Source: Thermoproteota archaeon
Lineage (GTDB): Archaea; Thermoproteota; Korarchaeia; Korarchaeales; Korarchaeaceae
Length of the DNA stretch: 64,000 bases
NCBI GenBank assembly: GCA_027491555.1
Contig: JAOZGN010000006.1
Location: 1 to 64,000, forward strand
Direction: 5' to 3'
Shown here one piece after another: positions 1 to 64,000 of this stretch. The position numbers were made by a program, and so were the translations under genes. Below the pieces are notes generated by a model. It was given only the letters and a program-made list of their open reading frames with translations, searched no databases and was not told the DNA's origin. Numbering within the stretch: position 1 is the stretch's first letter; every line of letters starts with the position of its first letter.

Positions 1-744
1 AGGATCGTGAGCGCGCCGGGTGACATTGAGGAGACCTTCTACCTGACCGCGGAGGCCTTCAACCTGGCGGAGAGATTTCAGGTCCCGGTGATCCTCCTGA
101 TCGACAAGCACATCACTGAGAGCTTCACGGATGTGGAGCCGTTCGACCTGGGAGCCGTCACGATAGACAGGGGAAAGATCATCGAGAGCGAGTGGAGGGG
201 CCCCGGCGAGTACAAGAGGTACCTCTTCACGGAGGATGGAATCTCTCCAAGAGCCCTTCCAGGTACGCGCGGGGCGATCGTTAAGCAGAACAGCTCCGAG
301 CACAACGAGCTAGGGTGGGCCAGCGAAGACCCTGACAACGCCAGGAGTATGCAGGACAAGAGGTTGAGGAAGCTGATCGCGATCTCTGAGGCCCTCCGGG
401 GGAAGAGCCTAGAGGTCTGGGGCGACCCCGAGGCCGACACGGTGCTCCTCCACTGGGGGTCGACCAGGGGCGCCGTGTACGAAGCTACAGAGAAGCTGGC
501 GGGGGAGGGGCTCGAGGTGAGGGCCGTCAGGGTGATCTACCTCTGGCCGTTCCCGTCCGAGGAGATCGTGGCGGAACTCAGAGGGGCAGAGAGGATAATC
601 ACCGTGGAGCAGAACGCCACCGGGCAGCTTGCCAAGCTCCTCAGGATGGAGACGGGAATTCAGGTGGATCACCGAGTGCTCCGCTACGACGGGAGGCCCT
701 TCACGCCAGAGGACATCCTGGAGGGCGTCAGGGAGGTGATGTAA
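1..744 (+). CDS. korA: 2-oxoacid:ferredoxin oxidoreductase, alpha subunit (C-terminal part, cut by window edge)
   Basis: The reading frame is open from base 1, so only about 247 C-terminal residues are present. An internal GTG at position 7 could be mistaken for a start, but codons before it already read into the conserved APGDIEE segment of the family. The family oxidises 2-oxoacids such as 2-oxoglutarate or pyruvate to the acyl-CoA with reduction of ferredoxin. The visible part includes the end of the pyrimidine-binding domain (EAFNLAERFQVPVILLID) and the C-terminal transketolase-like domain with the VEQNATGQLAKLL segment. The beta subunit starts at the base after the stop codon, as in a two-gene kor operon. 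Substrate specificity cannot be read from this part. Confidence 0.93.
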   Translation, partial: RIVSAPGDIEETFYLTAEAFNLAERFQVPVILLIDKHITESFTDVEPFDLGAVTIDRGKIIESEWRGPGEYKRYLFTEDGISPRALPGTRGAIVKQNSSEHNELGWASEDPDNARSMQDKRLRKLIAISEALRGKSLEVWGDPEADTVLLHWGSTRGAVYEATEKLAGEGLEVRAVRVIYLWPFPSEEIVAELRGAERIITVEQNATGQLAKLLRMETGIQVDHRVLRYDGRPFTPEDILEGVREVM

Positions 745-1605
745 GTGGTCAGCGTGGCTGAGCTCGGAACGGCCAAGAAAAACACCTGGTGTCCGGGGTG
801 CGGGAACTTCGCCATCCTGATGGCCCTCAAGAGGACCATAGCGGAACTCGGGCTGGAGCCCGAGAGGGTGGTGGTCGTGACGGGGATAGGGTGCCACGGC
901 AAGATGGGGGACTACGTGGCGGTCAACAGCTTCCACACGATTCACGGACGCGTCCTACCCCTGGCCACCGGGATCAAGATCGCGAACCCGGAACTTGAGG
1001 TCATGGGGTTCGCTGGAGACGGCGACGCCTACGCAATCGGGATCGGTCACCTGCCGCACGCGATCAGGAGGAACATCGACCTGCTCTACGTGGTCCACAA
1101 CAACAAGGTGTTCGGCCTCACGACCGGACAGTACACGCCCACCACGCCGAAGGGATTGAAGACCAGGTCCACCCCGTTCGGCGTGCCGGAGAAGCCAATG
1201 AACCCGCTCACGTTCGCTCTGTCGCTCGGAGCGACGTTTGTCGCCAGGGGATTCGCGGGCGACGTGGAACACCTGACTTACCTGTTCAAGGAGGGAGTCA
1301 GGCACAGGGGGTTCGCCTTCATAGACGTCCTCCAACCGTGCGTCACCTTCTACAACACCTACCCCTACTACAGGGAGAGGGTCTACAGGCTGGAGGATTC
1401 TGGGCATGACCCTAGCGACTGGGAGGCGGCGTTAGCGAAGGCCAGAGAGGAGGAGCTCACCGGTGGGGGGAGGATCCCGATCGGGATCTTCTACAGGTCT
1501 GAGGAGCCCACGCTCCTCGACGAGATGCCCCACCTGATGGGAGAGCCCCTCGTCAGGCGTGAGCTCAAGGTGGACATCAAGAGATTTTACGAGGAGTTCA
1601 TGTGA
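745..1605 (+). CDS. korB: 2-oxoacid:ferredoxin oxidoreductase, beta subunit
   Basis: This is the thiamine pyrophosphate subunit (286 aa, normal length). It starts at GTG directly abutting the TAA of the alpha gene, so the two are translationally coupled. Visible family features are the WCPGCGNFAIL iron-sulfur/TPP entry motif near residue 13, the GIGCHGKMGDY segment, and the TPP/Mg motif GDGDAYAIGIGH with the downstream NN of VVHNNKVFGLT. It would act in the cytoplasm with the alpha subunit. A separate four-subunit POR operon lies at 22.8-25.9 kb, so this pair is probably for another 2-oxoacid (2-oxoglutarate or broad specificity). That assignment is inference. Confidence 0.95.
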   Translation: MVSVAELGTAKKNTWCPGCGNFAILMALKRTIAELGLEPERVVVVTGIGCHGKMGDYVAVNSFHTIHGRVLPLATGIKIANPELEVMGFAGDGDAYAIGIGHLPHAIRRNIDLLYVVHNNKVFGLTTGQYTPTTPKGLKTRSTPFGVPEKPMNPLTFALSLGATFVARGFAGDVEHLTYLFKEGVRHRGFAFIDVLQPCVTFYNTYPYYRERVYRLEDSGHDPSDWEAALAKAREEELTGGGRIPIGIFYRSEEPTLLDEMPHLMGEPLVRRELKVDIKRFYEEFM

Positions 1606-1630
1606 GGGTCAAGACGCGCGGCCCAGATGG

Positions 1631-1640
1631 TTTTATTATA
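1631..1640 (+). promoter_or_regulatory. TATA-box-like promoter element
   Basis: An A+T stretch (ttttattata) stands out in the G+C-rich gap after korB. A transcript start about 25 bases downstream would fall near 1660, shortly before the TTG (1684) and ATG (1705) starts of the next gene. Confidence 0.5.
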
Positions 1641-1683
1641 CAGGTTGGGTGACTAAGTCGGGGCCGGGCGGACGGGTGGCGGG

Positions 1684-3099
1684 TTGACAGGCCCCCGGGC
1701 CGCGATGTCGGCCGCCCGCCCGGCCCCCCACCTGGGGGGCCGCGGCTTGATCGAGAGGGCGACTTTCTCACTCTCCAGGGTCGCAGTCGACTGGTCCAGT
1801 TCGGCAGATTGTCCAAGAGGGCCCCGGTTCCTCCGGAGAATCTCTGCCCGCGTTTCAAGGGTCGCCGGGGAGGATATATGCCTCGGCTACTCGGTCGAGA
1901 GGAGGAGCGCGTCCCTAGGGGAGGCGGTCAGGGATCTCAAGCTCCAAGGCAAGCCGACCCTTGAGATAAGGCGGTACGCCTCGGGATTCACCTCCGTCAG
2001 GGTGAGGCTCGTCGGCGGACCTAGAATGGAGGCCGAGGACCTTGTGCGGGCGTGGAGGAGCGCGGCCAGGTCGATCGAGTTGCTCGTAAACGAAGAACTC
2101 CGGGAGCAAGGCATGCTCTCGAGACCCTACGCCCTCGTCAACGTGATAGAGGGCGATCCCCTGGAGGATCTGCCGGCCGAGCTGCTTTACTCCATGTCCG
2201 CCCCTCTCATGAAGGGAGAGGTCAGCAGGAGGTTTGCGGAGTCCAGATCCAAGAGGGATTGGGGAATTAGGCCGGGAGACTTCTACTTTCTCACCCCGAT
2301 GGGCCTCACCTTCCAGCTGGGCAGATCGGGGAGGGCCGGGAAGGGAGCACGGAAGAGAATGAGGGCCTACCTAGAGCTGGCTATCGACGTGGCGCTGGCC
2401 CAGGAGGTTGCCTTCACCAACCCATCTGCGACCATGAGGGGAGACGGCCTCCTTCGAGCGCTAATCCACCTGTCGCCCGACCTCTGGAGGTCGGGGCTCC
2501 TCATCAGGGAGCGACCCCTGATGGCCTCCTATTCCAGGGTCGCCGAGGTCCTGAAGATAGACGACCACTACAAGTCCCTCCTAATGAGACTGAGGTCCCT
2601 GCTCACATCTGAGCAGATGAGGGCACTCGTTAAGGCCAAGAGCCTAGCGTACAGGCTCGGGCTTCCGCTGGGGGTGGCAGAGCCGATCAGACTCGTGGGA
2701 GATGACTGCTTCGCGGTCATAGACCTGCTGGCCCTGAAGCACGCCGTCGACTCCATGGGCCTAGACCCGGAGCGCGGGGTGGAGGTTCTCTCCCTGCTCC
2801 TTCCCTGGAAGGTTCAGGAGGAGGCCATCAGGTGGGTAAAAAGGAGCGTCGGCTCCAGGGAGGATCACAGGGGGTTGGCAGCCACTGAACTGGCCAGGCT
2901 GATACCGTCGATCTCTCAAAGCAAGCTCTACTCCCTCTTGGGCGGAGAGTGCCCCCCAGGGTGGCTGCTCCAGAGGAGCGTGCCGAGGAGGGGCGCGGGG
3001 AGGAGGCGGGTTGTAATATACGAGGTGAACACCTCAGTCGACCTCATCAGGGCGCTGGTCGCCGGGTGGTCTTCCAGCGTCTCCAGGGTGATAGGGTGA
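1684..3099 (+). CDS. Hypothetical protein, 471 aa
   Basis: I do not recognise this family. The frame is open for 471 codons from a TTG at 1684; ATG at 1705 is an equally good start given the TATA box at 1631. The protein is basic and helical in its middle, with no signal peptide, membrane segments or obvious catalytic motif. The first 40 residues are low-complexity and arginine/proline rich, so the true start may lie further in. Residues about 390-420 (LAATELARLIPSISQSKLYSLL) look like a helix-turn-helix, so DNA or RNA binding is possible. The 3' end overlaps the convergent gene at 3034-4620 by 66 bases, which is unusual. It sits at the edge of the accessory-looking segment that runs to 7.2 kb. 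Confidence 0.6.
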   Translation: MTGPRAAMSAARPAPHLGGRGLIERATFSLSRVAVDWSSSADCPRGPRFLRRISARVSRVAGEDICLGYSVERRSASLGEAVRDLKLQGKPTLEIRRYASGFTSVRVRLVGGPRMEAEDLVRAWRSAARSIELLVNEELREQGMLSRPYALVNVIEGDPLEDLPAELLYSMSAPLMKGEVSRRFAESRSKRDWGIRPGDFYFLTPMGLTFQLGRSGRAGKGARKRMRAYLELAIDVALAQEVAFTNPSATMRGDGLLRALIHLSPDLWRSGLLIRERPLMASYSRVAEVLKIDDHYKSLLMRLRSLLTSEQMRALVKAKSLAYRLGLPLGVAEPIRLVGDDCFAVIDLLALKHAVDSMGLDPERGVEVLSLLLPWKVQEEAIRWVKRSVGSREDHRGLAATELARLIPSISQSKLYSLLGGECPPGWLLQRSVPRRGAGRRRVVIYEVNTSVDLIRALVAGWSSSVSRVIG

Positions 3100-4620
3100 G
3101 ATTTGTGAGGCGAGCTCCTCGAGGGCGGCCTCGTACCTGAAGCGGTTGTCCCGCTCGTCCCAGAGGTCTATCGGAATGCTCCAGTAGGAGGGAGAGAAGT
3201 CTAGTAGCGGCGCAGCGTTCTCTAACTGGTTCCCAAAGATCAGCCTCAATGACTGAATTAGCTTGAGAACGTCGCGATCTGAGGTAAGGAGTAGGCCCCA
3301 AACTCCACTGAAGTCTCCTTCAACGTAAACGGATAGAGATGTTGACATGGCGCCTAGGGCGGCAGAAATTCTCGGAAAGTCTTCCTGTTTAGAATTTATC
3401 ATAACTGAAATTGGCCTCCCGAGTCGATATCCGCCAACTGTGTAGAACTTTCTTAGGACGCCCAACTCCCTGAGCCTTCGGAGCCTTGATTCCGCCGAAG
3501 GTATTCCCATTGCCCTGACTACGGACACACTAACTCGACCCTTCCGTAGAACGCGATTAACGATCATCAGATCGTGTCTATTGAGTTTAGGAACGACGAC
3601 CTCCCTTTCTCCGCGGATTTTGAACTCAATCCCTTCGCTGAGTAGCCTGAGAGCTTTCTCGACATCAGAGTCCGGGTTGAAGGGTGTAGTCTTGTGGGTG
3701 AACGTTAATCTAAGCATCCTAGCGAGCTTGGTCCTGCCAGAATTCAGAACTAACCTAAGACTGGTCAGGCCCTCGTTGGGAAAAATTAATATGATAAATG
3801 ATGGCAGAGCCCGCGATATGGGCCTTAAGATCCGATAAGTGAATGGAAATTTGGCGAATGCTTTCTCCATTATCGGGCTGTCCGGGACAATGGCTAAGAG
3901 TCCGGCCAGTCCGATTCGCTCGAGTACAACGTTCTCAGGGCCACTCAGTATTCCGAGAGCGGTGAGCTTGGATAGAGCTTTTGATACTGCGGATTTTGAG
4001 AATCCAAGCTTTCTGGCCAACTCTCCTTGTGTGAGATACGGGCTCCTAGCGAGTTCCTCGATCACCTTGATCTGAACCTTGGAAAGTCTAACTGGCTCAA
4101 GAAGCCCGGCTGCCTCGCTAAATATGGAAAGGTATTCTTCGAGCGTGACTCTACGGCCGACATCATTTAACCCCCGCAAGAGGTGGAGCATCCGCCGGAG
4201 GACCATAACCAGCCTCTTCCTAGGTAGAGGGGAGAGCACTTCAGGTGCGTTGTATAGAGGGAATCGAGGGTCCCAGATTACTTGGCTGCACTCTTTCCAC
4301 CAGCTGAGCTCTGCCCCAGAATAGGCCCAAGCGAGGTCATAAATCACCCTAAGCCGATCGAGATTCTCTGGTATAAGCAAATTAAACGCCTCTCTTGCTA
4401 TTACTGATCTTAATCTCTTTACGTTAAGTCTTGAACTTAATATGAGCTTATCTTTAGAGGCGAGAACCCCGGCCCTGTAGCCGTTGAGGATTGGAAAGTC
4501 CTCTAACACAATCTTTTGAGGGATAGGCCGAACAGGCGAGAGATCCATCTCATTAGAAGCCTTCTCGATGGCTAACGCGAAAGCTTTCTCAAGATTGTCG
4601 GCATCACTCAGTTCGATCAT
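3034..4620 (-). CDS. Transcriptional regulator with two winged-helix domains (Lrp/MarR-like), 528 aa
   Basis: Two helix-turn-helix regions are visible. One (about residues 188-222) contains LTQGELARKLGFSKSAVSKA, a textbook MarR/ArsR-type winged helix. A second (about residues 360-395) contains VSVVRAMGIPSAESRLRRLR followed by an Lrp/AsnC-like sheet region (YVEGDFSGVWGLLLTS). The length is far above a normal Lrp protein. The ATG at 4620 overlaps the stop of the 62-residue gene upstream (ATGA), so both are one operon. The coding region is clearly richer in A+T than its neighbours and uses more A/T-ending codons, consistent with recent acquisition. Target and ligand are unknown; the last 66 bases overlap the convergent neighbour. 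Confidence 0.75.
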   Translation of the reverse strand: MIELSDADNLEKAFALAIEKASNEMDLSPVRPIPQKIVLEDFPILNGYRAGVLASKDKLILSSRLNVKRLRSVIAREAFNLLIPENLDRLRVIYDLAWAYSGAELSWWKECSQVIWDPRFPLYNAPEVLSPLPRKRLVMVLRRMLHLLRGLNDVGRRVTLEEYLSIFSEAAGLLEPVRLSKVQIKVIEELARSPYLTQGELARKLGFSKSAVSKALSKLTALGILSGPENVVLERIGLAGLLAIVPDSPIMEKAFAKFPFTYRILRPISRALPSFIILIFPNEGLTSLRLVLNSGRTKLARMLRLTFTHKTTPFNPDSDVEKALRLLSEGIEFKIRGEREVVVPKLNRHDLMIVNRVLRKGRVSVSVVRAMGIPSAESRLRRLRELGVLRKFYTVGGYRLGRPISVMINSKQEDFPRISAALGAMSTSLSVYVEGDFSGVWGLLLTSDRDVLKLIQSLRLIFGNQLENAAPLLDFSPSYWSIPIDLWDERDNRFRYEAALEELASQISPYHPGDAGRPPGDQRPDEVD

Positions 4621-4805
4621 CTGTTACGCCCCTCCAAATTTTGGCTAGCCGTCATTGGATTCACGCCAAACAGAAATCCCCAGGTCTTGTAGTAGATCCT
4701 GTCGAGCTTTGCTGATTTGTCCAATGACATTCTTTCCCCGAGAATAGATACTAGGCTCTCAGGTGGTCGCCATGCAGGGTCCAGGAATCCCAACTCCTGT
4801 GCCAC
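4617..4805 (-). CDS. Small hypothetical protein (62 aa) coupled to the double-HTH regulator
   Basis: Starts at GTG 4805, preceded at six bases by AGGAG, and its TGA overlaps the ATG of the regulator by four bases. The reading frame stays open upstream to about 4943 but without ATG/GTG/TTG, and the Shine-Dalgarno position supports the GTG. The product is charged, with no recognisable domain or membrane segment. The tight coupling to a large HTH protein is the layout of toxin-antitoxin or regulator-partner pairs, but nothing in the sequence itself proves such a role. Confidence 0.55.
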   Translation of the reverse strand: MAQELGFLDPAWRPPESLVSILGERMSLDKSAKLDRIYYKTWGFLFGVNPMTASQNLEGRNR

Positions 4806-4999
4806 CGGACGCTCCTGGATGAGTTTTTGGTCAACTTCCTTAATAAGCTGATGAGCGAGAGGGCTCCCCTGACGTAAGCTGGCCTTGTGCTGGCGTAGGC
4901 TAGTTTGAATGCTCTTACAAGACGAATTTTCTGTTTTTACGTTTTATTTGGAAATTTCCCCCCATCACCATTAAGACCCGCCTCTGAAAGGCCTAGGCG

Positions 5000-5737
5000 A
5001 TGCCCTTCCGGGCCAAAGGGGCCACCAGAGTGCTTTTATCTCCCGCCTGCGGCGAGCCGTGGATCGTCACCAGGGTTTACGAGCACCTCTCTAGGAGCGA
5101 GTCGACCCCGGAGATGGTGCTGCTTGCGGTCCCGCCCGGGTATGACTGGGTCCGGCAGGTCTTGGAGAGGGCATTCAGCCAGAAGTACAGGTGGGTGGAG
5201 GTCGAGGGAGTAGAACTCCGCGGTCCGACGGAATTGTGGCTGGAGATCATCTGTGAGGCCCTGGGGGCCGTCAACCCTGACCTAGTGAGCGTGCTGGTAT
5301 CCTGCTCAACTCCTGAGCTGGCAGCCCTGCTGACGTCGATAGCCCAGCTGGTTCCGCTTGAGGGCGTCTACGCGGTATCGATGAAGGCTTCAGGGAGGAG
5401 TCTCGAAAGGTGGAGGAAGGCGCTCTCCTCCCAGGACAAGGTGGAGGACCCCATCCTTAGGGAGATCTTCTGGCCCGAGAGAGATGACTACGAGGTCCAC
5501 AAGCTCCCCATCCTTCCTGTGCCTCCGACCACCCTCGAGAGTGTTGAGAGAGTCCTCTCCGGGAGATATGACCGAGTCGATGGAGAGCTGGCCGCCTGGC
5601 TGATTAGGGCGGGCCTGGTCGACATCGGCCCCGCCAGAGACGTGAAGGCAACCGGCCTCGGAAGGGCCATTCTCGAGGGGATACTGGCCCTGAGGAGGGT
5701 GAGTAGCCAGGGGGAACCCGTCCTCAATTGGGGGTGA
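5000..5737 (+). CDS. CARF-like domain protein with C-terminal HTH-like region (Csa3-like)
   Basis: A 245-aa protein starting at ATG 5000. The N-terminal 130 residues alternate hydrophobic strands and helices (LLSPACGEPWIVTRVYEHL, then VLVSCSTPELAALLTS) in the Rossmann-like pattern of CARF domains such as Csa3; the SCSTPE loop sits where CARF proteins bind cyclic oligoadenylate. The last 60 residues (GELAAWLIRAGLV then ATGLGRAILEG) resemble the end of a winged helix. Its stop overlaps the start of the CARF-HEPN gene downstream, so the two are co-transcribed. CARF assignment is inference from pattern and context; there are no other cas genes in the window. Confidence 0.55.
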   Translation: MPFRAKGATRVLLSPACGEPWIVTRVYEHLSRSESTPEMVLLAVPPGYDWVRQVLERAFSQKYRWVEVEGVELRGPTELWLEIICEALGAVNPDLVSVLVSCSTPELAALLTSIAQLVPLEGVYAVSMKASGRSLERWRKALSSQDKVEDPILREIFWPERDDYEVHKLPILPVPPTTLESVERVLSGRYDRVDGELAAWLIRAGLVDIGPARDVKATGLGRAILEGILALRRVSSQGEPVLNWG

Positions 5738-7161
5738 ATCTCGATTTGCCCTCCGCCGCCCTGCTGCCCGTGTGCGCGCCTCCGAATGAAGTGGGTGGAC
5801 TAGCTTCGGTCTTGGAGGCGCTGGAGTGGGCCCTCTCCGGGCTCGATAATCTCGCCAGCGTTGAGGGTGAGACGATCCTGGTGGTGCTTATTCCGACGGG
5901 GCCGGAACGGGAGGTCTTTAGCCGAGTGGCCACCTCCAACTCGGCTCTCCGGATAGTCGAGGTGCCCCTGGAGGGCGCCGAGAGGTTGACCCCGGAGGAA
6001 CTCGGCGAGCGGGCGTTCGCCGCAACGGTCTCCGCTCTTTCATCCCTCGAGGGGGCGGAGACCGTGATCTTTCTCGTCCCCTGGGGGGGACTCGATCCGG
6101 TGACCTCGTCCGCCCTCCTGGGGTCGCTGGCGCACTCCCTGACGACCGGCCGCAGACTGACCGTGGTCGCTCGAAGACCCGGCCTTCCAACATCATTGAA
6201 GTTGTATACGCCACCTTTGAGCGTCTTGGAGACAGCTAGGATAGCCGAGACTCTAGCGAGGGTACTGGAAGACCCCCAACTCACCTCCCTGTGGGTGAGG
6301 CTGATCGAGGCTGCGAAGAACCTTCAGTCAGGCCTCCCCGCGGACCTGCTGAGGGAGGTCGCGCTTCTCTCCCTTGGAATCTCATTGGGATCCCCCCTGA
6401 TTGTTCACCTCCACCTGTGCAGGCTACTCAGGCTACTGGAGTGGGCAGAGGTCGAGGGTGAGGCGCATGGCATCAAGGAGCTGCCTTCTCAGGTCATCCC
6501 CCAGCTGGTGAGTGAGTTCGCTCGGAGGGCCTCCGGCCTTCTCAACCCGGGCCCCGGCTGCCAGGTTGGAGAACTCCCCTCTGGCCTTATAGGCAAGCTA
6601 ATCTCGCTCTACAGGCAGAAGGGGATGGCCCTGCAGTACCACTTACTCCTCTCGGAGGTCTCTGGTACCCTGGACGAGGCTCCGCCAGCGAGAAGAGGCG
6701 CAGATCCCTCCACCCTCGCCAGCTTCCTCCTGGAGAGGAAGGCCGTGGAGTGCAGGGTCGGGCGGCTCCCGCGGGGGGCGCCGCTATTTCGGCTGTGGTT
6801 TCTGGCCGGGGGATCCCTGGATTTCCTCAGGCCGGGCGCCCTCGGTCGGAACCCCAAGAGAGAACTCGGAGCGTGGTTAGAGCGCCTCGTGGCTTCTCGC
6901 CAGAACTCAAAGCCAGCGAGGCTGCTCGAGGACGCCGTCTCGGCGAGGTTTACGTTCGACCACGTCAGGAACTTTCTCGCCCACTCTGGATTCGTTCATT
7001 ACGTAGTTCGAGACGTGGCGCCCCTTGAGAGCGGAGGGTACGTGGTGTATTACGACGAGGCCGCCGTGGAGGGGGTGGAGGCGGTGATGCTAACCAGCCT
7101 CCTCGGAGAGCCGCGGTCGGCCGCCTCACACGGCGTTGAAACCGTGGCGAGCCGATCTTGA
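5734..7161 (+). CDS. csx1: CARF-HEPN ribonuclease, Csx1-like
   Basis: The decisive feature is the HEPN signature RNFLAHSG (Arg412-His417), the RxxxxH catalytic motif of Csx1/Csm6-type ribonucleases, at the usual C-terminal place in a protein of normal Csx1 length (475 aa). The N-terminal 170 residues have an alternating strand/helix layout compatible with a CARF sensor, although the DxTHG loop seen in many Csx1 proteins is replaced by WGGLDPVTSS. Family members are activated by cyclic oligoadenylate made by type III CRISPR complexes and cleave RNA. GTG 5734 overlaps the upstream TGA by four bases; TTG 5728 is an alternative. A T-tract terminator follows the stop. No CRISPR array or Cas10 is nearby. 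Confidence 0.78.
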   Translation: MNLDLPSAALLPVCAPPNEVGGLASVLEALEWALSGLDNLASVEGETILVVLIPTGPEREVFSRVATSNSALRIVEVPLEGAERLTPEELGERAFAATVSALSSLEGAETVIFLVPWGGLDPVTSSALLGSLAHSLTTGRRLTVVARRPGLPTSLKLYTPPLSVLETARIAETLARVLEDPQLTSLWVRLIEAAKNLQSGLPADLLREVALLSLGISLGSPLIVHLHLCRLLRLLEWAEVEGEAHGIKELPSQVIPQLVSEFARRASGLLNPGPGCQVGELPSGLIGKLISLYRQKGMALQYHLLLSEVSGTLDEAPPARRGADPSTLASFLLERKAVECRVGRLPRGAPLFRLWFLAGGSLDFLRPGALGRNPKRELGAWLERLVASRQNSKPARLLEDAVSARFTFDHVRNFLAHSGFVHYVVRDVAPLESGGYVVYYDEAAVEGVEAVMLTSLLGEPRSAASHGVETVASRS

Positions 7162-7163
7162 GT

Positions 7164-7171
7164 CTTTTTTT
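7164..7171 (+). terminator. T-tract terminator after the CARF-HEPN gene
   Basis: A run of seven T residues begins a few bases after the TGA of the csx1-like gene, the usual form of an archaeal terminator. No hairpin precedes it. Confidence 0.6.
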
Positions 7172-7182
7172 AATTGGGGTCA

Positions 7183-8376
7183 CTACGGGTCTTCCACCCT
7201 CCAAATCCCCCTGAGAACGACTAAAACGACCAGTGCGAGGGCGGATCCAGCCGCCGGGATTTCTCCGGTCAGCAGCGGCGCGGCCTCCTTGCCGCGCGTT
7301 TCGGCCGCTACGTTTACCTCAAGCGCCGCCTCACTCTTACTGGAAGCGGAGGACGAGCGTCTAAGAGGCGGCGGACTTGTCGGCGGCCGAGAGGACGCGG
7401 TCGCGTTCGCTCCATTGGCAGGGGGCCGATGGGGTGATCCTGCAGAAGTGACCTCGATAACGACTTCGTCCCTTGCTCTCAAGCCCCCTCCCTGGGCGAG
7501 GGCCGTCACCCGAACCCGATCCGCCCGGCCCGCCGTGGCGGCGTAGGCTCGTGTGACGCTGGACATGGGGTCGAGGGTGAGGGCGTCCTCGATGCGTTCG
7601 GGCTGGGCTCCAGAGAGGTTGATCTGAATTGAGAGGGATATTGGCCTCCCCCCGAGATTGCTTAACGCCAGAGAGAAGTTGAACGACTCCCCCTCCCTGA
7701 CGGACGGGGGGGCCCTTATCTCCAGCGCAATTCCCCCGAACTCGACGCTGTAGTTGACCTCAAGCGACGTTGAAAGGGGTCTTTGGGTGCCCCACTCCGT
7801 CCCGCTCGCCAGTAGCGATAGACTGTACTCCCCGGGCCTGGCTGGGGCGACCGCGGAGAACTCCAAGGTCGAGCTGACTCCCGCCGGCAGGTCACCGACG
7901 CTCTTGGTCGACCCGTTCAACGAGACCGCGACGTCTAGGGCCGCTGCCTCGCCTGCGTTCGTGACAGTAACCTTGATTCGGAAGCCCTGTCTCGGCTTCA
8001 CGGCGGCCGGCGCCGAGACGCTGAGCCTGAGCTCGGCTGGAGCCAAGATCACTACTCCCACCCCGGTTTGAGCCGATTCCACGTAGTCGGCCTCCTCCGT
8101 CCAGATCAGGATCGAGTGAGCACCAGGGCTCGCGGTTGAGGTGTCCCAAGCGACGGTGGCGTAGCCGCTGGAGTCGGTCACGTCGACCCCTATCTCAACC
8201 CCGTCCGTCTCGTCCAGGAAGTGAACCGTCACACCGGCTATCGGAGCTCCTTTCTCGTCCGTGAGCCTGACCGTGATGGTCACGAGCTGCCCCCGCACGA
8301 CCTGGGTCTGAGCTAGCGCTAGAGTCGCCGTGAGCACTAAGAGGGTCAGAATGACCCAAGAGCTTTTTCTCACCAT
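7183..8376 (-). CDS. Secreted, membrane-anchored Ig-fold surface protein
   Basis: 397 aa with an N-terminal signal peptide (hydrophobic core VILTLLVLTATLALAQ), an N-terminal Big/invasin-like module (LTDEKGAPIAGVTVHFLD), two CARDB/NEW3-like beta modules (VTVTNAGEAAALDVAVSLNG and FSLALSNLGGRPISLSIQ), a proline/serine-rich linker with NxS/T sites, and a C-terminal hydrophobic helix (ALALVVLVVLRGIW) with a short charged tail. Topology is therefore extracellular and anchored. It is the last gene of a three-gene operon of secreted Ig-fold proteins, starting four bases after the previous stop. The function is probably structural or adhesive; no enzyme motif is visible. Confidence 0.8.
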   Translation of the reverse strand: MVRKSSWVILTLLVLTATLALAQTQVVRGQLVTITVRLTDEKGAPIAGVTVHFLDETDGVEIGVDVTDSSGYATVAWDTSTASPGAHSILIWTEEADYVESAQTGVGVVILAPAELRLSVSAPAAVKPRQGFRIKVTVTNAGEAAALDVAVSLNGSTKSVGDLPAGVSSTLEFSAVAPARPGEYSLSLLASGTEWGTQRPLSTSLEVNYSVEFGGIALEIRAPPSVREGESFNFSLALSNLGGRPISLSIQINLSGAQPERIEDALTLDPMSSVTRAYAATAGRADRVRVTALAQGGGLRARDEVVIEVTSAGSPHRPPANGANATASSRPPTSPPPLRRSSSASSKSEAALEVNVAAETRGKEAAPLLTGEIPAAGSALALVVLVVLRGIWRVEDP

Positions 8377-8380
8377 GCGG

Positions 8381-9028
8381 TCATCCGCCCGAGACCTCTG
8401 TGACCTCTATCGTCGGCCTGACCCAGAGCTCCGTGTTCACCTGGCTACCATGGACGTCCACGTAGCTCCCTCCAGGAGAGGTGACCGTGAGCGTGATGGG
8501 TCCCTTCTCCCAGTCGTCGGGCACGGTGAAGCTCACGCTGAACTGGCCCCCGCTCACGGAGCCGGTCGCTACGGTGCTTGCTCCACACTGAACCTCCACA
8601 GTCCCCGAGTTCATCCCCTCGACAGTCCCCATCACGGTTACAGCATCCCCCCTGTGAATGCGCTGAGGCCCGCTGGCGCTCACCACGACCAAGGCCCAGA
8701 TCTCTACGGAGACAGAAGTTGAGGACGCCTCGACGTAGAGGCTAGGATGCTCCGGCACGTAGACCGTCAGGGTCTTCGGCCCGAGGGTGTGGTCGGCTGG
8801 CACCGTCCAGGTCAGCGTGAATGACCCGTCCGAGCCGGTGGTTGTGGAGTCCAACACCGTGGCCCCGTCCAGGAGCTGAACAGTCGCTCCGGCGACGGGG
8901 TTCCCCAGCTCGTCCCTGACCACGCCTGACACCGTCACCGTATCCCCCCTGTAGACCTTTGTCTGGGCCAGGGCCGGGGCCACGGCCAGCGTGAGCAGTA
9001 GCAAGGCCAGGAGATCCCTCTTCCTCAT
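8381..9028 (-). CDS. Secreted Ig-fold protein, two-domain
   Basis: About 215 aa. The ATG at 9028 overlaps the TGA of the upstream gene (ATGA) and is preferred to the GTG at 9040. A signal peptide (LLALLLLTLAVAPALAQ) is followed by two tandem modules, each opening with a near-identical segment (VYRGDTVTVSGVV and IHRGDAVTVMGTV) and ending in a VEIWALVVV / TELWVRPTIEV strand. The first carries the classic Big-domain phrase DELGNPVAGATVQLLDG. There is no C-terminal anchor, so it may be released or bound to its neighbours. The C-terminal strand pattern (WVRPTIEV) matches the end of the upstream gene product (WTRPRITI), which suggests duplication within the operon. Confidence 0.8.
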   Translation of the reverse strand: MRKRDLLALLLLTLAVAPALAQTKVYRGDTVTVSGVVRDELGNPVAGATVQLLDGATVLDSTTTGSDGSFTLTWTVPADHTLGPKTLTVYVPEHPSLYVEASSTSVSVEIWALVVVSASGPQRIHRGDAVTVMGTVEGMNSGTVEVQCGASTVATGSVSGGQFSVSFTVPDDWEKGPITLTVTSPGGSYVDVHGSQVNTELWVRPTIEVTEVSGG

Positions 9029-10122
9029 CCTTCCCCACACCCCACGTATGTAATTGTGATCCTCGGCCTCGTCCAGACCTCTATCAGCCCTCCCGGGTCG
9101 TAGGCCCCGTTGTACTCGCTGTCTCCCTCAAACCTGGCCCCGACGTCTATGGTGCCAGGATACTCCGCCTGGATCGTGAATGAAGCTCCCGACTCTATCT
9201 GATGGCTGTCCGCCTCGATGTAGAGCGTCACCACCTTCCCCTTGATCTCCTGATGCGTCTCCGCATCCTTTAACACGACGGTGATGCTGACTATATCGCC
9301 GACGTGGACCTTCTCCGGGTAGATGAGCTCGACTATGCAGTCCCTCTTGGACTGTCTCTGGATCCTGACTGTGGCGCTGGCCGAAGTCCGGTCGTACTGG
9401 GAGTTGCCCGCGAAGTTGGCCCTGGCCGCGTAGATCCCCTCCTGAGTCGGCGCGGTAAAGACAACGCTCCATCCTCCGTCAGAGCGAGTCGTGGCGGTCT
9501 TCGTCTGGCCGTTGAAGGTCACGGTTATCGTGGCCCCGACTATGGGGTAGTTCCACCAGTCGCTCTGGCTGGCGTCGAACAGGCCTCCACCAACGCTGAA
9601 CGTCTTGCCGGGCTCTACAGTGCTCGGGTTTGCGGCTATTGTTAGCTTGGTGGGCTTCTTGCTCGGCGGAGGGTTGTCTCCACCCCCACCACCGCCCCCT
9701 CCCGGATCGCTTACGGTGAACGAGGCACACTTGGTGATCTTCTGATACCCCCCGCCGTCGGGAGCGTCTCCGTCGAAGGTAAGAGAGACGCAAGAAGTCC
9801 AGGTTCCCGCCTTGTCAGCCGTGAGAGTCCACGCCGTCCTGTAGTCCACGGGCATGTCCGCGTACGTCCACTGGGGAGATTGCCGGTAGTACCTCTCCCT
9901 CCCGTCGGGATCCGTGGTCGTGAAGACCGCATAGGCCGTCCCCGCCTGGAGGCCGTCGACAGTCACCCTGACCGACGTGGTGAACGAGTCGCCCACTGAT
10001 TCCCCCTCCGGAGTCACGGAGATGGATATCGAGTACGACGGGCTGGTGTTCACAGTCCTCCAGACCGCGGGGGTGAGGAGGAGGAGCATGAGGGCAGCTG
10101 AGGCCACCGCCTCTCTGCGCAT
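9025..10122 (-). CDS. Secreted multi-domain Ig-fold protein with glycine-rich linker
   Basis: 365 aa, first gene of the three-gene surface-protein operon. After a signal peptide (ASAALMLLLLTPAVW) come an N-terminal beta domain (to about residue 140), a run of eight glycines plus a proline/lysine linker, and two Ig-like modules of the kind that repeat AxPSTVEPGKTFSVGG and YPEKVHVGDIVSITVVL. The C-terminal phrase WTRPRITITYVGCGEG recurs in degenerate form in the next gene. Two cysteines near residues 110-130 could form a disulfide. Likely an envelope or adhesion component; no enzymatic motif seen. Confidence 0.78.
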   Translation of the reverse strand: MRREAVASAALMLLLLTPAVWRTVNTSPSYSISISVTPEGESVGDSFTTSVRVTVDGLQAGTAYAVFTTTDPDGRERYYRQSPQWTYADMPVDYRTAWTLTADKAGTWTSCVSLTFDGDAPDGGGYQKITKCASFTVSDPGGGGGGGGDNPPPSKKPTKLTIAANPSTVEPGKTFSVGGGLFDASQSDWWNYPIVGATITVTFNGQTKTATTRSDGGWSVVFTAPTQEGIYAARANFAGNSQYDRTSASATVRIQRQSKRDCIVELIYPEKVHVGDIVSITVVLKDAETHQEIKGKVVTLYIEADSHQIESGASFTIQAEYPGTIDVGARFEGDSEYNGAYDPGGLIEVWTRPRITITYVGCGEG

Positions 10123-10186
10123 AGTCTCCCCAGTTGTTCAAGGAGCCTAGGGCTAACGTCGGGACGCGCCGTCAAACTTCCGTAGG

Positions 10187-10471
10187 CTACTCCCTAACCT
10201 CCAGCCTGAAGAGGACCCTCCCCCCGCACGAGATGGGCGGACCCGGGTCGGGGCAAGCCAGCAGGGGAGGATCTCCGAGTGACAGCTCCTCGGGACTGTG
10301 CCCGTGGCCAAGAGCCCACAGAAGGGCAGCCATCCCCAAGAGGGCGTGGAGGCAGACGCTTCCACCCAGACTGTCGAGGGCGAAGCCCTCGTGGAGGACG
10401 AACCGATCCCCCTCGGAGTGAACAGGGCAGCTCCCGAAGACCCTCTGAACGGTCACCCAGACGTCGGCCAT
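10187..10471 (-). CDS. TIGR04076-family protein
   Basis: 94 aa starting at ATG 10471. It has the layout of the TIGR04076 family: an N-terminal strand (VWVTVQRVFGSCPVHSEGD), the phrase FVLHEGFALD, a helix with CLHALLGMAALLWALG, and an ending CPDPGPPISCGGRVLFRLEV. Several conserved cysteines suggest metal binding or redox chemistry, but the family has no established function that I can name. It lies 65 bases upstream of the secreted-protein operon on the same strand and diverges from the PrsW-like gene. Confidence 0.7.
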   Translation of the reverse strand: MADVWVTVQRVFGSCPVHSEGDRFVLHEGFALDSLGGSVCLHALLGMAALLWALGHGHSPEELSLGDPPLLACPDPGPPISCGGRVLFRLEVRE

Positions 10472-10518
10472 CTCGGCAGCTGATAGGGTGATGGATTTAG
10501 TCGGCCACCACGGGCTCA

Positions 10519-10527
10519 GTTAATTAC
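10519..10527 (+). promoter_or_regulatory. TATA-like element upstream of the PrsW-like gene
   Basis: The stretch gttaattac is the only A+T-rich block in the 78-base divergent gap. It lies about 27 bases before the GTG at 10550, fitting a leaderless start. Confidence 0.45.
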
Positions 10528-10549
10528 GACGCCACCTCGAGGAATCTAC

Positions 10550-11329
10550 GTGGGACGAACCGGAGGGTGGACTCTTGCCGTGATGCTCGGCTTCTTGGCG
10601 ACGCTCGCCCTCGGCTATGCCGGGCTGATCGGCGAGCCTTACGCCGTCTGTCTCGGCTCTCTGCTGCCCGCGCTGGCGTGGGTGTCTTACGTCCGGAGCT
10701 GGGACTATCGGGAGCCGGAGCCCTACGCGCTGGTGGCGGTGGCCTTTGTGGTGGGCGCCGCCAGCGCGGCCCCGGCCATCCTAGCGGAACTCCTCCTGGA
10801 TACCGGGAGGCCGCTGGTCAACTCGGTCCTCGTGGCTCCGCTGGTTGAGGAATTCGTGAAGCCCCTGGGGCTCTACCTACTGTGGAGGAGCACCGAAGTT
10901 AACGACGAGCTTGACGTGGTGTTCTACGCGGTCACCAGCGCGATGGGGTTCGCGTGGGTCGAGAACCTGCTAGCGGGGATCAGCGGCCTGGGGGAGATGG
11001 GGGTCGGCGGGTGGGCCCTGGTGGCGGCCGGCAGGGGGCTCATGTCGACCGTGGGGCACGCCGCCGATTCGGGCGTCATGGGTTGGGGGTTCAGCAGGCT
11101 GAAATTCGGTGGAGGGAGTTCGCTGGAGCTTGTGAAGTGGTATGGCCTGGCGGCGGCCCTCCACGGCGGTTGGAACTGGCTAGTCTCGGCGGCCTCCGCC
11201 TCAGCGGCGTTTATCCCTGGCCTTCTCCTCGCGCCGCTGGTCTTGGCGAAGCTCCTCTCCGGGGTTGTCGACGCGGCCAGCAAGAGGTCCCCCTTCAGGG
11301 GCTGCGAGCGCCGGACCCTCGTGGCCTGA
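10550..11329 (+). CDS. PrsW-family intramembrane metalloprotease-like protein
   Basis: 259 aa with about seven hydrophobic segments. It contains the PrsW signature: EE followed by K (LVAPLVEEFVKPLGL, about residues 94-108), a second FAWVENLL motif, the GHAADSGVMGWG segment and a final AALHGGWNWL motif, which supply the Glu/His ligands expected for a membrane metalloprotease of the CPBP/PrsW superfamily. In bacteria PrsW cleaves an anti-sigma factor; archaeal substrates are unknown. GTG 10550 follows a TATA-like box at a leaderless distance. A strong G/C hairpin follows the gene. Confidence 0.82.
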   Translation: MGRTGGWTLAVMLGFLATLALGYAGLIGEPYAVCLGSLLPALAWVSYVRSWDYREPEPYALVAVAFVVGAASAAPAILAELLLDTGRPLVNSVLVAPLVEEFVKPLGLYLLWRSTEVNDELDVVFYAVTSAMGFAWVENLLAGISGLGEMGVGGWALVAAGRGLMSTVGHAADSGVMGWGFSRLKFGGGSSLELVKWYGLAAALHGGWNWLVSAASASAAFIPGLLLAPLVLAKLLSGVVDAASKRSPFRGCERRTLVA

Positions 11330-11348
11330 CCCTCGGCGGGGTCTGTGA

Positions 11349-11374
11349 GGGGGGTGGGGTTAACCCAGCCCCCC
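11349..11374. terminator. G/C hairpin between convergent genes
   Basis: The palindrome gggttaaccc (11357-11366) is extended by six G residues on the left and a C run on the right, giving a long stem with one mismatch and one wobble. It lies between the PrsW-like gene and the convergent P-loop fusion gene, overlapping the latter's stop. It may act as a terminator or barrier for both; no T tract follows on the plus strand. Confidence 0.4.
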
Positions 11375-12538
11375 CCACCTGGGTCTAACGTGAGTCCTTG
11401 CGTACTCGAGGAACTCCTCCGGCGTCGAGAACCTCTTGTTGCAGAACGCGGTGTAGAACGGACTCGGCCTACCCTCCTTTCCCCAGATGAGGTAGACGTC
11501 CCTCCCCAGGACCTTGTGGGCGTACATCATCTCGCAGGCCACACCCGGCGAGGGTATGCCGAGTGGGTTGTAGACGATCACCATGTTGGCGGACTCGATC
11601 ATGGCAAAGTCCCTCTTCACGATCTGACCCTCGACTAGAGGGTCCACGGCCGCCAGCTCCTGGTAGGTGTACCTGTAGACCTGCTCCTCCCCGCCGTAGC
11701 TCACCGTGATCTCCAGCTCCTCCTCAGGGTTGGGCTCCCTGCCCTCGGACCTGGCCCTGTTCTCATACTCTTCCAGCTTGGACAGTATGACCCCCTCGGC
11801 CATCGTCGCCGGGTCGAAAATCACGATGCCCAGCTCGTCCAAATCGTCAATGAACCTGTTCTTCTTTGACTCAAACTCCCTGTAGACGTCGGGCGGCACG
11901 TGCGTCATGGGAAAGCTGATGTAGGCCTTTGGCTTCTCCGGGTGGACGACTAAGTCCGCGAATACTCGGGGCGGGTGAGCCCTCGCGACCACGTAGAACT
12001 CCGCCTTGGTCCACCTCGCCAGCTCCTCGACTAGAGTGGTCTCCTGCTCTCTCCAAGAGGCCAGATCTCTCAAGGTGAACCTCTGGGTCTTCCACTCAGG
12101 ATCGGCCGCGAGTCTCGCCTTCACCGGCATGATGTCGTCTACGACCACGATGAAGGCGTCGGGGCGCAGTTTCATGACGTCGTCGAGGTCGAGCCCCGTG
12201 ATCAGCGTCCCTCCCCAGAAGAAGGTCGCCGGAGACCTCACCATGTAGAACCCCGGATTGCGTTCGATCTCTTCTCGGATCTGCTCAACGGCCTCCTTCC
12301 TGATGGAGATGAGCCTCTCTCTCAGGAGGTTAAGCACGTTCTCCTCGGTTATCTCAAGCCCGTATCTCTCCCTGGCCACCCTCGCCATTCTGTCGAAGAG
12401 CCTCTCGACCTTTACCTCGTATCCCCACTCCTCCGCGAGCTTCGCCGCCTCTAACATTCTCTCGTAGGTCCCGCTTCCCGCGGGGCCTGAGAAGACGACC
12501 ACCCGTCCTTCCGCCTTCACGTGCGCGCCGACCTCCAA
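11360..12538 (-). CDS. P-loop kinase-like / nucleoside 2-deoxyribosyltransferase-like fusion protein
   Basis: 392 aa. Residues about 10-60 look like an adenylate-kinase-type P-loop domain (VVVFSGPAGSGTYERM), but the Walker A lysine is replaced by threonine (GSGTY instead of GxGK[ST]). A middle region has VVVDD, resembling a Walker B or nucleotide-kinase strand. The C-terminal part (PKAYISFPMTHV, then DPLVEGQIVKRDFAMIESANM and SPGVACEMMYAH) follows the nucleoside 2-deoxyribosyltransferase pattern, including an acidic residue after GVACE. A role in nucleotide metabolism or nucleotide sensing is inferred. TTG 12538 is the first start; GTG 12520 is also possible. The product is probably cytoplasmic. 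Confidence 0.6.
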   Translation of the reverse strand: MEVGAHVKAEGRVVVFSGPAGSGTYERMLEAAKLAEEWGYEVKVERLFDRMARVARERYGLEITEENVLNLLRERLISIRKEAVEQIREEIERNPGFYMVRSPATFFWGGTLITGLDLDDVMKLRPDAFIVVVDDIMPVKARLAADPEWKTQRFTLRDLASWREQETTLVEELARWTKAEFYVVARAHPPRVFADLVVHPEKPKAYISFPMTHVPPDVYREFESKKNRFIDDLDELGIVIFDPATMAEGVILSKLEEYENRARSEGREPNPEEELEITVSYGGEEQVYRYTYQELAAVDPLVEGQIVKRDFAMIESANMVIVYNPLGIPSPGVACEMMYAHKVLGRDVYLIWGKEGRPSPFYTAFCNKRFSTPEEFLEYARTHVRPRWGGLG

Positions 12539-12616
12539 CAGAAAAAGAAGGTATCGGACCTGAAGCCCACCCCGTTCTCCTTATCACTGTCGGAGGGCCA
12601 GGCTGGACACGTGGCA

Positions 12617-12844
12617 ATGATACTTTTGGTCAGGAGAGAGCAGCCCGAGAGTGAAGAGGTCCTCAGGTTGGCCAGGTCTCTGGGCGTGGATGTGAAGGTC
12701 GTCTACGCCGACGACCCGCGGGTCGCCCCCTACCTCGTCCAGTCGATCGGCACGGCCGTCACACCAGCCCTCGTTACGGGCAGGACGATATTGCCAGGTT
12801 TAGAACTCGTGAAGAGCTACCTCGTGCACGCCTCGAAGGTCTAA
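12617..12844 (+). CDS. Small thioredoxin-fold protein without CXXC
   Basis: 75 aa from ATG 12617 (GTG 12611 also in frame), placed about 30 bases after a ccttatcac element. The sequence ILLVRREQPESEEVLRLARS followed by VKVVYADDPRV and AVTPALVTG fits a glutaredoxin/thioredoxin-like fold with the cis-proline loop (VTPALV), but the usual CxxC site is replaced by RREQPES and there is no cysteine at all. It therefore cannot be a thiol oxidoreductase and may be a binding or regulatory module. Confidence 0.6.
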   Translation: MILLVRREQPESEEVLRLARSLGVDVKVVYADDPRVAPYLVQSIGTAVTPALVTGRTILPGLELVKSYLVHASKV

Positions 12845-12853
12845 GCTAGCCGC

Positions 12854-13675
12854 TCAGAACAGGAACTCCAAAGCGAGGCCGAGCCCAGCGGCCGCCTCCT
12901 CCATCTCGGCCCTCACCCGTTGAAGCCACCCAGCCTGATCGGACGCGTAGGATCCCAGCTCCCGCAGCAGGTCGGGGGAACTGGATAGCGCCGACCTCAT
13001 TGAATGGAGGACGCCCGGTCTGAACCTCAGCGCGTCCACCAGGACCCTGCTCGGCCTCGCCTCTGCGACGGCCCTCAAGAGAGTTTGGATCTGCCGGTCG
13101 GTGACTCCGGGCAGCACAGGAGATATGAACGCGAACGTCCTCAACCCCTCAGAGGACAGCCTCCTGAGCGCCGCCAGCCTCGCCTCGCCGGGGGGCGCCC
13201 TCGGCTCGAGGAGCCTCACGGCATCCCCCAGGCCGCTGACCGAGAATCCGACCTCCGCGTCGATCGCCTTCAGGACCTCCAGGTCTCTCAGGACCAGCGG
13301 GGACTTGGTCAGCAGGGAGACGTCGAACCCTGAGTGGTGGGAGATTACCTCGAGGCAGCGCCTGGTCAGCCGGAGCCTAGACTCGATCGGCTGGTAGGGG
13401 TCAGTGGACGTGCCGATCTCCAAGAGCCCGGGCCTCGCCGACGAGAGTTCTCTGTCCAGGAGCCGATGAACGTTGACCTTAGGGTGGACGTGAAGACCCC
13501 ACACGTGATCCGGAAATCGCCTCCTCGTCATCCACGCGGCGTAGCAGTACCGGCAGCCGTGGAGGCAGCCGTAATATGGGTTCACGGCGTAGTCTATACC
13601 CTCTATCTTGCTGCGGATCAGCGCCGATTTTGCGAAAGTCGGCCTCACGATGGCGCCCGCCAGCTCAGGTCCCAA
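12854..13675 (-). CDS. Radical SAM protein, SPL/Rv2578c-like family
   Basis: 273 aa. The radical SAM cluster motif CLHGCRYCYA (CxxxCxxC, about residues 37-44) is intact, followed by WGLHVHPKVNVHRLL and the family-typical GTSTDPYQPIE and VSLLTKSPLVLRDL segments. These match the SPL/Rv2578c group of radical SAM proteins, whose reaction is not established. The TTG at 13675 has GGAGGTG upstream; GTG 13648 is a second option. It is convergent with the small thioredoxin-fold gene. Confidence 0.85.
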   Translation of the reverse strand: MGPELAGAIVRPTFAKSALIRSKIEGIDYAVNPYYGCLHGCRYCYAAWMTRRRFPDHVWGLHVHPKVNVHRLLDRELSSARPGLLEIGTSTDPYQPIESRLRLTRRCLEVISHHSGFDVSLLTKSPLVLRDLEVLKAIDAEVGFSVSGLGDAVRLLEPRAPPGEARLAALRRLSSEGLRTFAFISPVLPGVTDRQIQTLLRAVAEARPSRVLVDALRFRPGVLHSMRSALSSSPDLLRELGSYASDQAGWLQRVRAEMEEAAAGLGLALEFLF

Positions 13676-13761
13676 GCGCCCACGTGCACCTCCTTCGCAA
13701 GCCGTCCCAAGCAGCTGACGTCTCGGGGCACGTTAAATATTGGTCGTGAGAGACTCCCCCG

Positions 13762-14757
13762 ATGCGAACCCTGGCCGCAGCGCTCACGGCGCTGATGCTC
13801 CTACAGGCGCTCGCCCTGAATGCCCTGCCCAGCGTGGGGCAGAGGGTGACATTCTCCCTCATGACAAAGGACGGAACGATCATATCGTCAGAGAACCTCG
13901 GGTGGGACGCCGTCGTCCTCGTGTTCTTCCAGCACAACTGCCCCCACTGCCGCACGGACCTGCCCAAGCTTGCCCAGGCCCTCAGGGCCTGTAGGACCCC
14001 CCTGAACTACACCGTGATCGCGGTGGGGGTCAGCAGGAACCTCGAGGCGGACTACGAGTTCTTCCTTTCCATTGGGGCAGAGGGTTGGAAGTACGCTGAC
14101 GGAACCGGCGAACTCGTTACAGCCTTCCAGCTGAGGGCCACTCCAACCTGGATAGTGCTCGACTCCTCGTCCAAGGTGGTGCTGGCTGAGGAGGGGAGTC
14201 CCAGCGGCGAGACCCTCTGCTCCATGCTTGGGGGCGTCCTCGGCGGGAGCGGAAGGTATCCCTACCTACTCGTGGGATCTGATGTGGACGAGCAGCGTGC
14301 GCAAGAGTTCTCTTCCATGGTGGGGGGAGCGGTGGTCAGGTCTCTCCCTGAGGAGGCCTCCTACATAGTGGTCGGGGGCCCGTTCGCCCACGAGGGGAAG
14401 GGCGTGGTCAACCCAGCCAAGTCCGCGGCTTCACGCATGGGGGTCTACTTCTCCAAGGCGGGCGGCTCCATCGTGATGGAGGTTCGACCGATCGGGACGA
14501 CCTACTCCGTGTCTGGGGCAGACTGGGCCAAGAGAGACTACGCCGTCGTGTTCACATTCCGCGAGGGCACGAGGTACGTGGCTGGGGCGATGGGGTGCAC
14601 CCGATACGGGACGTGGGCGGCCCTCGTGTGGCTCAGCAGCAACATGAACAGGCTGAGTCCGGACACGGGCTTCGTCTTGCTCTGGGAGGACGCCAACTCG
14701 GACGGGGCCGTTCAGCTCTCGGAAATCTCCATCGTTGAGACGTTTCACGCCCCCTAA
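13762..14757 (+). CDS. Secreted TlpA-like thiol oxidoreductase with archaeal envelope domain and EF-hand-like end
   Basis: 331 aa. A signal peptide (AAALTALMLLQALALNA) leads into a TlpA/peroxiredoxin-like thioredoxin fold with the active site FFQHNCPHCRTDL and cis-proline loop ATPTWIVLD. From about residue 170 follows a different domain (YIVVGGPFAHEGKG, GCTRYGTWAAL) shared with the secreted protein at 29704-30747. It ends with DANSDGAVQLSE, a perfect 12-residue EF-hand-type calcium loop. Acts outside the cell, probably in disulfide handling at the envelope. No transmembrane anchor is seen apart from the signal peptide. Confidence 0.82.
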   Translation: MRTLAAALTALMLLQALALNALPSVGQRVTFSLMTKDGTIISSENLGWDAVVLVFFQHNCPHCRTDLPKLAQALRACRTPLNYTVIAVGVSRNLEADYEFFLSIGAEGWKYADGTGELVTAFQLRATPTWIVLDSSSKVVLAEEGSPSGETLCSMLGGVLGGSGRYPYLLVGSDVDEQRAQEFSSMVGGAVVRSLPEEASYIVVGGPFAHEGKGVVNPAKSAASRMGVYFSKAGGSIVMEVRPIGTTYSVSGADWAKRDYAVVFTFREGTRYVAGAMGCTRYGTWAALVWLSSNMNRLSPDTGFVLLWEDANSDGAVQLSEISIVETFHAP

Positions 14758-14781
14758 ATTCTCTCCCTCCCTCTACCGCCC

Positions 14782-15600
14782 TCATTTCTCCTTCGAGCCA
14801 GCATCGAAGAGATCTTCCAGCGTTCTCAGGACGTAAGTGGGCCTCTCTCGCGCCCCCTTCAGGTCCTCTTCGGTAGCTACCCCGGTGAGAACGAGGGCCG
14901 AGTCCAGTCCGAGGGCGTTTGCGCCCACCACATCCGTGTCGAGCCTGTCGCCGATCACCAGCACCCTCTCTGGCTCAACGCCCAGGGCTTCGAGGGCCAC
15001 CTCGAAGATGGGCCTGTGGGGCTTCCCTATGTTGATCTCGGGGCTCCTATCCGAGGAGGCCTCCAGGGCCGCTAGGATGGTCCCCGCGCCGGGCATGAGT
15101 CCCCTCTCGGTCGGAAAGGTCTTGTCGGGGTTGGTGGCGACGAACATGGCCCCCCTCCTTATGGCGGCCGCCGCTGCCCCTATCTTCCAGTACGTTACGC
15201 CGGGGTCCATCCCCACGACTACTGCGTCCACTCTGCCGGTCCAGCAGTCCGCCTGGGAGACCAGGGCGTGGCCCTGCAGGACCAGCTCCATATGCAGCCC
15301 GCTGTCCCCCACGGGGAATACGTGGAGCCTACCGAAACGCTCGACCAGGTACTTCGAGGTGGCGTACCCGCTGTTCACCACTTGCCCCTCCTCCACCCAG
15401 TCTACCCCGATCGCCCTAAGCCTCTCCACGTACTGCGACCGGCTCCTCGTAGAGTTGTTCGTGAGGAACACTACGGCCTTCCCCATCGACCTGAGCCTGT
15501 TCACTGACTGCACGGCCTCAGGAAACGTCTTAGAACCGGCCCAGAGGACGCCGTCCAAATCGATCAGGTATCCGTCATATCTCTCGACAGGCGCGGCCAT
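14782..15600 (-). CDS. HAD-superfamily phosphatase, class IIA (NagD/PGP-like)
   Basis: 272 aa from ATG 15600. HAD motifs are clear: motif I YLIDLDGVLW at the N terminus, motif II FLTNNSTRS, and motifs III/IV INIGKPHRPIFEVAL and VLVIGDRLDTDVVGANA. The NagD-like C2 cap (residues about 85-180) lies between them. Substrates in this family include phosphoglycolate, nucleoside monophosphates and p-nitrophenylphosphate; specificity is not readable here. A longer open frame extends upstream of 15600 but is antisense to the glycosyltransferase gene. It shares a TATA region with that divergent gene and appears leaderless. Confidence 0.92.
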   Translation of the reverse strand: MAAPVERYDGYLIDLDGVLWAGSKTFPEAVQSVNRLRSMGKAVVFLTNNSTRSRSQYVERLRAIGVDWVEEGQVVNSGYATSKYLVERFGRLHVFPVGDSGLHMELVLQGHALVSQADCWTGRVDAVVVGMDPGVTYWKIGAAAAAIRRGAMFVATNPDKTFPTERGLMPGAGTILAALEASSDRSPEINIGKPHRPIFEVALEALGVEPERVLVIGDRLDTDVVGANALGLDSALVLTGVATEEDLKGARERPTYVLRTLEDLFDAGSKEK

Positions 15601-15618
15601 CGGGGGGACGATCGGCCA

Positions 15619-15631
15619 TACATTATATTTC
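15619..15631. promoter_or_regulatory. Shared TATA region for divergent HAD phosphatase and GT2 genes
   Basis: The block tacattatatttc is the only A+T-rich stretch in the 64-base divergent gap. Read to the left it lies about 25 bases before ATG 15600; read to the right it lies about 40 bases before TTG 15665. One element may therefore serve both genes. Confidence 0.5.
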
Positions 15632-15664
15632 GGATCGCCTTCTCCGCCCCCCAGAGGGCCCGAA

Positions 15665-16411
15665 TTGGTCTCACGGAGCGGTGAGGGTAAGGTTGTGGCG
15701 GTCATCCCAGCGTACAACGAGGAGAGAAGGATCGGGGATGTCGTCAGGCGGACGAGGAAGTTCGTGGACCAAGTGATAGTGGTCGACGACGGGAGCTCGG
15801 ACGGGACCGCCAGGAAGGCGCGTGATGCAGGCGCGCTCGTCGTCGCGCATCCCGCCAATATGGGGAAGTGGGCGGCCCTCAAGACGGGAGTGAAGGTGGC
15901 CTTGAGCGAGGGCGCCGACATCGTGGTAACCCTCGACGCCGACGGCCAGCACCTGCCAGAGGAGATCCCCAGGCTGATCTCCGCCTTGGGGGAGGCAGAC
16001 GTGGCAGCCGGCTTCAGGTCCAGGGAGGAAATGCCCACAGTCAGGAGGCTCTCCAACTTCATAACCACGGGCATCCTGCGTGTCCTATTTGGCGTCCGGA
16101 TCCGCGACTCCCAGTGCGGCTTCCGCGCCTACAGAAGGGAGGCGGCTGAACTCCTGCTAGGGGTCGAGGGGAGCGGCTACGAGGGGGAGACTGAGTCCCT
16201 TGTCCTGCTGGCTCGAGCGGGCATGCGCCTCAGGGACGTGCCCGTGAGCACCATATACGCCGGAGAGGAGTCAAAGATCCGAGCCGCCCGGGACATAGCG
16301 CGATTTTCGAGGACCGTACTGAGGCTGCTCCTCGGCGGCGGGGCCAAGCGAGAGGGGAAGAGGGGAGTCGGGGCGGCGGGCCCCAACGAGCGGGCGTCAG
16401 GTCAACAGTAG
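15665..16411 (+). CDS. Family 2 glycosyltransferase (dolichyl-phosphate sugar synthase-like)
   Basis: 248 aa from TTG 15665. The N-terminal GT2 core is intact: VVAVIPAYNEERRIGDVV, IVVDDGSSDGTARKA and the DxD region VTLDADGQHLPEEI, then a DSQCGFRAYRREAAELLL segment typical of DPMS-type enzymes. There are no C-terminal membrane helices, so it resembles the soluble single-domain dolichyl-phosphate mannose/glucose synthase group used for protein glycosylation. The upstream in-frame extension is antisense to the HAD gene and is not coding. The last bases overlap the convergent exchanger gene by 15. Confidence 0.88.
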   Translation: MVSRSGEGKVVAVIPAYNEERRIGDVVRRTRKFVDQVIVVDDGSSDGTARKARDAGALVVAHPANMGKWAALKTGVKVALSEGADIVVTLDADGQHLPEEIPRLISALGEADVAAGFRSREEMPTVRRLSNFITTGILRVLFGVRIRDSQCGFRAYRREAAELLLGVEGSGYEGETESLVLLARAGMRLRDVPVSTIYAGEESKIRAARDIARFSRTVLRLLLGGGAKREGKRGVGAAGPNERASGQQ

Positions 16412-17449
16412 GTCGAACGCCAGGGCCTGCAGGGCGACCATGAGGATCGCCTCGCCCAGGTCTATCTTGCCGTCGTCCCTCACGGAGAACTTCAGCATCA
16501 GCGCCGAGGCTGTCGTGACCCCCATCTGGGCCACAACGTAGTCGTCGAGGGGTATCGGCCTGACGCTCGCCACGATCCCGACGGCCAGCAGCGCCAGTAT
16601 CGTGACCCCGCTCAGCGCGTTTCCGAGACCAATCTCAACGTCCCCCTTCGCCGCGGAGACGATGGCGACCCCGTTTTCAGGGACCGTCCCAACCATGGCC
16701 AGCGCCGCGGCGGCGTGGACCACATCGAGTCCCCCGGCGGTCGTCAGCTCCTCCACTAGGTAGACTAGCACCTCGGCGGATATGAAGACGGGGATCATCG
16801 CGGCCAGCCCCACGAGCAGATGTCTGGCGGCGCCCCCCGCCCCCCTCCTCCGGCCCCCCGCCCTAGATGCCAGCATGACTATGTACGAGAAGTAGGCCAG
16901 GAGCAGGATCGGGCCGACGGTTCTGGGGAGCTGGTTGGAGTGACCCGAGAAGAGTCTGGCCATCGAGACCATGGAGAGGGCCAGGTAGGCAGTCAGCGTG
17001 AAGGCAATCGCGTTCAGCTCATCGCTCATGGCCTCCTTGGGGACCTCAACGACGCCTCTACCAGACTTAATGGAGGCGACGGCCGCCGTCGCGGAGACTA
17101 TGACGGTCGCCGCGCCCACGCTCATCATGACGGTGAGCACCGCCACCTCCACGACCTCTGGGTCGCCCGACATCACGGCTATCAGCGTCAGGGCGATCTC
17201 CGGGAGGCTGGACGCGAGTGAGCTCAAGACTCCCGTCAGATACGGGGGAGCGCCGGCCGCCTCCGAGAAGCTCTCGAGCGCGCCGACTGCGACCTCAGAG
17301 GCCCTGGCGATGAGCCACCCCAGCACCACCAGAGAGAGGACGAACAGAAGCGTTGGGCCGATCTCAATGAGCCCGAGCCGGTAGCCGAACGCGAGGGCCA
17401 GGTCGAGGCCTGAGAGGCAGGCCAGAACAACCGCCTCGATTCTCCTCAG
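16397..17449 (-). CDS. Calcium/cation antiporter (CaCA)-family membrane protein, CTG start
   Basis: About 350 aa with 9-11 hydrophobic segments. Two internal repeats carry the exchanger motif: GVLSSLASSLPEIALTLIAV in the first half and GTVPENGVAIVSAAKGDVEI in the second. The conventional start would be GTG 17329, but the frame upstream encodes a clear extra membrane segment (IEIGPTLLFVLSLVVLGWLI) with no ATG/GTG/TTG before the upstream stop. CTG 17449 overlaps the dcd TGA as CTGA and is preceded by AGGGGTGATC, a near-perfect Shine-Dalgarno match six bases away, so I place the start there. The transported cation is unknown. Confidence 0.8.
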   Translation of the reverse strand: MRRIEAVVLACLSGLDLALAFGYRLGLIEIGPTLLFVLSLVVLGWLIARASEVAVGALESFSEAAGAPPYLTGVLSSLASSLPEIALTLIAVMSGDPEVVEVAVLTVMMSVGAATVIVSATAAVASIKSGRGVVEVPKEAMSDELNAIAFTLTAYLALSMVSMARLFSGHSNQLPRTVGPILLLAYFSYIVMLASRAGGRRRGAGGAARHLLVGLAAMIPVFISAEVLVYLVEELTTAGGLDVVHAAAALAMVGTVPENGVAIVSAAKGDVEIGLGNALSGVTILALLAVGIVASVRPIPLDDYVVAQMGVTTASALMLKFSVRDDGKIDLGEAILMVALQALAFDLLLT

Positions 17450-18012
17450 CTTCGATCACCCCTGCTCGAGAGCAGACTGGGCTCTTCCTGACTCACAAAC
17501 TTGGACGACGGTCTCTCATCATACCCCGCCGAGGCAGGCCTTCCCAGCCTCAAGAAGATTATCTGAACGATCCTCATGCCCGGATAAAGCCTCACGGGAA
17601 CCACGTTCTCGTTGAATATCTCCAGGACGACGGGGACCGGTTTTGCCATCCCGGTTCCGGGATTGACGAGCCCCGCCGCATGAACTATCACGCCCATTCT
17701 AGCCACGCTACTCCTCCCCTCCAAGAAGGCCGCGAGTCCCTTCGAGATCGCGATCCTCTCCACCGTCCTGGCGAGTACGAACTGCCCCGGTTGGAGCGCG
17801 AATGGCTCTCCGCCCGTGTCGACCAGCCTTGCACCCCTGTCAACGGTCTCCAGCCTCCTGGGATCCACCTCTCCGTCCCCTTCAAACACCCTGAAGAGGG
17901 TGTCCAGCCTGAGGTCTACAGAACAAGGTCCCAGGCTGTCAGGATCGAAGGGCTCTATCCTGATGTCCCCCGACTTGAGGGCCTCCCTGATCTCAACGTC
18001 TGACAGTATCAG
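17446..18012 (-). CDS. dcd: dCTP deaminase family protein, CTG start
   Basis: 188 aa, the normal Dcd length if translation starts at CTG 18012; an internal GTG at 17889 would cut off the conserved N terminus. From the CTG the product begins (M)ILSDVEIREALKSGDIRIEP and continues to SVDLRL, exactly the family pattern. Catalytic-site features are present: GRSSVARMG, VHAAGLVNPG and the glutamate in VVLEIFN. The C-terminal nucleotide lid is short (PSSKFVSQEEP). It converts dCTP to dUTP (or directly to dUMP in bifunctional archaeal enzymes). GAGGG lies six bases before the CTG. A second, more typical paralogue is at 52810-53364. Confidence 0.86.
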   Translation of the reverse strand: MILSDVEIREALKSGDIRIEPFDPDSLGPCSVDLRLDTLFRVFEGDGEVDPRRLETVDRGARLVDTGGEPFALQPGQFVLARTVERIAISKGLAAFLEGRSSVARMGVIVHAAGLVNPGTGMAKPVPVVLEIFNENVVPVRLYPGMRIVQIIFLRLGRPASAGYDERPSSKFVSQEEPSLLSSRGDRS

Positions 18013-18043
18013 CTCGGACCCTCATGGCCCGACCTGACGGCAA

Positions 18044-19105
18044 TTAAACGGTTTGCCCCGAGAGCCTCCCCGCGAGCTCCCTCACCATATCAAGCTCCTC
18101 TTCCGCTATCTCCCTCTGCCAATCCTCCAGATCGGGTACGGTCAGCAGGGTCTCAATGGCGTCTTCTGTGGATCTAAGGTGGCCCAATATGTCCCCACTC
18201 GTCCAACCCACCCCGTTGAACAGCGACGACTGCCTCTCCGAGAAGTCCCCGGGCTGGTCTAGTCCTGGAACGTAGATCCGGACCATGTCGGCGAAGGTCT
18301 CGAGACCCACCGTGGCCCCAAGCCTGACTAGCTCCCTATTGACTCTCCACGCATGGAGGTCTGGCCCGTAGAGCACCATGTCGTAGTCGTTGGAGGCCAA
18401 GGCGGCGAGGTCGACGAGGCCGACGGCCACGACCCTGTCCACCCCTCTGTCCGCCGCAAATCGGGCTATCCTTCTGACCGCGACGTCCGTGATGAACCCG
18501 TAAAGGACGAGCGTCCTCACGGTGCAGGATCTCGCCTCCAATTCTCTGAAGGCCGTTTCCAGAGATATCAACCCCGTCCTGCCCGTCGCCTCGGTGTCCG
18601 GCTTGATCAGCGTTATCTTCTCTCCCTCTGGGGCCTGGGAGAAGTCGGAGAAGGTGACCCTAACCTCCCTGACGGACTCCCCCGTGTGATCCCTCTCCGA
18701 AGAGGCGAGGTACTCCGGCCGAACGTACAACTCCCTGAAGGTTAACTCTCGGCCCCTCAGCGCCTCTGCGACCCTGTAACCCGGTCCGGCCCTGAGCACG
18801 TGTAATACAACTAATGGACCGCTCAGAACTCCTATTCGTGCAAGGAACTCCACGCAGGCGACGGCGGTAGAGAGGGCTCTCCTGTCCAGCTCCTCCATGA
18901 CCACGTGCGGCCACGCGGCGATTTCCCTGGCCTCCCGCGTGTCCAACAGGTACAACTCCGCGTCGACATCCTGATCGAGCCTGTAGATCCTTATGGATCT
19001 GTTGGGCTCGAGGGAACGGTCCCTGACTGGGGTATTCAGATCGACGCCGTGCTGCTCGGCCAGAAGATTCAGATCGACTGTCCGCCCCCTGACGCGGATC
19101 TCTAT
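18044..19105 (-). CDS. Phosphoribosyltransferase-like protein (start uncertain)
   Basis: Up to 353 aa. The central part has PRTase-like features: LVVLHVLRAGPGYRVAEAL, resembling the uracil phosphoribosyltransferase core, and TLIKPDTEATGRTG, which aligns with the PRPP loop (DxxxTGxT). The last 70 residues form an unrelated helical tail. The first conventional start is TTG 18955, but about 50 in-frame codons upstream look coding (PVRDRSLEPNRSIRIYRL). The best Shine-Dalgarno (GGGAGGG, 19112-19118) sits six bases before an ATA at 19105, so initiation at ATA is possible. Both ends should be treated as provisional. The gene lies 31 bases upstream of dcd on the same strand, suggesting a nucleotide-related operon. 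Confidence 0.62.
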   Translation of the reverse strand: MEIRVRGRTVDLNLLAEQHGVDLNTPVRDRSLEPNRSIRIYRLDQDVDAELYLLDTREAREIAAWPHVVMEELDRRALSTAVACVEFLARIGVLSGPLVVLHVLRAGPGYRVAEALRGRELTFRELYVRPEYLASSERDHTGESVREVRVTFSDFSQAPEGEKITLIKPDTEATGRTGLISLETAFRELEARSCTVRTLVLYGFITDVAVRRIARFAADRGVDRVVAVGLVDLAALASNDYDMVLYGPDLHAWRVNRELVRLGATVGLETFADMVRIYVPGLDQPGDFSERQSSLFNGVGWTSGDILGHLRSTEDAIETLLTVPDLEDWQREIAEEELDMVRELAGRLSGQTV

Positions 19106-19153
19106 CTTTGGCCCTCCCGGCCCGATCTAAAATGAAACAAAAAGGTTTCGGGC

Positions 19154-19531
19154 CTACGTCCTCAGCTTCGCCGATAGGAGCATCATCGTCAGATCCGCCA
19201 AGCCGCCTAGCCCAGCCGACCTGAGTTCCCGGTCTATGGTCTCAATTACGGCGGATCTGTCGATGTCAAAGGCACTCTCAGCTTCCAGAAGCTCTCTGGC
19301 GGCGAATATAGCTATCTCCTCTTCCTCCATCGTGATCTCCGCCGACGTGATTGCCCTGGCCAGCACTTCGAAGCTGGCCCTCATTCCCTCCCTGACGTCG
19401 GGTGGGGCGCCTGACCAGTAGACCTTGGCCGCGGCCTCTATTGCCCTCCTGAGGACTTCTCTATCGACTCTCTCACCTGCGAGTTCTACCGTCCGGACGG
19501 CCTCGAAGAGAGAAAGGATCGCCAGGCTCAT
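19154..19531 (-). CDS. Hypothetical helical protein, 125 aa
   Basis: An almost entirely alpha-helical, acidic protein (LSLFEAVRTVELAGERVDRE, EITMEEEEIAIFAARELLEA) from ATG 19531. There is no signal peptide or cysteine. It is followed on the same strand by the PRTase-like gene and preceded by the unknown gene at 19565-20188, so the run 20188 to 16397 is probably one transcription direction. I do not recognise the family. Confidence 0.6.
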   Translation of the reverse strand: MSLAILSLFEAVRTVELAGERVDREVLRRAIEAAAKVYWSGAPPDVREGMRASFEVLARAITSAEITMEEEEIAIFAARELLEAESAFDIDRSAVIETIDRELRSAGLGGLADLTMMLLSAKLRT

Positions 19532-19564
19532 TCTAATCCCCCAGGCATCCGCAGCATGACGCGT

Positions 19565-20188
19565 TCAGCCATACTCCTGATGGGTTCGACTCAGCCAAGC
19601 AAAGATCTCACCGAACACTCGGGCGGCCAGGCCAGTGAGGTCACCCGGGGCCTGCTCCACCCCGGTGGACGTGAGGTGGTGGGCGAGCTGCTCGACATCC
19701 CTGAGGGTCTCTTCAGGTAGGTTGACCCTCCTGGCGGAGTCTACGAGCTCCTCGGCGGTGTCCGTCAAGAACTCGTCTGCCTCTTCGGCCAGCCCCGTCA
19801 TGAAGGCGAGGGAGGCCTTGGCGACGCTAGCCCCCAGAGTGTAGAGGGCTCTCTCTTCGGGGTCCATCTCTAGGTAGAGCACCCACCTGGTGGTCCTGAT
19901 GGCTCTTTCAAGCGCCTCCAGGCGGCCCTCCATCCAGTCTCCCTCGCCGGCGACCAGCCTCTTCCTGAACTCGTCGACGAAGTCTGCCTCCCATCCCCCG
20001 AGGATGTCCATCCCAAACGCTCTGAACGATGCCGAGACTACCGAGAGGTGGTCCAAGATGTAGTCGGAGAGTTCCGAGTCAGACGAACTCCAGTTCTCTG
20101 CGAGGAGAGGGAGTATCGCAAGCAGGAGCGTCGAGCTGTATCCGAAGTTGAACGCCAGGAACCTGTGCCTCCCGTCCCTGTCGGGCAT
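19565..20188 (-). CDS. Hypothetical helical protein, 207 aa
   Basis: Starts at ATG 20188, about 30 bases from the TATA element it shares with the divergent YkgJ-type gene, so it is probably leaderless. The sequence is helical with many acidic residues and one moderately hydrophobic N-terminal segment (STLLLAILPLLAENW) that is too short to be a sure membrane span. There are no known motifs and no cysteines. Its companion downstream is a second helical unknown (19154-19531), 33 bases away. Confidence 0.6.
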   Translation of the reverse strand: MPDRDGRHRFLAFNFGYSSTLLLAILPLLAENWSSSDSELSDYILDHLSVVSASFRAFGMDILGGWEADFVDEFRKRLVAGEGDWMEGRLEALERAIRTTRWVLYLEMDPEERALYTLGASVAKASLAFMTGLAEEADEFLTDTAEELVDSARRVNLPEETLRDVEQLAHHLTSTGVEQAPGDLTGLAARVFGEIFAWLSRTHQEYG

Positions 20189-20214
20189 GGGCGGACCGGG
20201 TTGTCGGGCTGGCG

Positions 20215-20227
20215 CCGTTATAAATTC
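20215..20227. promoter_or_regulatory. Shared TATA element of a divergent leaderless pair
   Basis: The stretch cgttataaattcg lies about 25 bases before GTG 20246 on the plus strand and about 30 bases before ATG 20188 on the minus strand. Both distances match leaderless transcripts. Confidence 0.6.
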
Positions 20228-20245
20228 GGACCGGAAAGTGGGGCG

Positions 20246-20608
20246 GTGCGCTGCCCGCCCGGGTGCCGCCTCTGCTGTCTAGACACTGAGATGCCGCTGA
20301 CTCAGACCGACGTACTGAGGCTTGTCGGTCGTGGGTATGCGCTAGAGGAGTTTGCAGAGTTCAGGGGCGGCCTGCTGAGGCTGAAGAACGTGGGCGGCAG
20401 GTGCGTGTTCCTCGATGAAGAGGGAAGGTGCCGGGTCTACCCTGTCAGGCCCACAGGCTGCAGGGCTTACCCCGTGGTCGTCGACGCGGGGAGCGGGGAG
20501 TGCGTGCTTGACGAGCTCTGCCCCGCGGCCAACACCATGGAACCTGAGGAGTTCGCAGAATGGTGCAGGCTCGCCCGTGAGGTCGTGTCGTCGGCCATCA
20601 GAGGGTGA
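20246..20608 (+). CDS. YkgJ-family cysteine cluster protein
   Basis: 120 aa from GTG 20246, chosen because the shared TATA element is 25 bases upstream; TTG 20201 is in frame but would lie before the promoter. The YkgJ/Fli1 zinc-iron chelating pattern is clear: CPPGCRLCC at the N terminus, then GGRCVFLDEEGRCRVYPVRP with TGCRAYP, and a late CPAA cysteine. The family probably binds a metal or iron-sulfur cluster; the biochemical role is not established. It is convergent with the phosphoesterase gene. Confidence 0.85.
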   Translation: MRCPPGCRLCCLDTEMPLTQTDVLRLVGRGYALEEFAEFRGGLLRLKNVGGRCVFLDEEGRCRVYPVRPTGCRAYPVVVDAGSGECVLDELCPAANTMEPEEFAEWCRLAREVVSSAIRG

Positions 20609-20625
20609 GGTTTTCTCCTTCTCGG

Positions 20626-21348
20626 TTAGAAGAACTGCTCCAGGCCGCTTGAGGGCGGACTCAGCTCTATCCTGACTATTTCCCACCAGACGGGAAGGGA
20701 GACGTTGTAGACCGGAATGCCGGAGACATCGGCCCTCTTGGCCCCGCGGTGGGCGTGTCCGTGGACCACGAGGGCAGGCCGCCTCCTCTTGATGACCCTC
20801 TCGAGGGCTGGATTTCCCAGCATGGGCCATATTCTCCTGTTCTCTCCCACCAGCGTCCTGAAGGTGGGGGCGTAGTGCGTGAGGAGTATGGAGGGCCTTC
20901 CCCCCGCCCTGGCCAAGAGTTCGTCAATGAGCTCAACCCTCCTCCTGTAGATCTCCTCTATGCCGGGCACGTGCTTCCGCTGCCAGGTCGTGGGGCGTCT
21001 CAGGGACCCCCTGCTCCCCACGATCCACACGCGCGTTTCCGCGACCTCAACCTCGATGGCCTGGTCGTCCAGCCACGTGACCCTATCCCCGTACCCCTCA
21101 ATTAGGGCCGGCTTGGACTCGTCGAACTCCTCGTTTCCAAAGACGGCCACTATGGGAGATCCGAGCCTCTCGACGAACTCTAGCACCCTGGCGAACTCTC
21201 CGTGATCCCCCTTAAGCACCATGTCCCCCGCCAAGAGCACGAGGTCCGCCCTCCCGCGGTGCCTGTCGACGGCCTCCACGAACTGACGCAGGTAGCGGGG
21301 GGAGTGCACATCTCCCGTGGCCGCTATGGTTATCCTCACCTTCACCAC
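20626..21348 (-). CDS. Calcineurin-like metallophosphoesterase
   Basis: 240 aa. All metallophosphoesterase motifs are visible in order: TGDVHS near residue 11, LLAGDMVLKGDH, VFGNEEFD (GNHE-type with E for H), LLTHYAP and VVHGHAHRG. The GNEE variant is common in archaeal homologues. Substrate unknown; phosphodiesters are likely. Two GTG codons (21348, 21345) offer starts. No membrane segment. Confidence 0.9.
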   Translation of the reverse strand: MVKVRITIAATGDVHSPRYLRQFVEAVDRHRGRADLVLLAGDMVLKGDHGEFARVLEFVERLGSPIVAVFGNEEFDESKPALIEGYGDRVTWLDDQAIEVEVAETRVWIVGSRGSLRRPTTWQRKHVPGIEEIYRRRVELIDELLARAGGRPSILLTHYAPTFRTLVGENRRIWPMLGNPALERVIKRRRPALVVHGHAHRGAKRADVSGIPVYNVSLPVWWEIVRIELSPPSSGLEQFF

Positions 21349-21383
21349 ACCCCCCCTTGGACGCCCTCAGTTAGGGCGCCAGA

Positions 21384-21394
21384 AAGCGTTAATT
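21384..21394 (+). promoter_or_regulatory. TATA-like element before endonuclease III
   Basis: The block gcgttaattcgt is located about 28 bases before ATG 21418, consistent with a leaderless transcript. Confidence 0.5.
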
Positions 21395-21417
21395 CGTTAC
21401 CCCCAGTGACGCGGGGG

Positions 21418-22104
21418 ATGACGGGCCGCAAGGGGCTTGGCAAGGAAGCGAGGGCAGTACAGGCCGTCAGGAAGATCGTAAAGCTCTTCTCGGGGAGGGA
21501 CCCTTGGTGGAGGAGGGAGGGGCTGAGCCCCTTCTGGGTCGCGGTGACCATCGCCGTGTCGCCCAGGACGACCGCCAAGCTGGAGAGGGAGGCCGTGAAG
21601 AGGCTCATGGAGAGATTTCCCGGCGGAGCCAAGGAGATCGCGGAGGCCCCCTTGGAGGACCTGGAGGACGCAATCCGAGTGTCGGGCATGTACAGGTCTA
21701 AGGCTAGGGCGGTCAAGGCCCTGGCGGAGTGGGAGCTTGAGGGCCCCGGGGTGGCCTCCCTGGCCAACGCGGACTTGGAAGAGGCTCGGGAGACGCTGAA
21801 ATCTCTGCCAGGGATCGGGGACAAGGTGGCGGATGTCATACTCATGGCCCTTGGTCACCCGATCCTGCCGGTGGATGTGCACGTCGGGAGGGTGGCCAAG
21901 AGGCTCGGGCTGGTCCCGGAAAACGCCGGATACGCCGAGATCAAGGGAGCGCTGGAGGACATCTTTCGGCCCGAGGAGAGGATGACGGCCCACTTCGCCC
22001 TGATCGAATTCGGCAGGAGGGTGTGCAAGGCCCGCCCGCTGTGCGACAGGTGCCCCGTCGCCGAGAGCTGTCCATCGAGGAGATCCGATGTCCAGTCGCG
22101 ATAA
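21418..22104 (+). CDS. nth: Endonuclease III-like DNA glycosylase/AP lyase
   Basis: 228 aa. The HhH-GPD core is present: LPGIGDKVADVILMA holds the helix-hairpin-helix and the catalytic lysine, and PVDVHVGRVAKRL holds the catalytic aspartate. A [4Fe-4S] site closes the protein, CKARPLCDRCPVAESC, with spacing C-x5-C-x2-C-x5-C, one residue shorter in the first gap than in E. coli Nth. It would remove oxidised pyrimidines in base excision repair. An open frame extends upstream of 21418 but is non-coding by codon pattern and overlaps the phosphoesterase. Confidence 0.92.
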   Translation: MTGRKGLGKEARAVQAVRKIVKLFSGRDPWWRREGLSPFWVAVTIAVSPRTTAKLEREAVKRLMERFPGGAKEIAEAPLEDLEDAIRVSGMYRSKARAVKALAEWELEGPGVASLANADLEEARETLKSLPGIGDKVADVILMALGHPILPVDVHVGRVAKRLGLVPENAGYAEIKGALEDIFRPEERMTAHFALIEFGRRVCKARPLCDRCPVAESCPSRRSDVQSR

Positions 22105-22145
22105 GTTTATGAATCGCACGCCCGGGCCCCGCCGCGGCGTGAGCC

Positions 22146-22403
22146 ATGCCTGAGATAGTCTGCCCCTCCTGCGGGGCCCACTTCAAGATCGAGGAGATGG
22201 ACTACGAGGGGGAGGTCTCCTGTCCTTCGTGCAAGGCCCTCCTGCACGTGATAATCTCCGAGGGAGTCGTTGAGGAGGTCGACCTAATAGAGGAGGGCTT
22301 TGAAGAGGAGAGCTGGCTCGAAGACGAGGACCTCTGGGAGACGGAAGAGGAAGAGGAAGAGGATTGGGGCCTGGCGGAGGAGGACTTCTGGGAGGAGGAG
22401 TGA
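22146..22403 (+). CDS. Zinc-ribbon protein with acidic EDWG tail, LysW-like
   Basis: 85 aa. The N-terminal half is a CPSCGAHF...CPSCKALL zinc ribbon of the size and spacing of LysW/ArgW amino-group carrier proteins, and the C-terminal half is extremely acidic. LysW proteins end in EDWGE and carry the amino acid on the gamma-carboxyl of the terminal glutamate. Here EEDWG occurs internally and is followed by LAEEDFWEEE, so the chain still ends in glutamate after a Trp-Glu segment but is about 30 residues longer than usual. No lysine/arginine biosynthesis genes are adjacent. It could be a diverged carrier protein or an unrelated acidic zinc ribbon. Confidence 0.65.
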   Translation: MPEIVCPSCGAHFKIEEMDYEGEVSCPSCKALLHVIISEGVVEEVDLIEEGFEEESWLEDEDLWETEEEEEEDWGLAEEDFWEEE

Positions 22404-22425
22404 TCAGAGAGGAGTTGGGTTGGGA

Positions 22426-22716
22426 TCACCAGGCGATGGAGAAGTCCTCGAACTCCCCCTCGGGGTCCTCCCAGCGTTCCGTCACTGAGTCGACCCTAGC
22501 GAAGGCAGGCCCCCTCCAGCAGAGGTCAACGAGCTTCCTCAAGGCCTGCTCGTCCCCCTCGGCCACGACCTCCACAGTTCCGTCTGGAAGATTTCTAACG
22601 TACCCCTTCAGGCCAAGGGATCGCGCGTTCCTCCACACGAAGGCTCTGAAGCCGACGCCCTGCACGATCCCGCTGATCTTGAGGTGCACCCGCCTCTCGG
22701 CCACCCTTGACCCCAT
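22426..22716 (-). CDS. acyP: Acylphosphatase
   Basis: 96 aa from ATG 22716 (GTG 22734 also in frame). The acylphosphatase signature is intact: ISGIVQGVGFRAFVWRNA with the catalytic arginine, and GYVRNLPDGTVEVVAEG with the catalytic asparagine. The enzyme hydrolyses acyl phosphates such as carbamoyl- or 1,3-bisphosphoglycerate. The cytoplasmic protein is slightly extended at the C terminus (EDPEGEFEDFSIAW). Confidence 0.93.
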   Translation of the reverse strand: MGSRVAERRVHLKISGIVQGVGFRAFVWRNARSLGLKGYVRNLPDGTVEVVAEGDEQALRKLVDLCWRGPAFARVDSVTERWEDPEGEFEDFSIAW

Positions 22717-22761
22717 GCTTGCAGGGTTATCCACTCAAAAAGGTTTCTCCGCCTTTCTCGG

Positions 22762-22799
22762 AAAAAATGGGTGGTGGGGTGGGCTGAGCCTTCAGCCCA
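22762..22799 (-). terminator. Hairpin plus displaced T tract ending the por operon
   Basis: Immediately after the porB stop (minus strand) an eight-base perfect stem tgggctga / tcagccca with a four-base loop occupies 22780-22799. A run of six T residues (minus strand) follows 12 bases later at 22762-22767. Confidence 0.6.
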
Positions 22800-23801
22800 T
22801 CAGCCCTTGAGCCCGACTCGCTCCAGTAGGAGTTCCCACTCGTAGTCAACCATCTCCTGGAAGCGCTTGATCATCCACCTGTTCTCGGGCTCAAACATGT
22901 GCCTGAACCTGCGCTGGGTCTTCAGGTACTCCTCCACCGGCTTCTTCTTCTCAGGGTTCTTGGCTATGGCGAGGCTGGGCGGTGAGAGCCTCCACTCAAC
23001 CCCGTTTACGACCTCGTAGAGCGGGAAGACGCAGGTCTCCACGGCTAGCCTGGAGATCGCTATGGACTCCTCCGGGGCGTTGTACCAGCCCCTGTTACAC
23101 GTTGAGAACGCCCTGATGAACACCGGTCCGTCGGCCTCAAATCCCTTCCTGAACTTCACGAGCGCGTCGTTCCAGTAGTAGGGCGAGACGGTGGCGACGT
23201 AAGGGATCCTGTGGGCCGCTATTATGTCCACCAGCGGCTTCTTTCCGACCGGCTTGCCCGGTATGACCTTGCCCGCCGGTGTCGTGGTGGTCCACGCCCC
23301 GAAGGGAGTGCTTCCTGACCTCTGGATGCCCGTGTTCATGTACGCCTCGTTGTCGTAGAGCACGTACATGAACTTGTGGCCCCTCTCCAAGGCGCCAGAA
23401 AGCGCCTGGAGGCCTATGTCGTAGGTGCCTCCGTCGCCGCCGAAGACGACGATGTCGTAGTCCATCTCTATGTCCGGGTCTCCCTCGAACCTCCTGTCCC
23501 TGATGAGCTTGGCTTGAGCCCTCTCAACGCCAGAAGCCACGGCGGCGGCGTTCTCAAAGGCGTTGTGCGCCCACGGGACCTGCCAGGCGGTGTAAGGAAA
23601 GATCGTGGTGGCCACCTCAAGGCAGCCAGTCGCGTTGATGACGACGACCGGCTTCCTAGCGGCCATCATAACCTGCCTGACGATGGTTCCGGCCACGCAT
23701 CCGGCGCAGAGCCTGTGGCCCGGAGTGATCCCGGTGAAGCCCCTCTCGTGCATCTCCTTCGCGATCTGCCTTATGTTGGGGACCCACTTGGTCTCAGCCA
23801 T
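22800..23801 (-). CDS. porB: Pyruvate:ferredoxin oxidoreductase, beta subunit
   Basis: 333 aa, the TPP subunit. Visible features are the HRLCAGCVAGTIVRQV CxxC segment for the iron-sulfur cluster, VVFGGDGGTYDIGLQALSGA for TPP/Mg binding, and YDNEAYMNTGIQRSGSTPFG. It is the last gene of a four-gene por operon (G, D, A, B) on the minus strand, 12 bases after porA, and is followed by a hairpin/T-tract terminator. The complex oxidises pyruvate to acetyl-CoA and CO2 with reduction of ferredoxin in the cytoplasm. Confidence 0.95.
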   Translation of the reverse strand: MAETKWVPNIRQIAKEMHERGFTGITPGHRLCAGCVAGTIVRQVMMAARKPVVVINATGCLEVATTIFPYTAWQVPWAHNAFENAAAVASGVERAQAKLIRDRRFEGDPDIEMDYDIVVFGGDGGTYDIGLQALSGALERGHKFMYVLYDNEAYMNTGIQRSGSTPFGAWTTTTPAGKVIPGKPVGKKPLVDIIAAHRIPYVATVSPYYWNDALVKFRKGFEADGPVFIRAFSTCNRGWYNAPEESIAISRLAVETCVFPLYEVVNGVEWRLSPPSLAIAKNPEKKKPVEEYLKTQRRFRHMFEPENRWMIKRFQEMVDYEWELLLERVGLKG

Positions 23802-23813
23802 ACAACCACCTCC

Positions 23814-25052
23814 CTACTCCCTCACCCCCGGATAGCCCACCCTGGGCCTCTCCGGCTCCTCCCTGGCGCTCAGAACCTCCTCGGCGATCTTCTTCAGGAG
23901 CCTCGGCGGCATGTCCCTGCCTCCCAGTCCGTAGATGTAGCCGAGCACCGGCGGCCTGTCCTTGAGGCTGTAGAGGGCCGACCTAACCTCCATGAACAGG
24001 GGCCCGCCCTCCGCCCCGAAGCTGGCGCTCCTGTCAAGCACTCCCAGAGAGGAGACGCCTGAGGCAAGCTTCCTTATCTCGTCGGCCGGGAAGGGCCTGA
24101 ATGTCCTGATCCTGACGGAGCCCACCTTCTTTCCTTCCTCCCGGAGCTCGTCGACCACGGCCTTCATGGTGCCCATCGTGCTCCCTATGCCCATTATCAG
24201 GGCGTCCGCATCCTCCGCCCTGTATGGGTCGAGCAGGCCGTCGCCGTAGGATCTTCCGCTTATCTCCGCGAACTCCTTGTGGATCTCCTTGATCACCTCG
24301 GGCGCCCTCTTCATGGCCTCGATCTGCTGCATCTTGTGCTCGAAGTAGTAGTCGTAAAGGTCAAGCGGGCCTATAGAGATCGGGTACTTGGGGTTGAGCA
24401 TGAGGGGGATCTCCTTCTCGCCGTAGAACTCGGGCAGCTTGATCCTCGAGGGCTTCCTGTAGCCCACGAAATCCGACACTACGTCCTCAGGAAGTATCTG
24501 TACGTTCTGCATCGTGTGGGAGATCAGGAAGCCGTCCAGCATCACCATGACCGGGAGCTGGACGTTCTCGTGCTCCGCTATCCTGAAGGCCTGGATCGTG
24601 TTGTCGTACGCCTCCTGGGCGTCCTCACTGTAGATCTGGATCCAGCCAGAGTCTCTGGCTCCCATGGAGTCGCTGTGGTCACAGTGGATGTTGATCGGGG
24701 CGCTCAGGGCCCTGTTGACAACCGCCATCACCACGGGGGCCCTGCTCGACGCGACTATGTAGAGGATCTCCCACATGAGGGCGAGTCCGTTGGCCGCCGT
24801 GGCCGTGAACGCCCTCGCCCCGGCGATCGAGGCGCCCCAAGAGGCGCTCAGGGCGCTGTGCTCGCTCTCAACCCTGATGATCTCAGAGTCCATCAGTCCG
24901 TCGTGGATGAACTCTGCGATCCTCTCCATGATGATCGTCTGGGGGGTTATCGGGAAGGCGGCCACGACGTCAACGTTGCTCTGCCTGGCCGCCCATGCAA
25001 CTGCCTCATCCCCGTTGAGGGACATCATCCTCTGCTGAACGGACTTGGCCAT
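23814..25052 (-). CDS. porA: Pyruvate:ferredoxin oxidoreductase, alpha subunit
   Basis: 412 aa, full length for archaeal PorA. The N-terminal pyrimidine-binding domain (LNGDEAVAWAARQSNVDVVA, AFPITPQTIIMERIAEF, EHSALSASWGASIAG) and the C-terminal transketolase-like domain (GSTMGTMKAVVDELREEGKK, VLDRSASFGAEGGPLFMEV) are complete. The segment after FPITPQT and the DRSxSFG phrase are diagnostic for PorA rather than KorA. Located between porD (25 bases upstream) and porB. Confidence 0.95.
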   Translation of the reverse strand: MAKSVQQRMMSLNGDEAVAWAARQSNVDVVAAFPITPQTIIMERIAEFIHDGLMDSEIIRVESEHSALSASWGASIAGARAFTATAANGLALMWEILYIVASSRAPVVMAVVNRALSAPINIHCDHSDSMGARDSGWIQIYSEDAQEAYDNTIQAFRIAEHENVQLPVMVMLDGFLISHTMQNVQILPEDVVSDFVGYRKPSRIKLPEFYGEKEIPLMLNPKYPISIGPLDLYDYYFEHKMQQIEAMKRAPEVIKEIHKEFAEISGRSYGDGLLDPYRAEDADALIMGIGSTMGTMKAVVDELREEGKKVGSVRIRTFRPFPADEIRKLASGVSSLGVLDRSASFGAEGGPLFMEVRSALYSLKDRPPVLGYIYGLGGRDMPPRLLKKIAEEVLSAREEPERPRVGYPGVRE

Positions 25053-25077
25053 TGACTCACACCTCCCAAATCAACAA

Positions 25078-25353
25078 TCATCCCCTGACCATCTCGATGG
25101 CCTTCGTGGGGCACTCGTGAGCGCAGATGCCGCACCCCTTGCAGTGCTCGTAGTCGACGGTCGGGAAGTTGTCGCCGTCCCAGATGATGGAGCTGTCGGG
25201 GCAGAACATCCAGCACAGCCCACACTTGATGCACTTCTCGTTATCGATCACCGGCCTGAAGACTCTCCAGTCTCCGGTCTTGTACTTCACGGCAGGCTCG
25301 AACGGTATACCCGCGATGGGGATCTCCTTCCAGCCCCTCAGCGCGGACATCAC
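25078..25353 (-). CDS. porD: Pyruvate:ferredoxin oxidoreductase, delta subunit (2x[4Fe-4S] ferredoxin)
   Basis: 91 aa. Two four-cysteine ferredoxin motifs are visible, CIKCGLCWMFCPDSSI and CKGCGICAHECPTKAI. The subunit passes electrons from the TPP subunit towards external ferredoxin. GTG 25353 overlaps the porG stop as GTGA; an ATG follows directly at 25350. Order porG-porD-porA-porB is the classic archaeal arrangement. Confidence 0.95.
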   Translation of the reverse strand: MMSALRGWKEIPIAGIPFEPAVKYKTGDWRVFRPVIDNEKCIKCGLCWMFCPDSSIIWDGDNFPTVDYEHCKGCGICAHECPTKAIEMVRG

Positions 25354-25931
25354 GCGGTCACCTCCACCTTAGCCGGAGAGTGCTCAACCTCGTTGAAGGC
25401 CCTCCGGACGGCCTTGACGTTCTTTTCTCCGATCTCGCCCTTCCACCTCTCCTTGATGGACTCCTCTATGGCCTCGAGCGGGACTACGCCCGCGGCCCTG
25501 ATCACGGCTCCCAGCATGGGCGTGTTCGTGACGGCCCTTCCGACCTCCTCGAGGGCTAGGGTCACGGCATCCAGGGTCCAGACATGGATGCTATCGGAGA
25601 CCCGCAGCCTGGCACGGAGTTCCTCGGGAGATTCATCTGTGTCGGCTATGAGGTGGCCACCAGGTCTCAGGCCACCAAGTATCGCCTCCCTATCCGAGAG
25701 CAGAGTCCTGTCGATGACAACCACAATGTCCGGCTCGTAGATCATCGAGTGAACGACGATGGGCCTGTCGTCGATCCTGTTGAAGGCTAGGACGGGTGCG
25801 CCGGTCCTCTCGGGTCCAAATTGCGGAAAGGACTGTGCGTACTTTCCCGTGTTTATGGCCGCGGAAGCCAGGACGGCGGATGCGCTCCAGACGCCCTGAC
25901 CTCCCCGGCCGTGCCACCTGATTTCCAGCAT
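25350..25931 (-). CDS. porG: Pyruvate:ferredoxin oxidoreductase, gamma subunit
   Basis: 193 aa from ATG 25931, where the family-typical MLEIRWHGRGGQGVWSA begins; the longer frame upstream is not conserved in pattern. Other family phrases are FPQFGPERTGAPVLAFNRI and TPMLGAVIRAAGVV. First gene of the por operon. A T-rich stretch (25967-25973, minus strand) about 40 bases upstream may be part of its promoter. Confidence 0.94.
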   Translation of the reverse strand: MLEIRWHGRGGQGVWSASAVLASAAINTGKYAQSFPQFGPERTGAPVLAFNRIDDRPIVVHSMIYEPDIVVVIDRTLLSDREAILGGLRPGGHLIADTDESPEELRARLRVSDSIHVWTLDAVTLALEEVGRAVTNTPMLGAVIRAAGVVPLEAIEESIKERWKGEIGEKNVKAVRRAFNEVEHSPAKVEVTA

Positions 25932-26102
25932 TAGGGGACACCCCCTGCTCCCCGTTCCGTGGATGTAAAAAACGTTGACACAGTGGAGCAGAGGCAGATC
26001 TCCTGACCCCTGGAGATTTAGATCGTAGCCTGGGGGATCCAAAATAACCGTTCAAGATCCTCCGAGAGGCTCAAACGGCCCTTTGATCTCTCGGGGGCGG
26101 GA

Positions 26103-26118
26103 GAATAACTTAAATAGC
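26103..26118 (+). promoter_or_regulatory. TATA box of the PDO-surE operon
   Basis: The stretch gaataacttaaatagc is the strongest A+T block in the por/PDO divergent gap and lies 35-45 bases before the TTG start. A GAGGTGAT Shine-Dalgarno follows at 26140-26147. Confidence 0.55.
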
Positions 26119-26150
26119 CTTGTGTTGAGAGGGGGCCACGAGGTGATCTA

Positions 26151-26867
26151 TTGGGACACCACGAGCACGTTCACGACAGAATAATTGACGAAAAGACGGC
26201 TTCAGAGCTCAAGGCTAGGCTCGAAGCCGAGATGAGGGACCCCGTAGAGGTCGTCACCGTCGTCGGCAGTCACAACGCCGAGTACTCCCGGTGGACAGCC
26301 CAGTTAATACGGGAAATCGCGGACCTGAGCGACAAGGTGATCCCGAGGATAGTCGACGTCACGAACAGCCTTGAAGAGGCTGAGGATCTCGGGGTAGACC
26401 CGAGGAGGACGCCTACGGTGCTGATAGGCCCAGATAGGGTGGCCATCCGGTACACCGGGGCTCCCTCAGGCTACGAGGCGTGGGCGTTCCTCGAGACCAT
26501 CATCCTAACTTCCAAGGGTGAGAGCGGGCTCTCGCCGAGCACGGTGGACGCCCTGAAGAAGCTCACCGAGCTGGGCAAGCGGATCAAGCTGCAGGTGTAC
26601 GTCACGCCCACTTGCCCCTACTGCCCGCACCAGGTCCTCCTGGCGAACAAGTTCGCCATAGCTGTGCCGAAGACGATCGAGGCCGAGACCGTGGAGGCCT
26701 GGGAGAACCCAGACCTCGCCGACTCGCTGGGGGTGAGCGCCGTCCCCGACACGGTGGTTTACACCTACGAGGACGGGAAGTGGGTGGCGAAGGGGCGGCT
26801 CGTGGGCGTTCAGCCGGAGGAGAAGTTCGCCGTCGATGTGGTCATGTCGGCCCTAGGCGGGGAGTGA
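26151..26867 (+). CDS. pdo: Protein disulfide oxidoreductase, two thioredoxin folds, one active site lost
   Basis: 238 aa, the length of the thermophile glutaredoxin-like PDO family. The C-terminal fold has YVTPTCPYCPHQVLLANKFA with an intact CPYC site and the cis-proline loop VSAVPDTVV. The N-terminal fold keeps its cis-proline (DPRRTPTVLIG) but its CxxC is replaced by VGSHNAEYSR, so only one redox site remains. The TTG 26151 start is set by the adjacent GAGGTGAT. PDO forms and isomerises cytoplasmic disulfides in hyperthermophiles. surE follows after four bases. Confidence 0.9.
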   Translation: MGHHEHVHDRIIDEKTASELKARLEAEMRDPVEVVTVVGSHNAEYSRWTAQLIREIADLSDKVIPRIVDVTNSLEEAEDLGVDPRRTPTVLIGPDRVAIRYTGAPSGYEAWAFLETIILTSKGESGLSPSTVDALKKLTELGKRIKLQVYVTPTCPYCPHQVLLANKFAIAVPKTIEAETVEAWENPDLADSLGVSAVPDTVVYTYEDGKWVAKGRLVGVQPEEKFAVDVVMSALGGE

Positions 26868-26871
26868 CGGA

Positions 26872-27783
26872 ATGCCTTCCATCCTCGTAACGAACGACGA
26901 CGGCGTGAACTCCCCCGCCCTCAGGTCCCTCTGGCGAGCGCTCCTGGACAAGGAGATTGGGGAGGTGACCTGCGTAGTTCCGGAGCGGGAGATGAGCGCC
27001 GCCGGCAAGGGCGTGACGCTGCACAAGCCCCTCAGGGTGAGGGAGATCTACGCCAAGCTGGGCAGGGGGAAGTACGGCAAGGCCTACCTAGTGAGCGGAA
27101 CGCCTGGAGACTGCGTAATGATAGCCCTCGGCGAGATCATGGCGGACAAGCCCGACCTCGTGGTCAGCGGCATAAACATGGGCGACAACATCACGGTGGA
27201 CAACCTGTTCACCAGTGGAACAATCGCTGGAGCAATTCAGGGCGTCCTCAACGGCATCCCGGCGGTCGCCTTCTCGGCGGAGATACCAGAGACCCATAAG
27301 CCGACAACCCCCGAGGCCTTCTCTATTCACGGCAGGGTCGCGGCCGAGATCGCCGCCTGGATCCTCGAGAACGGGCTCCCGGAGGGAGTGGACCTCCTGA
27401 ACGTCAACTTCCCGTTTCGAATTTCCGACGACACCCCTGTCAGGCTCACCAGGCTCGGCTGGACCAAGTTCGAGAACTACATCCTGGAGAGGCTCGACCC
27501 CCGCGGCAAGCCCTACTACTGGATCGGATCAAACCCGCTGAGCGTCGGGGAGAGGGAGAGAGGGACAGACCTCTACGCGCTGATGGTGGAGAGGGCCATC
27601 TCCATAACTCCCATCAGGCTCCAAGCCACCTTCCCCCTGAAGTTCGGGGACAGGGACTGTGAGCTTATGAAGAGGAGATCAGCAGAAGCCAACAGGAAGC
27701 TTCAGGAACTGGTTAGGCGCCTCAAGGCTCTGCTGGGGGACATCGCCAAGGTCAGGGTGCCCAAGGGCAGGGGGAGAGATTAA
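26872..27783 (+). CDS. surE: 5'/3'-nucleotidase SurE
   Basis: 303 aa. The SurE signature ILVTNDDGVNSPALRSL is at the N terminus with metal-binding DD, followed by PEREMSAAGKGVTLHKPL, VSGTPGDCVMIAL and VVSGINMGDNITVDNLFTSG. The enzyme removes phosphate from nucleoside 5'- and 3'-monophosphates. It is somewhat longer than bacterial SurE, with a C-terminal helical tail rich in Lys/Arg. It begins four bases after the PDO gene, so both are one operon. Confidence 0.95.
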   Translation: MPSILVTNDDGVNSPALRSLWRALLDKEIGEVTCVVPEREMSAAGKGVTLHKPLRVREIYAKLGRGKYGKAYLVSGTPGDCVMIALGEIMADKPDLVVSGINMGDNITVDNLFTSGTIAGAIQGVLNGIPAVAFSAEIPETHKPTTPEAFSIHGRVAAEIAAWILENGLPEGVDLLNVNFPFRISDDTPVRLTRLGWTKFENYILERLDPRGKPYYWIGSNPLSVGERERGTDLYALMVERAISITPIRLQATFPLKFGDRDCELMKRRSAEANRKLQELVRRLKALLGDIAKVRVPKGRGRD

Positions 27784-27808
27784 GTCGTTAGCCCAGGGGT
27801 CCGGATCG

Positions 27809-28177
27809 GTGACCCCGGAGTTGAAGCCAAAGGTTGGAAACTCTCGGGATGTGCTCGAGGAGCCCGTGGAGATAGCCGAGAACACGACCATTAGGTGGCT
27901 CATCTCCAGGAAGGACGGGGCGCCGAACTTCGCCATGAGGCTCTTCAGGATCGGTCCCGGTGGATCCATCCCCTCGCACTCTCACGACTGGGAGCACGAG
28001 ATCTTCGTTCTGAGGGGAAGCGGCCTGGTGAGGATAGGGGAGGAGGAATATGTGGTGAGCGAGGGGACCTTCCTGTTCATTCCGCCCAACGTGGAGCACT
28101 ATTACAAGAACGCTGGCGAGGAGGACCTAGAGTTCCTCTGCTTGATCCCCCTCAAGGGGGTTCCTCCGGAGAAGTGA
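27809..28177 (+). CDS. Cupin-domain protein (paralogue 1)
   Basis: 122 aa from GTG 27809. Cupin motif 1 is PSHSHDWEHEIFVLRG (two His and a Glu as metal ligands) and motif 2 is GTFLFIPPNVEHYYKN with the third His. It is a single-domain cupin with an N-terminal phrase RWLISRKDGAPNFAMRLFRI that is almost identical in the paralogue at 41442-41798. It is probably a small metal-dependent enzyme or sensor; substrate unknown. It continues the PDO-surE transcription direction 25 bases downstream. Confidence 0.88.
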   Translation: MTPELKPKVGNSRDVLEEPVEIAENTTIRWLISRKDGAPNFAMRLFRIGPGGSIPSHSHDWEHEIFVLRGSGLVRIGEEEYVVSEGTFLFIPPNVEHYYKNAGEEDLEFLCLIPLKGVPPEK

Positions 28178-28189
28178 CGGCCCTGAGGT

Positions 28190-28606
28190 TCACACATCCA
28201 GCGCGACGAAGCCGTAGGGGGTCTTCAGCGTTCTCTTGATCTCTGAGTCCAGCGAGAACACGAACACCTCTAGCGTCGGCTCCACGATCGCCTCGAGCAG
28301 GTGCCCCGCCACGGGGCCGGACTCGCTGGCCAGGGCCACGTGGAGGTGAAGGAACGTGCTCCCGTCCTCCCGGACCGAGACGTTCCCCATCAGGGAGACC
28401 ACCTCGTGAAAGCCCTCCACCTTCCTCTCCCTGTACTTCCCCACCGAGGGATCGAACACCCCCACCCTCGCCCTGGAGACCCCGCCTATCCCCATTATCG
28501 CCGCGCCCTTGACTCCAAGCTCTCTCAGCCTGCTCGAGAGCGTCGAGATCACCTCATCTCCAGTGTCGAGCCTGACTACGTGGACTGCCGTCAGGTTGGC
28601 CCTCAT
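28190..28606 (-). CDS. PPC/DUF296 domain protein
   Basis: 138 aa, a single PPC (plants and prokaryotes conserved) domain. The family pattern is clear: VHVVRLDTGDEVISTL, GVKGAAIMGIGGVSRARVG, HEVVSLMGNVSVREDG, and the histidine-rich FLHLHVALASESGPVAGHLL segment that forms the metal/trimer core. In plants this domain accompanies AT-hook DNA-binding motifs; the stand-alone archaeal proteins have no proven role. Its start is six bases downstream of the SPFH gene's stop, so it is probably co-transcribed. Confidence 0.9.
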   Translation of the reverse strand: MRANLTAVHVVRLDTGDEVISTLSSRLRELGVKGAAIMGIGGVSRARVGVFDPSVGKYRERKVEGFHEVVSLMGNVSVREDGSTFLHLHVALASESGPVAGHLLEAIVEPTLEVFVFSLDSEIKRTLKTPYGFVALDV

Positions 28607-28612
28607 AAACCC

Positions 28613-29590
28613 TCACCCACCCACGGGGTAGAGAATGGGGAGCTGGGCGCCCTCCGGAGAGAGGACTATTATGAACCTAGTGCCGTTGGCCTGCAGCTGG
28701 GCCAGATTCTGAAGGAGAACGTATAGCCGGGCGATGGCCTCCCTGTTCCCACCGGCCCGAGCTATCAGGTCTATGGCGTCGGCCACGGCCTTTGCCTGAA
28801 TTATCCTCGCCTCCGCCTCTCCCTGAGCCTCCAATATCTTGGCCTGCGCGGACGCGTTGGCCAAGATCAGCGTCCTGTTCCTCTCGTACTCTGCTGCAAT
28901 CATCCTCTGCTGGGCGGCGAGCTTCGCCTGAATCGCGTTCATGAACTCGTCCGGCAGCCTTATGTTCCTCACGTAGACCTCGTCTATGACGAAGGCCCCT
29001 CCCACCTTCTCATCAGCGTCGAGGTTCCTCTGCAGGCGATCCATTATCTCTAATCCTATGCTCTGACGCACTTCAGATATCATGGCGGCCTCGTACTGGG
29101 CCACCACATCCCTAGCGACCTTCCTGATCTCCGGTATGAGGAACTTGTCCTCGTAGTCAAGGTTGGGGTAGGACTTCACGATCGCGGGAGCGTACTCCGG
29201 CCTGATATGCCACCTGACCGTCAGGTCTATCCATGCCTGGAGGCCGTCCTTGGTCAGCGTCTCGATGGCCGGATAGTCGCCGATCAGCTCTCCCCGGCCG
29301 ACGAGGGCCTGCTGATACTCGGTCCACATGTGGACGGCGTCTGTGGCTACATAGACGTTCTTCACCACCCTCCACGGGGCCTTGAAGCCGATCCTCGGCC
29401 CCAACACCGGGGTTGGTGAGATGTAACCCGTGATGGGATCAACTATGACCCCCGCGTAGCCCAAATCGACCCTGAACACGACCCTGTTGGCGGAGACGGC
29501 CACCAGAACGAGCAAGACGAGGATCGCGAGGACCTTGGAGAACTTCCCGCCAGACCCCTCTGGGATCTTCACCTCAACCCGGCCAGGCAT
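28613..29590 (-). CDS. SPFH/prohibitin-family membrane protein
   Basis: 325 aa from ATG 29590, which lies about 28 bases after a tttattt box. One N-terminal membrane segment (FSKVLAILVLLVLVAVSANR) anchors the protein; the SPFH domain follows (VDLGYAGVIVDPITG, LTKDGLQAWIDLTVRWHI) and then a long charged coiled coil (AAQQRMIAAEYERN, AEARIIQAKAVADAIDLIAR) as in prohibitins. These proteins form large membrane rings that scaffold proteases or lipid domains. There is no NfeD partner gene next to it. Confidence 0.92.
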   Translation of the reverse strand: MPGRVEVKIPEGSGGKFSKVLAILVLLVLVAVSANRVVFRVDLGYAGVIVDPITGYISPTPVLGPRIGFKAPWRVVKNVYVATDAVHMWTEYQQALVGRGELIGDYPAIETLTKDGLQAWIDLTVRWHIRPEYAPAIVKSYPNLDYEDKFLIPEIRKVARDVVAQYEAAMISEVRQSIGLEIMDRLQRNLDADEKVGGAFVIDEVYVRNIRLPDEFMNAIQAKLAAQQRMIAAEYERNRTLILANASAQAKILEAQGEAEARIIQAKAVADAIDLIARAGGNREAIARLYVLLQNLAQLQANGTRFIIVLSPEGAQLPILYPVGG

Positions 29591-29703
29591 CTGAGGCGCC
29601 CCCGCGCCCACGGGAAATAAACCTGCGGTCAGCCTCTTGAGTTGGAGGCCATCGGCTGCCGACGACACAAAGTGAATTAAGGTCGACTTGACGTCGCCGC
29701 AGT

Positions 29704-30747
29704 ATGCGAAGGGCAAGCACGATTGCACTGCTACTGCTCCTGGGCATTCCGGCCCCCGCAGCTTCTTCGGTGGCCGCAGATAGTTACGTTACGATTCCAT
29801 GCGTCCCCTATCCGAAGTATCTGACCCTGATGGGCACCATAGGGCCGGGAGAGTACCCCGCATCTCTCTCGGTCGGTGGGGTATCCGTGCACTGGATGCA
29901 CGACGGTCAGAGGCTCTACGTAGGGCTCTCGAGCCCTGGCAAGGGCTACGTGGCGATCTCGTGGAGGAAGGTTGGTGAGGGTGGTTGGGCCAACCTGATA
30001 GTCGCCTGGGTTTCGTCCGGAAGGACCTTCGTGGAAGACCGAAAGACCAGGGACGGCGACAGCTCGCTCGACGACCCGAACGTTCTGTCGCCCGCAGGGA
30101 AGGAGGGCCCCTCCGGAACCACGGTCGAGTTCGTGTATCCGCTCTCAACCGGCGACCCGTTCGACCCTATCCTCCGCCCGGGGGACGCCATCGAGGTGAC
30201 TGTCTCCTACAGCGCGGACAGCGACGACCCAGAGTCTGAGCCCACGCAATCTGGGACGATTATGGCGAAGCTGGAGGAGACCCCCTACCCTGGGCCGGAG
30301 GCCTTCAGGCCGGTGGCCAGGTCGTCGGTGGACGCCGAGATGAACTCTGACCTGATCGAATCCTACTTCGGGGGATACTCGACCGACAGGTCTGGCGGGC
30401 TTGAGGTGGTGCTCGGAGGTCCGTTCGTGAATCCCGACTGGCCTTCGTCCATCGTAGAGTTCGCTCAAGCCGGGGGATATTACGTCGGCATGAGGTACGC
30501 TGGCGTCACCCTGCGGGCAGACTTCGGATACAAGGACTACGCGGCAGTGATTCCCGTCAAGGAGGGGGGCGAGATAACGCTCTTCATCGGCGGGGTGACG
30601 AGGTACGGCACCAGGGCCGGGCTCATGTGGGCGGCGTCCAACTTCCAGGCCGCGCTGTCGGCCAACGTCACCCTGGTGTACTGGAGGGACAAAAACGGGG
30701 ACGGAATCGTGGATCCGGAAGAGGTTAGGGTGGAGGCGAGGGCATGA
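29704..30747 (+). CDS. Secreted DOMON-like protein with shared envelope domain and EF-hand-like end
   Basis: 347 aa, leaderless (aattaagg about 25 bases before ATG 29704). A signal peptide (ALLLLLGIPAPAASSVA) is followed by a DOMON/CBM9-like sandwich (SVHWMHDGQRLYVGLSSPG, GKGYVAISWRKVGEGGWANL), a type known to bind heme or sugars. From about residue 205 the protein has the same domain as the TlpA-like protein at 13762 (VVLGGPFVNPDW, GGVTRYGTRAGLMWAA) and ends with a perfect EF-hand loop DKNGDGIVDPEE. Probably a cell-envelope or extracellular electron- or ligand-binding protein. Confidence 0.78.
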   Translation: MRRASTIALLLLLGIPAPAASSVAADSYVTIPCVPYPKYLTLMGTIGPGEYPASLSVGGVSVHWMHDGQRLYVGLSSPGKGYVAISWRKVGEGGWANLIVAWVSSGRTFVEDRKTRDGDSSLDDPNVLSPAGKEGPSGTTVEFVYPLSTGDPFDPILRPGDAIEVTVSYSADSDDPESEPTQSGTIMAKLEETPYPGPEAFRPVARSSVDAEMNSDLIESYFGGYSTDRSGGLEVVLGGPFVNPDWPSSIVEFAQAGGYYVGMRYAGVTLRADFGYKDYAAVIPVKEGGEITLFIGGVTRYGTRAGLMWAASNFQAALSANVTLVYWRDKNGDGIVDPEEVRVEARA

Positions 30748-30755
30748 CCCGCCCC

Positions 30756-31964
30756 TCAGTAGGGCGGGATCTCACCCTCGATGAGCCTCTCGACGAATTC
30801 CGTTATGTTTTCCAGCTCCCGCTGAACGATGTCCTCGATGGCCGGTCTGATGTCCGCGAGAGACACCCCCGGCTCCACGGACACCTCCGTGGCCGCCAAG
30901 GCGGGGTCGCTGATTGGGTGCCCTATCCTGCTGAGCAGCCACACGTATGCCTCCTTGATCCCGGGGACCTCCTCGTGTATCTTCTTGGCTATATGGTGGG
31001 TAAGCATGTTGTAGATCTTTCCGACGTGGCTGACCGGGTTCTTGCCCGCCGCCGCCTCGCTGCTCCTGGGCCTCATTAGCGGAATGACGCCGTTGACTCC
31101 GTTCCCTCTCCCGACCTGCCCGGAGTCCCCTCCCTCGGCGCTGGTTCCCAAGACCGTCAGGTAGACCCCGTCGACTCCCCTTCCAGGCCGGTCCAGAGTG
31201 TTTATGGCTATGTTTATCTCCCTGAAGTCGTAGTTCTCCTTGACGAAAGCTTTGAGCTCCTCGAGAACCTCCTCCTTCATCCGGAAGTACTCCGACTCGC
31301 TGGAGACGAACCTGTCCACAAATGCGAGGGCCACGGTTATGTCCAGCCTGTCCCCCACCCTGTACCCCATGACCTTGATGTCCTCGCCGGTCTCGGGGTG
31401 GCTCTTCTTGAACTCGGGAGAGTTGAGGAACTTCTCTATCTCCAGCACGGCTCTCTCGGTTCGGGAGAGAGGAGCATACCCCACGGCCGCCGACGTGTCG
31501 TTGGCCCCCAGGTCGGACTCACCCCTCCGGAATATGTCCGTGAGCTCCGCGCTTCCCGGCTTGAGTTCCACCTGGTACCTCACGTGCTCGTCAGGATCCA
31601 CAAACCGGAGGTTCTCCCTTATCCAGCTCTTGGCGGCCCTGATGGCTATCTCCTCTACTGGAATCTCCTCGCCAGCGTACACGTTGGTAGCCCTGTCTCC
31701 GAAGACTATTAGCATGGGCTCGACCACCCTGCCCCCTCCAAATGCCGGCTCGGTGACGCCGGCCGCCAGGAGGGACTTGTCGGCGTTGTAGTGCAGGATG
31801 CCTCCAAATCTCCTCAGGTACTCCCTGTTGAGCTCAAGGGACACCCTCTCCATTATCGCGTCCGACATGGTGTCTGGGTGGCCTATCCCCTTCCTCTCCA
31901 CGATCTCAATCGGCTGCTCGTCCATTGGGACACGGGCAGATCTCTCAACCACTATCCTGGCCAT
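30756..31964 (-). CDS. metK: S-adenosylmethionine synthetase, archaeal type
   Basis: 402 aa, the standard length of the archaeal AdoMet synthetase family, which is very divergent from bacterial MetK. Family phrases are all present: VERKGIGHPDTMSDAIMERV at the N terminus, YNADKSLLAAG, LGANDTSAAVGYAPLSRTER, LDRPGRGVDGVYLTVLGTSA and GDSGQVGRGNGVNGVIPL. It makes AdoMet from methionine and ATP. A tttattta box about 35 bases upstream of ATG 31964 is its probable promoter. Confidence 0.97.
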   Translation of the reverse strand: MARIVVERSARVPMDEQPIEIVERKGIGHPDTMSDAIMERVSLELNREYLRRFGGILHYNADKSLLAAGVTEPAFGGGRVVEPMLIVFGDRATNVYAGEEIPVEEIAIRAAKSWIRENLRFVDPDEHVRYQVELKPGSAELTDIFRRGESDLGANDTSAAVGYAPLSRTERAVLEIEKFLNSPEFKKSHPETGEDIKVMGYRVGDRLDITVALAFVDRFVSSESEYFRMKEEVLEELKAFVKENYDFREINIAINTLDRPGRGVDGVYLTVLGTSAEGGDSGQVGRGNGVNGVIPLMRPRSSEAAAGKNPVSHVGKIYNMLTHHIAKKIHEEVPGIKEAYVWLLSRIGHPISDPALAATEVSVEPGVSLADIRPAIEDIVQRELENITEFVERLIEGEIPPY

Positions 31965-32033
31965 CGGGGATCAGGGCAACGGGGCAACGACTCTCCTAAA
32001 TAAAGCTCAACAAGAGAAGGACCGCCCGCAAGC

Positions 32034-33785
32034 TCACGGCTCGGAGTACGAAATTGACTTCGCGTAACCCTCTAGAATCCTCTTGACCTCCCCTAGCGTT
32101 GCAGCTTCCAAAGCCTCCGCGACGAGTTTCTCTGCGGACTCCTTAGTTATCGACCTGACAAGCCTCTTGGCCCTCGGAATTGAGGTGGGCACCATGCTGA
32201 TCTCATCCAGCCCCATTCCCACCAGCAGCGGAATCGCCAACTCGTCACCTGCCATCTCCCCGCACATGCCCACATGTATCTTGGCCTCCTTTGCGGCCTC
32301 GACCACCCCCTTTACGGCCCTTATGACGGCGGGCTGAAAGTGGCTGTACAGGTCTGAGACCAGTTCGTTCGTCCTGTCAGCGGCCATGACGTACTGCGTT
32401 AAGTCGTTGGTGCCTATGCTGAAGAAGTCCACCTCCTTGGCCAGGTCTCGGGCCATGAGTACGGCGGAGGGCGTCTCGATCATTATGCCGATTTTGACAT
32501 CCTCCCGGAACTCCTTGCCCTCCTTCTTCAACTGGGAGGCCGCGTCGTGAACTACCTCTTTGGCCTTCCTCACCTCCTCAACCGAGGAGATCATGGGAAA
32601 CATAACCCAGAGGTTGCCTAGGGAGGCCGCCCTAAGGGCGGCCTTGACCTGGGTCAGCAGGATTTCGGGCCTGTCGAGGGTCACCCTTATGCCGCGCCAG
32701 CCAAGCATCGGGTTCGGCTCGGGCGGCATGGTGAAGTACGGCAGCGGCTTATCTGCTCCAATGTCGAGTGTCCTCACTACGACGGGCTTGTCACCCATCT
32801 TCTCGACGAACCCCTTCAGGTTCGTGTAGAGCTCCTCCTCGGTCGGAAACCTGGGGGAGTTGACGTACATGAACTCGGTCCTCAGGAGGCCAATACCCTC
32901 GGCGCCCATGGACAGAGCGTAATTTAGGTCCTCCAACCCTCCCACGTTTGCGAACACGCCTATCCTGAATCCGTCCTTGGTCTCCGCCGGCAGGGGGGCG
33001 TACTTCATCAGAAGCATCCTCTCGCGGATCTGCTCGGACATCTTCACCCTGTAGCTCTTCATGGTTTCCCTGTCGGGCCTGACTATCACCAACCCCTGGT
33101 CTCCGTCCACCACGATGGAGTCGCCGGCACGAACGTGGACGGAGAGCTCCTTGAGCCCCACCACGGCCGGTATGCCCAGGGTCCTGGCCACGATGGCCAC
33201 GTGGGAGGTGGGACCTCCCTTGTCTGTTGCGAAGCCGAGGACCTTCGACTTGTCCAAGGTGGCCATGTCGCTCGGCAGGAGCTCATGGGCCACGACTATC
33301 GACTCCTCTGGCGGGGCAGAGATCTCGTTTATCTTCCCCTTTAAGGCCGTCAAGACGAGCCTCTTGACGTCCCGGACGTCTGCCGCCCTCTCCCTCATGT
33401 ACTGACTCTCCATCTCCTCAAACAGCTTGGCGACCCTCTCAAGGACGGTCTCAACCGCGTATTCCGCGTTGACCCTCTGCTCCCGGATCATTACCTCGAC
33501 CGGCTTGAGGAAGGACGTCTCGTCCTCCAAGATCATGAGGTGCGCCTCGTAGATCTTCGCCTCTTCTTCGCCTATCTCAGACTTCACCCGCTCGTAGAGC
33601 TTCTTCAGGTAACCCTTCGCGAGCGTTATGGCGCTCTCAAACCTGAGTATCTCGCCCTCGACCTCTTCTTCGCTCAGCTCCCTCTTCTCGACCTCGACGT
33701 AACCCCGGACGTAGAGGTAGGCCCTCCCCACCGCGACGCCTGGTGAGGCGGGGATACCTCTGAACTCCCGGGGGCCAGCCCGCAA
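32034..33785 (-). CDS. ptsI: PTS enzyme I (phosphoenolpyruvate-protein phosphotransferase)
   Basis: 583 aa from TTG 33785, one base after the HPr stop, with GGAG upstream. The three parts of enzyme I are complete: N-terminal RGIPASPGVAVGRAYL, the phosphohistidine loop DKGGPTSHVAIVARTLGIPA, and the PEP-binding barrel with LRTEFMY, GWRGIRVTL, MIETPSAVLMA, FFSIGTNDLTQY and GMCGEMAGDE. It takes phosphate from PEP and passes it to HPr. Such enzymes are rare in archaea. Together with HPr here and IIC/IIB/IIA at 38.6-40.9 kb the pathway is complete. Confidence 0.97.
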   Translation of the reverse strand: MRAGPREFRGIPASPGVAVGRAYLYVRGYVEVEKRELSEEEVEGEILRFESAITLAKGYLKKLYERVKSEIGEEEAKIYEAHLMILEDETSFLKPVEVMIREQRVNAEYAVETVLERVAKLFEEMESQYMRERAADVRDVKRLVLTALKGKINEISAPPEESIVVAHELLPSDMATLDKSKVLGFATDKGGPTSHVAIVARTLGIPAVVGLKELSVHVRAGDSIVVDGDQGLVIVRPDRETMKSYRVKMSEQIRERMLLMKYAPLPAETKDGFRIGVFANVGGLEDLNYALSMGAEGIGLLRTEFMYVNSPRFPTEEELYTNLKGFVEKMGDKPVVVRTLDIGADKPLPYFTMPPEPNPMLGWRGIRVTLDRPEILLTQVKAALRAASLGNLWVMFPMISSVEEVRKAKEVVHDAASQLKKEGKEFREDVKIGIMIETPSAVLMARDLAKEVDFFSIGTNDLTQYVMAADRTNELVSDLYSHFQPAVIRAVKGVVEAAKEAKIHVGMCGEMAGDELAIPLLVGMGLDEISMVPTSIPRAKRLVRSITKESAEKLVAEALEAATLGEVKRILEGYAKSISYSEP

Positions 33786-33786
33786 G

Positions 33787-34071
33787 TTACTCCGCCTCCC
33801 CGAAGCGGCTCTCAACTAGGGACGCCAGGGCCTGGACCGCCTCCTCAGCATCATCTCCTTCAGCCACTATCGTTATCCAGTGCCCGTACTCGGCGCCCAG
33901 AGAGAGCACTCCGAGGATGCTCTTTGCGTCGGCTTCCTTATCATCCTTTCTGACGACGATTTTTGACTTGAACTTCTTTGCCGTCTGCACGAAGAGGGAT
34001 GCTGGTCTGGCGTGGAGGCCCACCTTGTTCTTCAGCTGAACAGTCGTTTCGGCGCGGGCCATTGAGCACAT
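33787..34071 (-). CDS. ptsH: PTS phosphocarrier protein HPr
   Basis: 94 aa from ATG 34071, or 91 aa from ATG 34062; the TATA element at about 34101-34106 favours a leaderless start at 34071. The active-site phrase KNKVGLHARPASLFVQTA carries the phosphorylated histidine. The regulatory-serine region (DAKSILGVLSLGAEYG) has the usual KSILG pattern, with Ser available, although HPr kinase is not in the window. It is followed directly by ptsI. It shares a promoter region with the divergent rpe gene. Confidence 0.95.
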   Translation of the reverse strand: MCSMARAETTVQLKNKVGLHARPASLFVQTAKKFKSKIVVRKDDKEADAKSILGVLSLGAEYGHWITIVAEGDDAEEAVQALASLVESRFGEAE

Positions 34072-34098
34072 CCGAAGCCAACCCGAAGGGAAAGGATC

Positions 34099-34108
34099 CT
34101 TAAATACT
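34099..34108. promoter_or_regulatory. Shared TATA element of ptsH and rpe
   Basis: The near-palindromic block cttaaatact lies 25 bases before the rpe ATG (34129) and about 28 bases before the ptsH ATG (34071) in the other direction. It is the only A+T-rich element in the gap and is therefore likely to serve both genes. Confidence 0.6.
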
Positions 34109-34128
34109 TGTCTAGGACGTTGAGTCGA

Positions 34129-34794
34129 ATGACCGTCAGTCTCTCTGCTTCCATACTCTCTGCAGACCTCTCGAATCTCAGAGAGGAGGTTGCGCGCGCC
34201 CAGGAAGGCGGGGTGGACAGCATCCACGTGGACGTCATGGACGGTCACTTCGTTCCCAACCTCTCCTTCGGGCTCCCCGTCGTCAGGGCTCTCAGGCGGA
34301 CAACCGACCTCCCGATAGAGGCTCACCTGATGATAGAGCTCCCAGAGAGGTATGCTGAGAGGTTTGCGGAGGCAGGAGCGGACGTGGTCTACTTCCACGT
34401 AGAGGCCGCAAGCAGGCCGATCTACCTCTCGACGTCGCTCAGATCTGCTGGCGTGAAGGTCGGGGTGGCCTTGAACCCCGGCACCCCCCTCTCGACGATC
34501 GAAGAGTTACTCGACTCGGTCGACCGGGTCCTCGTTATGACCGTTGAGCCCGGGTTTGGGGGTCAGAGGTTCATCGAGGGAACGCTCCGAAAGATACGGA
34601 AGCTGAGGCGGCTGATAGAGGACGGGAAACTCAATCTGGAGATAGCCGTGGATGGAGGGATAAACTGCTCAACCGTCAGTAAGGTCGTCGAGGCCGGAGC
34701 CACCGTATTGATCGCTGGCTCGGCGATATTTGGTAAAGGAGACCCGGCTGAAGCCGCGAGGTTGCTCAGGAGGTGCGCCGAGGACAGGGCGTGA
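34129..34794 (+). CDS. rpe: Ribulose-phosphate 3-epimerase
   Basis: 221 aa from ATG 34129, a leaderless start 25 bases after the TATA element. Family motifs are complete: SLSASILSADLSNL, DSIHVDVMDGHFVPNLSFG with metal-binding His/Asp, EAHLMIE, MTVEPGFGGQRFIEG, EIAVDGGINCSTV and LIAGSAIFGKGD. It interconverts ribulose-5-phosphate and xylulose-5-phosphate. Placed between the PTS general proteins and the 2-oxoacid dehydrogenase operon, it fits sugar/polyol utilisation. Confidence 0.96.
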   Translation: MTVSLSASILSADLSNLREEVARAQEGGVDSIHVDVMDGHFVPNLSFGLPVVRALRRTTDLPIEAHLMIELPERYAERFAEAGADVVYFHVEAASRPIYLSTSLRSAGVKVGVALNPGTPLSTIEELLDSVDRVLVMTVEPGFGGQRFIEGTLRKIRKLRRLIEDGKLNLEIAVDGGINCSTVSKVVEAGATVLIAGSAIFGKGDPAEAARLLRRCAEDRA

Positions 34795-34827
34795 ACCGAC
34801 GCGCTTCATCAAAAACTATAAGATTGT

Positions 34828-34839
34828 CCTATACTTTTC
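34828..34839 (+). promoter_or_regulatory. TATA box of the 2-oxoacid dehydrogenase operon
   Basis: The stretch tcctatactttt lies about 22 bases before the TTG start at 34855, consistent with a leaderless mRNA for the E1alpha-E1beta-E2 operon. Confidence 0.55.
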
Positions 34840-34854
34840 AACGGTGCTTCCACG

Positions 34855-35883
34855 TTGGCCAAGCTCGAGATCCAGATAGAGGAGATTGGGGAGGTCTCAG
34901 TTCAAGAGGCTCTTTCACTCGGGCTGACCGAGGGAGACCTCCTTCGGATGTACAGGAAGCTGGTCGAACTTCGCCTCTTCGAAAACAGGGTGGAGCAGCT
35001 GTACCTCTATGAGGCCAGGATCCAGGGAACCGCCCACCTCTATACGGGAGAGGAGGCAATTGCCGTAGGCGTGGCCCGGGCAATAGAGGGGTTTGGATAC
35101 ATAGTAAGCCACCACAGGGGCCACGGGCACGCGCTGGCCATGGGCATCCCGCCGAAGGAGGTCATGGCCGAGCTATTCGGCAAGGAGACCGGCGTGGTCA
35201 AGGGACTCGGCGGGTCCATGCACGTGGCCATAGACCCCAAGCGGGGCGCCCTCTGGGCCTCGGCGATCGTGGGGAGCGGGATACCCATAGCGGCAGGGGC
35301 CGCGCTGGCCCTGAGGTACAGAGGAGAAAGGGGCGTCGTCGTCGGGTTCTTCAGCGACGGCGCCGCGAACACCGGCGCGTTCCACGAAGGGCTCAACCTC
35401 GCCTCCTTCTGGAAGCTCCCGGTCATCTTCGCCTGCGAGAACAACCAGTGGGGCATGTCCATGCCGGCGAGAAAGTCGATAACGTGCGGCCGGGTTGCCT
35501 ACCGGGCCGCTGCCTACGGCATGCCCGGCGTGATTGCCGACGGAAACGACGTCCTCAGCGTCTACAAGGCCACCAAAGAGGCCGCCGATCGGGCGCTCCG
35601 CGGAGAGGGTCCAACCCTCATAGAGTTCATCACCTACCGGCTCAAGGGGCACGGCGTCTACGACAAGGCCACGTACAGGCCCAAGGGGGAGGTCGAGGAA
35701 TGGGAGAAGAAGGATCCGCTCCCCAGGTTCGAGCAGAAATTAATTGAGGCTGGAATTACCACAGAAGGTCGCCTGAAGGAGATCAGAGAAGAGGTGGCCA
35801 AAGAGATCGAGGAGGCGGTGAAGTTCGCCGAGGAGAGCGAGGTCCTCGAGTTCGACAAGCTCTGGGAGGTGATCTACGCGTGA
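34855..35883 (+). CDS. 2-oxoacid dehydrogenase E1 component, alpha subunit
   Basis: 342 aa. The TPP-binding region GFFSDGAANTGAFHEGLNLA and the downstream FACENNQWGMSMP are intact, as are HLYTGEEAIAVGVARA, HHRGHGHALAMGI and GKETGVVKGLGGSMHV. This is the alpha subunit of a pyruvate-, branched-chain- or acetoin-type dehydrogenase complex; the substrate cannot be decided by eye. It is the first gene of a three-gene operon with E1beta overlapping by four bases (GTGA). The TTG start lies at leaderless distance from its TATA box. Confidence 0.94.
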   Translation: MAKLEIQIEEIGEVSVQEALSLGLTEGDLLRMYRKLVELRLFENRVEQLYLYEARIQGTAHLYTGEEAIAVGVARAIEGFGYIVSHHRGHGHALAMGIPPKEVMAELFGKETGVVKGLGGSMHVAIDPKRGALWASAIVGSGIPIAAGAALALRYRGERGVVVGFFSDGAANTGAFHEGLNLASFWKLPVIFACENNQWGMSMPARKSITCGRVAYRAAAYGMPGVIADGNDVLSVYKATKEAADRALRGEGPTLIEFITYRLKGHGVYDKATYRPKGEVEEWEKKDPLPRFEQKLIEAGITTEGRLKEIREEVAKEIEEAVKFAEESEVLEFDKLWEVIYA

Positions 35884-36869
35884 GCACAGGTGAGGAGAGG
35901 ATCCTGACCTACGCCGAGGCCATCAGGGAGGGCCTCAGGCAGGAGATGCAGAGAGACGAGAGCGTCGTCCTGATGGGAGAGGACATAGGCGCTTACGGGG
36001 GCGCCTTCAAGGTCACCAAGGGCCTCCTTGAGGAGTTCGGCCCGGAGAGGGTCAGAGACACCCCCATCTCAGAGATCGCGATTGTGGGCGCCGCCATAGG
36101 GGCCGCAATAATGGGTCTCAGGCCCGTGGCCGAGATCATGTACATGGACTTCCTGCCCATAGCGACCGAGCAGCTGGTCATCCAGGCCGCGAAGATGAGG
36201 TTCTCATCCGGGGGGAAGCTGAGGATCCCCCTCGTGGTGAGGACCCAGTACAGCCTGGGGAGGGCGCACGCCGCCCAGCACTCCAACTTCTTCCCGGCCT
36301 GGTACATGAACGTCCCGGGCCTGAAGGTGGTGACTCCCTCAACCCCCTACGACGCGAAGGGGCTGATAATCGGCTCCATAAGGGACGACAATCCAGTGCT
36401 GTTCGTTGAGTGCGCCGTCCTCTACTACGGGGTAAAGGGCCCCGTGCCGGAGGAGCCCTACGAGATCCCCCTGGGCGTGGCAGATGTTAAGAGAGAGGGG
36501 AGCGACGTCACCATAGTGGCGGTGTCCAGGATGGTTCACGAGGCCCTGAAGGCCGCTGAAGAGCTCGAAAAGAAGGGGATAAGCGCGGAGGTTATTGATC
36601 CAAGGACCCTCAACCCCCTGGACAGGCAGACGATAGTGGAGTCCGTGAAGAAGACGGGGAGGGCCGTCGTGGCGGCGGACGACTGCAAGACCGGCGGCGT
36701 CACCGCCGAGCTGGCGGCCACGATCGTCGAGGGAGCTTTCGACTATCTAGACGCCCCGATCGTGAGGGTGGCGTCGCCCGACATGCCCATCCCGTTCTCC
36801 CCTTCGCTCGAGAACCGGTACATGCGCTGGGCAAAGGACATAGTTGAGGCGGTGGAAGGCATAGTGTAA
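35880..36869 (+). CDS. 2-oxoacid dehydrogenase E1 component, beta subunit
   Basis: 329 aa. Family phrases include LTYAEAIREGLRQEMQRD, LMGEDIGAYGGAFKVTKGL, RVRDTPISEIAIVGAAIGAA and QTIVESVKKTGRAVVAADDC. The GTG start overlaps the E1alpha stop. It forms the alpha2beta2 E1 heterotetramer that decarboxylates the 2-oxoacid and transfers the acyl group to lipoyl-E2. The conserved ExAQHxNFF-type loop (HAAQHSNFFPAWYMNV) is present. Confidence 0.95.
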   Translation: MSTGEERILTYAEAIREGLRQEMQRDESVVLMGEDIGAYGGAFKVTKGLLEEFGPERVRDTPISEIAIVGAAIGAAIMGLRPVAEIMYMDFLPIATEQLVIQAAKMRFSSGGKLRIPLVVRTQYSLGRAHAAQHSNFFPAWYMNVPGLKVVTPSTPYDAKGLIIGSIRDDNPVLFVECAVLYYGVKGPVPEEPYEIPLGVADVKREGSDVTIVAVSRMVHEALKAAEELEKKGISAEVIDPRTLNPLDRQTIVESVKKTGRAVVAADDCKTGGVTAELAATIVEGAFDYLDAPIVRVASPDMPIPFSPSLENRYMRWAKDIVEAVEGIV

Positions 36870-36887
36870 CCAGTCGGGAGGATCGCG

Positions 36888-38018
36888 ATGCCGTGGAAGG
36901 TCGTGATGCCCCGCCTCGACCCGGGAATGAAGACGGGAAAGCTGGTCAGGTGGCTGAAGAGGGAGGGTGAGCCCGTCAAGAGGGGCGAGGAGATAGCGAC
37001 CGCAGAGGGGGAGAAGACCACCTTTCCGATCGAATCGCCCGCCGACGGCGTGCTCGTCAAGATCCTCGTACAGGAGGGAGAGGAAGTTCCAGTGCTCACG
37101 GCGCTGGCCATCATCGCGGCTCCTGGGGAACAGATCTCGGAGGAGGAGCTCAGGCGGGAGGCCCCCCGCGAGGTGTTGGAGGTGAGGGCCAGCCCGGCCG
37201 CCAGGCGGCTGGCCAGGGAGTACGGGATCGACCTCAGGGAGGTGCGGGGTACAGGCCCCGGCGGGAGGATAACCAGAGAGGACATCCTCAGGTACGTGGA
37301 ATCCACCGGGCTCAGGGCTGAGCTTGGCGAGGAGGGGCCGAGAGTCCTGAAGGAGATCGAGCTGACTGGCAAGAGGGGAACGATAGCCAGAAGGCTGACG
37401 GAGAGTCATAGAGAGATCCCGAGCGTCACGATAGTCATGAGGGCGGACATGTCGAGAGCTCTAGAACTCAGGAGGCGCGAAGCTGCCCGGGGGAGAAAGT
37501 TCTCGATAACAGCCCTCGTGGTGAAGGCGGTGGCCAAGGCCCTCGAGGAGAACAGAGAACTTAACTCGAGCGTTGTGGGAGACAAAATTGTCGTTTACGA
37601 CGATATCAACGTGGGCGTCGCGGTGAGCATTCCAGACGGGCTCGTGGTGCCCGTCGTCCGAGACGCCAACAAGAAGGACTTGATGCAGATAACCAGGGAA
37701 ATAGAGGAGCTTGCAAGCAGGGCTCGGAGCGAGGAGGGGCTCAGCCCCAGGGACTTCTCCGGGGGCACATTCACGGTCTCGAACCTGGGCTCCGAGGGAG
37801 TGGAGATATTCACGCCGATCATCAATCCGCCTCAGTCTGCCATACTCGGCGTGGGCGCGATCACCCAGACGCCGGTCGTAACTGGAGGGGAGATCGAGGT
37901 CAGGCCCCAGATGGCCCTCTGTCTGGTCTTCGACCACAGGGTCGTGGACGGCGTGCCCGCCTCCAGGTTCCTCAGGCGGGTGGTCGAACTCTTGGAGAAC
38001 CCGGAGGAGCTGGTTTAA
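36888..38018 (+). CDS. Dihydrolipoamide acyltransferase, E2 component
   Basis: 376 aa with one lipoyl domain (lysine in AEGEKTTFPIESPADG, about residue 43), a peripheral subunit-binding domain (ASPAARRLAREYGIDL, GTGPGGRITREDI) and the catalytic acyltransferase domain ending in the active-site CLVFDHRVVDGVPASRF (HxxxDG). It transfers acyl groups from lipoyl-lysine to CoA and forms the core of the complex. Neither E3 nor lipoate attachment genes are present in the window. The gene ends inside a hairpin followed by a T tract. Confidence 0.95.
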   Translation: MPWKVVMPRLDPGMKTGKLVRWLKREGEPVKRGEEIATAEGEKTTFPIESPADGVLVKILVQEGEEVPVLTALAIIAAPGEQISEEELRREAPREVLEVRASPAARRLAREYGIDLREVRGTGPGGRITREDILRYVESTGLRAELGEEGPRVLKEIELTGKRGTIARRLTESHREIPSVTIVMRADMSRALELRRREAARGRKFSITALVVKAVAKALEENRELNSSVVGDKIVVYDDINVGVAVSIPDGLVVPVVRDANKKDLMQITREIEELASRARSEEGLSPRDFSGGTFTVSNLGSEGVEIFTPIINPPQSAILGVGAITQTPVVTGGEIEVRPQMALCLVFDHRVVDGVPASRFLRRVVELLENPEELV

Positions 38019-38041
38019 GCTCCTCCCCGAGTCCCTTTTTT
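38003..38041 (+). terminator. Hairpin plus T tract ending the 2-oxoacid dehydrogenase operon
   Basis: A perfect eight-base stem ggaggagc / gctcctcc with an eight-base loop containing the E2 stop codon (38003-38026) is followed nine bases later by six T residues (38036-38041). Confidence 0.65.
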
Positions 38042-38069
38042 GGCGTTTCTCTCACAGAGATCAGTTCTA

Positions 38070-38558
38070 TCACCCCCTCCACGTCTCGTTCAGCACGGGA
38101 GCGACGAGCTCCTTGTGAAGAGGCACGCGAATGCCGGGCAGCCAAAACAGCTTGGCCTCGTAGTAGCTCACCACGTCGACCTCGATCCTCGGGGGGAGGT
38201 GCTCGATCGTCTGGGGCGGCAGCGGGAGCAGGAGTACCCTGTAGCCGTCGCTGCGACCCTTGACCAGTCCCAGTGAAGCAGAGAAGTTCTCGATCACGTC
38301 CCCCGTCTCCGGGTCTCTCAGGCTCATGCCCGCAGAAACGAAGAGTGGGTAGAATCCGTCGTTCTTTAGTGTGAAGTTCAACGCAAGGCCGGTGAAGTCT
38401 CCGCTAACGTAGGGTTGGGCGTACACGAGCCTGAGGTTGGAGTGAACGCTGAAGGCCGAGTGGAGCCACATTACGGTCAGCACCAGAACAACCATAGTCA
38501 CCGCGATCTCTCTCTTGTACGAGAGAAGGACGGCCTTGCCTCTGTTAGACTCGTCCAA
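38070..38558 (-). CDS. Hypothetical membrane-anchored protein with LEA-like beta domain
   Basis: 162 aa from TTG 38558. One N-terminal membrane anchor (REIAVTMVVLVLTVMWLHSA) precedes an extracytoplasmic beta-rich domain with the phrase GLALNFTLKNDGFYPLFVS, resembling water-stress/LEA14-type or Ig-like domains. There is no cleavage site and no catalytic motif. It sits on the minus strand between the convergent E2 gene and the downstream end of the IIC gene, whose transcription would continue into it only after a 73-base gap. Confidence 0.6.
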   Translation of the reverse strand: MDESNRGKAVLLSYKREIAVTMVVLVLTVMWLHSAFSVHSNLRLVYAQPYVSGDFTGLALNFTLKNDGFYPLFVSAGMSLRDPETGDVIENFSASLGLVKGRSDGYRVLLLPLPPQTIEHLPPRIEVDVVSYYEAKLFWLPGIRVPLHKELVAPVLNETWRG

Positions 38559-38631
38559 TATGGAGTCCCTCCTTCTGACGAACCTTTAGAGGAGGCCAGC
38601 CGTAATAAAAAGAGGGGAAGAGGGGTGGGGG

Positions 38632-39900
38632 TCACTTCTTCCCGAAGAGGAGGTAAAACGGCAAGAAGAGGACGAAGGTCAGCGGATTGGTCCCGTCGCA
38701 GATGCTGGAGATCAGGGTCGCCCCCTCAGGGGCCTCAAAGCCGGCCGTGATGGCGGCCTGGGTCACGTACGGCGCCAAGAAGGTGCCGATGTACATGGCC
38801 GGGATTAGGACTATGGCCCCGATGATCACGGTGTGAACCACGTTGCCCTTCACGATCGGCACCAGCATGCAGACCATGAAGGGCAACACGGCCAGGTCGG
38901 CAAGGGGCAGGAACTTGTTGCCGGGCAGGATGAACGCCAGGCCTATGGTTATGGGCACCAGTATCAAGGCCGCGGCGATGGCGGTCGGGTGACCGATGGC
39001 GATAGCAGAGTCCAGACCTATGTACATCTCCCTTCCGCCGTACTTCTCCTCCAGGATCTTCTTGCCAGCTTCAGAGATCGGGACCAGACCCTCCATCAGT
39101 ATCGCTACGACCTTTGGCATCAGGTACATGACGCCGGCCAGGGTGACGCCCGTGTTCAAGATGCCGGCTACGTCCTGGCCGGCAGCGATGGCCAGCAGAA
39201 TGCCAATTACGAAGCCTATGACCATGGGCTCTCCCAGTACCCCTAGTCTCTCCCGGATGGCCTCTGGGTCGGCCCTGACGTCTCGCAGAGGTGGTATGGC
39301 GTCGATCGCCTTCTTGATGGGAATGCCTATTGGGACGTAGGCGGCGGAGAAGCCGTGAGGCAGCGAGATGCCGGGGATCCCGAGCATCTCTTGGACTCCC
39401 TCAGCCGTCCAATCTCCCAGTTTGAACACGATGATCGCGTTTATTGCCGAGGCGATCAGGCCGAGTGGGACGCTGTCGGTGGCCATGGTGACCAGGGAGC
39501 CGGTGAAGGCGAAGTGCCAGTAGTTCCAGAAGTCGATGTCCATGGTCTTGGTCAGACCCAGGGCCAGCATGATGATGTTGATGATGAAGTCTATGGGAAT
39601 CGTCAGGGCTCCCACGATCGTGCCCCAGGCGATGGCGGCCGCTGCTGGCCAGCCCACGTCGATGACGGTTAGCTCTATGCCAGTCCTCTGCACCATCGCC
39701 TGGGCGACGTCGCTCATGGTACCCCACAGCAGGCCGATAACCAGGTTGATACCCACGAAGCCGCAGGCGATGGTCAGCGCCGCCCTGAAGGCCTTGCTCG
39801 CTGGGATCTTGAAGGCGAGACCCACTATGAAGAGGATTATCGGTATGGCGACGGTGGCCCCCAGCCCCAAGAACCATTGGACTGCTCCGACGATGTCCAT
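38632..39900 (-). CDS. gatC: PTS galactitol-family permease, EIIC component
   Basis: 422 aa from ATG 39900 with about 10-12 hydrophobic segments. The phrases ALGLTKTMDIDFWNYWHFAF, IGIPIKKAIDAIPPLRDV, GLDSAIAIGHPTAIAAALIL and SICDGTNPLTFVLFLPFYL are characteristic of the galactitol (GatC) permease family. It would import and phosphorylate a polyol or sugar with the IIB and IIA proteins encoded upstream on the same strand. A TATA-like tttatta lies about 60 bases upstream and an inverted repeat sits at the predicted transcript start, so the gene may have its own regulated promoter. Confidence 0.93.
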   Translation of the reverse strand: MDIVGAVQWFLGLGATVAIPIILFIVGLAFKIPASKAFRAALTIACGFVGINLVIGLLWGTMSDVAQAMVQRTGIELTVIDVGWPAAAAIAWGTIVGALTIPIDFIINIIMLALGLTKTMDIDFWNYWHFAFTGSLVTMATDSVPLGLIASAINAIIVFKLGDWTAEGVQEMLGIPGISLPHGFSAAYVPIGIPIKKAIDAIPPLRDVRADPEAIRERLGVLGEPMVIGFVIGILLAIAAGQDVAGILNTGVTLAGVMYLMPKVVAILMEGLVPISEAGKKILEEKYGGREMYIGLDSAIAIGHPTAIAAALILVPITIGLAFILPGNKFLPLADLAVLPFMVCMLVPIVKGNVVHTVIIGAIVLIPAMYIGTFLAPYVTQAAITAGFEAPEGATLISSICDGTNPLTFVLFLPFYLLFGKK

Positions 39901-39911
39901 CTCACACTCAC

Positions 39912-39934
39912 CAGCCGTCTGCGCTCGACGGCTG
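39912..39934. promoter_or_regulatory. Inverted repeat at the predicted transcription start of gatC
   Basis: cagccgtc and gacggctg form a perfect eight-base inverted repeat with a seven-base spacer. It lies 12 bases before the IIC ATG and about 25 bases downstream of a TATA-like tttatta (39955-39963, minus strand). It could be an operator overlapping the start site or a 5' UTR hairpin. Confidence 0.5.
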
Positions 39935-40073
39935 ACTACCACGACTTCGACTCTTACTAATAAAGTTAGCGATTGTTACAAAAAAGAAAGAGAAGCTCCT
40001 CGGCTTGCTGCCCCAAGATGGACCCACGAGAGCGGTTTGGGCTGATTTGGGCAACTCTAAGCCTGTAAATTTT

Positions 40074-40400
40074 TCATAGATCTGCGGGAGGAGTTATCCC
40101 CACCGCCTCGAATATCTTCTTCAGGGCCTCCTTCTCCCCTATGCCCGTAAGGAAAGGAACCCCATTAATCACGGGCTTACCCTTGGCCGCCTTCTCGGAG
40201 ATTGGGGTGTTGGCGACTATCACGTCTGGATCGAAGACCTCGATCTTCCCCTGGACCTCGGAGGCCTTACACTGAACTATCGTGACGGGAATCTTCAGCT
40301 TGTCAAAGGCTTGCTTGATCTTTCCCGCCACGACCGTGGCGGTAGCTATTGCTGTCCCACAAGCGACGAGGATCTTGATGTCCCGGGGCTTCGTGCCCAT
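40074..40400 (-). CDS. gatB: PTS galactitol-family EIIB component
   Basis: 108 aa. The phosphocysteine loop is KILVACGTAIATATVVAGKI, with the cysteine at the end of the first strand as in GatB. The rest has the IIB-galactitol pattern (VTIVQCKASEVQGKI, DVIVANTPISEKAAKGKPVI). It takes phosphate from the IIA protein and gives it to the substrate carried by IIC. ATG 40400 lies 36 bases after the IIA gene. The 173-base gap to IIC holds a separate TATA-like box. Confidence 0.93.
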   Translation of the reverse strand: MGTKPRDIKILVACGTAIATATVVAGKIKQAFDKLKIPVTIVQCKASEVQGKIEVFDPDVIVANTPISEKAAKGKPVINGVPFLTGIGEKEALKKIFEAVGITPPADL

Positions 40401-40436
40401 AGACTCCCCCCGACGGTCCGGTAAGGACTACCATAC

Positions 40437-40928
40437 TTAATAACCTTCCTGAGACTCTCCCTGCCCCTCTCGGGTCGATAGCCTTTCCCTCAGAATCTGC
40501 TCGACTTCTTGCTCGGTACGCGCTTTCACTAGAGATTCCATTACCTGGGGATCCTTGAACACGTCAACGAGCTTCATCAGGGTCTGGATGTACGAGCTCG
40601 GATCCTTTATGGCGGGCATGAACACCATCCGAACCGGCACCTCAGAGTCCGGATCGTCCATTCTCCTGAAGGTGACGGGCTTCTTGAGCCTGGCTACTGC
40701 CAGTGCTGGCTTGTTCACGTGCTCGACGCCAGCATGAGGGAGCGCAGCGTTGACCCCGCCAGCGAGTTCCAGTCCCGTGGGTACGCTCTTTTCTCTCTGG
40801 ATGGTGGCCTCAACGAACGTATCTTTAACATAACTCCCCTCTTGGAGGAGATTTCCCAGATAGCGGATGACTTCTTCAGCCGATGAGACCTCCACATCTA
40901 GGACTACCAGTATATCCATTTCCTGCAT
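40437..40928 (-). CDS. gatA: PTS EIIA component (fructose/mannitol/galactitol type)
   Basis: 163 aa from ATG 40928 (GTG 40958 and ATG 40919 also in frame). The type 2 IIA signature is present: VKDTFVEATIQREKSVPTGL, then the active histidine in GGVNAALPHAGVEHVNKPAL. It accepts phosphate from HPr. It is the first gene of the IIA-IIB(-IIC) set. The TATA-like element at about 40963-40972 is shared with the divergent OsmC gene. Confidence 0.92.
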   Translation of the reverse strand: MQEMDILVVLDVEVSSAEEVIRYLGNLLQEGSYVKDTFVEATIQREKSVPTGLELAGGVNAALPHAGVEHVNKPALAVARLKKPVTFRRMDDPDSEVPVRMVFMPAIKDPSSYIQTLMKLVDVFKDPQVMESLVKARTEQEVEQILRERLSTREGQGESQEGY

Positions 40929-40961
40929 CGGAGGGAGACCGAAGAGTTGGGCGTGCACATT

Positions 40962-40973
40962 CTTTAAGTTTCT
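40962..40973. promoter_or_regulatory. Shared TATA element of gatA and osmC-like genes
   Basis: The stretch tctttaagtttc lies about 30 bases before TTG 40999 on the plus strand (leaderless distance) and 35-40 bases before ATG 40928 on the minus strand. It is the only A+T block in the gap. Confidence 0.5.
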
Positions 40974-40998
40974 GTATCCTGGGCGTGCGGGTGATCCC

Positions 40999-41442
40999 TT
41001 GGCGGTGAAGAAGCCGGACGGGCCGATAGTGTGTGAGGCTGAGGCGCGGTGGAACGGCCGAACAGGAGGCGCTGTCAGGCTACCTCGGGGCGATCAGCTT
41101 CAGATAGACATGGCTGTAGAGTTTGGCGGCCTCAACGAGGCCCCCTCCCCGGATGACCTGTTCGCCGCCAGCCTGAGCGGGTGCCTCCTGACGACGGCCG
41201 TATGGTTCGCCAAGAAGATGGAACTCAGTGTAGCCAATCTGGCCGTCAAGGTCAAAACGAAAACTGAGTTGAGGGAAGGCGGATTCAGAATAACCAAGAT
41301 CTGGGCGACGATCAGGATCGACGGTCTTTCGAAAGAAGAGGCGGAGAGGTTGGCCGATCTAGCGGAGAGGTACTGTCACCTCGCAAGGACCTTGAGGGAC
41401 TGCGTGGACATCGAGTTCAACCTGGAGTGGGGAGGAGCGTGA
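40999..41442 (+). CDS. OsmC-family peroxiredoxin-like protein
   Basis: 147 aa from TTG 40999. The two redox cysteines of the OsmC/Ohr family are visible: FAASLSGCLLTTAVWFAKK and LAERYCHLARTLRDCV. The domain starts with the typical WNGRTGG and PSPDDLFAAS phrases. It probably reduces organic hydroperoxides. Its TGA overlaps the ATG of the following cupin gene (TGATG), so the two are one operon. Confidence 0.9.
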   Translation: MAVKKPDGPIVCEAEARWNGRTGGAVRLPRGDQLQIDMAVEFGGLNEAPSPDDLFAASLSGCLLTTAVWFAKKMELSVANLAVKVKTKTELREGGFRITKIWATIRIDGLSKEEAERLADLAERYCHLARTLRDCVDIEFNLEWGGA

Positions 41443-41798
41443 TGCGGCCCAAGGTCGGGCACTGGAGAGAGATCCCGGAGGAGACGGTCTCGTCGGCGAA
41501 GGGTCTCTACAGGAGGTGGCTCATAACCCCGAGGGACGGGGCCCCGAACTTCGCCATGAGGCTCTTTAGGATGGTTCCGGGAGGGGAGACTCCACCGCAC
41601 TCGCACGACTGGGAGCACGAGGTCTTCATTCTCTCCGGTGGGGGGAGGGCCATCTTGGATGGAGAGGAGTATGAGCTGACTCCGGGCACGTTTCTGTTCA
41701 TTCCTGGAGGAGTCGAACACTCATTCCAAAACAGCGGCGGGGGAGACCTGGTGTTCCTCTGTCTGATTCCGGCGAGCGCGGTCCCGCCAGGCAAGTGA
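41442..41798 (+). CDS. Cupin-domain protein (paralogue 2)
   Basis: 118 aa from ATG 41442, sharing the A of the upstream TGA. Cupin motif 1 is PPHSHDWEHEVFILSG and motif 2 GTFLFIPGGVEHSFQN. It is very similar along the whole length to the cupin at 27809-28177 (the segments DGAPNFAMRLFR and LVFLCLIP are shared), so the two are paralogues in different operons: one with PDO/surE, one with an OsmC protein. A redox or stress connection is suggested by both contexts but not shown. Confidence 0.88.
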   Translation: MRPKVGHWREIPEETVSSAKGLYRRWLITPRDGAPNFAMRLFRMVPGGETPPHSHDWEHEVFILSGGGRAILDGEEYELTPGTFLFIPGGVEHSFQNSGGGDLVFLCLIPASAVPPGK

Positions 41799-41810
41799 AC
41801 AGAACACCCC

Positions 41811-42989
41811 TCATGGTCGGGAGTAGACCAGGATCGAGGCGTCCACGCCGCCGTACCTCACGGCCCTCCTCTCCTCGAGCCTGAGCCCGCTCATGGCCCT
41901 CTCGAACTTAGGCAAGGCGGGGCCGCCGAGTATGGCTGAGGCCTTCAGCTCGAGCTTTTCCGCCAGCGCCCTGGCCAGCCCCCTGAACGCTGCGTCGATG
42001 TCCCTCCTCCGCCCGGTCCTGAGTTCGTAGGGCGGGTTGGTTGACAGGGCGCCAATTCTATCCACCCGCTCAGGAAGGAACTCCGCGCTGAACACGGAGA
42101 ACGTTATGGAGTCCTGCACCCCTGCCGAGACCGCGTTTCTCGCGGCGCCCGCGACGTGCTTCGGGCTCACGTCGGATGCGAAGATTGCCGGTCGAAGGTA
42201 CGGCCTCGCCCCGGCGTCCACTCGGTCTAGTATCTCTTCGACCGGGAGGTCGCGGAACGGCTTTAGGAGTCTGAAGGGCCAGCCCTCTGCCCTCCTCCAC
42301 GTGCCTGGAGGGATTCTCTTGGCCGCCAGAGCCGCCTCTATCGGGATGGTCCCACCTCCACACATCGGGTCGACGAGGGGCGACGACGGATCCCTCTCCA
42401 CCCCGGCGAGCCAGCCGGTCAACCTAACCAGGGAGTACGCGACCACCGGGCTGAGGGAGGCGGGGTGCTGGTACACCCTGTACCTGCGCTTGTGAAGACT
42501 CTCCCCGACGAGGTCTATACCGAGCAAGAGCACGCTGCCGGAGACGTAGGCCCTGACGGTGACATCTGGGCTCTTCAGGTTGGCCCTTATTCTCTCCCCG
42601 CTACGCCGGAGGAAGTGCTCCACCACGGCGGCCCCAACCTCTGCGGCTACCTCCGGGCTACTGTATGCGTGTTTCCCCGCCCGCTCCGCCCTGACCGCGA
42701 ACGTCACGTTGGGGTCGAAGTAGTCAAACCACTCCACCTCTCTGGCCATCTCGCCGACCGACGCCAGGTCGCTCGGGTCAACCTCCCCCTCCCTAACCAG
42801 GAGGAGTATCCTGTTGGCCGATCGTATACCGTACACCAGTTCAACCGCCTTCTCGGGTTCTGCGAGGAACCGCACCTTTCCGGGAACGACCGGCCGCGCC
42901 GCCTCGCCTATCAGCTCCTCGATCTCCCCACTCACCACATCCTCGAGGCCCGGAAGGGTGACGGCAAGATACTCGTGCTGGCGTCCCAC
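41811..42989 (-). CDS. THUMP-domain class I SAM-dependent RNA methyltransferase (Trm14/RlmL-like)
   Basis: 392 aa. The N-terminal half is a ferredoxin-like plus THUMP region (ending LKSPDVTVRAYVSGSVLLLG) and the C-terminal half a Rossmann methyltransferase with the SAM motif PLVDPMCGGGTIPIEAAL and the catalytic ALSTNPPYELRTGR. DPMCGSGT plus NPPY is typical of Trm14/TrmN-type enzymes, which make N2-methylguanosine in tRNA (position 6), or of RlmL-type rRNA enzymes. Starts at GTG 42989, 24 bases after the ClC gene. Confidence 0.9.
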   Translation of the reverse strand: MGRQHEYLAVTLPGLEDVVSGEIEELIGEAARPVVPGKVRFLAEPEKAVELVYGIRSANRILLLVREGEVDPSDLASVGEMAREVEWFDYFDPNVTFAVRAERAGKHAYSSPEVAAEVGAAVVEHFLRRSGERIRANLKSPDVTVRAYVSGSVLLLGIDLVGESLHKRRYRVYQHPASLSPVVAYSLVRLTGWLAGVERDPSSPLVDPMCGGGTIPIEAALAAKRIPPGTWRRAEGWPFRLLKPFRDLPVEEILDRVDAGARPYLRPAIFASDVSPKHVAGAARNAVSAGVQDSITFSVFSAEFLPERVDRIGALSTNPPYELRTGRRRDIDAAFRGLARALAEKLELKASAILGGPALPKFERAMSGLRLEERRAVRYGGVDASILVYSRP

Positions 42990-43013
42990 GCGACAACCCC
43001 CGCCGTCCGGCCG

Positions 43014-44774
43014 CTACATCCTGGCGGCCTCCTCGAGGTCCTTCATGAGGACGGCCCTCTCGTAGGCCTTGACGACATCGGTCCTCGTCAGTATGCCCAC
43101 GAGCCTCCCGTCCTCGACGACGGGAAGCCTCCCCACGTCGCACCTCAGCATCTTCAGGAGCGCGTCGTGCACGGACGTGCCCGGGGTGACGGTGACCGGC
43201 TGCCTGTTCATCACGTCCCTCACCCTGACGCGATCCCACTGGCTCGGGTGAATCCTCCTCAAGTCGGCGAAGGCCACCATGCCCACGAGCTTACCCTCCG
43301 GGTCCACGACCGGGAACCCCATGTGGTGGGTCCTGAGCATGATCTCGTGAAGTTCCCCCAGCGTTATGTCCGGTTGTACGGTCACGACCTCCCTGACCAT
43401 GGCGTCGGAGACCCTCAGCCTGTCCAGCACATCGAGGCCGACTACGGGAACTCGCTTTCCCCTCTCTTCGATGCGTCTAGTGTAGATCGTGCTCTCCATC
43501 AGAATGAGGGAGAGGAAGTAAGCAGTCGAGCATGAGGCGAGGAGAGATGGAATCAGCTTGTAGTTCCTCCCCAGCTCGGTTATGATAACCACGGCCGTGA
43601 GCGGAGCCCTGGCGGCGGCGGCAAAGGTGGCGGCCATCCCGGCGAGTGCGAACATCTCGGGGGTGCGGAAAACCCCTGGAGAGATCGCGTGGAGTACCTT
43701 ACCAACCACCGCCCCGGAGGTAGCTCCAATGAAGAGCGTTGGGGTGAATATCCCGCCCGACCCGCCTGATCCCACGGAAAAAGAGGTTGCGAGTATCTTG
43801 ATGGCCGTGAGCGTGAGCAGGAGGTGGAGGGCCCCCTCTCCGGCGAGGATCCTGTTCAGGCCGTCGAACCCCGGCCCCATGATACCCCATCCCAGACTCC
43901 AGAAGGCGAGCAAGCCACTTAGCAGACCACCTAGGGCTGGTTTCAGCCACGCGGGGGCGGTCCACGCCTCAAACCGATCCTCAACCTCATAGAGTGTGTC
44001 AACCCATACCCTGGCCACGGCGGCCGAGAGGGCCCCGAGTGCCAGCAGGGCGACTACCTCCACAGGGTGCGGAAACGGGATGTGCGCCGGTATCAGGATC
44101 ACCGGCATGGACTTTCTCAGCGTCCAGGAGACTGACACCGCAGATATCGACGCTACAAACGCTGGAATGAGTTCAACGGAGTATACTGCCCCCAGGAGTA
44201 TCTCCAGGCCGAAGAGAACCCCTCCCAGAGGAGCGTCGAAGGCGGCCGCTATCCCGGCGGAGAGCCCGGCGATCAGGAGGAGCTTCCTCGGCCTGGCCGG
44301 CACCTTGAGGACCTCGGCCGTAAAGGAACCCAGACCCGCCCCGACCTGGCCTATCGGGCCCTCCCTTCCCGCGCTTCCCCCGAGACCGATCAGGGCCCCG
44401 GACGCAAGTATCCTCGCCACCGGAACCCTGGGGGGTATCCTGCCCTCCTTGAACAGGAAGGCCTCGAGGACGTTTGGAATCCCGTGACCCCTGACGTCGG
44501 GCGCGATCTTCCACGCGATCACGCCGGAGACCAGCCCGCCCACCGCGGGGGCGAGAATCAACCCCAGGTCGATGAACCCCAGGGTCAACCTCCCCTCAAT
44601 CACTTCCAAGAATTCTCTGAAGATCTCGATGGACTTGTCCAGCGCCACGGCGGAGAGGCCGGCTATCGCTCCGATCGCAACGGCGGAGAGTTCCAGTTTC
44701 CCGTAGCGCCTGGTGAGTCCAGCGATTCGCCGCCAGAACACCTGCCTCCTTATCTCCCTGTGGGGCTCTAACAT
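43014..44774 (-). CDS. ClC-family chloride channel/transporter with two CBS domains
   Basis: 586 aa. The membrane part (residues about 20-440) has the ClC selectivity motifs GSAGREGPIGQVGAGLGS and GSGGSGGIFTPTLFIGA, and the region PEMFALAGMAATFAAAARAPL. The cytoplasmic tail carries a pair of CBS domains (VTVQPDITLGELHEIM to RRIHPSQW and VTVTPGTSVHDALLKM to VVKAYERA), which usually bind adenine nucleotides. Whether it is a channel or a Cl-/H+ antiporter is open. It is transcribed in the same direction as, and just upstream of, the methyltransferase gene. Confidence 0.95.
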   Translation of the reverse strand: MLEPHREIRRQVFWRRIAGLTRRYGKLELSAVAIGAIAGLSAVALDKSIEIFREFLEVIEGRLTLGFIDLGLILAPAVGGLVSGVIAWKIAPDVRGHGIPNVLEAFLFKEGRIPPRVPVARILASGALIGLGGSAGREGPIGQVGAGLGSFTAEVLKVPARPRKLLLIAGLSAGIAAAFDAPLGGVLFGLEILLGAVYSVELIPAFVASISAVSVSWTLRKSMPVILIPAHIPFPHPVEVVALLALGALSAAVARVWVDTLYEVEDRFEAWTAPAWLKPALGGLLSGLLAFWSLGWGIMGPGFDGLNRILAGEGALHLLLTLTAIKILATSFSVGSGGSGGIFTPTLFIGATSGAVVGKVLHAISPGVFRTPEMFALAGMAATFAAAARAPLTAVVIITELGRNYKLIPSLLASCSTAYFLSLILMESTIYTRRIEERGKRVPVVGLDVLDRLRVSDAMVREVVTVQPDITLGELHEIMLRTHHMGFPVVDPEGKLVGMVAFADLRRIHPSQWDRVRVRDVMNRQPVTVTPGTSVHDALLKMLRCDVGRLPVVEDGRLVGILTRTDVVKAYERAVLMKDLEEAARM

Positions 44775-44821
44775 CGACCGCGTCCCTCTCTCCTCGACAG
44801 ACCTGTCGGCTTTCGCCTGTC

Positions 44822-44838
44822 AGGCCCTTAATTATTGC
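44822..44838 (+). promoter_or_regulatory. TATA-like element before the DegT aminotransferase
   Basis: The stretch ggcccttaattattgct lies about 27 bases before ATG 44858, a leaderless distance. Confidence 0.55.
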
Positions 44839-44857
44839 TCCCCCACTCAACGACCTG

Positions 44858-46009
44858 ATGGGCGTCAGAGTCCCGATCTCAAGGCCGCTGCTCGGAGCGG
44901 AAGAAGTGGAGGAGGTGGAGCTTGTCCTCAAGAGCGGAATGCTAGCGCAAGGGAAGAGGGTGAAAGAGCTGGAAGATGGGTTTGCCGAGTACGTGGGAGC
45001 TAAGCACGGCATCGCAGTGTCCAACGGGACGCTCGCCCTCCTGGTGGCCCTTCAGGCCATGGGGATTGGGCCGGGGGACGAGGTCATCACGACCCCCCTC
45101 TCGTTCTTCGCGACGGCCTCTACCATCCTCATGACGGGCGCCGTCCCCGTATTCGTTGACGTTGACCCGGAGACCTATAACCTCGATCCCGGGCGGGTGG
45201 AGGAGGTCCTGTCGGATCGCACCCGGGCGATAGTTCCGGTCCACCTCTTCGGTCACCCCGTCGACATGGACCCCCTGCTGAAGATAGCTCGGGAGAGGGA
45301 TCTGCTGATTCTCGAGGACGCCGCGCAGGCTCACGGAGCTGAGTACAGGGGAAGGAAGGTCGGATCCATCGGCCACGCGGCCGCGTTCAGCTTCTACCCG
45401 ACGAAGAACATGACGACCGCCGAGGGTGGGATGATAACGACGAGCGACGACCGGCTGGCAGGGAGGTGTAGGCTCCTCAGAGACCACGGGCAGGAGTCAA
45501 AGTACGTTCACATAATGCTCGGAATGAACTGCAGGATGACGGATCTCCAGGCGGCCATAGGGGTAGTGCAGCTGAAAAAGCTGGATAGCATGAATGAGAG
45601 AAGGCGGGAGATAGCCAGAACGTACGTAGACGAGCTCGGTGGACTCGAAGGGATCGAAATGCCGATTGAACGCCCCTGGGCGAGGCACTCCTGGCACCTC
45701 TTTGCGGTCAAGGTCACCGGCCCGTCGAGGGACAGGCTGGTGGGAGCGCTCCGCGATCGGGGAGTGGATGCCAGGCCGAGTTATCCCATGCCGATATACG
45801 ACCAGCCGGTGATGAAGAAGCTGGGGATCAGGGAGTTCGACCCACTGTGGTTCGCGAGGTCGGGGAAGGGGTTCAAGAGGGCGGAGTGCCCGAACGCGGA
45901 GAGGCTCGTCGATCAGCTCCTTCTCCTCCCCATCCATCCCGGAATGAGCGACGAGGACGTCCAATTCGTCACGAGAGCGGTTAAGGAGGCCCTGAGGGAG
46001 GTCAGCTGA
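44858..46009 (+). CDS. DegT/DnrJ/EryC1/StrS-family PLP aminotransferase
   Basis: 383 aa. Family motifs: SNGTLALLVALQAMGIGPGD, TPLSFFATASTILMTGAVPV, LEDAAQAHGAEYRGRKVG, and the PLP lysine in AAFSFYPTKNMTTAEGGM. These enzymes aminate keto-sugars bound to nucleotides, for glycans or secondary metabolites. No other sugar-nucleotide genes are adjacent, though a GT2 enzyme lies at 15.7 kb. The 3' end overlaps the convergent ECF gene by eight bases. Confidence 0.94.
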   Translation: MGVRVPISRPLLGAEEVEEVELVLKSGMLAQGKRVKELEDGFAEYVGAKHGIAVSNGTLALLVALQAMGIGPGDEVITTPLSFFATASTILMTGAVPVFVDVDPETYNLDPGRVEEVLSDRTRAIVPVHLFGHPVDMDPLLKIARERDLLILEDAAQAHGAEYRGRKVGSIGHAAAFSFYPTKNMTTAEGGMITTSDDRLAGRCRLLRDHGQESKYVHIMLGMNCRMTDLQAAIGVVQLKKLDSMNERRREIARTYVDELGGLEGIEMPIERPWARHSWHLFAVKVTGPSRDRLVGALRDRGVDARPSYPMPIYDQPVMKKLGIREFDPLWFARSGKGFKRAECPNAERLVDQLLLLPIHPGMSDEDVQFVTRAVKEALREVS

Positions 46010-46502
46010 CCCACCTGCTCAGGGCCGCCCTGAGAACTTTGGACAAGGGGACGCCGACCAGAACTCCAGCAGCCGCCTGAAAGAGGTTCCCGGGCAGTTC
46101 CGCGACCGCCGCCCCCGGTCCCAGCAGAATGGCCTCCACGGTGAAGTAGCCCAGCACCATCTCGGCTACCGCGACGGTCGCGCCTGCGATCTCCGCCAAC
46201 CTCCCCCGGCCCGAGACCAAGCCGGCTAGGGCGCCCTCAACTCCCTTGATGGCCAGAGTGTAGGGGGCGTAGTGAGCGTATCCAGACAGCAGGTCGGCGA
46301 GGGCCGAGCCGACTCCTCCGCAGAACGCCCCCACCGTGGGACCGAGAGCCAGTCCCAGGGTGATCACCACGATGTCGCCCAAGTTTATGTATCCCTGAGT
46401 CGCCGGAACCGGGATCTGCACTACCAAAGTGGTTGCTGCCACGAGGGCGGCGCCCATACCTGCGAAGGCGGCCCAGACGGACCCGTTCCTCGGCCCGGCC
46501 AT
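46002..46502 (-). CDS. ECF transporter substrate-binding (S) component-like membrane protein
   Basis: 166 aa from ATG 46502, placed 15-20 bases from a TATA-like ttatacat. Five to six hydrophobic segments and the phrases GYINLGDIVVITLGLALGP, VGAFCGGVGSALADLLSGYA and TLAIKGVEGALAGLVSGR are those of vitamin-uptake S components (the ThiW/HmpT-like and PdxU groups share these). The ligand is not readable; thiamin- or vitamin B6-related compounds are typical. It needs an ECF energising module encoded elsewhere. It diverges from the threonine-synthase-like HTH protein, which makes that protein a candidate regulator. Confidence 0.75.
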   Translation of the reverse strand: MAGPRNGSVWAAFAGMGAALVAATTLVVQIPVPATQGYINLGDIVVITLGLALGPTVGAFCGGVGSALADLLSGYAHYAPYTLAIKGVEGALAGLVSGRGRLAEIAGATVAVAEMVLGYFTVEAILLGPGAAVAELPGNLFQAAAGVLVGVPLSKVLRAALSRWVS

Positions 46503-46514
46503 CGCGAGCACCGA

Positions 46515-46541
46515 AGATGTATAAGTCAGCATTCTTATATT
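46515..46541. promoter_or_regulatory. Divergent TATA elements between the ECF gene and the HTH fusion gene
   Basis: Two A+T boxes lie in the 54-base gap: gatgtataag (46516-46525, serving ATG 46502 on the minus strand) and ttcttatatttg (46532-46543, serving ATG 46557). Both starts are at leaderless distance. A regulator bound between them could control both genes. Confidence 0.55.
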
Positions 46542-46556
46542 TGAGTCAGAAAGCTT

Positions 46557-47942
46557 ATGTATCGGACTATGACGAAGTGGCTGGCCCGCTGCCCCAAGTG
46601 TGGGCTGAGCCGCGAGCTGATTCAGGTGACGCCTACCTGCCCCATATGCGGTACCCCCCTCCTTCTCCTGCCAGACCTCCAGGAGCTGCGGGGCAGGGTG
46701 ACCCCCGACGTCTTGGCCAGCAGGGTTGCGGGAGTCTGGAGATACAGGGAACTCCTGCCGGTCTCTCGGGATCCCGTCACGCTCGGAGAGGGTGGAACCA
46801 GGCTCCACGCGTGCAGGAGACTCGGGAGGGAGGCGGATCTGCGCGGCCTCCTGGTGAAGGATGAGACGAAGAACCCCACAGGCTGCTTCATAGACAGGGG
46901 ATCCACGGTGCTGGTGTCTCGAATAGTTGAAGAGGGATACCAGGGCGTCTACGGAACTGTCAAGGGAAACCTTGGGGCCTCTCTCGCTGCCTACTCGGCT
47001 AGGGCGGGGGTGGGGTGCGCGGTGAGGGTGGACGGGCCGACCGACCCGGCGAAGCTCTATCAGATGATTGCCTACGGGGCTGCAGTCTCCCCACCAGACG
47101 GCCGAATGGAGGCTCCAGAGCGATACTACAACGTCTTGAACTCTGATCCCCTCCTCGTGGAGGGCGAGAAGACGATATCGCTGGAGGTGCTGGAGTCTCT
47201 GGGGTGGGAGGAGCCTGACGCGATCGTCGTGCCCGTGGGTAGCGGCTCCCTCATGACCGCGGTCTGGAAGGGAATCACGGAGGCCAGGGAGCTGGGACTC
47301 GTGCGGTCGGAGGGCGTCCGACTCTACGGGGTGAGACCGGGTGAGGAGAGCGCCGTCGCCCTGGATCTCCACTTTCCTGAGCCAGACCGCTTGGACCAGG
47401 CTAGTGAGGCTGTCAGGGAGAGCGGCGGGGACTTGATCACGGTCGGAGACGAGGAGATGCTGGAGGCCTCGAGGAAGCTCGCCCGCGCCGAGGGGATATT
47501 CGCCGAACCCGCCGCGGCCTCCACGCTGGCGGCCGCGGAGAGGCTGAGGGTAGAGGGGGAGATCTCTCCCTCAGACACAGTCGTCCTCATAGTGACCGGG
47601 TCCGGGCTGAAGGACCCCACCGCCGCCGTCAGGGAACTTGAGAGGCTCCATTTAACCGACGCCTACGTGAAGGGGGAGCGCGTTGGCAGGCCGCTCGGGA
47701 GGACGAAGACGGCGATCCTGAGGATACTGACCTCTGGTAAGATGCACGGGTACGAGGTCTGGAGGAGGTTGAAGGGATCCGGCGTGGAGATCTCGCTTCC
47801 GGCAGTTTACCAGCACCTCAAGTCGCTGGAGGAGATGGGCGCGATTGCCAGGGTCCAGACGGTGTCAAAGAATGGGAGGTCTCGCGTAGTCTACTCCATA
47901 ACCCCGAGAGGCAGGCTCCTCCTGTCGACCGTGGAGGGATGA
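46557..47942 (+). CDS. Threonine-synthase-like pseudoenzyme fused to a PadR-type winged helix
   Basis: 461 aa in three parts. Residues 12-35 are a zinc ribbon (CPKCGLSRELIQ...CPIC). Residues about 70-370 are a threonine-synthase-type fold-II PLP domain: TLGEGGTRLHA, DETKNPTGCFIDRGST, VYGTVKGNLGASLAAYSARA, VPVGSGSLMTAV and EPAAASTLAA. In active enzymes the segment is NPTGSFKDRG and the Lys holds PLP; here codon 112 (46890-46892) is ATA, giving Ile, so no internal aldimine can form. Residues about 380-461 are a PadR-like winged helix (KTAILRILTSGKMHGYEVWR, LPAVYQHLKSLEEMGAIARV, YSITPRGRLLL). I infer a ligand-sensing regulator rather than an enzyme, possibly of the divergent ECF gene. Confidence 0.82.
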   Translation: MYRTMTKWLARCPKCGLSRELIQVTPTCPICGTPLLLLPDLQELRGRVTPDVLASRVAGVWRYRELLPVSRDPVTLGEGGTRLHACRRLGREADLRGLLVKDETKNPTGCFIDRGSTVLVSRIVEEGYQGVYGTVKGNLGASLAAYSARAGVGCAVRVDGPTDPAKLYQMIAYGAAVSPPDGRMEAPERYYNVLNSDPLLVEGEKTISLEVLESLGWEEPDAIVVPVGSGSLMTAVWKGITEARELGLVRSEGVRLYGVRPGEESAVALDLHFPEPDRLDQASEAVRESGGDLITVGDEEMLEASRKLARAEGIFAEPAAASTLAAAERLRVEGEISPSDTVVLIVTGSGLKDPTAAVRELERLHLTDAYVKGERVGRPLGRTKTAILRILTSGKMHGYEVWRRLKGSGVEISLPAVYQHLKSLEEMGAIARVQTVSKNGRSRVVYSITPRGRLLLSTVEG

Positions 47943-47946
47943 GGTC

Positions 47947-47957
47947 GCGTTAATTAA
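47947..47957 (+). promoter_or_regulatory. TATA-like element before the MIP18 gene
   Basis: The stretch cgttaattaac lies about 28 bases before GTG 47981, fitting a leaderless start. Confidence 0.5.
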
Positions 47958-47980
47958 CGCCCACCCATCGAGAGCGCCCG

Positions 47981-48403
47981 GTGGGTGATTCCGTGAGCTC
48001 GGAGGAGAAGAGGCTGAGGATCCTCACGGCCCTGAGGGGGGTCTATGACCCTGAGATACCCATCAACGTCGTCGATCTCGGTCTGATCAGGGAGGTCACC
48101 GTCGAAGAGAAGGAGGGACCCACTACTGTGAGGGTCAGGTACACTCTCACGGCCCCCGGGTGTCCGCTGGCCCAGATGCTCTCTTCCCTCATCAAGAGGA
48201 CCGTCGAGGCCGCAGTCGGCAGCGACGTCAACGTTGAGCTGATCTACGAGGACTTCCCGCCCTGGACCCCGGCCGACATGACCGAGGAGGGCAGAGAGGA
48301 GTTCAAGAGGAGGTACGGCTACGACATAATGGACTCCTTCCTCAAGCAGTGGGGTAGCATCGAGAACTACATCGAGGCGGTCAGGAAGGCCCTCGGGAAG
48401 TGA
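47981..48403 (+). CDS. MIP18/DUF59 iron-sulfur cluster assembly-type protein
   Basis: 140 aa. The DUF59 core is clear: LRGVYDPEIPINVVDLGLIR, then RVRYTLTAPGCPLAQMLSSL with the conserved cysteine, and VNVELIYEDFPPWTPADMTE. Such proteins (SufT, MIP18, PaaD) help deliver iron-sulfur clusters. A 45-residue helical C-terminal extension (EGREEFKRRYGYDIM and on) follows the domain. GTG 47981 fits the TATA distance; GTG 47993 is an alternative. Confidence 0.92.
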   Translation: MGDSVSSEEKRLRILTALRGVYDPEIPINVVDLGLIREVTVEEKEGPTTVRVRYTLTAPGCPLAQMLSSLIKRTVEAAVGSDVNVELIYEDFPPWTPADMTEEGREEFKRRYGYDIMDSFLKQWGSIENYIEAVRKALGK

Positions 48404-48416
48404 AGGTGGCGGGGAC

Positions 48417-49316
48417 TCACCCCTGCTCCGACCTAGTGACGGCCAGCGTCACCCCAGCCAAGAGAACCGCGCCGCCAATCACGACCCTTAGGGACGGGAC
48501 CTCGCCCAGCACGACCCAGGCCAGGACCGTCGCTCCTATGGGCTCCATCAAGATCGCCAGCGAGACCACGTGCGCCTTGACGTACTTCAGGGCGTAGTTG
48601 TAGAGGGTGTGACCCACGCATGAGGGTCCCAGGGCCAGGGCCAGAAAGATCGCGTACTCCCTGAACGGGTAGCCAGTTAGGGGGCTCCCTATCGAGAGCG
48701 CGCCGGCAGCCAGCGCGAGCCCAGAGACCCCGTAAACGGACGCCGCGTAAGACAGGGTGTCGAGGCTCCTCCTCAGCGCCCTGCCCGCCACCAAGTAGAG
48801 TGCCAGAGCCACTGCGCCCGCGAGGGCGAGGGTTGCTCCCAAGAGGTCACGCTCGGTGAGGGTCCAGGCCTCACCAACGATCGCGGCGGCGCCCAGCATT
48901 CCCAGAGCGATTCCGGCGGCCTCTCGAAGGGTTATCCTGTCTCCAAGGAGGGCCCACCCCAAGACGGCGGCAAACATCGGGGCAGAGTCGACCAGCACAA
49001 CGCTCACCGCGACGGAGGTGTACTTGAGGGAGGTCACCCAAGTCGCGAAGTGAACGGCCAGAGCGATCCCCGAGGCCGCTAGCTGTGGGAGCAGACCCTC
49101 AATGACCTCTACAGATCTCAGTAGAGATGGGAGTGAGACGAGCGACATAATCGCGGCCGCTATCAGAAGTCTGTTGGCCGCTATCACCATGGCCGGCGCG
49201 CTGCTCAGCTTGATCAGGACGCTGGCGGAGGACACGGAAGAGACCCCTATCGCCAGCGCCAGCCTCGGGTCGAGCCCGCGTTGACCCCGCGCCACGGCCG
49301 AGCGCTCCCCCCTCAC
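48417..49316 (-). CDS. EamA/DMT-family transporter
   Basis: 299 aa with ten hydrophobic segments in two repeated halves, each an EamA domain (LALAIGVSSVSSASVLIKLS... AVHFATWVTSLKYTSVAVSV; GVSGLALAAGALSIG... YNYALKYVKAHVVSLAILME). The second-half ending (PIGATVLAWVVLGEVPSLRV) is classic for drug/metabolite exporters. Substrate unknown. GTG 49316 start. It is convergent with the MIP18 gene and diverges from the molybdoenzyme remnant. Confidence 0.9.
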   Translation of the reverse strand: MRGERSAVARGQRGLDPRLALAIGVSSVSSASVLIKLSSAPAMVIAANRLLIAAAIMSLVSLPSLLRSVEVIEGLLPQLAASGIALAVHFATWVTSLKYTSVAVSVVLVDSAPMFAAVLGWALLGDRITLREAAGIALGMLGAAAIVGEAWTLTERDLLGATLALAGAVALALYLVAGRALRRSLDTLSYAASVYGVSGLALAAGALSIGSPLTGYPFREYAIFLALALGPSCVGHTLYNYALKYVKAHVVSLAILMEPIGATVLAWVVLGEVPSLRVVIGGAVLLAGVTLAVTRSEQG

Positions 49317-49407
49317 GGTATTAAGGAGATCGGGCGCAGGCGACCAGAGTGGGTACCTGGAGGCGGATCATCTGCCAGAGGGACTGTCCAAGACGCGTGC
49401 GGCCTCC

Positions 49408-49763
49408 TTGTCAGGGTCGAGGGAGGCCCCGGAGGAATTCCCGATAAGGCTCCTCACGAGTTCAGTTCCCCTCGATACGAGCACTCAGGACGAACTCGAC
49501 TCGCTAGATGAGGTTCACGTGAGTCCTGAAGACGCCGGGGAGCTTGGACTCACGGACGGGGCCCTGACAGTCCTCGAGTCCTCGGCGGGTGGGAGGGCCG
49601 CGGCTGAGGTTAGGTTGACGGGTCGCTTCCAGCGGCGGTGGCGTGGGTCAGGAGGTCAGGCAGGCTGGCGAAGGGGTTTGTTAACGATCTCGTCAGTCCC
49701 GAGAAGCAGGCCGTCGGGGGCGGCAACACGTTCAACTCTACCTGCGTTAGGCTGAGGCCCCTC
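49408..49763 (+). pseudogene. Remnant of a molybdopterin oxidoreductase large subunit (3' end, frameshifted)
   Basis: The roughly 500-base gap between the EamA and GNAT genes has no intact gene but holds a recognisable C-terminal molybdopterin-dinucleotide-binding region. One frame reads EEFPIRLLTSSVPLDTSTQ then VHVSPEDAGELGLTDGALTV, matching the family pattern 'YPL.L.TGR.P.HTQ' and 'V.INPEDA..LGI.DGD.V'. After about 49625 homology continues in another frame: GFVNDLVSPEKQAVGGGN and TFNSTCVRLRPL, the usual family ending. So the 5' part is missing and at least one frameshift has occurred. This looks like a decayed CISM-type enzyme (polysulfide/thiosulfate/formate class not decidable). Confidence 0.6.
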
Positions 49764-49834
49764 CGCGTGAGGCGAGGTCGGACGGCACCTTTTTTGAGTG
49801 GCGAGCGGGAACTCAAACTGAGAGGCTGTCCATC

Positions 49835-50725
49835 ATGATCCTGCGGGAGGCAGATGAAGGCGACGTGGGCGACATCGTCGCCGTCTACACCTACGGAGAG
49901 CGAATAGACGACCGGCTGGAGAGGGTCCGGAGGTTCGGCTGGTGGGGAGACGAGGAGGCGCTCGCCTGGTACCTGAAGTCGCTGAAGAGGAGTGGGGGTA
50001 TCTCGATAGTCGCGGTGGAAGGGGAGAAGGTCGTTGGAGAGGCCGAGATAGCCCCCGACAGTGGCCCCAGTCTCGTCGGAGAGCACGCATTTCTGCTGAG
50101 CCTTTGGACGCACCCCAAGTACCGGGGGAAGGGGGTGGGGAAGGCCCTCCTGGACAGGTGCCTCGAGATAGCCAAGAAGTGGGGCTTCCAAGTGGTCGAC
50201 ACGATCCCGATACCGGGGAGCGAGAGGTTCTTCTCCGCCACGGGGTTCTCCAAGGTGGCCAGGCAGGTCGTCGCCGAGGCCAGCAGCAGGCCGACCCCTG
50301 GGTTGGCAGGGTTAGTCAGCTTGGGGCCGGGGGACTTCCCCGAGAACCTCTGTCTCCTTGCAGGACACGTGAGGCCTGGAAGGCTCAGCTGGGAACTCCT
50401 CTGGGGTCAGGCGGAAGTAGGTCTTGGGCTACCCTCTCCTAAGGCGTTCAGGCTCAGGGTGGGATCGTGGAACTTCGCGCTTCTCCTCTACGCCATTCCT
50501 TCAAAGAATGGGCCAAAGGCGGCTGCCCTGCTGTGGGGAGAACCCCGAGTGGGAGTTGGCCAGGTTTTCGACGCCGTCGAGGTCAGCCTCAGAATTGCGT
50601 CTGAGGCGGGGTTTAAGAGGGTAAGGGCCCAGCTCTGGGAGAAGTTCCTGCCCTCCTTCTCGGCCGCGGGATTCGATGAGGTGAAGAAGGTGCCCTGGGT
50701 GCGGAAGCAGATCAGGCCCAGATGA
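49835..50725 (+). CDS. GNAT-family N-acetyltransferase, double-length
   Basis: 296 aa. The N-terminal half is a GNAT domain: an opening MILREADEGDVGDIVAVY, and the acetyl-CoA motif LSLWTHPKYRGKGVGKALLD (Q/RxxGxG/A) near residue 90-110, then ERFFSATGFSKVAR. The C-terminal half (VRPGRLSWELLWGQAEV to SAAGFDEVKKVPWVR) looks like a second, degenerate GNAT domain without the CoA loop, giving the tandem layout of some archaeal acetyltransferases. Substrate unknown. Its ATG overlaps the last out-of-frame codons of the molybdoenzyme remnant. Confidence 0.85.
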   Translation: MILREADEGDVGDIVAVYTYGERIDDRLERVRRFGWWGDEEALAWYLKSLKRSGGISIVAVEGEKVVGEAEIAPDSGPSLVGEHAFLLSLWTHPKYRGKGVGKALLDRCLEIAKKWGFQVVDTIPIPGSERFFSATGFSKVARQVVAEASSRPTPGLAGLVSLGPGDFPENLCLLAGHVRPGRLSWELLWGQAEVGLGLPSPKAFRLRVGSWNFALLLYAIPSKNGPKAAALLWGEPRVGVGQVFDAVEVSLRIASEAGFKRVRAQLWEKFLPSFSAAGFDEVKKVPWVRKQIRPR

Positions 50726-50788
50726 CCAGTGGGGACCCTGTGAGATTAATTAACCCCCTCGTAGCCGCGCCCGCGGAGGAGTGGGGAA

Positions 50789-51820
50789 ATGGCTGGAGCT
50801 TCAGTCGGAGACGGGAAGTACGACGCCATCGTTGTTGGAGGCGGCATAGCGGGCCTCACGGCGGCCCTCTATCTGGCCAGGCAGAATCTGAGGACCTTGG
50901 TGGTCACGATGGACGTCGGCGGACAGCTGCTCTTGGCCACTGAGATTCAGAACTACCCGGGGTTCAAGTCGATAGACGGATTCAGCCTCTCCAAGAAGGT
51001 CGAAGAGCAGGCCAAGCTATTTGGCGCTGAGTTCAAGTACGATGAGGTCGTGGAGATCGTCAGAGACGGAGACCTCTTCGCAGTCAGGACCGTGACTGGA
51101 GGTGAGCATAAGGCAGACACTCTAATCCTCGCGTTTGGGAAGAAGCCGAGGGAGCTGGGGGTTCCAGGGGAGGAGAAATTCAAGGGGAGAGGTGTGAGCT
51201 ACTGCGCGACGTGCGACGCCCCCCTGTTCAAGGGAAAGAGGGTTGTTCTCGCGGGGGTCGGGCCGCACGGGATCGAGGCCGCCAGCATGCTCTCTGACCT
51301 AGTCAGCGAACTGTACTGGGTGTTCCCGGGGGACACTCCCGGGGGAGAGGAGGAGGTGCTCAAATCGGTGACCTCGCGACCCAACGTGCGGGTGCTCGCC
51401 AAGTCCAAGATAGTGGAGATCCGGGGGCGTTCCAAGGTGGAGGCGGTCCTTGTGGAGACCCCGGACGGCAGGGTGGAGCTCGAGGTCGACGGGGTGTTCG
51501 TAGAGATGGGATACGTGCCCGAGACGGGCATAGTCCGCGGGCTGGTCGAGCTCAATGGGAAGGGTGAGATCGTCGTGGACAAGCTCTGCAGGACGTCCGC
51601 CCAGGGGGTCTTCGCGGCCGGAGACGTGACGGACATCCCGTACAAGCAGGCGGTCATCTCCGCAGGGATGGGCGCCACAGCCGCGCTCTCCGCCTACAGC
51701 TACCTGATGAGGAAGAGAGGGAAGGAACTCAAGACCCTATCCGACTGGAAGCACGTCGATGTGGGTGGAGAGAAGGAAGGGCCTGGAGGGGGAGGGCTCT
51801 TCTTTGCCCCCCCATCCTAA
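50789..51820 (+). CDS. trxB: Thioredoxin reductase-like flavoprotein
   Basis: 343 aa. FAD-binding AIVVGGGIAGLTAALYLARQ is at the N terminus, the redox CATC motif in VSYCATCDAPLFKGKR near residue 144, and the final FAD motif GVFAAGDVTDIPYKQAVIS. The NAD(P)H-binding glycine motif is abnormal: GVGPHGIEAASML where GGGDSAVEEA is usual, and the 2'-phosphate-binding basic pair is not evident (YWVFPGDTPGG). It may therefore use NADH or another donor, as known for some archaeal reductases. The C-terminal tail is glycine-rich. No thioredoxin gene adjoins it. Confidence 0.9.
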   Translation: MAGASVGDGKYDAIVVGGGIAGLTAALYLARQNLRTLVVTMDVGGQLLLATEIQNYPGFKSIDGFSLSKKVEEQAKLFGAEFKYDEVVEIVRDGDLFAVRTVTGGEHKADTLILAFGKKPRELGVPGEEKFKGRGVSYCATCDAPLFKGKRVVLAGVGPHGIEAASMLSDLVSELYWVFPGDTPGGEEEVLKSVTSRPNVRVLAKSKIVEIRGRSKVEAVLVETPDGRVELEVDGVFVEMGYVPETGIVRGLVELNGKGEIVVDKLCRTSAQGVFAAGDVTDIPYKQAVISAGMGATAALSAYSYLMRKRGKELKTLSDWKHVDVGGEKEGPGGGGLFFAPPS

Positions 51821-51932
51821 AACACTCACGCCGGCATCGGGTGAGTCCCCGCCACCTTGTCGCCCTGCCTGAGCGCGCTGGGATCCTCCCAAACCGGCTT
51901 CGCGCTCACCGGCAGGGGTCGGTTCCATTCAA

Positions 51933-52838
51933 TCATCGACTGGGTTCCAATCCTGAGAGACGCTGTATCATTTGTGCGACGAGTCTGATCTCTCTCTGAG
52001 CGTCGGGCGCCGCCCTGAGCCTGATGAAGTGGGTCCACGCAGAGTCCCTACCGCTAATCAGGATCCTAGTGGTGCACGCCTGTGGGAGGATGTACCTGGC
52101 GTCCTCCATCTCCACGCCTGCGTCAACAAGTCCGTAGTAGGTTTTGAGGGATCTCTCGACTTCCCTCTCCATCCTCCTCCTCAGCTCGGCGTCAAGGTGG
52201 CCGGGTAGGTAGTACCCGGCGACCTGAGACACCCTCTGGCTCTGCTGAGTGAAGCTCAGCGCCCTGTGCCTGACCAGCTGGTGGCTGCAGACCCTGGATA
52301 TCCCTTCCACCAAGAACGCGTGGAAGCCGTGCCTGGGATCTGGCCAGGGAGAAGACAGGAGCATGTGGACCCAGATGCCCTCCACCTCCCCGCTCGACAG
52401 CTCGACCCGGAAACCGCCCTCTGGGCCCCCTCCTTTGGAACTCAGTCCCACGGCCCTGGAGAGAATTGGGAAGTGGAGGAGGATCCTCTTGGCAAACGCT
52501 CTGACCTCATGGTCGCCGCGCTCGATCATCTCGACGGCGACGCGGGGGTTCATGGACAGGAGCCCCTCATCCTCGGACAGCTCTACGAACTTCCAGTGAA
52601 AGAGCCTCGACTTGACCTCCTCCGGATCGTCCTCGATCCACACCCGGATGAGGCTGTGCTCGAACACGGAGAGGTGTCCCCAACCCAGGAGCTTTCTGAA
52701 GAGTAGCTCCATCCTCTTGGGCGTCGCCTCCCCGATCATGCCCTCCACAGGCTTGGAACTCCGGGACACCCTCGCGCCCAGATACAGGAGCCAGTCCCCT
52801 CCGGCGACCTCAACCCTTAAGACCCTCAACCTCACCAC
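51933..52838 (-). CDS. thyX: Flavin-dependent thymidylate synthase ThyX
   Basis: 301 aa. The ThyX motif is present: QLVRHRALSFTQQSQRVS (RHRxxSxxxxSxR), preceded by the GHLSVFEHSLIRVWI segment with the conserved His, and PQACTTRILISGRDSAWTHF towards the C terminus. It methylates dUMP to dTMP with methylenetetrahydrofolate and FAD. GTG 52838 lies inside the 3' end of the dCTP deaminase gene (29-base overlap), so the two successive steps from dCTP to dTMP are coupled. Confidence 0.95.
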   Translation of the reverse strand: MVRLRVLRVEVAGGDWLLYLGARVSRSSKPVEGMIGEATPKRMELLFRKLLGWGHLSVFEHSLIRVWIEDDPEEVKSRLFHWKFVELSEDEGLLSMNPRVAVEMIERGDHEVRAFAKRILLHFPILSRAVGLSSKGGGPEGGFRVELSSGEVEGIWVHMLLSSPWPDPRHGFHAFLVEGISRVCSHQLVRHRALSFTQQSQRVSQVAGYYLPGHLDAELRRRMEREVERSLKTYYGLVDAGVEMEDARYILPQACTTRILISGRDSAWTHFIRLRAAPDAQREIRLVAQMIQRLSGLEPSR

Positions 52839-53364
52839 CCAAGCTCTTGGGGAGGCTCACGCCCCTCTGCCCCTGATAGAAGCCGGAGTACGGCCTCGAG
52901 GACCTGCCGTCGAGCCTGAAGAGGACCACGTGAAGGAACCTGACCCCCCTGTAGATCTTCACGGGGGATGGCCTGGTCCAAGCGACCTCTACGGTCAGCT
53001 GCCCCTCAAAGCCAGCGTCTACGAGAGTCGGGGCGGACAGGAACCCCCACCGGGCGAAGGTGCTCCTGAGACCGCAGAGCCCTGCCACGTCCTCCGGGAG
53101 CCTAACCCTCTCCTGAGTGACCAGGAGGAGGCTCGTGTCTCCGGGGACTATGAGCCCCTCATCTGGGATCTCTCTTATCACGAAGTGCTTCTCCGGATCG
53201 GCGCTCCTGAGGTCGATCACTTCGCCCTCGAAGGATGGAAACGCCACCTCCTCACCGATTCTCAGGTCGACACCGTTTTCTCGAATAGTGTCTGGGTAGA
53301 GGGGATCTATCTCAAGTCTACCCGACTCTAACAGGCCTCTTATGGCCCTGTCGCTCAGTAGCAT
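52810..53364 (-). CDS. dcd: dCTP deaminase (second paralogue)
   Basis: 184 aa from ATG 53364, where the family N terminus MLLSDRAIRGLLESGRLEID begins. ENGVDLRIGEEV, LCGLRSTFARWGFL, the glutamate in TLVDAGFEGQLTVEV and the C-terminal lid YSGFYQGQRGVSLPKS are all as in archaeal bifunctional dCTP deaminase/dUTPases. It is directly upstream of and overlaps thyX, the expected partner. The other paralogue (17446-18012) lacks the typical YQGQ lid. Confidence 0.92.
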   Translation of the reverse strand: MLLSDRAIRGLLESGRLEIDPLYPDTIRENGVDLRIGEEVAFPSFEGEVIDLRSADPEKHFVIREIPDEGLIVPGDTSLLLVTQERVRLPEDVAGLCGLRSTFARWGFLSAPTLVDAGFEGQLTVEVAWTRPSPVKIYRGVRFLHVVLFRLDGRSSRPYSGFYQGQRGVSLPKSLGGEVEGLKG

Positions 53365-53441
53365 GTCTCCGCCCACCCTCGTGGGCCCAGGATTTAATGC
53401 CGCGTTGGCCGCCTGTCCAAGCACGTTCCCAGGCAGTCCCC

Positions 53442-53864
53442 TCAAATTGCGTACTCCAGCGAGCCCGATCCCTGCTGGCCTCTCTGCTGCCTCGATATCA
53501 CGGGTGCGGGGAGCGGCGGGGGGACGCCGATGGATCGGCTGGCCACCACGGCGTCGGCCATCGCGGATGAGAACACCGCCTGGACCACGGCGTCGGGGGG
53601 CTTACCAGAGCTGGACCTCTGAACGGCTTCCTTAACCTCCTTTTCGCTCCCCTGGATCAGGACTATCCCTCTGATCGTTATCTGGGCCACCGCCGGATTG
53701 TAAGTTGCCGAGACGACGAACGATCCCTTTGCCTTTCCCTGGCCAGCTGGCTCAAGCTTGTGAACGGTCACGTTAAGCTGTATCTGAACAGGAGCAGGTA
53801 AAGGAGTCTCTACGTCCCAGAGACGCTCTGCGGAGATGCTTGTGGTCCTCACGCTCACCATCAT
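53442..53864 (-). CDS. Conserved hypothetical protein, 140 aa
   Basis: Unrecognised. A beta-rich first half (VRTTSISAERLWDVETPLPA, QIQLNVTVHKLEPAGQGKAK, AQITIRGIVLIQGSEKEVKE) and a helical second half (DAVVQAVFSSAMADAVVASR) followed by a proline-rich stretch and a Q/G/S-rich tail. The strand-helix organisation recalls SecB-like folds, but this is a weak inference. ATG 53864 (second ATG 53861). It is divergent from the CBS-domain gene across a 52-base gap. Confidence 0.6.
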   Translation of the reverse strand: MMVSVRTTSISAERLWDVETPLPAPVQIQLNVTVHKLEPAGQGKAKGSFVVSATYNPAVAQITIRGIVLIQGSEKEVKEAVQRSSSGKPPDAVVQAVFSSAMADAVVASRSIGVPPPLPAPVISRQQRGQQGSGSLEYAI

Positions 53865-53891
53865 GGCGGTACTTGCGCACTCCCTCGGGGC

Positions 53892-53903
53892 CTATTTTTA
53901 ATG
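53892..53903 (+). promoter_or_regulatory. TATA-like element before the CBS-domain gene
   Basis: The stretch ctatttttaatg lies about 20-25 bases before ATG 53917, fitting a leaderless start; the divergent gene at 53864 may use its complement. Confidence 0.5.
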
Positions 53904-53916
53904 ATCTTGTGGCCCT

Positions 53917-54840
53917 ATGGCCAGACGTGCACACTCTCCTGTCCAGGGAGGTCTAAGATTGGGCGCCCTGATCGGCTTGATAGGGAGATACCCGCCCCCC
54001 GTTGTCGTAGAGCCCCAGACGCCTCTAGTAAACGTCCTAAGGGGGTTGAAGAACAGGGCGGTTAGGCACGCGCTCGTGCAGGAGGAGAGGCGGCTTGTCG
54101 GGATAATATCTGCCAAGGACATCCTCCGCGATCTCGTCAGGGCCGAGGATAGAACCCTCTCACAACTGAACGAGAGACTCGCAAGGGATGTGATGACCCG
54201 GGACGTCGTAACGGTCGGCTTCGAGGAGGGCTTCGCGAGGCTGGTGGAGAAGTTCCTTGAGCACGACTTTGGGACAATCCCCGTTGTCGGCGCCAAAGGC
54301 AAGGCTGTGGGCGTTGTATCAGAGCGCCACATCGTGGACGCGCTTTCCGGACACGTGACTTATGTTCGCGTCGGTGAGATAGCCAGCTCCCCGTTGATCA
54401 CGGCGGACGCCGGATCCACGCTCTACGACGCGATCGCCAAGATGGTCGAGTTCAACATACGGAGGGTTCCGTTCATCGGAGAGACCGGAAGCCTGACGGG
54501 GATCATCACGCTGAAGGATGTCGTCTCTCTCTTGGGATCTTGGAGGACGGTGGAGGCAATTGAGGTGGGGAGAGGGGGCGAGATCTCCGATACTCCGCTC
54601 GACCCAACGTGGAGGTGCTCTATCGCCTCGATCGACTCCAAGGTCGACGTCAGTGAGGCCCTCAAGAAGATGAGGTCGCTGGGGGTCGGAAGCCTGCTGG
54701 TGAGAGACGGTGACCAGATAGTGGGGATAGTGACGGAGAGGGACGTGGTCAGGAAACTACCCAAGGTCATGGGCGCTGACGTCTTCGTCGACGCTGTCAG
54801 GCAGGAGATCTTCGTGGGCAGGATATCCAAGTACGGATGA
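53917..54840 (+). CDS. Protein with four CBS domains
   Basis: 307 aa made of four consecutive CBS motifs, each with the ending 'GIIT.KDV': LVGIISAKDILRDLV, AVGVVSERHIVDALS, LTGIITLKDVVSLLG and IVGIVTERDVVRKL. Two Bateman modules usually bind adenine nucleotides or S-adenosyl compounds. No effector domain is attached, so it probably regulates a separate partner. Convergent with the HypE-like gene with one base between the stops. Confidence 0.93.
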   Translation: MARRAHSPVQGGLRLGALIGLIGRYPPPVVVEPQTPLVNVLRGLKNRAVRHALVQEERRLVGIISAKDILRDLVRAEDRTLSQLNERLARDVMTRDVVTVGFEEGFARLVEKFLEHDFGTIPVVGAKGKAVGVVSERHIVDALSGHVTYVRVGEIASSPLITADAGSTLYDAIAKMVEFNIRRVPFIGETGSLTGIITLKDVVSLLGSWRTVEAIEVGRGGEISDTPLDPTWRCSIASIDSKVDVSEALKKMRSLGVGSLLVRDGDQIVGIVTERDVVRKLPKVMGADVFVDAVRQEIFVGRISKYG

Positions 54841-54841
54841 G

Positions 54842-55837
54842 CTACCCTGAGAGGACCCTCCAGAGTTCCTCAGAAACGGGTCTGTTGAGGTCGAGCTTCG
54901 ACCCGTCCAACCTCTCCAAGACGCGGACGGAGGGATCAGAGACGAACTCTCCCACCACCGCCGCAGCGATGCCGTTCGCCCTGAGTTCGCGGACGATCTC
55001 CTCGGCCGAGTCCACTGGGGCCGCTATGAGCAGGGAGCCCGAACTCACGAGTCGAAGGGGGTCAGCCCCCAGGGCCTCGCACACTACCTGGGTCTCCGGC
55101 CTGATCGGGATATCCTCCTCGCGGACAACGACCCCGACGCCGGACGCCATGGCGACCTCCTGAATTCCGGCGGCTATTCCCCCCTCGGTGGGGTCGTGGA
55201 GCGCGTGCGCCCCTAAGTCGGCGGCGATCCTCGCGTCCCTGACCACGCTTATCTCTCGGATGAACTCCGCAGCCCTGTCTAAAACGCCCTCGTCGACCTT
55301 TTCGGCGAGTCTCCCCCTCAGGTCGGTCGCCAAGATGGCCGTCCCCTCGAGGGCAGCCGCCTTGGTCACTATGGCCAGGTCACCGGGCTTCGCTCCGGAA
55401 CTCCTGATGAGCCTGTCGGGGCTCGTGAATCCTATGGCCGTCGTGACAATTATGTCTCGGTCGAGCCAGGGTGTAACCTCCGTGTGGCCGCCGACCACGC
55501 TCGCCCCGACCTCGTCGGCGGCGGACCGTATCTGATCGGCCAGCTCCTCGAGCCTCTCGAACGTGGTGCCGCCGCTGGCCAGGAGGGTCACGACGAGCCA
55601 CCTCGGGTCTGCCCCCGAAGTGGCGACGTCGTTGCACGCCACATGGACAGACAGCCATCCCGCGTTCCTACCGGCCCCGGTGATGGGGTCCGAGTGAACC
55701 ACCACCGCGACCCCGTCGGCCAAGAGGGCCGCGTAGTCCTCGCCCAACCCTGGACCCAAGAGGACATCGTCCCTTGGCTCGTAGATTCTGCTCAGGAATT
55801 CCCTCAGCTGATCGGGTGGGAGCTTCCCAGCCAGCAC
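54842..55837 (-). CDS. HypE/AIR-synthase-related protein
   Basis: 331 aa of the PurM/HypE/ThiL/SelD superfamily. The N-terminal ATP region (VVVHSDPITGAGRNAGWLSV, HVACNDVATSGADPRWLVV) and the C-terminal HDPTEGGIAAGIQEVAMASG are intact. This is the stand-alone archaeal 'AIR synthase related' group, related to HypE, which dehydrates carbamoylated cysteine for Ni-Fe hydrogenase. The HypE C-terminal cysteine motif (PRIC) is absent, so hydrogenase maturation is unlikely. Exact function unknown. Confidence 0.85.
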   Translation of the reverse strand: MLAGKLPPDQLREFLSRIYEPRDDVLLGPGLGEDYAALLADGVAVVVHSDPITGAGRNAGWLSVHVACNDVATSGADPRWLVVTLLASGGTTFERLEELADQIRSAADEVGASVVGGHTEVTPWLDRDIIVTTAIGFTSPDRLIRSSGAKPGDLAIVTKAAALEGTAILATDLRGRLAEKVDEGVLDRAAEFIREISVVRDARIAADLGAHALHDPTEGGIAAGIQEVAMASGVGVVVREEDIPIRPETQVVCEALGADPLRLVSSGSLLIAAPVDSAEEIVRELRANGIAAAVVGEFVSDPSVRVLERLDGSKLDLNRPVSEELWRVLSG

Positions 55838-55860
55838 GGGCCGATCACTCGGACGCAGTG

Positions 55861-55910
55861 AAAAAAGTTGACTGAATGGGGGACCCGACCCGGACTCGGG
55901 CCGGGACCCC
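55861..55910 (-). terminator. Long G/C hairpin with displaced T tract (minus strand)
   Basis: Bases 55878-55910 form a stem of about 14 pairs (outer GGGG/CCCC, one A-A mismatch, then CCCGACCCG/CGGGCCGGG with one mismatch) around a gact loop. On the minus strand six T residues follow 11 bases later (55861-55866). It probably ends the transcript of the adenosine-specific kinase gene. Confidence 0.55.
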
Positions 55911-55932
55911 TTGGAGGGTGGCCCACGTATCC

Positions 55933-55950
55933 TAAAGCCCCGAGGCTTTA
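55933..55950. ncRNA. Second hairpin in the 3' region of the adenosine-specific kinase gene
   Basis: taaagcc / ggcttta form a perfect seven-pair stem around a ccga loop, 23 bases from the long hairpin at 55878-55910. The pair of hairpins in the 174-base gap could be a structured 3' UTR or a small RNA transcribed on the minus strand. It has no match to tRNA or box C/D pattern that I can see. Confidence 0.35.
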
Positions 55951-56011
55951 TGGATTTCGATTAGAACCGTCGGCGGACCATTGACAACGTTTTGAAACGG
56001 TCATCCACGCG

Positions 56012-56515
56012 TCAAAGCTTGTAGCCGAACCTCCTCAGAAGCTCCTTGCGCTCTCTTACGTCCTCGTCGCCCTCGACGCCAAGCGGCGTGAGGCCGTCAA
56101 CGACCCCAAGCAGCCCCCTCCCCTGGCTGGTCTCCGCCACTATGGCCTGAAGCGGGTTTGCCGTGGCGGCGAAGATGTTGGCGATCTCGCTCACGGTCTT
56201 CAGTCTGTTCAGGACGTTGATCGGCCACGCGTCGCGAATCAGGATGACGAGAGTGTGGCCCGCGGCGAGCCTCTTCGCCCTCTCGATGGCCTCCTTCTCG
56301 AGCTCGGGGTCGTTTCCAACGTGCCTGATCAGCCTCTTCCCCGACGACTCGCAGAAGGCTATCCCGAACTTTATCGAAGGGCACGATTCGATCAGGGCCT
56401 CGTAGACATCCTCTACTGTCTTGATGAAGTGGGACTGAGCCACGATTATGTTGGTCCCCTCTGGAGGGGAGATGTCCACCACATGGATCTTCACGCCCTC
56501 ACACATTCCATCCAC
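56012..56515 (-). CDS. Adenosine-specific kinase (PF04008 type)
   Basis: 167 aa, the full length of this small archaeal family. Recognisable phrases: [60 protein letters not shown] and [20 protein letters not shown] with GLLGVVDG. The group was described structurally as binding adenosine and is annotated adenosine-specific kinase. GTG 56515 lies about 28 bases from a gtatttttcc box (56541-56550, minus strand); ATG 56506 is an alternative. Confidence 0.93.
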
Positions 56516-56639
56516 CCCGCGCCGCTATCGTAACATCTGGGGAAAAATACGTAAAGTTGACGGCCCCTCGGGCACTACGAGCTAATGGCTTCTGTCGTCA
56601 GGCGAGCTGCCAGGCGGATGAGCCCCGCATGTGTCGAAA

Positions 56640-56653
56640 TACCTATCTATACC
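56640..56653 (+). promoter_or_regulatory. TATA-like element before the CARDB surface protein
   Basis: The stretch tacctatctatacc precedes a GGAGGG Shine-Dalgarno (56671-56676) and the TTG at 56682; a transcript would begin near 56670. Confidence 0.45.
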
Positions 56654-56681
56654 CGTCGGGGAGGGTGGTCCGGAGGGTGGC

Positions 56682-58298
56682 TTGAGGAAAAGCGGCCTCG
56701 TGTTGCTGATCCTGCTCTCGGCCCTCATGGCGGCGCCAAGCGGGGCGGGTACTTCTAGTGAGGGATTGGCCAGGCTCCCGACAGGTGCGTGCACGCTATT
56801 CTGCCCAATATCCAGCTACGTCAAGGTGTGGTACGTCGACCTGAACTCGTCCCTTGCCGGGAGTCAGAGGATCGCGAGGGTGGGGGTTGGCGAAGAGTTT
56901 GAAGTTTACGTGGAGGTCTGGCTGAAGAAGACATCTTCCGATGCTCCAATGGCGCTCATACTTGTTGGGTCGTGGTCCAATAAGTGGCCTCCTGTGAGGG
57001 GGGCCTTCGTTAAGATATATGAGGGAATCCCCAGCTCCACGGGGTCGAAGTACAGGCTCAGGGCGACCATGAGGGCGCCACAGACCCCTGGAAACTACAG
57101 CCTGTGGGTGATGTACGTCCCGCCGCCGCGAGAGCCCGGCGTCGATCCGGTCGAGAACCTCTTCAAGATCTGGAGTGAGACCGAGAACCTCACGGGCAAG
57201 GCCCCCTGGGAGCTGCCGAACTGCGGTCCCCCCCACGCTCGAGTGGAGGTTGTTGCCAAGCCCAAGATCACCCTCACGAACTTCTGGGTGAGCAAGCGTC
57301 AAGTATCGCCGGGAGAGACTGTAGAGTTTGGCGTCAGGGTAAACAATGTGGGTACCGCGGAGGGAACCTACGAGGTGGAGGCAAAGCTGGACGGCTCACA
57401 CCTAGAGACGAAAACGGGCGTGCTGGCCCCCGGACAGAGCCGAGACCTGACATGGAAGGTCAAGCTAAACCAGCCAGGGGACCACTGGATAGATGTCGGC
57501 GGCTCCTTCTCCGCCCAGATTCACGTGCTCGAGCCTGGGGAACTTAAGGTAAAGAACCTGAGGGCCAGCTCCTCCGAGCTGATGCCCGGGGATACGCTCA
57601 AAGTGTACGTTACCGTTGAGAACGATGGGGAAATGGAGAGAGACATCCAGCTCGCGCTGATCGTCGACGGAAGGGTTGTCGACAGCAAGACGGTCATGAT
57701 CGAACCGATGTCTTCAAAGGACGTGCAATTCGAAGTCACCCTGGAGAAGCCGGGAGTACACGAGGTGAAGGTCAGCAAGCTGGGTCCCCTGGAGGTTCGC
57801 GTCCTGTCTCCCGGCGAGTGCAGGCTGCTCGAAGTAACCGTGGTCAACGGCACGGTCGTTTCCGGCGAGGTCGTTAACTTGACGGCCACGCTAAGCAACG
57901 TAGGTGATCTAGAGACGACCTGCGTCGTGGAGGTTAATGTGAACGGGACGGTAAAGACGTCAGAAGTCGTCCGCATCCCCGGCAAGGGCACGAAAAACGT
58001 CACCCTCTCCTTCCCCACATGGGCCGCCGGGCTTTACTTCGTCGACGTCAACGGCACGGAATTAACGGTGGAGGCCATAAGTCCTCCTAGTCCAGAGGGC
58101 GAAGCTAAAAGCGGAAGTGGGAGGTTGAGGGTCGCAGCGGGGGTCGCATCGCTCGCGGCCGGTGGGGCGGTGGCTGCTTACGTTATGGTAGGGAGACTGA
58201 GGTCCTCTAAGTCAAGGCACGGCTTGGGCGCCAGGAAGATGCGGAGACACAAGAAGAGAAGGCCCGTGGGAGCCAAGAGGAGGAGCGGTCTGCGATGA
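56682..58298 (+). CDS. Surface protein with CARDB repeats and basic C-terminal tail
   Basis: 538 aa from TTG 56682 (six bases after GGAGGG); an earlier GTG at 56631 lies upstream of the promoter. Signal peptide SGLVLLILLSALMAAPSGAG; an N-terminal domain of about 170 residues with a cysteine pair (GACTLFCP); then three CARDB-type modules with the recurring phrases FWVSKRQVSPGETVEFGVRV, LRASSSELMPGDTLKVYVTV and GTVVSGEVVNLTATLSNVGD; many NxS/T sites. A membrane anchor (AAGVASLAAGGAVAAYVMVG) is followed by a very basic cytoplasmic tail (RKMRRHKKRRPVGAKRR). Envelope structural or adhesive protein. Confidence 0.82.
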   Translation: MRKSGLVLLILLSALMAAPSGAGTSSEGLARLPTGACTLFCPISSYVKVWYVDLNSSLAGSQRIARVGVGEEFEVYVEVWLKKTSSDAPMALILVGSWSNKWPPVRGAFVKIYEGIPSSTGSKYRLRATMRAPQTPGNYSLWVMYVPPPREPGVDPVENLFKIWSETENLTGKAPWELPNCGPPHARVEVVAKPKITLTNFWVSKRQVSPGETVEFGVRVNNVGTAEGTYEVEAKLDGSHLETKTGVLAPGQSRDLTWKVKLNQPGDHWIDVGGSFSAQIHVLEPGELKVKNLRASSSELMPGDTLKVYVTVENDGEMERDIQLALIVDGRVVDSKTVMIEPMSSKDVQFEVTLEKPGVHEVKVSKLGPLEVRVLSPGECRLLEVTVVNGTVVSGEVVNLTATLSNVGDLETTCVVEVNVNGTVKTSEVVRIPGKGTKNVTLSFPTWAAGLYFVDVNGTELTVEAISPPSPEGEAKSGSGRLRVAAGVASLAAGGAVAAYVMVGRLRSSKSRHGLGARKMRRHKKRRPVGAKRRSGLR

Positions 58299-58353
58299 GG
58301 GTAGTCGCCAAATATGCCACCCTTTGTGTCCACTAGCGGGGCTTGCGTCGCAT

Positions 58354-58366
58354 CTTTTTATCTATA
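58354..58366 (+). promoter_or_regulatory. TATA-like element before the 143-aa unknown gene
   Basis: The block tttttatctatag is the only A+T-rich stretch after the surface-protein gene; a transcript starting about 25 bases on would give a 30-base leader with GAGGGG before TTG 58414. Confidence 0.45.
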
Positions 58367-58413
58367 GACCCCAGACAGGGCGTGAAGGTCCCACTGGTTC
58401 GAGGGGATCTCTC

Positions 58414-58845
58414 TTGGGCGCCAGCAATCGGGGTAAGACTGAGGGCGATAAGTTACGAAAGCTCGTCAGAACCCTCAGAAGAAAGAGTTCTAAGATCTCT
58501 CTAACGGTTGCTGAGGCAGGAATGATACAGAGGGCGATCAGGAGGGCTTCAAACAGGCTGCGCGGTAGAAAGGGCACGGTCGTCGTTGGGAGAAAGACCA
58601 TAGCGTTTGACGGGGAGATGGCGTTCGTCTTTCCGGGCCATCCCAAGGTGAGCGCCTTCGTCGAGAGGCTGTGGAAGAGGGGGTTCGTAGAACTCGTCAG
58701 CAGCAAGCCGAAGGTCTACGTTGGTCCAGGCGTCGTCGTCGCGGCCATTGTGCTGTTCAGAAACGAGATAGTGGCAAAAAGACGGTGGGCGGAGGGAGTA
58801 GATGACCTAGTCCTGTCTCTGCTCATTAAGGAGCTGGGGGAGTGA
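58414..58845 (+). CDS. Hypothetical basic protein, 143 aa
   Basis: From TTG 58414, preceded by GAGGGG at seven bases. The N-terminal half is strongly basic and helical (KLRKLVRTLRRKSSKISLTV, MIQRAIRRASNRLRGRKGTV); the C-terminal half has mixed strands and a hydrophobic stretch (KVYVGPGVVVAAIVLFR). It may bind nucleic acid. Family not recognised. The next gene starts five bases after its stop, so they are co-transcribed. Confidence 0.6.
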   Translation: MGASNRGKTEGDKLRKLVRTLRRKSSKISLTVAEAGMIQRAIRRASNRLRGRKGTVVVGRKTIAFDGEMAFVFPGHPKVSAFVERLWKRGFVELVSSKPKVYVGPGVVVAAIVLFRNEIVAKRRWAEGVDDLVLSLLIKELGE

Positions 58846-58849
58846 TGTC

Positions 58850-59416
58850 TTGGAGGGTGTTCACGGGAGTGAATCGCGAATATGGGTTGGAAGACCTCCG
58901 ACCGTCTACATAGGCGCCGATGACTTGGGAGACGACGACGGAACTGGCGAGATATGTGTGGAGGGGGTCGAACACTTGGAATCCTACTCCCCGACTGGAG
59001 TCAGGTTGTTTAGAGTGAAGCTGGCAGATCCCTCCCTAATCGGCAGGGGCCGTGAGAACATGGCGTGGGCCATTGAAGCCCGTGGAGATCCTTGGCTGCT
59101 CTTGGAGGAGTTTGGATCCATCGTGGCGGATAGAAGTGGGATGGACAGCAACCCGGGGCTGGCCCTCCTACTGGACTCCCCTCCCACCGACGCCCTTGTA
59201 GAGTTGGCGGAGAGGATCTGCAGAGAACGGGTTGCCCTAGAGGAAGTTCACAGGGTAGCTGAAGCTCACGGCGTAGAGCTGTGGGAACTGGGGGGCAGCG
59301 GCTTAGGGGTTATCGGGGCCTTTGCAGCCGCCGTCCTGAGTTCCGCGGGGGTAGCAGAGGAGGTCTCTGTTGAGGGTTTAAATCCGCGGAGAGGACGTCG
59401 ATACAGGCGCCAATGA
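58850..59416 (+). CDS. TiaS kinase-like domain protein (stand-alone, short)
   Basis: 188 aa from TTG 58850, the only usual start in frame. The opening TVYIGADDLGDDDGTGEI resembles the nucleotide-binding GIDDTDS segment of TiaS (tRNA-Ile2 agmatidine synthetase), and the later GMDSNPGLALLLD and GVELWELGGSGLGVIGAFAA match the TNPG and GLIGA segments of its catalytic N-terminal part. Full TiaS is about 420 aa with an OB fold and zinc ribbon, both absent. So this is a paralogue or degenerate relative, not a tRNA-modifying TiaS. Function unknown. Confidence 0.55.
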   Translation: MEGVHGSESRIWVGRPPTVYIGADDLGDDDGTGEICVEGVEHLESYSPTGVRLFRVKLADPSLIGRGRENMAWAIEARGDPWLLLEEFGSIVADRSGMDSNPGLALLLDSPPTDALVELAERICRERVALEEVHRVAEAHGVELWELGGSGLGVIGAFAAAVLSSAGVAEEVSVEGLNPRRGRRYRRQ

Positions 59417-59694
59417 GGTTAATTCCTTCACCTGAGCGGTGAGGACTGATGGGCGGACCGAGGCGCCCAACCAATACCCTCTCCAGCGAGGCGCCAGCTA
59501 AGAACTCACTGCGTTGACGAACTCGCCGGTCAGCCTCACCTCTCATCCTGCGAGACCCTCCTACGGTGCTACGAGGACGAGATGCGCCCTCCGAAAGCAG
59601 AACCACCCGAGTCGCCGGCGGCCTATCCGGCCGACTCACACGCGGGGTACCTAAACCCTTTAATCGCTCTCTAATTCCGTCGTGTTGATACAAA
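59417..59694. other. 278-base gap without a recognisable gene
   Basis: No convincing ORF, tRNA or box C/D element is seen. The motif cgaggcgcc occurs twice (about 59459 and 59489), and an A+T box (ctctaattccg, about 59668) lies 25 bases before the serS start. An antisense ORF through the region has no coding character. Confidence 0.5.
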
Positions 59695-61065
59695 GTGTGG
59701 AGCTTGTTAGAAATCCTCAGAACCAACCCGAGTTACCTCAAGGAAGACCTAGAACGGAGAGGGATGGATCCCACGGTGGTCGATGAAATCGTCGACTTAG
59801 ACAGGAGATGGAGGGAGGCCAAGTTCAAGCTCGACGAGATGAGGAGGTATAGAAACGAGATCACCGCAAGGGTAGCGAGGGCCCCGGGAGACGAGAAAGA
59901 AGGCCTCCTGAAGGAAGCCAAGCGGGCTGCCCAAGAGGTCAAGTTACTGGAAGCCGAGTACTCCAGGCTCACAAAGCTGAGGATGGAGGCCCTGTGGAGA
60001 CTTCCGGCGGCCCCCCTCCACCCGGAGGTCCCTACGTGCCCCGAAGGAGAGGAGGGGGTTCCCATAAGGTTCTGGGGCAAGCCGATGGTCTGGGAGGGCC
60101 ACCTCGAGCAATTCCGCAAGGAGACAGAGAGGTGGGGTTTCAGGGTGGACTACGAGGTCATTGACTGGAAGCCGAAGGGCCACGCGGACGAGGCGGAGAT
60201 GGTGCTGGGGCTGGGAGACACCAGGAGGGCGGCCAAGGTCTCGGGCGCCAGGTTCTACTACCTATACGAGGACCTGGTCTGGCTCGACATAGCCCTGATG
60301 CTCTTTGCGGTGGACAGGCTGACGGCCAAGGGCTTCCGCCTCGTCATCCCACCCTACATGATGAGGGGAGAGCTCTACAGGGGGGTTACACCCCTCGAGG
60401 ACTTCATCGACGCGATATACAAGGTCGAGGGGGAGGACCTCTTCCTGATATCCACGTCCGAGCACCCGCTCGTCGCGCAGCACGCGAGGGAGGAGATACA
60501 GGACGCGAGCCTACCCCTCCTGTACGTCGGGGTGAGCCCCTGCTTCCGCAAGGAGGCGGGCGCCCACGGGAGAGACACGAAGGGAATATTCAGGGTGCAT
60601 CAGTTCCACAAGGTGGAGCAGGTCGTCTTCAGCATGCCTGAGGAGAGCTGGGAGTGGCACGAGAGGCTCATTCAAAATGCGGAGGAACTCTGGCAGGCCC
60701 TCGAAATTCCGTATAGGATAGTCGACATATGCGCCACGGAGCTCGGCCCGCAGGCGGCCAGGAAGTTCGACTTGGAGGCCTGGATGCCGGCGCAGGGCAG
60801 GTACCGCGAGATGGTTAGCTGCAGCAACTGTCTGGACTGGCAGGCCTTCAGGCTGGGGATCAGGTACATAAGGGGTGACGGGACGAGAGGTTACGTCCAC
60901 ACCCTCAACAGCACGGCCATTGCCACGACCAGGGCAATCACCGCGATCTTGGAGAACTACCAGCGGCCTGACGGAGCCGTGGAGGTCCCAAGGGTCCTGA
61001 GACCGTATCTAGAACCGTTCAGTCGCGCTCCAAAGGAGTTGATCCTTCCAGCCCCCAAGAGGTAG
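59695..61065 (+). CDS. serS: Seryl-tRNA synthetase
   Basis: 456 aa. The N-terminal coiled-coil arm (WREAKFKLDEMRRYRNEITA, KEAKRAAQEVKLLEAEYSRL) is followed by the class II core: motif 2 in SPCFRKEAGAHGRDTKGIFR and motif 3 in TLNSTAIATTRAITAILENY. It is the common SerRS type, not the rare methanogen type. It charges tRNA-Ser and tRNA-Sec in relevant organisms. The GTG start is 25 bases after an A+T box, so it is probably leaderless. Confidence 0.96.
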   Translation: MWSLLEILRTNPSYLKEDLERRGMDPTVVDEIVDLDRRWREAKFKLDEMRRYRNEITARVARAPGDEKEGLLKEAKRAAQEVKLLEAEYSRLTKLRMEALWRLPAAPLHPEVPTCPEGEEGVPIRFWGKPMVWEGHLEQFRKETERWGFRVDYEVIDWKPKGHADEAEMVLGLGDTRRAAKVSGARFYYLYEDLVWLDIALMLFAVDRLTAKGFRLVIPPYMMRGELYRGVTPLEDFIDAIYKVEGEDLFLISTSEHPLVAQHAREEIQDASLPLLYVGVSPCFRKEAGAHGRDTKGIFRVHQFHKVEQVVFSMPEESWEWHERLIQNAEELWQALEIPYRIVDICATELGPQAARKFDLEAWMPAQGRYREMVSCSNCLDWQAFRLGIRYIRGDGTRGYVHTLNSTAIATTRAITAILENYQRPDGAVEVPRVLRPYLEPFSRAPKELILPAPKR

Positions 61066-61133
61066 GACGGGTCCGCCCATCTCGATAACGCTCAATAAGA
61101 TGCGGATATCGTTCCTAGTGGGGAGGGTTCGAG

Positions 61134-61574
61134 CTGACCGAGATAACGCGCACCGGCGTATCCATCCCGAGCGGACTCCTCAAGGAGCTCGACAGAATCG
61201 TCGAAGCGCTGGATGTGCCGAGCAGGTCAAAGGCCATAAGCGAGGCCATAGCCGAATACATAGGCGACCGCGCCTGGTTGCTGGAGAGCGGCGAGGACTA
61301 CGAGGTTGTGGGGTCGGTGACCGTCCTGTACAGACACGAGGAGACCTCGGAGAGGATCACCGAGATCCAGCACAGGTTCATCGAGATAATCAGGTCGACC
61401 TCCCACGTACACCTGGACGTAGGCAGGTGTCTAGAGGTCACGATAGTAGCCGGGCCTGTGTCGAAGGCGAGGGAGCTGGTGAAGACGCTCCACTCCATCA
61501 GGGGCGTAGAGGCTATAAGGGCGTCGGTCTTTCCCGTGGGGAGGGCAGGGGAGCATGGCCACCCCCTCGGCTGA
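61134..61574 (+). CDS. nikR: Nickel-responsive regulator NikR, CTG start
   Basis: 146 aa from CTG 61134; the first ATG/GTG/TTG in frame (GTG at about 61212) would remove the whole ribbon-helix-helix DNA-binding domain. From the CTG the product reads (M)TEITRTGVSIPSGLLKELDR and continues to SRSKAISEAIAEYI, as in NikR. GGGGAGGG ends six bases before the CTG. The metal-binding ACT-like domain has the ligands EIQHRFIEII and SHVHLDVGRCLEV (His, His, His, Cys pattern). NikR represses nickel uptake genes when nickel is bound. It overlaps speE by 20 bases. Confidence 0.88.
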   Translation: MTEITRTGVSIPSGLLKELDRIVEALDVPSRSKAISEAIAEYIGDRAWLLESGEDYEVVGSVTVLYRHEETSERITEIQHRFIEIIRSTSHVHLDVGRCLEVTIVAGPVSKARELVKTLHSIRGVEAIRASVFPVGRAGEHGHPLG

Positions 61575-62433
61575 GAGAGAGAGGGCCAACGTGTGGTTCA
61601 CGGACCACCACACGGAGAACCTCACTCTCTCCTTCAGAGTCAAGGGCTTCCTCTGGTCGGAGAAGAGCAAGTACCAGAGGATAGACGTGCTGGACACGTA
61701 CGAGTACGGCCGAATACTGGTGTTGGACGGCCTGATCCAGTTAACGGAGCGGGACGAGTTCATCTACCACGAGATGTTGGTCCATCCGGCGATGATGACC
61801 CACCCCAGACCCCGGAGCGTGTTGATCGTGGGGGGAGGAGACGGCGGGGCGGCGAGAGAGATTCTGAAGCACCCCACCGTCCGGAGGGTGGTTCAGGCAG
61901 AGCTGGACGAGAGGGTGGTGGAGGTCTCGAAGAGGTTCTTCCCCCAGCTCGCGGCGTCCTACTCGGACCCTAGGCACGAACTCGTGATAGCGGACGGGTA
62001 CGAGTTCATGGGCCAGACAGAGGAGCGGTTCGATGTGGTCATCGTCGACAGCACCGATCCGGTCGGCGAGGCGAGAAAGCTCTTCACGAGGGACTTCTAC
62101 TCCAAGGTCAAGGGCGTCTTGGCTCGGGGCGGCATAGCCGTCGCCCAGGCTGAGACCCCCTTCCTCTACCCGCAGGTCACCAAGGGACTCTACGACGTCT
62201 TCAAGTCCGTGTTCGGGCACGTTAAGCTCTACCTGGCCTTCACGCCCACCTACCAGAGCGGGATGTGGGGGTTCGTGATGGGCTCCGACTCCCCCCTCGA
62301 GGTCGACAGGGACCTCCTCGAGGAGCGGTATGCGGAGAGGGGATTGAGGGGATCCCTGAAGTTCTACAACCCCGGAGTCCACCTGGGCCTCGCCGAGCTG
62401 CCGAACTTCCTGAAGGACCTCGTCTCTCGCTAG
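61555..62433 (+). CDS. speE: Spermidine synthase (aminopropyltransferase)
   Basis: 292 aa. Motifs of the family: LVLDGLIQLTERDEFIYHEM, VLIVGGGDGGAAREILKHP for decarboxylated-AdoMet binding, the catalytic DVVIVDSTDPVGEARKLFTR and the loop FTPTYQSGMWGFVMGS. It transfers aminopropyl groups to putrescine, agmatine or related amines; thermophilic archaeal enzymes are often broad. ATG 61555 lies within the end of nikR. Its 3' end overlaps the convergent helicase gene by four bases. Confidence 0.95.
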   Translation: MATPSAERERANVWFTDHHTENLTLSFRVKGFLWSEKSKYQRIDVLDTYEYGRILVLDGLIQLTERDEFIYHEMLVHPAMMTHPRPRSVLIVGGGDGGAAREILKHPTVRRVVQAELDERVVEVSKRFFPQLAASYSDPRHELVIADGYEFMGQTEERFDVVIVDSTDPVGEARKLFTRDFYSKVKGVLARGGIAVAQAETPFLYPQVTKGLYDVFKSVFGHVKLYLAFTPTYQSGMWGFVMGSDSPLEVDRDLLEERYAERGLRGSLKFYNPGVHLGLAELPNFLKDLVSR

Positions 62434-64000
62434 CCCCCCTCTAGGTTCTTGGAAGTCCACTGCCGGAGGTAGTGAGGCAGGTCTTCGTGGTACACGACCG
62501 TGGCCGTCTCCCTAACGAAGTCTGGGAGGAGGGAGAAGTAGGCTGGCCTGGCGTACCGACTGTCCCCGAGCACGAACACGCCTGGCTCGTCGTGAGACCT
62601 TATGACCCTGCCCAGAGCCTGGGAGGCCCTTCGGAGAGCGGGAACCACGTAGGCAAGGTACCTTCCCCTCTCCCTTCCGTGCTCCTTCTCTCTGAACTCG
62701 AGCAGGAGCCTGGTCCTGGTGTTCATTCGATCGAAGGGTATCCCAACCAAGTAGACTCCGACCAGCTCCCTACCCGGGAAGTCAGCACCCTCGCTGAACC
62801 TCCCGCCCATTGGGGCGACCAGGACCGCGGGGCTCTCGGTCTCGGCGGCGCCCTTGAACTCCTCAAGCACCCTCCGGGCCTCGTCCCCGCTCATGTCCTC
62901 TCTCTCCACGAAGAGAGGTCTGCCGAGCCTCGCGCAGGCCTCCGAGACGCCGTCAATTATCTCGCCCTGAATCCTGTAGCTGGCGGTGAACACCGCGACG
63001 TTCCCCGGAACGTTCTCCAAGAAGTCTGAGATGGAATCCACGTAGGCTTCGGCCATGCCGGGCGGTAGCGACTCGCCCCTAGTGGTGAGGTCTCTGGTGA
63101 TGAAGGACTCCACCCTCTCTGGATCTACCTCAGAGGGCACGTTGGCGGGGGCGCACGAGTCTAGGCCGACGGCCTCTGCGAAGGCGTCTACCGGGGCGAG
63201 GGTGCCGGACATGAATATCCTGGCGTAGAACCTGGGCCAGATTTTGGAGAGAAACTCCCTGGCCCGCATGTCCCAGACCTCGAACTCCAGGCGATCCCGC
63301 GCCCTCGAGACTATGAAGGCCACCCCTTCCTCTCCCGCAAGCCTGAGGCACTTCTCGAGGAACTCTCCCAAGTGGTGCAGAGACGACCTGGGCGCCTTCC
63401 CTTCGGCGGCCCTCAACCTCTGGACCTGGTTACCAAGCTTGATGATGCTAGCGACGTCCTCCTCCTCGAGCCCGCCCGCCGCCAGGAGGTCTAGGGGGTA
63501 GAAGACCCCGTCCTCATCTATTTTCTGGCCCACTCTCCTCATCTCGAGCAGGATCGATCCGAGACTCTCGAGCAGGCCCTCCTCCTCGGGGAAGTACTCT
63601 CTAACCTCGTCGATCGCCCTCTCCACCGTGGTGGTAGTCACTTTCTCCGAGTTTATCGACATGGCGGCTCCCTCGATGTTGTGGGCCTCGTCCACCACGA
63701 GGATAGACTTGCTGAAGGGTATGATCCTCCTTATTGCCCAGCCAGCCGGTCCCAAGATGTAGTTGTAGCTTAAGGCCACCAGCGTGGCATCTCTCAGGGC
63801 CAAGAACTGCAGGTAGTATGGGCACATCCTCCTCTCCGCCGACACCCTCATCAGCTCCGAGAACGTCAGCGGCCTGTCGGTCAGGCCCTCCAGTGGGCGA
63901 ACCCTCCTGTAGTACACGCACGTCTCCTTCTTCAGGCGACAGAGGTTTTCGACGGCCCTGTAGTCCCTGACCCCCCTCTCCCTCGCAAGCAGGCACATGT
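62430..64000 (-). CDS. XPD/Rad3-type DNA helicase (C-terminal part, cut by window edge)
   Basis: The frame is open to the end of the window, so the N-terminal Walker A region is missing. Visible parts are the iron-sulfur cluster domain cysteines (CLLA, ENLCRL, KETCVYY, RRMCPYY), the DEAH box SILVVDEAHNIEGAAMS, and the second motor domain with AVFTASYRIQGEIIDG, APMGGRFSEGADFPG and ASQALGRVIRSHDE (motif VI). It is a superfamily 2 5'-3' helicase of the XPD family, which acts in nucleotide excision repair or related processes. Convergent with speE. Confidence 0.93.
   Translation of the reverse strand, partial: MCLLARERGVRDYRAVENLCRLKKETCVYYRRVRPLEGLTDRPLTFSELMRVSAERRMCPYYLQFLALRDATLVALSYNYILGPAGWAIRRIIPFSKSILVVDEAHNIEGAAMSINSEKVTTTTVERAIDEVREYFPEEEGLLESLGSILLEMRRVGQKIDEDGVFYPLDLLAAGGLEEEDVASIIKLGNQVQRLRAAEGKAPRSSLHHLGEFLEKCLRLAGEEGVAFIVSRARDRLEFEVWDMRAREFLSKIWPRFYARIFMSGTLAPVDAFAEAVGLDSCAPANVPSEVDPERVESFITRDLTTRGESLPPGMAEAYVDSISDFLENVPGNVAVFTASYRIQGEIIDGVSEACARLGRPLFVEREDMSGDEARRVLEEFKGAAETESPAVLVAPMGGRFSEGADFPGRELVGVYLVGIPFDRMNTRTRLLLEFREKEHGRERGRYLAYVVPALRRASQALGRVIRSHDEPGVFVLGDSRYARPAYFSLLPDFVRETATVVYHEDLPHYLRQWTSKNLEGG

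Follow-up and report, generated by a model that had tools for sequence, protein, structure and literature searches.

What does a threonine-synthase-like protein do once it has lost the lysine that holds PLP and gained a DNA-binding tail? The question is raised by a gene of the window, the whole 64,000-nucleotide stretch of archaeal DNA analysed here. A first-pass annotation had read a zinc ribbon, a threonine-synthase-like domain and a C-terminal PadR-like winged helix (wHTH) in its single chain, and had proposed a new class of regulator. All three parts were recovered, and the locus is summarized in Table 1.

Table 1 Features of the fusion gene and its surroundings, in positions of the window.
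Feature	Position	Strand	Basis or remark
Gene of the 461-aa fusion protein (zinc ribbon, then Lys-less threonine-synthase-like domain, then PadR wHTH)	46557..47942	+	proposed B6/PLP-responsive transcription regulator
Zinc-ribbon cysteines C12, C15, C28, C31	46590..46649	+	each in at least 90% of 63 alignment rows
PALP domain (PF00291), residues 74-348	46776..47600	+	Pfam, E 1.8e-55
Codon ATA (Ile112), PLP-lysine position	46890..46892	+	sequence and family alignment
PadR-like winged helix (PF03551), residues 387-456	47715..47924	+	Pfam, E 1.5e-12
Divergent intergenic region, 54 bp	46503..46556	.	AGTCAG twice, 46524-46529 and 46544-46549
Inverted repeat TATAAG-N8-CTTATA in the divergent gap (candidate operator)	46520..46539	.	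once in the 64-kb window
ECF transporter S-component (PF07155), HmpT/PdxU-like	46002..46502	-	E 1.1e-32; putative importer of B6 vitamers, proposed as target
SufT-like Fe-S assembly protein gene, downstream of the fusion	47981-48403	+	PF01883; TIGR02945 below cut-off
EamA-like gene, by resemblance only	48417-49316	-	

The enzyme part is a domain of PLP fold type II with the threonine-synthase fold, and the wHTH scores 47.8 bits on PF03551 against a gathering score of 27. Curated threonine synthase models stay below their cut-offs: TIGR00260 reaches 141.4 for 167.1, and NF004170 (PRK05638) 256.3 for 421, the latter alignment spanning residues 11-459 with the wHTH part included. No GntR or aminotransferase family is among the 12 Pfam families listed for the protein. 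Both Pfam domains are present in 119 of the best 120 of 1094 protein-search matches, and relatives are filed as 'threonine synthase': the architecture is already in the databases, unrecognised. The combination of Lys-less threonine synthase and PadR proves to be a widespread archaeal family.

In the column of the PLP lysine, lysine occurs in 0 of 121 sequences (the best 120 of the 1094 matches and the window protein). Isoleucine is found in 62, leucine in 22, valine in 19 and methionine in 14; serine, phenylalanine, threonine and asparagine appear once each. Ile112 is therefore genuine and, instead of a change private to this protein, the state of its family. Relatives with both domains and a lysine column devoid of lysine rule out a mis-joined tail and a sequencing error; conservation of the fold and of pocket residues between distant archaea rules out a pseudogene.

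A wider set of homologous frames includes 63 with a C-terminal tail, which carry Arg (18), Ile (14), Leu (12), Lys (7), Val (5), Met (3), Asn, Thr and Ser (one each) or a gap (one); tail-less frames have lysine at this position in 54 of 54. Named loci were gathered with two peptide patterns that omit the lysine position, so that the locus scan is unbiased in this respect. Arginine was recorded in 43 of 98 tabulated tailed loci and lysine in 10. Homologues that retain lysine, named by the first-pass annotation as evidence against its reading, thus form a minority sub-group and do not reach into the clade of the window protein. Two genomes of the same genus as the window, G001 and G007, each also encode a tail-less, lysine-bearing synthase, and the fusion therefore need not make threonine. 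Two full-length fusions were seen per genome in G147 (C57, C66) and G065 (C36, C73); in G147 an Arg-type and an Ile-type protein (L144, L145) occur together, so the two types can coexist. In Lokiarchaeal fusions (L041, L067, L072, L078, L080) the PLP lysine is retained, and an S-component lies convergent at a distance of 3-15 bases; these fusions are possibly bifunctional enzyme-regulators or the ancestral state.

To place the fusion in the family, a tree was built from the enzyme domain alone, with the lysine column and the wHTH excluded and five duplicates or fragments removed beforehand. A single branch (SH-aLRT 96) separates 62 of 62 wHTH-tailed sequences from 51 of 51 tail-less Lys synthases. 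This tree gives no clean split of Lys-less from Arg/Lys/Ser types (five changes for Arg, three for the others). A second tree, with more fusions, contains an Arg/Lys/Ser-type clade (56 rows, SH-aLRT 99) and a mostly Ile/Leu/Val/Met clade (60 rows, SH-aLRT 97) that includes the window protein; its one exception is L110, an Ile protein on a long branch among the Arg/Lys/Ser types. Lysine survives in the Lokiarchaeal and in some Bathyarchaeal fusions. The simplest reading of these two trees, both quick and made without bootstrap, would be one fusion event with lysine loss afterwards.

Apart from the lysine, the pocket is largely intact. Residues Lys101, Glu103, Asn106, Arg114, Gly137, Asn138, Gly228, Gly230, Lys205, Thr347 and Lys352 are largely retained in Lys-less members. 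Conservation reaches 97% for Thr347 and Gly228 and 100% for Gly230, and the Asn138 column holds N in 85% and D in 11% (n = 42); Asn138, Thr347 and the glycine loop (Gly228, Gly230) we take to be the fold-II contacts for PLP. Ser135 and the next residue are more variable in Lys-less members than in normal synthases: Ser135 is S in 45% and T in 19% of the former, and S in 83% of the latter. The Ser/Thr ahead of Gly137 is presumably the grip on the carboxylate of the amino-acid substrate. PLP contacts kept, lysine lost and a substrate loop loosened would suit reversible sensing of PLP. Non-covalent PLP binding is chemically sound, since YggS without its lysines still binds PLP in this way, as an excerpt of PMC9601805 reports.

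The S-component 54 bases away, suggested by the first-pass annotation as a target, turns out to be a conserved partner. Once six same-genome duplicates had been removed, 59 of 98 fusion loci showed an S-component at a distance of up to 1.5 kb, and four showed divergent pdxS-pdxT. The S-component model was built from fusion neighbours, and the linkage count therefore rests on tail-less control loci, where 0 of 52 have an S-component or pdxST within 1.5 kb. Sorted by residue at the lysine position, the S-component accompanies 29 of 43 Arg-type loci (mostly downstream, on the same strand), 7 of 10 Lys, 2 of 2 Ser and 21 of 43 others, 19 of these divergent; the four pdxST loci all fall within the last group. 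Among 20 further loci (L228 being the same place as L037, and the L224 protein identical to that of L013), three have an S-component and four divergent pdxST.

The pdxST loci thus come to eight (L006, L010, L172, L213; L025; L217, L218, L219), some of the fetched regions having been hand-picked from the listed matches rather than representing all of them. Pfam confirms PdxS and PdxT in L006 and L010 and PdxT in L025; PF01680 searches confirm PdxS in the genomes of L025, L172 and L213; L217-L219 were called with a model made from confirmed ones (E 6e-126 or better). On the second tree the pdxST label changes four times, each change forced by well-supported branches. Neither partner is found within 1.5 kb in 31 of 63 tabulated non-R/K/S Lys-less loci, some of them at contig ends. 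In the Arg-type loci L139, L140, L143 and L160 a tail-less Lys threonine synthase is divergent and an S-component lies downstream, which may point to another regulon or signal in the Arg-type clade. Thermococcus Arg-type loci L050, L051 and L059 show no S-component in 1.5 kb and a small conserved ORF directly downstream. Judged from these neighbourhoods, we regard the link to B6 as well supported.

The neighbour itself scores 113.9 bits on PF07155, with a cut-off of 26.7, and HmpT (4hzu_S) is its only PDB sequence match at E ≤ 0.01 (E 5.2e-13). HmpT was found with pyridoxamine, according to an excerpt of PMC4860826, and the B6 transporters PdxU and PdxU2/HmpT are placed in PF07155 in an excerpt of PMC9997740. 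Tyr120, Asn140 and Gln143 of HmpT are retained in 57 of 57 neighbouring S-components, all of which replace His84 by Lys, Gln87 by Glu and Ser136 by Glu; the position of E41 holds E or D. As one pocket signature (Lys84, Glu87, Tyr120, Asn140, Gln143) runs through the 57, Arg/Lys-linked and Ile/Leu-linked S-components probably share a substrate.

The divergent gaps of S-component and pdxS loci have a common element ahead of the fusion, for example TATAAG-N6-CCTATATATAGG; its spacer is 6 in the relatives and 8 in the window. Upstream of non-R/K/S fusions, TATARG-N6-CYTATA occurs exactly in 12 of 38 regions (0.0 in shuffles) and with at most one mismatch in 23 of 38 (0.2 in shuffles), two more same-genus copies and upstream regions under 100 bases having been removed. 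The element was first spotted by eye, so this count is not blind, and further loci served as a fresh set: at most one mismatch was found in 8 of 19 with upstream sequence, three pdxS-linked ones included. At the same threshold the count is 0 of 55 upstream of R/K/S-type fusions, many of which adjoin the same S-component, and likewise 0 of 55 upstream of tail-less synthases. Spacers 5 and 7 show no enrichment at one mismatch. Spacer 8 is high at two mismatches (23/38), in our opinion because the right arm is itself palindromic. In G001 and in G007, TATARG-N8-CYTATA has a single occurrence, in the gap between regulator and S-component; this gap is nearly identical within the genus, so that the two genomes are not independent witnesses.

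We then followed a long form, TATARN7CCTATATATAGG, through 25 genomes. With at most two mismatches it gives 38 matches, versus 20 for a reversed control, and about half are therefore background; with at most one (n = 20), 18 matches stand ahead of the fusion (17 genomes, by coordinate comparison) and two elsewhere. This N6 long form has no match in G001, G007, G030, G097 and G101, and the 25-genome search found little of a regulon beyond the neighbours. A general promoter motif instead of an operator is not favoured, given its absence from the R/K/S-type and tail-less regions and the rarity of the long form genome-wide. The element also precedes fusions with other neighbours, for example in L009 (two mismatches) and L145 (exact); divergent from these are an EamA transporter gene (L009:92-1060) and a GNAT gene then an EamA gene (L145:4015-4917), candidates for further B6-linked genes. 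Two related genomes have a two-mismatch copy ahead of a gene of the PALP family (around position 1501 of L204 and of L205), which is too weak to claim as a regulon member. As a candidate operator the element is well supported by its distribution, and binding of the protein to it is predicted.

According to an excerpt of PMC9997740, the archaeal route to PLP is PdxS-PdxT alone. PdxS did not turn up in G001 or G007 (each 96% complete), in 26 of 29 sampled genomes of the phylum, or in any of the 19 genomes searched that have the S-component divergent; it is present in 8 of 50 genomes behind fusion loci, and over cut-off in 15 of 201 sampled genomes of G030's class. A missing PdxS would fit B6 importers; the rarity of PdxS throughout these groups, together with the incompleteness of several genomes, makes this weak support. 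For the same rarity, we dropped complementarity between fusion and PdxS as a main argument.

From the architecture, lysine loss, retained PLP residues, operator-like element and B6-gene linkage that emerge by comparison, we infer that the fusion is probably a one-component transcription factor governing the supply of vitamin B6, repressing in its PLP-bound form. The threonine-synthase-like fold-II domain, having lost internal aldimine and catalysis, would bind PLP (or some other phosphorylated form of B6) reversibly, without a covalent bond, and would relay its ligand state to the PadR wHTH. A dimeric wHTH would then sit on the inverted repeat, covering the promoters of the divergent gap. With PLP plentiful, the holo-protein would repress the S-component gene (or pdxST in PLP makers) together with its own gene; a drop in PLP would release both promoters. 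That genes of B6 uptake and of PLP synthesis stand under one element argues for a regulator that senses a B6 compound and adjusts its supply. Repression by the PLP-bound form is preferred because the element overlaps a TATA-like sequence close to the regulator start codon. Several observations count against the model: the spacer of 8 in the window, the R-, K- and S-type fusions that go without the element, the 31 of 63 loci with neither partner, and S-component pockets that depart from HmpT at positions 84, 87 and 136.

That overlap, which suits occlusion, also tells against an activator acting on the same B6 regulon, whose apo-protein would activate the S-component or pdxST genes and repress itself when B6 is short. 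PadR proteins, moreover, are mostly repressors. Streptococcal PdxR does autoregulate and activate pdxKU without B6, from a similar layout with the regulator beside the transporter (excerpt of PMC11619246), and we hold such activation, although the main rival, to be unlikely here. Of the signals that the first-pass annotation had put forward (amino acid, phosphoester or PLP), B6/PLP is favoured over the others, since the regulator is also divergent to pdxS-pdxT in eight loci. The partly kept serine of the substrate loop counts against the B6 reading. A pocket for O-phosphohomoserine, threonine or the like, with the transporter link secondary, is suggested by the threonine synthase fold and by the four R-type loci with a divergent tail-less Lys synthase. 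All four also have the downstream S-component, however, and threonine synthase within 1.5 kb is absent from the table for the 43 window-type and the 20 further loci. An amino-acid sensor moreover leaves the pdxST linkage unexplained, and we consider it quite unlikely.

Regulation by riboflavin, HMP or thiamine is suggested by the Pfam name of PF07155, which refers to riboflavin, and by HmpT having first been taken as a hydroxymethylpyrimidine carrier (excerpt of PMC4860826). The divergent PLP synthase, behind the same kind of element, and HmpT as the sole PDB match of the S-component make another vitamin very improbable. We give equally little credence to a protein that is still an enzyme, through a Lys-independent reaction or with another lysine as aldimine, the wHTH serving secondary self-control. 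Lys101, Lys205 and Lys352 are nearly invariant, and YggS deprived of its PLP lysine can use neighbouring ones (excerpt of PMC9601805); normal synthases, however, conserve these three just as well, so they do not stand in for the PLP lysine, which has itself given way to I, L, V, M, R and others.

Returning to repression by a PLP-bound regulator, we lean, on balance, towards a wider statement: a class of transcription factors derived from a fold-type II PLP enzyme, which gained a PadR wHTH once and then mostly lost its lysine (to I/L/V/M or Arg), would have become a reversible PLP gauge and the B6 sensor of many archaea, with TATARG-N6-CYTATA as an operator common to B6 uptake and PLP synthesis genes. 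If true, cells made gene switches out of PLP enzymes on two or more occasions, starting from different folds, and loss of a catalytic lysine can itself be the gain; database entries named 'threonine synthase' may be regulators. Many of the archaea examined seem to be without PLP synthase, and MocR factors, PdxR among them, are reported as absent from Archaea in an excerpt of PMC5320631. The family offers a candidate sensor, operator and B6 importer for archaeal B6 rationing, all testable in vitro.

Compared with ThrC (TIGR00260; NF004170), the window protein has the same fold and PALP domain, and a zinc ribbon as in archaeal relatives; it differs by the absent PLP lysine, scores below the curated cut-offs and linkage to B6 genes. 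With PadR factors (PF03551) it shares the wHTH, which in this case follows an enzyme fold at the C-terminus of the chain. Its neighbour belongs to PF07155 like HmpT/PdxU2 and PdxU, but is archaeal and carries H84K, Q87E and S136E. In CymR-CysK of Bacillus a fold-II PLP enzyme likewise takes part in transcription control; there, the two are separate proteins and CysK is an active enzyme. The closest likeness is to MocR/PdxR regulators. There, too, a winged helix is joined to a PLP-enzyme fold, which acts as the sensor and in the window family would do so; PLP synthesis or salvage is under the control of PdxR-type members; and layouts are divergent and autoregulatory, in the window family by prediction. 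The first-pass annotation knew of no fold-II equivalent, and we found no description of this architecture or of an archaeal B6 regulator in the open-licence literature searched. MocR/PdxR proteins join an N-terminal GntR wHTH to a fold-type I aminotransferase domain, whereas the window family has fold II and a C-terminal PadR: neither domain is in common, and the catalytic lysine is usually absent from the window family. The family is best read as an archaeal B6/PLP-responsive counterpart of bacterial PdxR, in which a regulator has arisen from a PLP enzyme of a different and, for this role, new fold.
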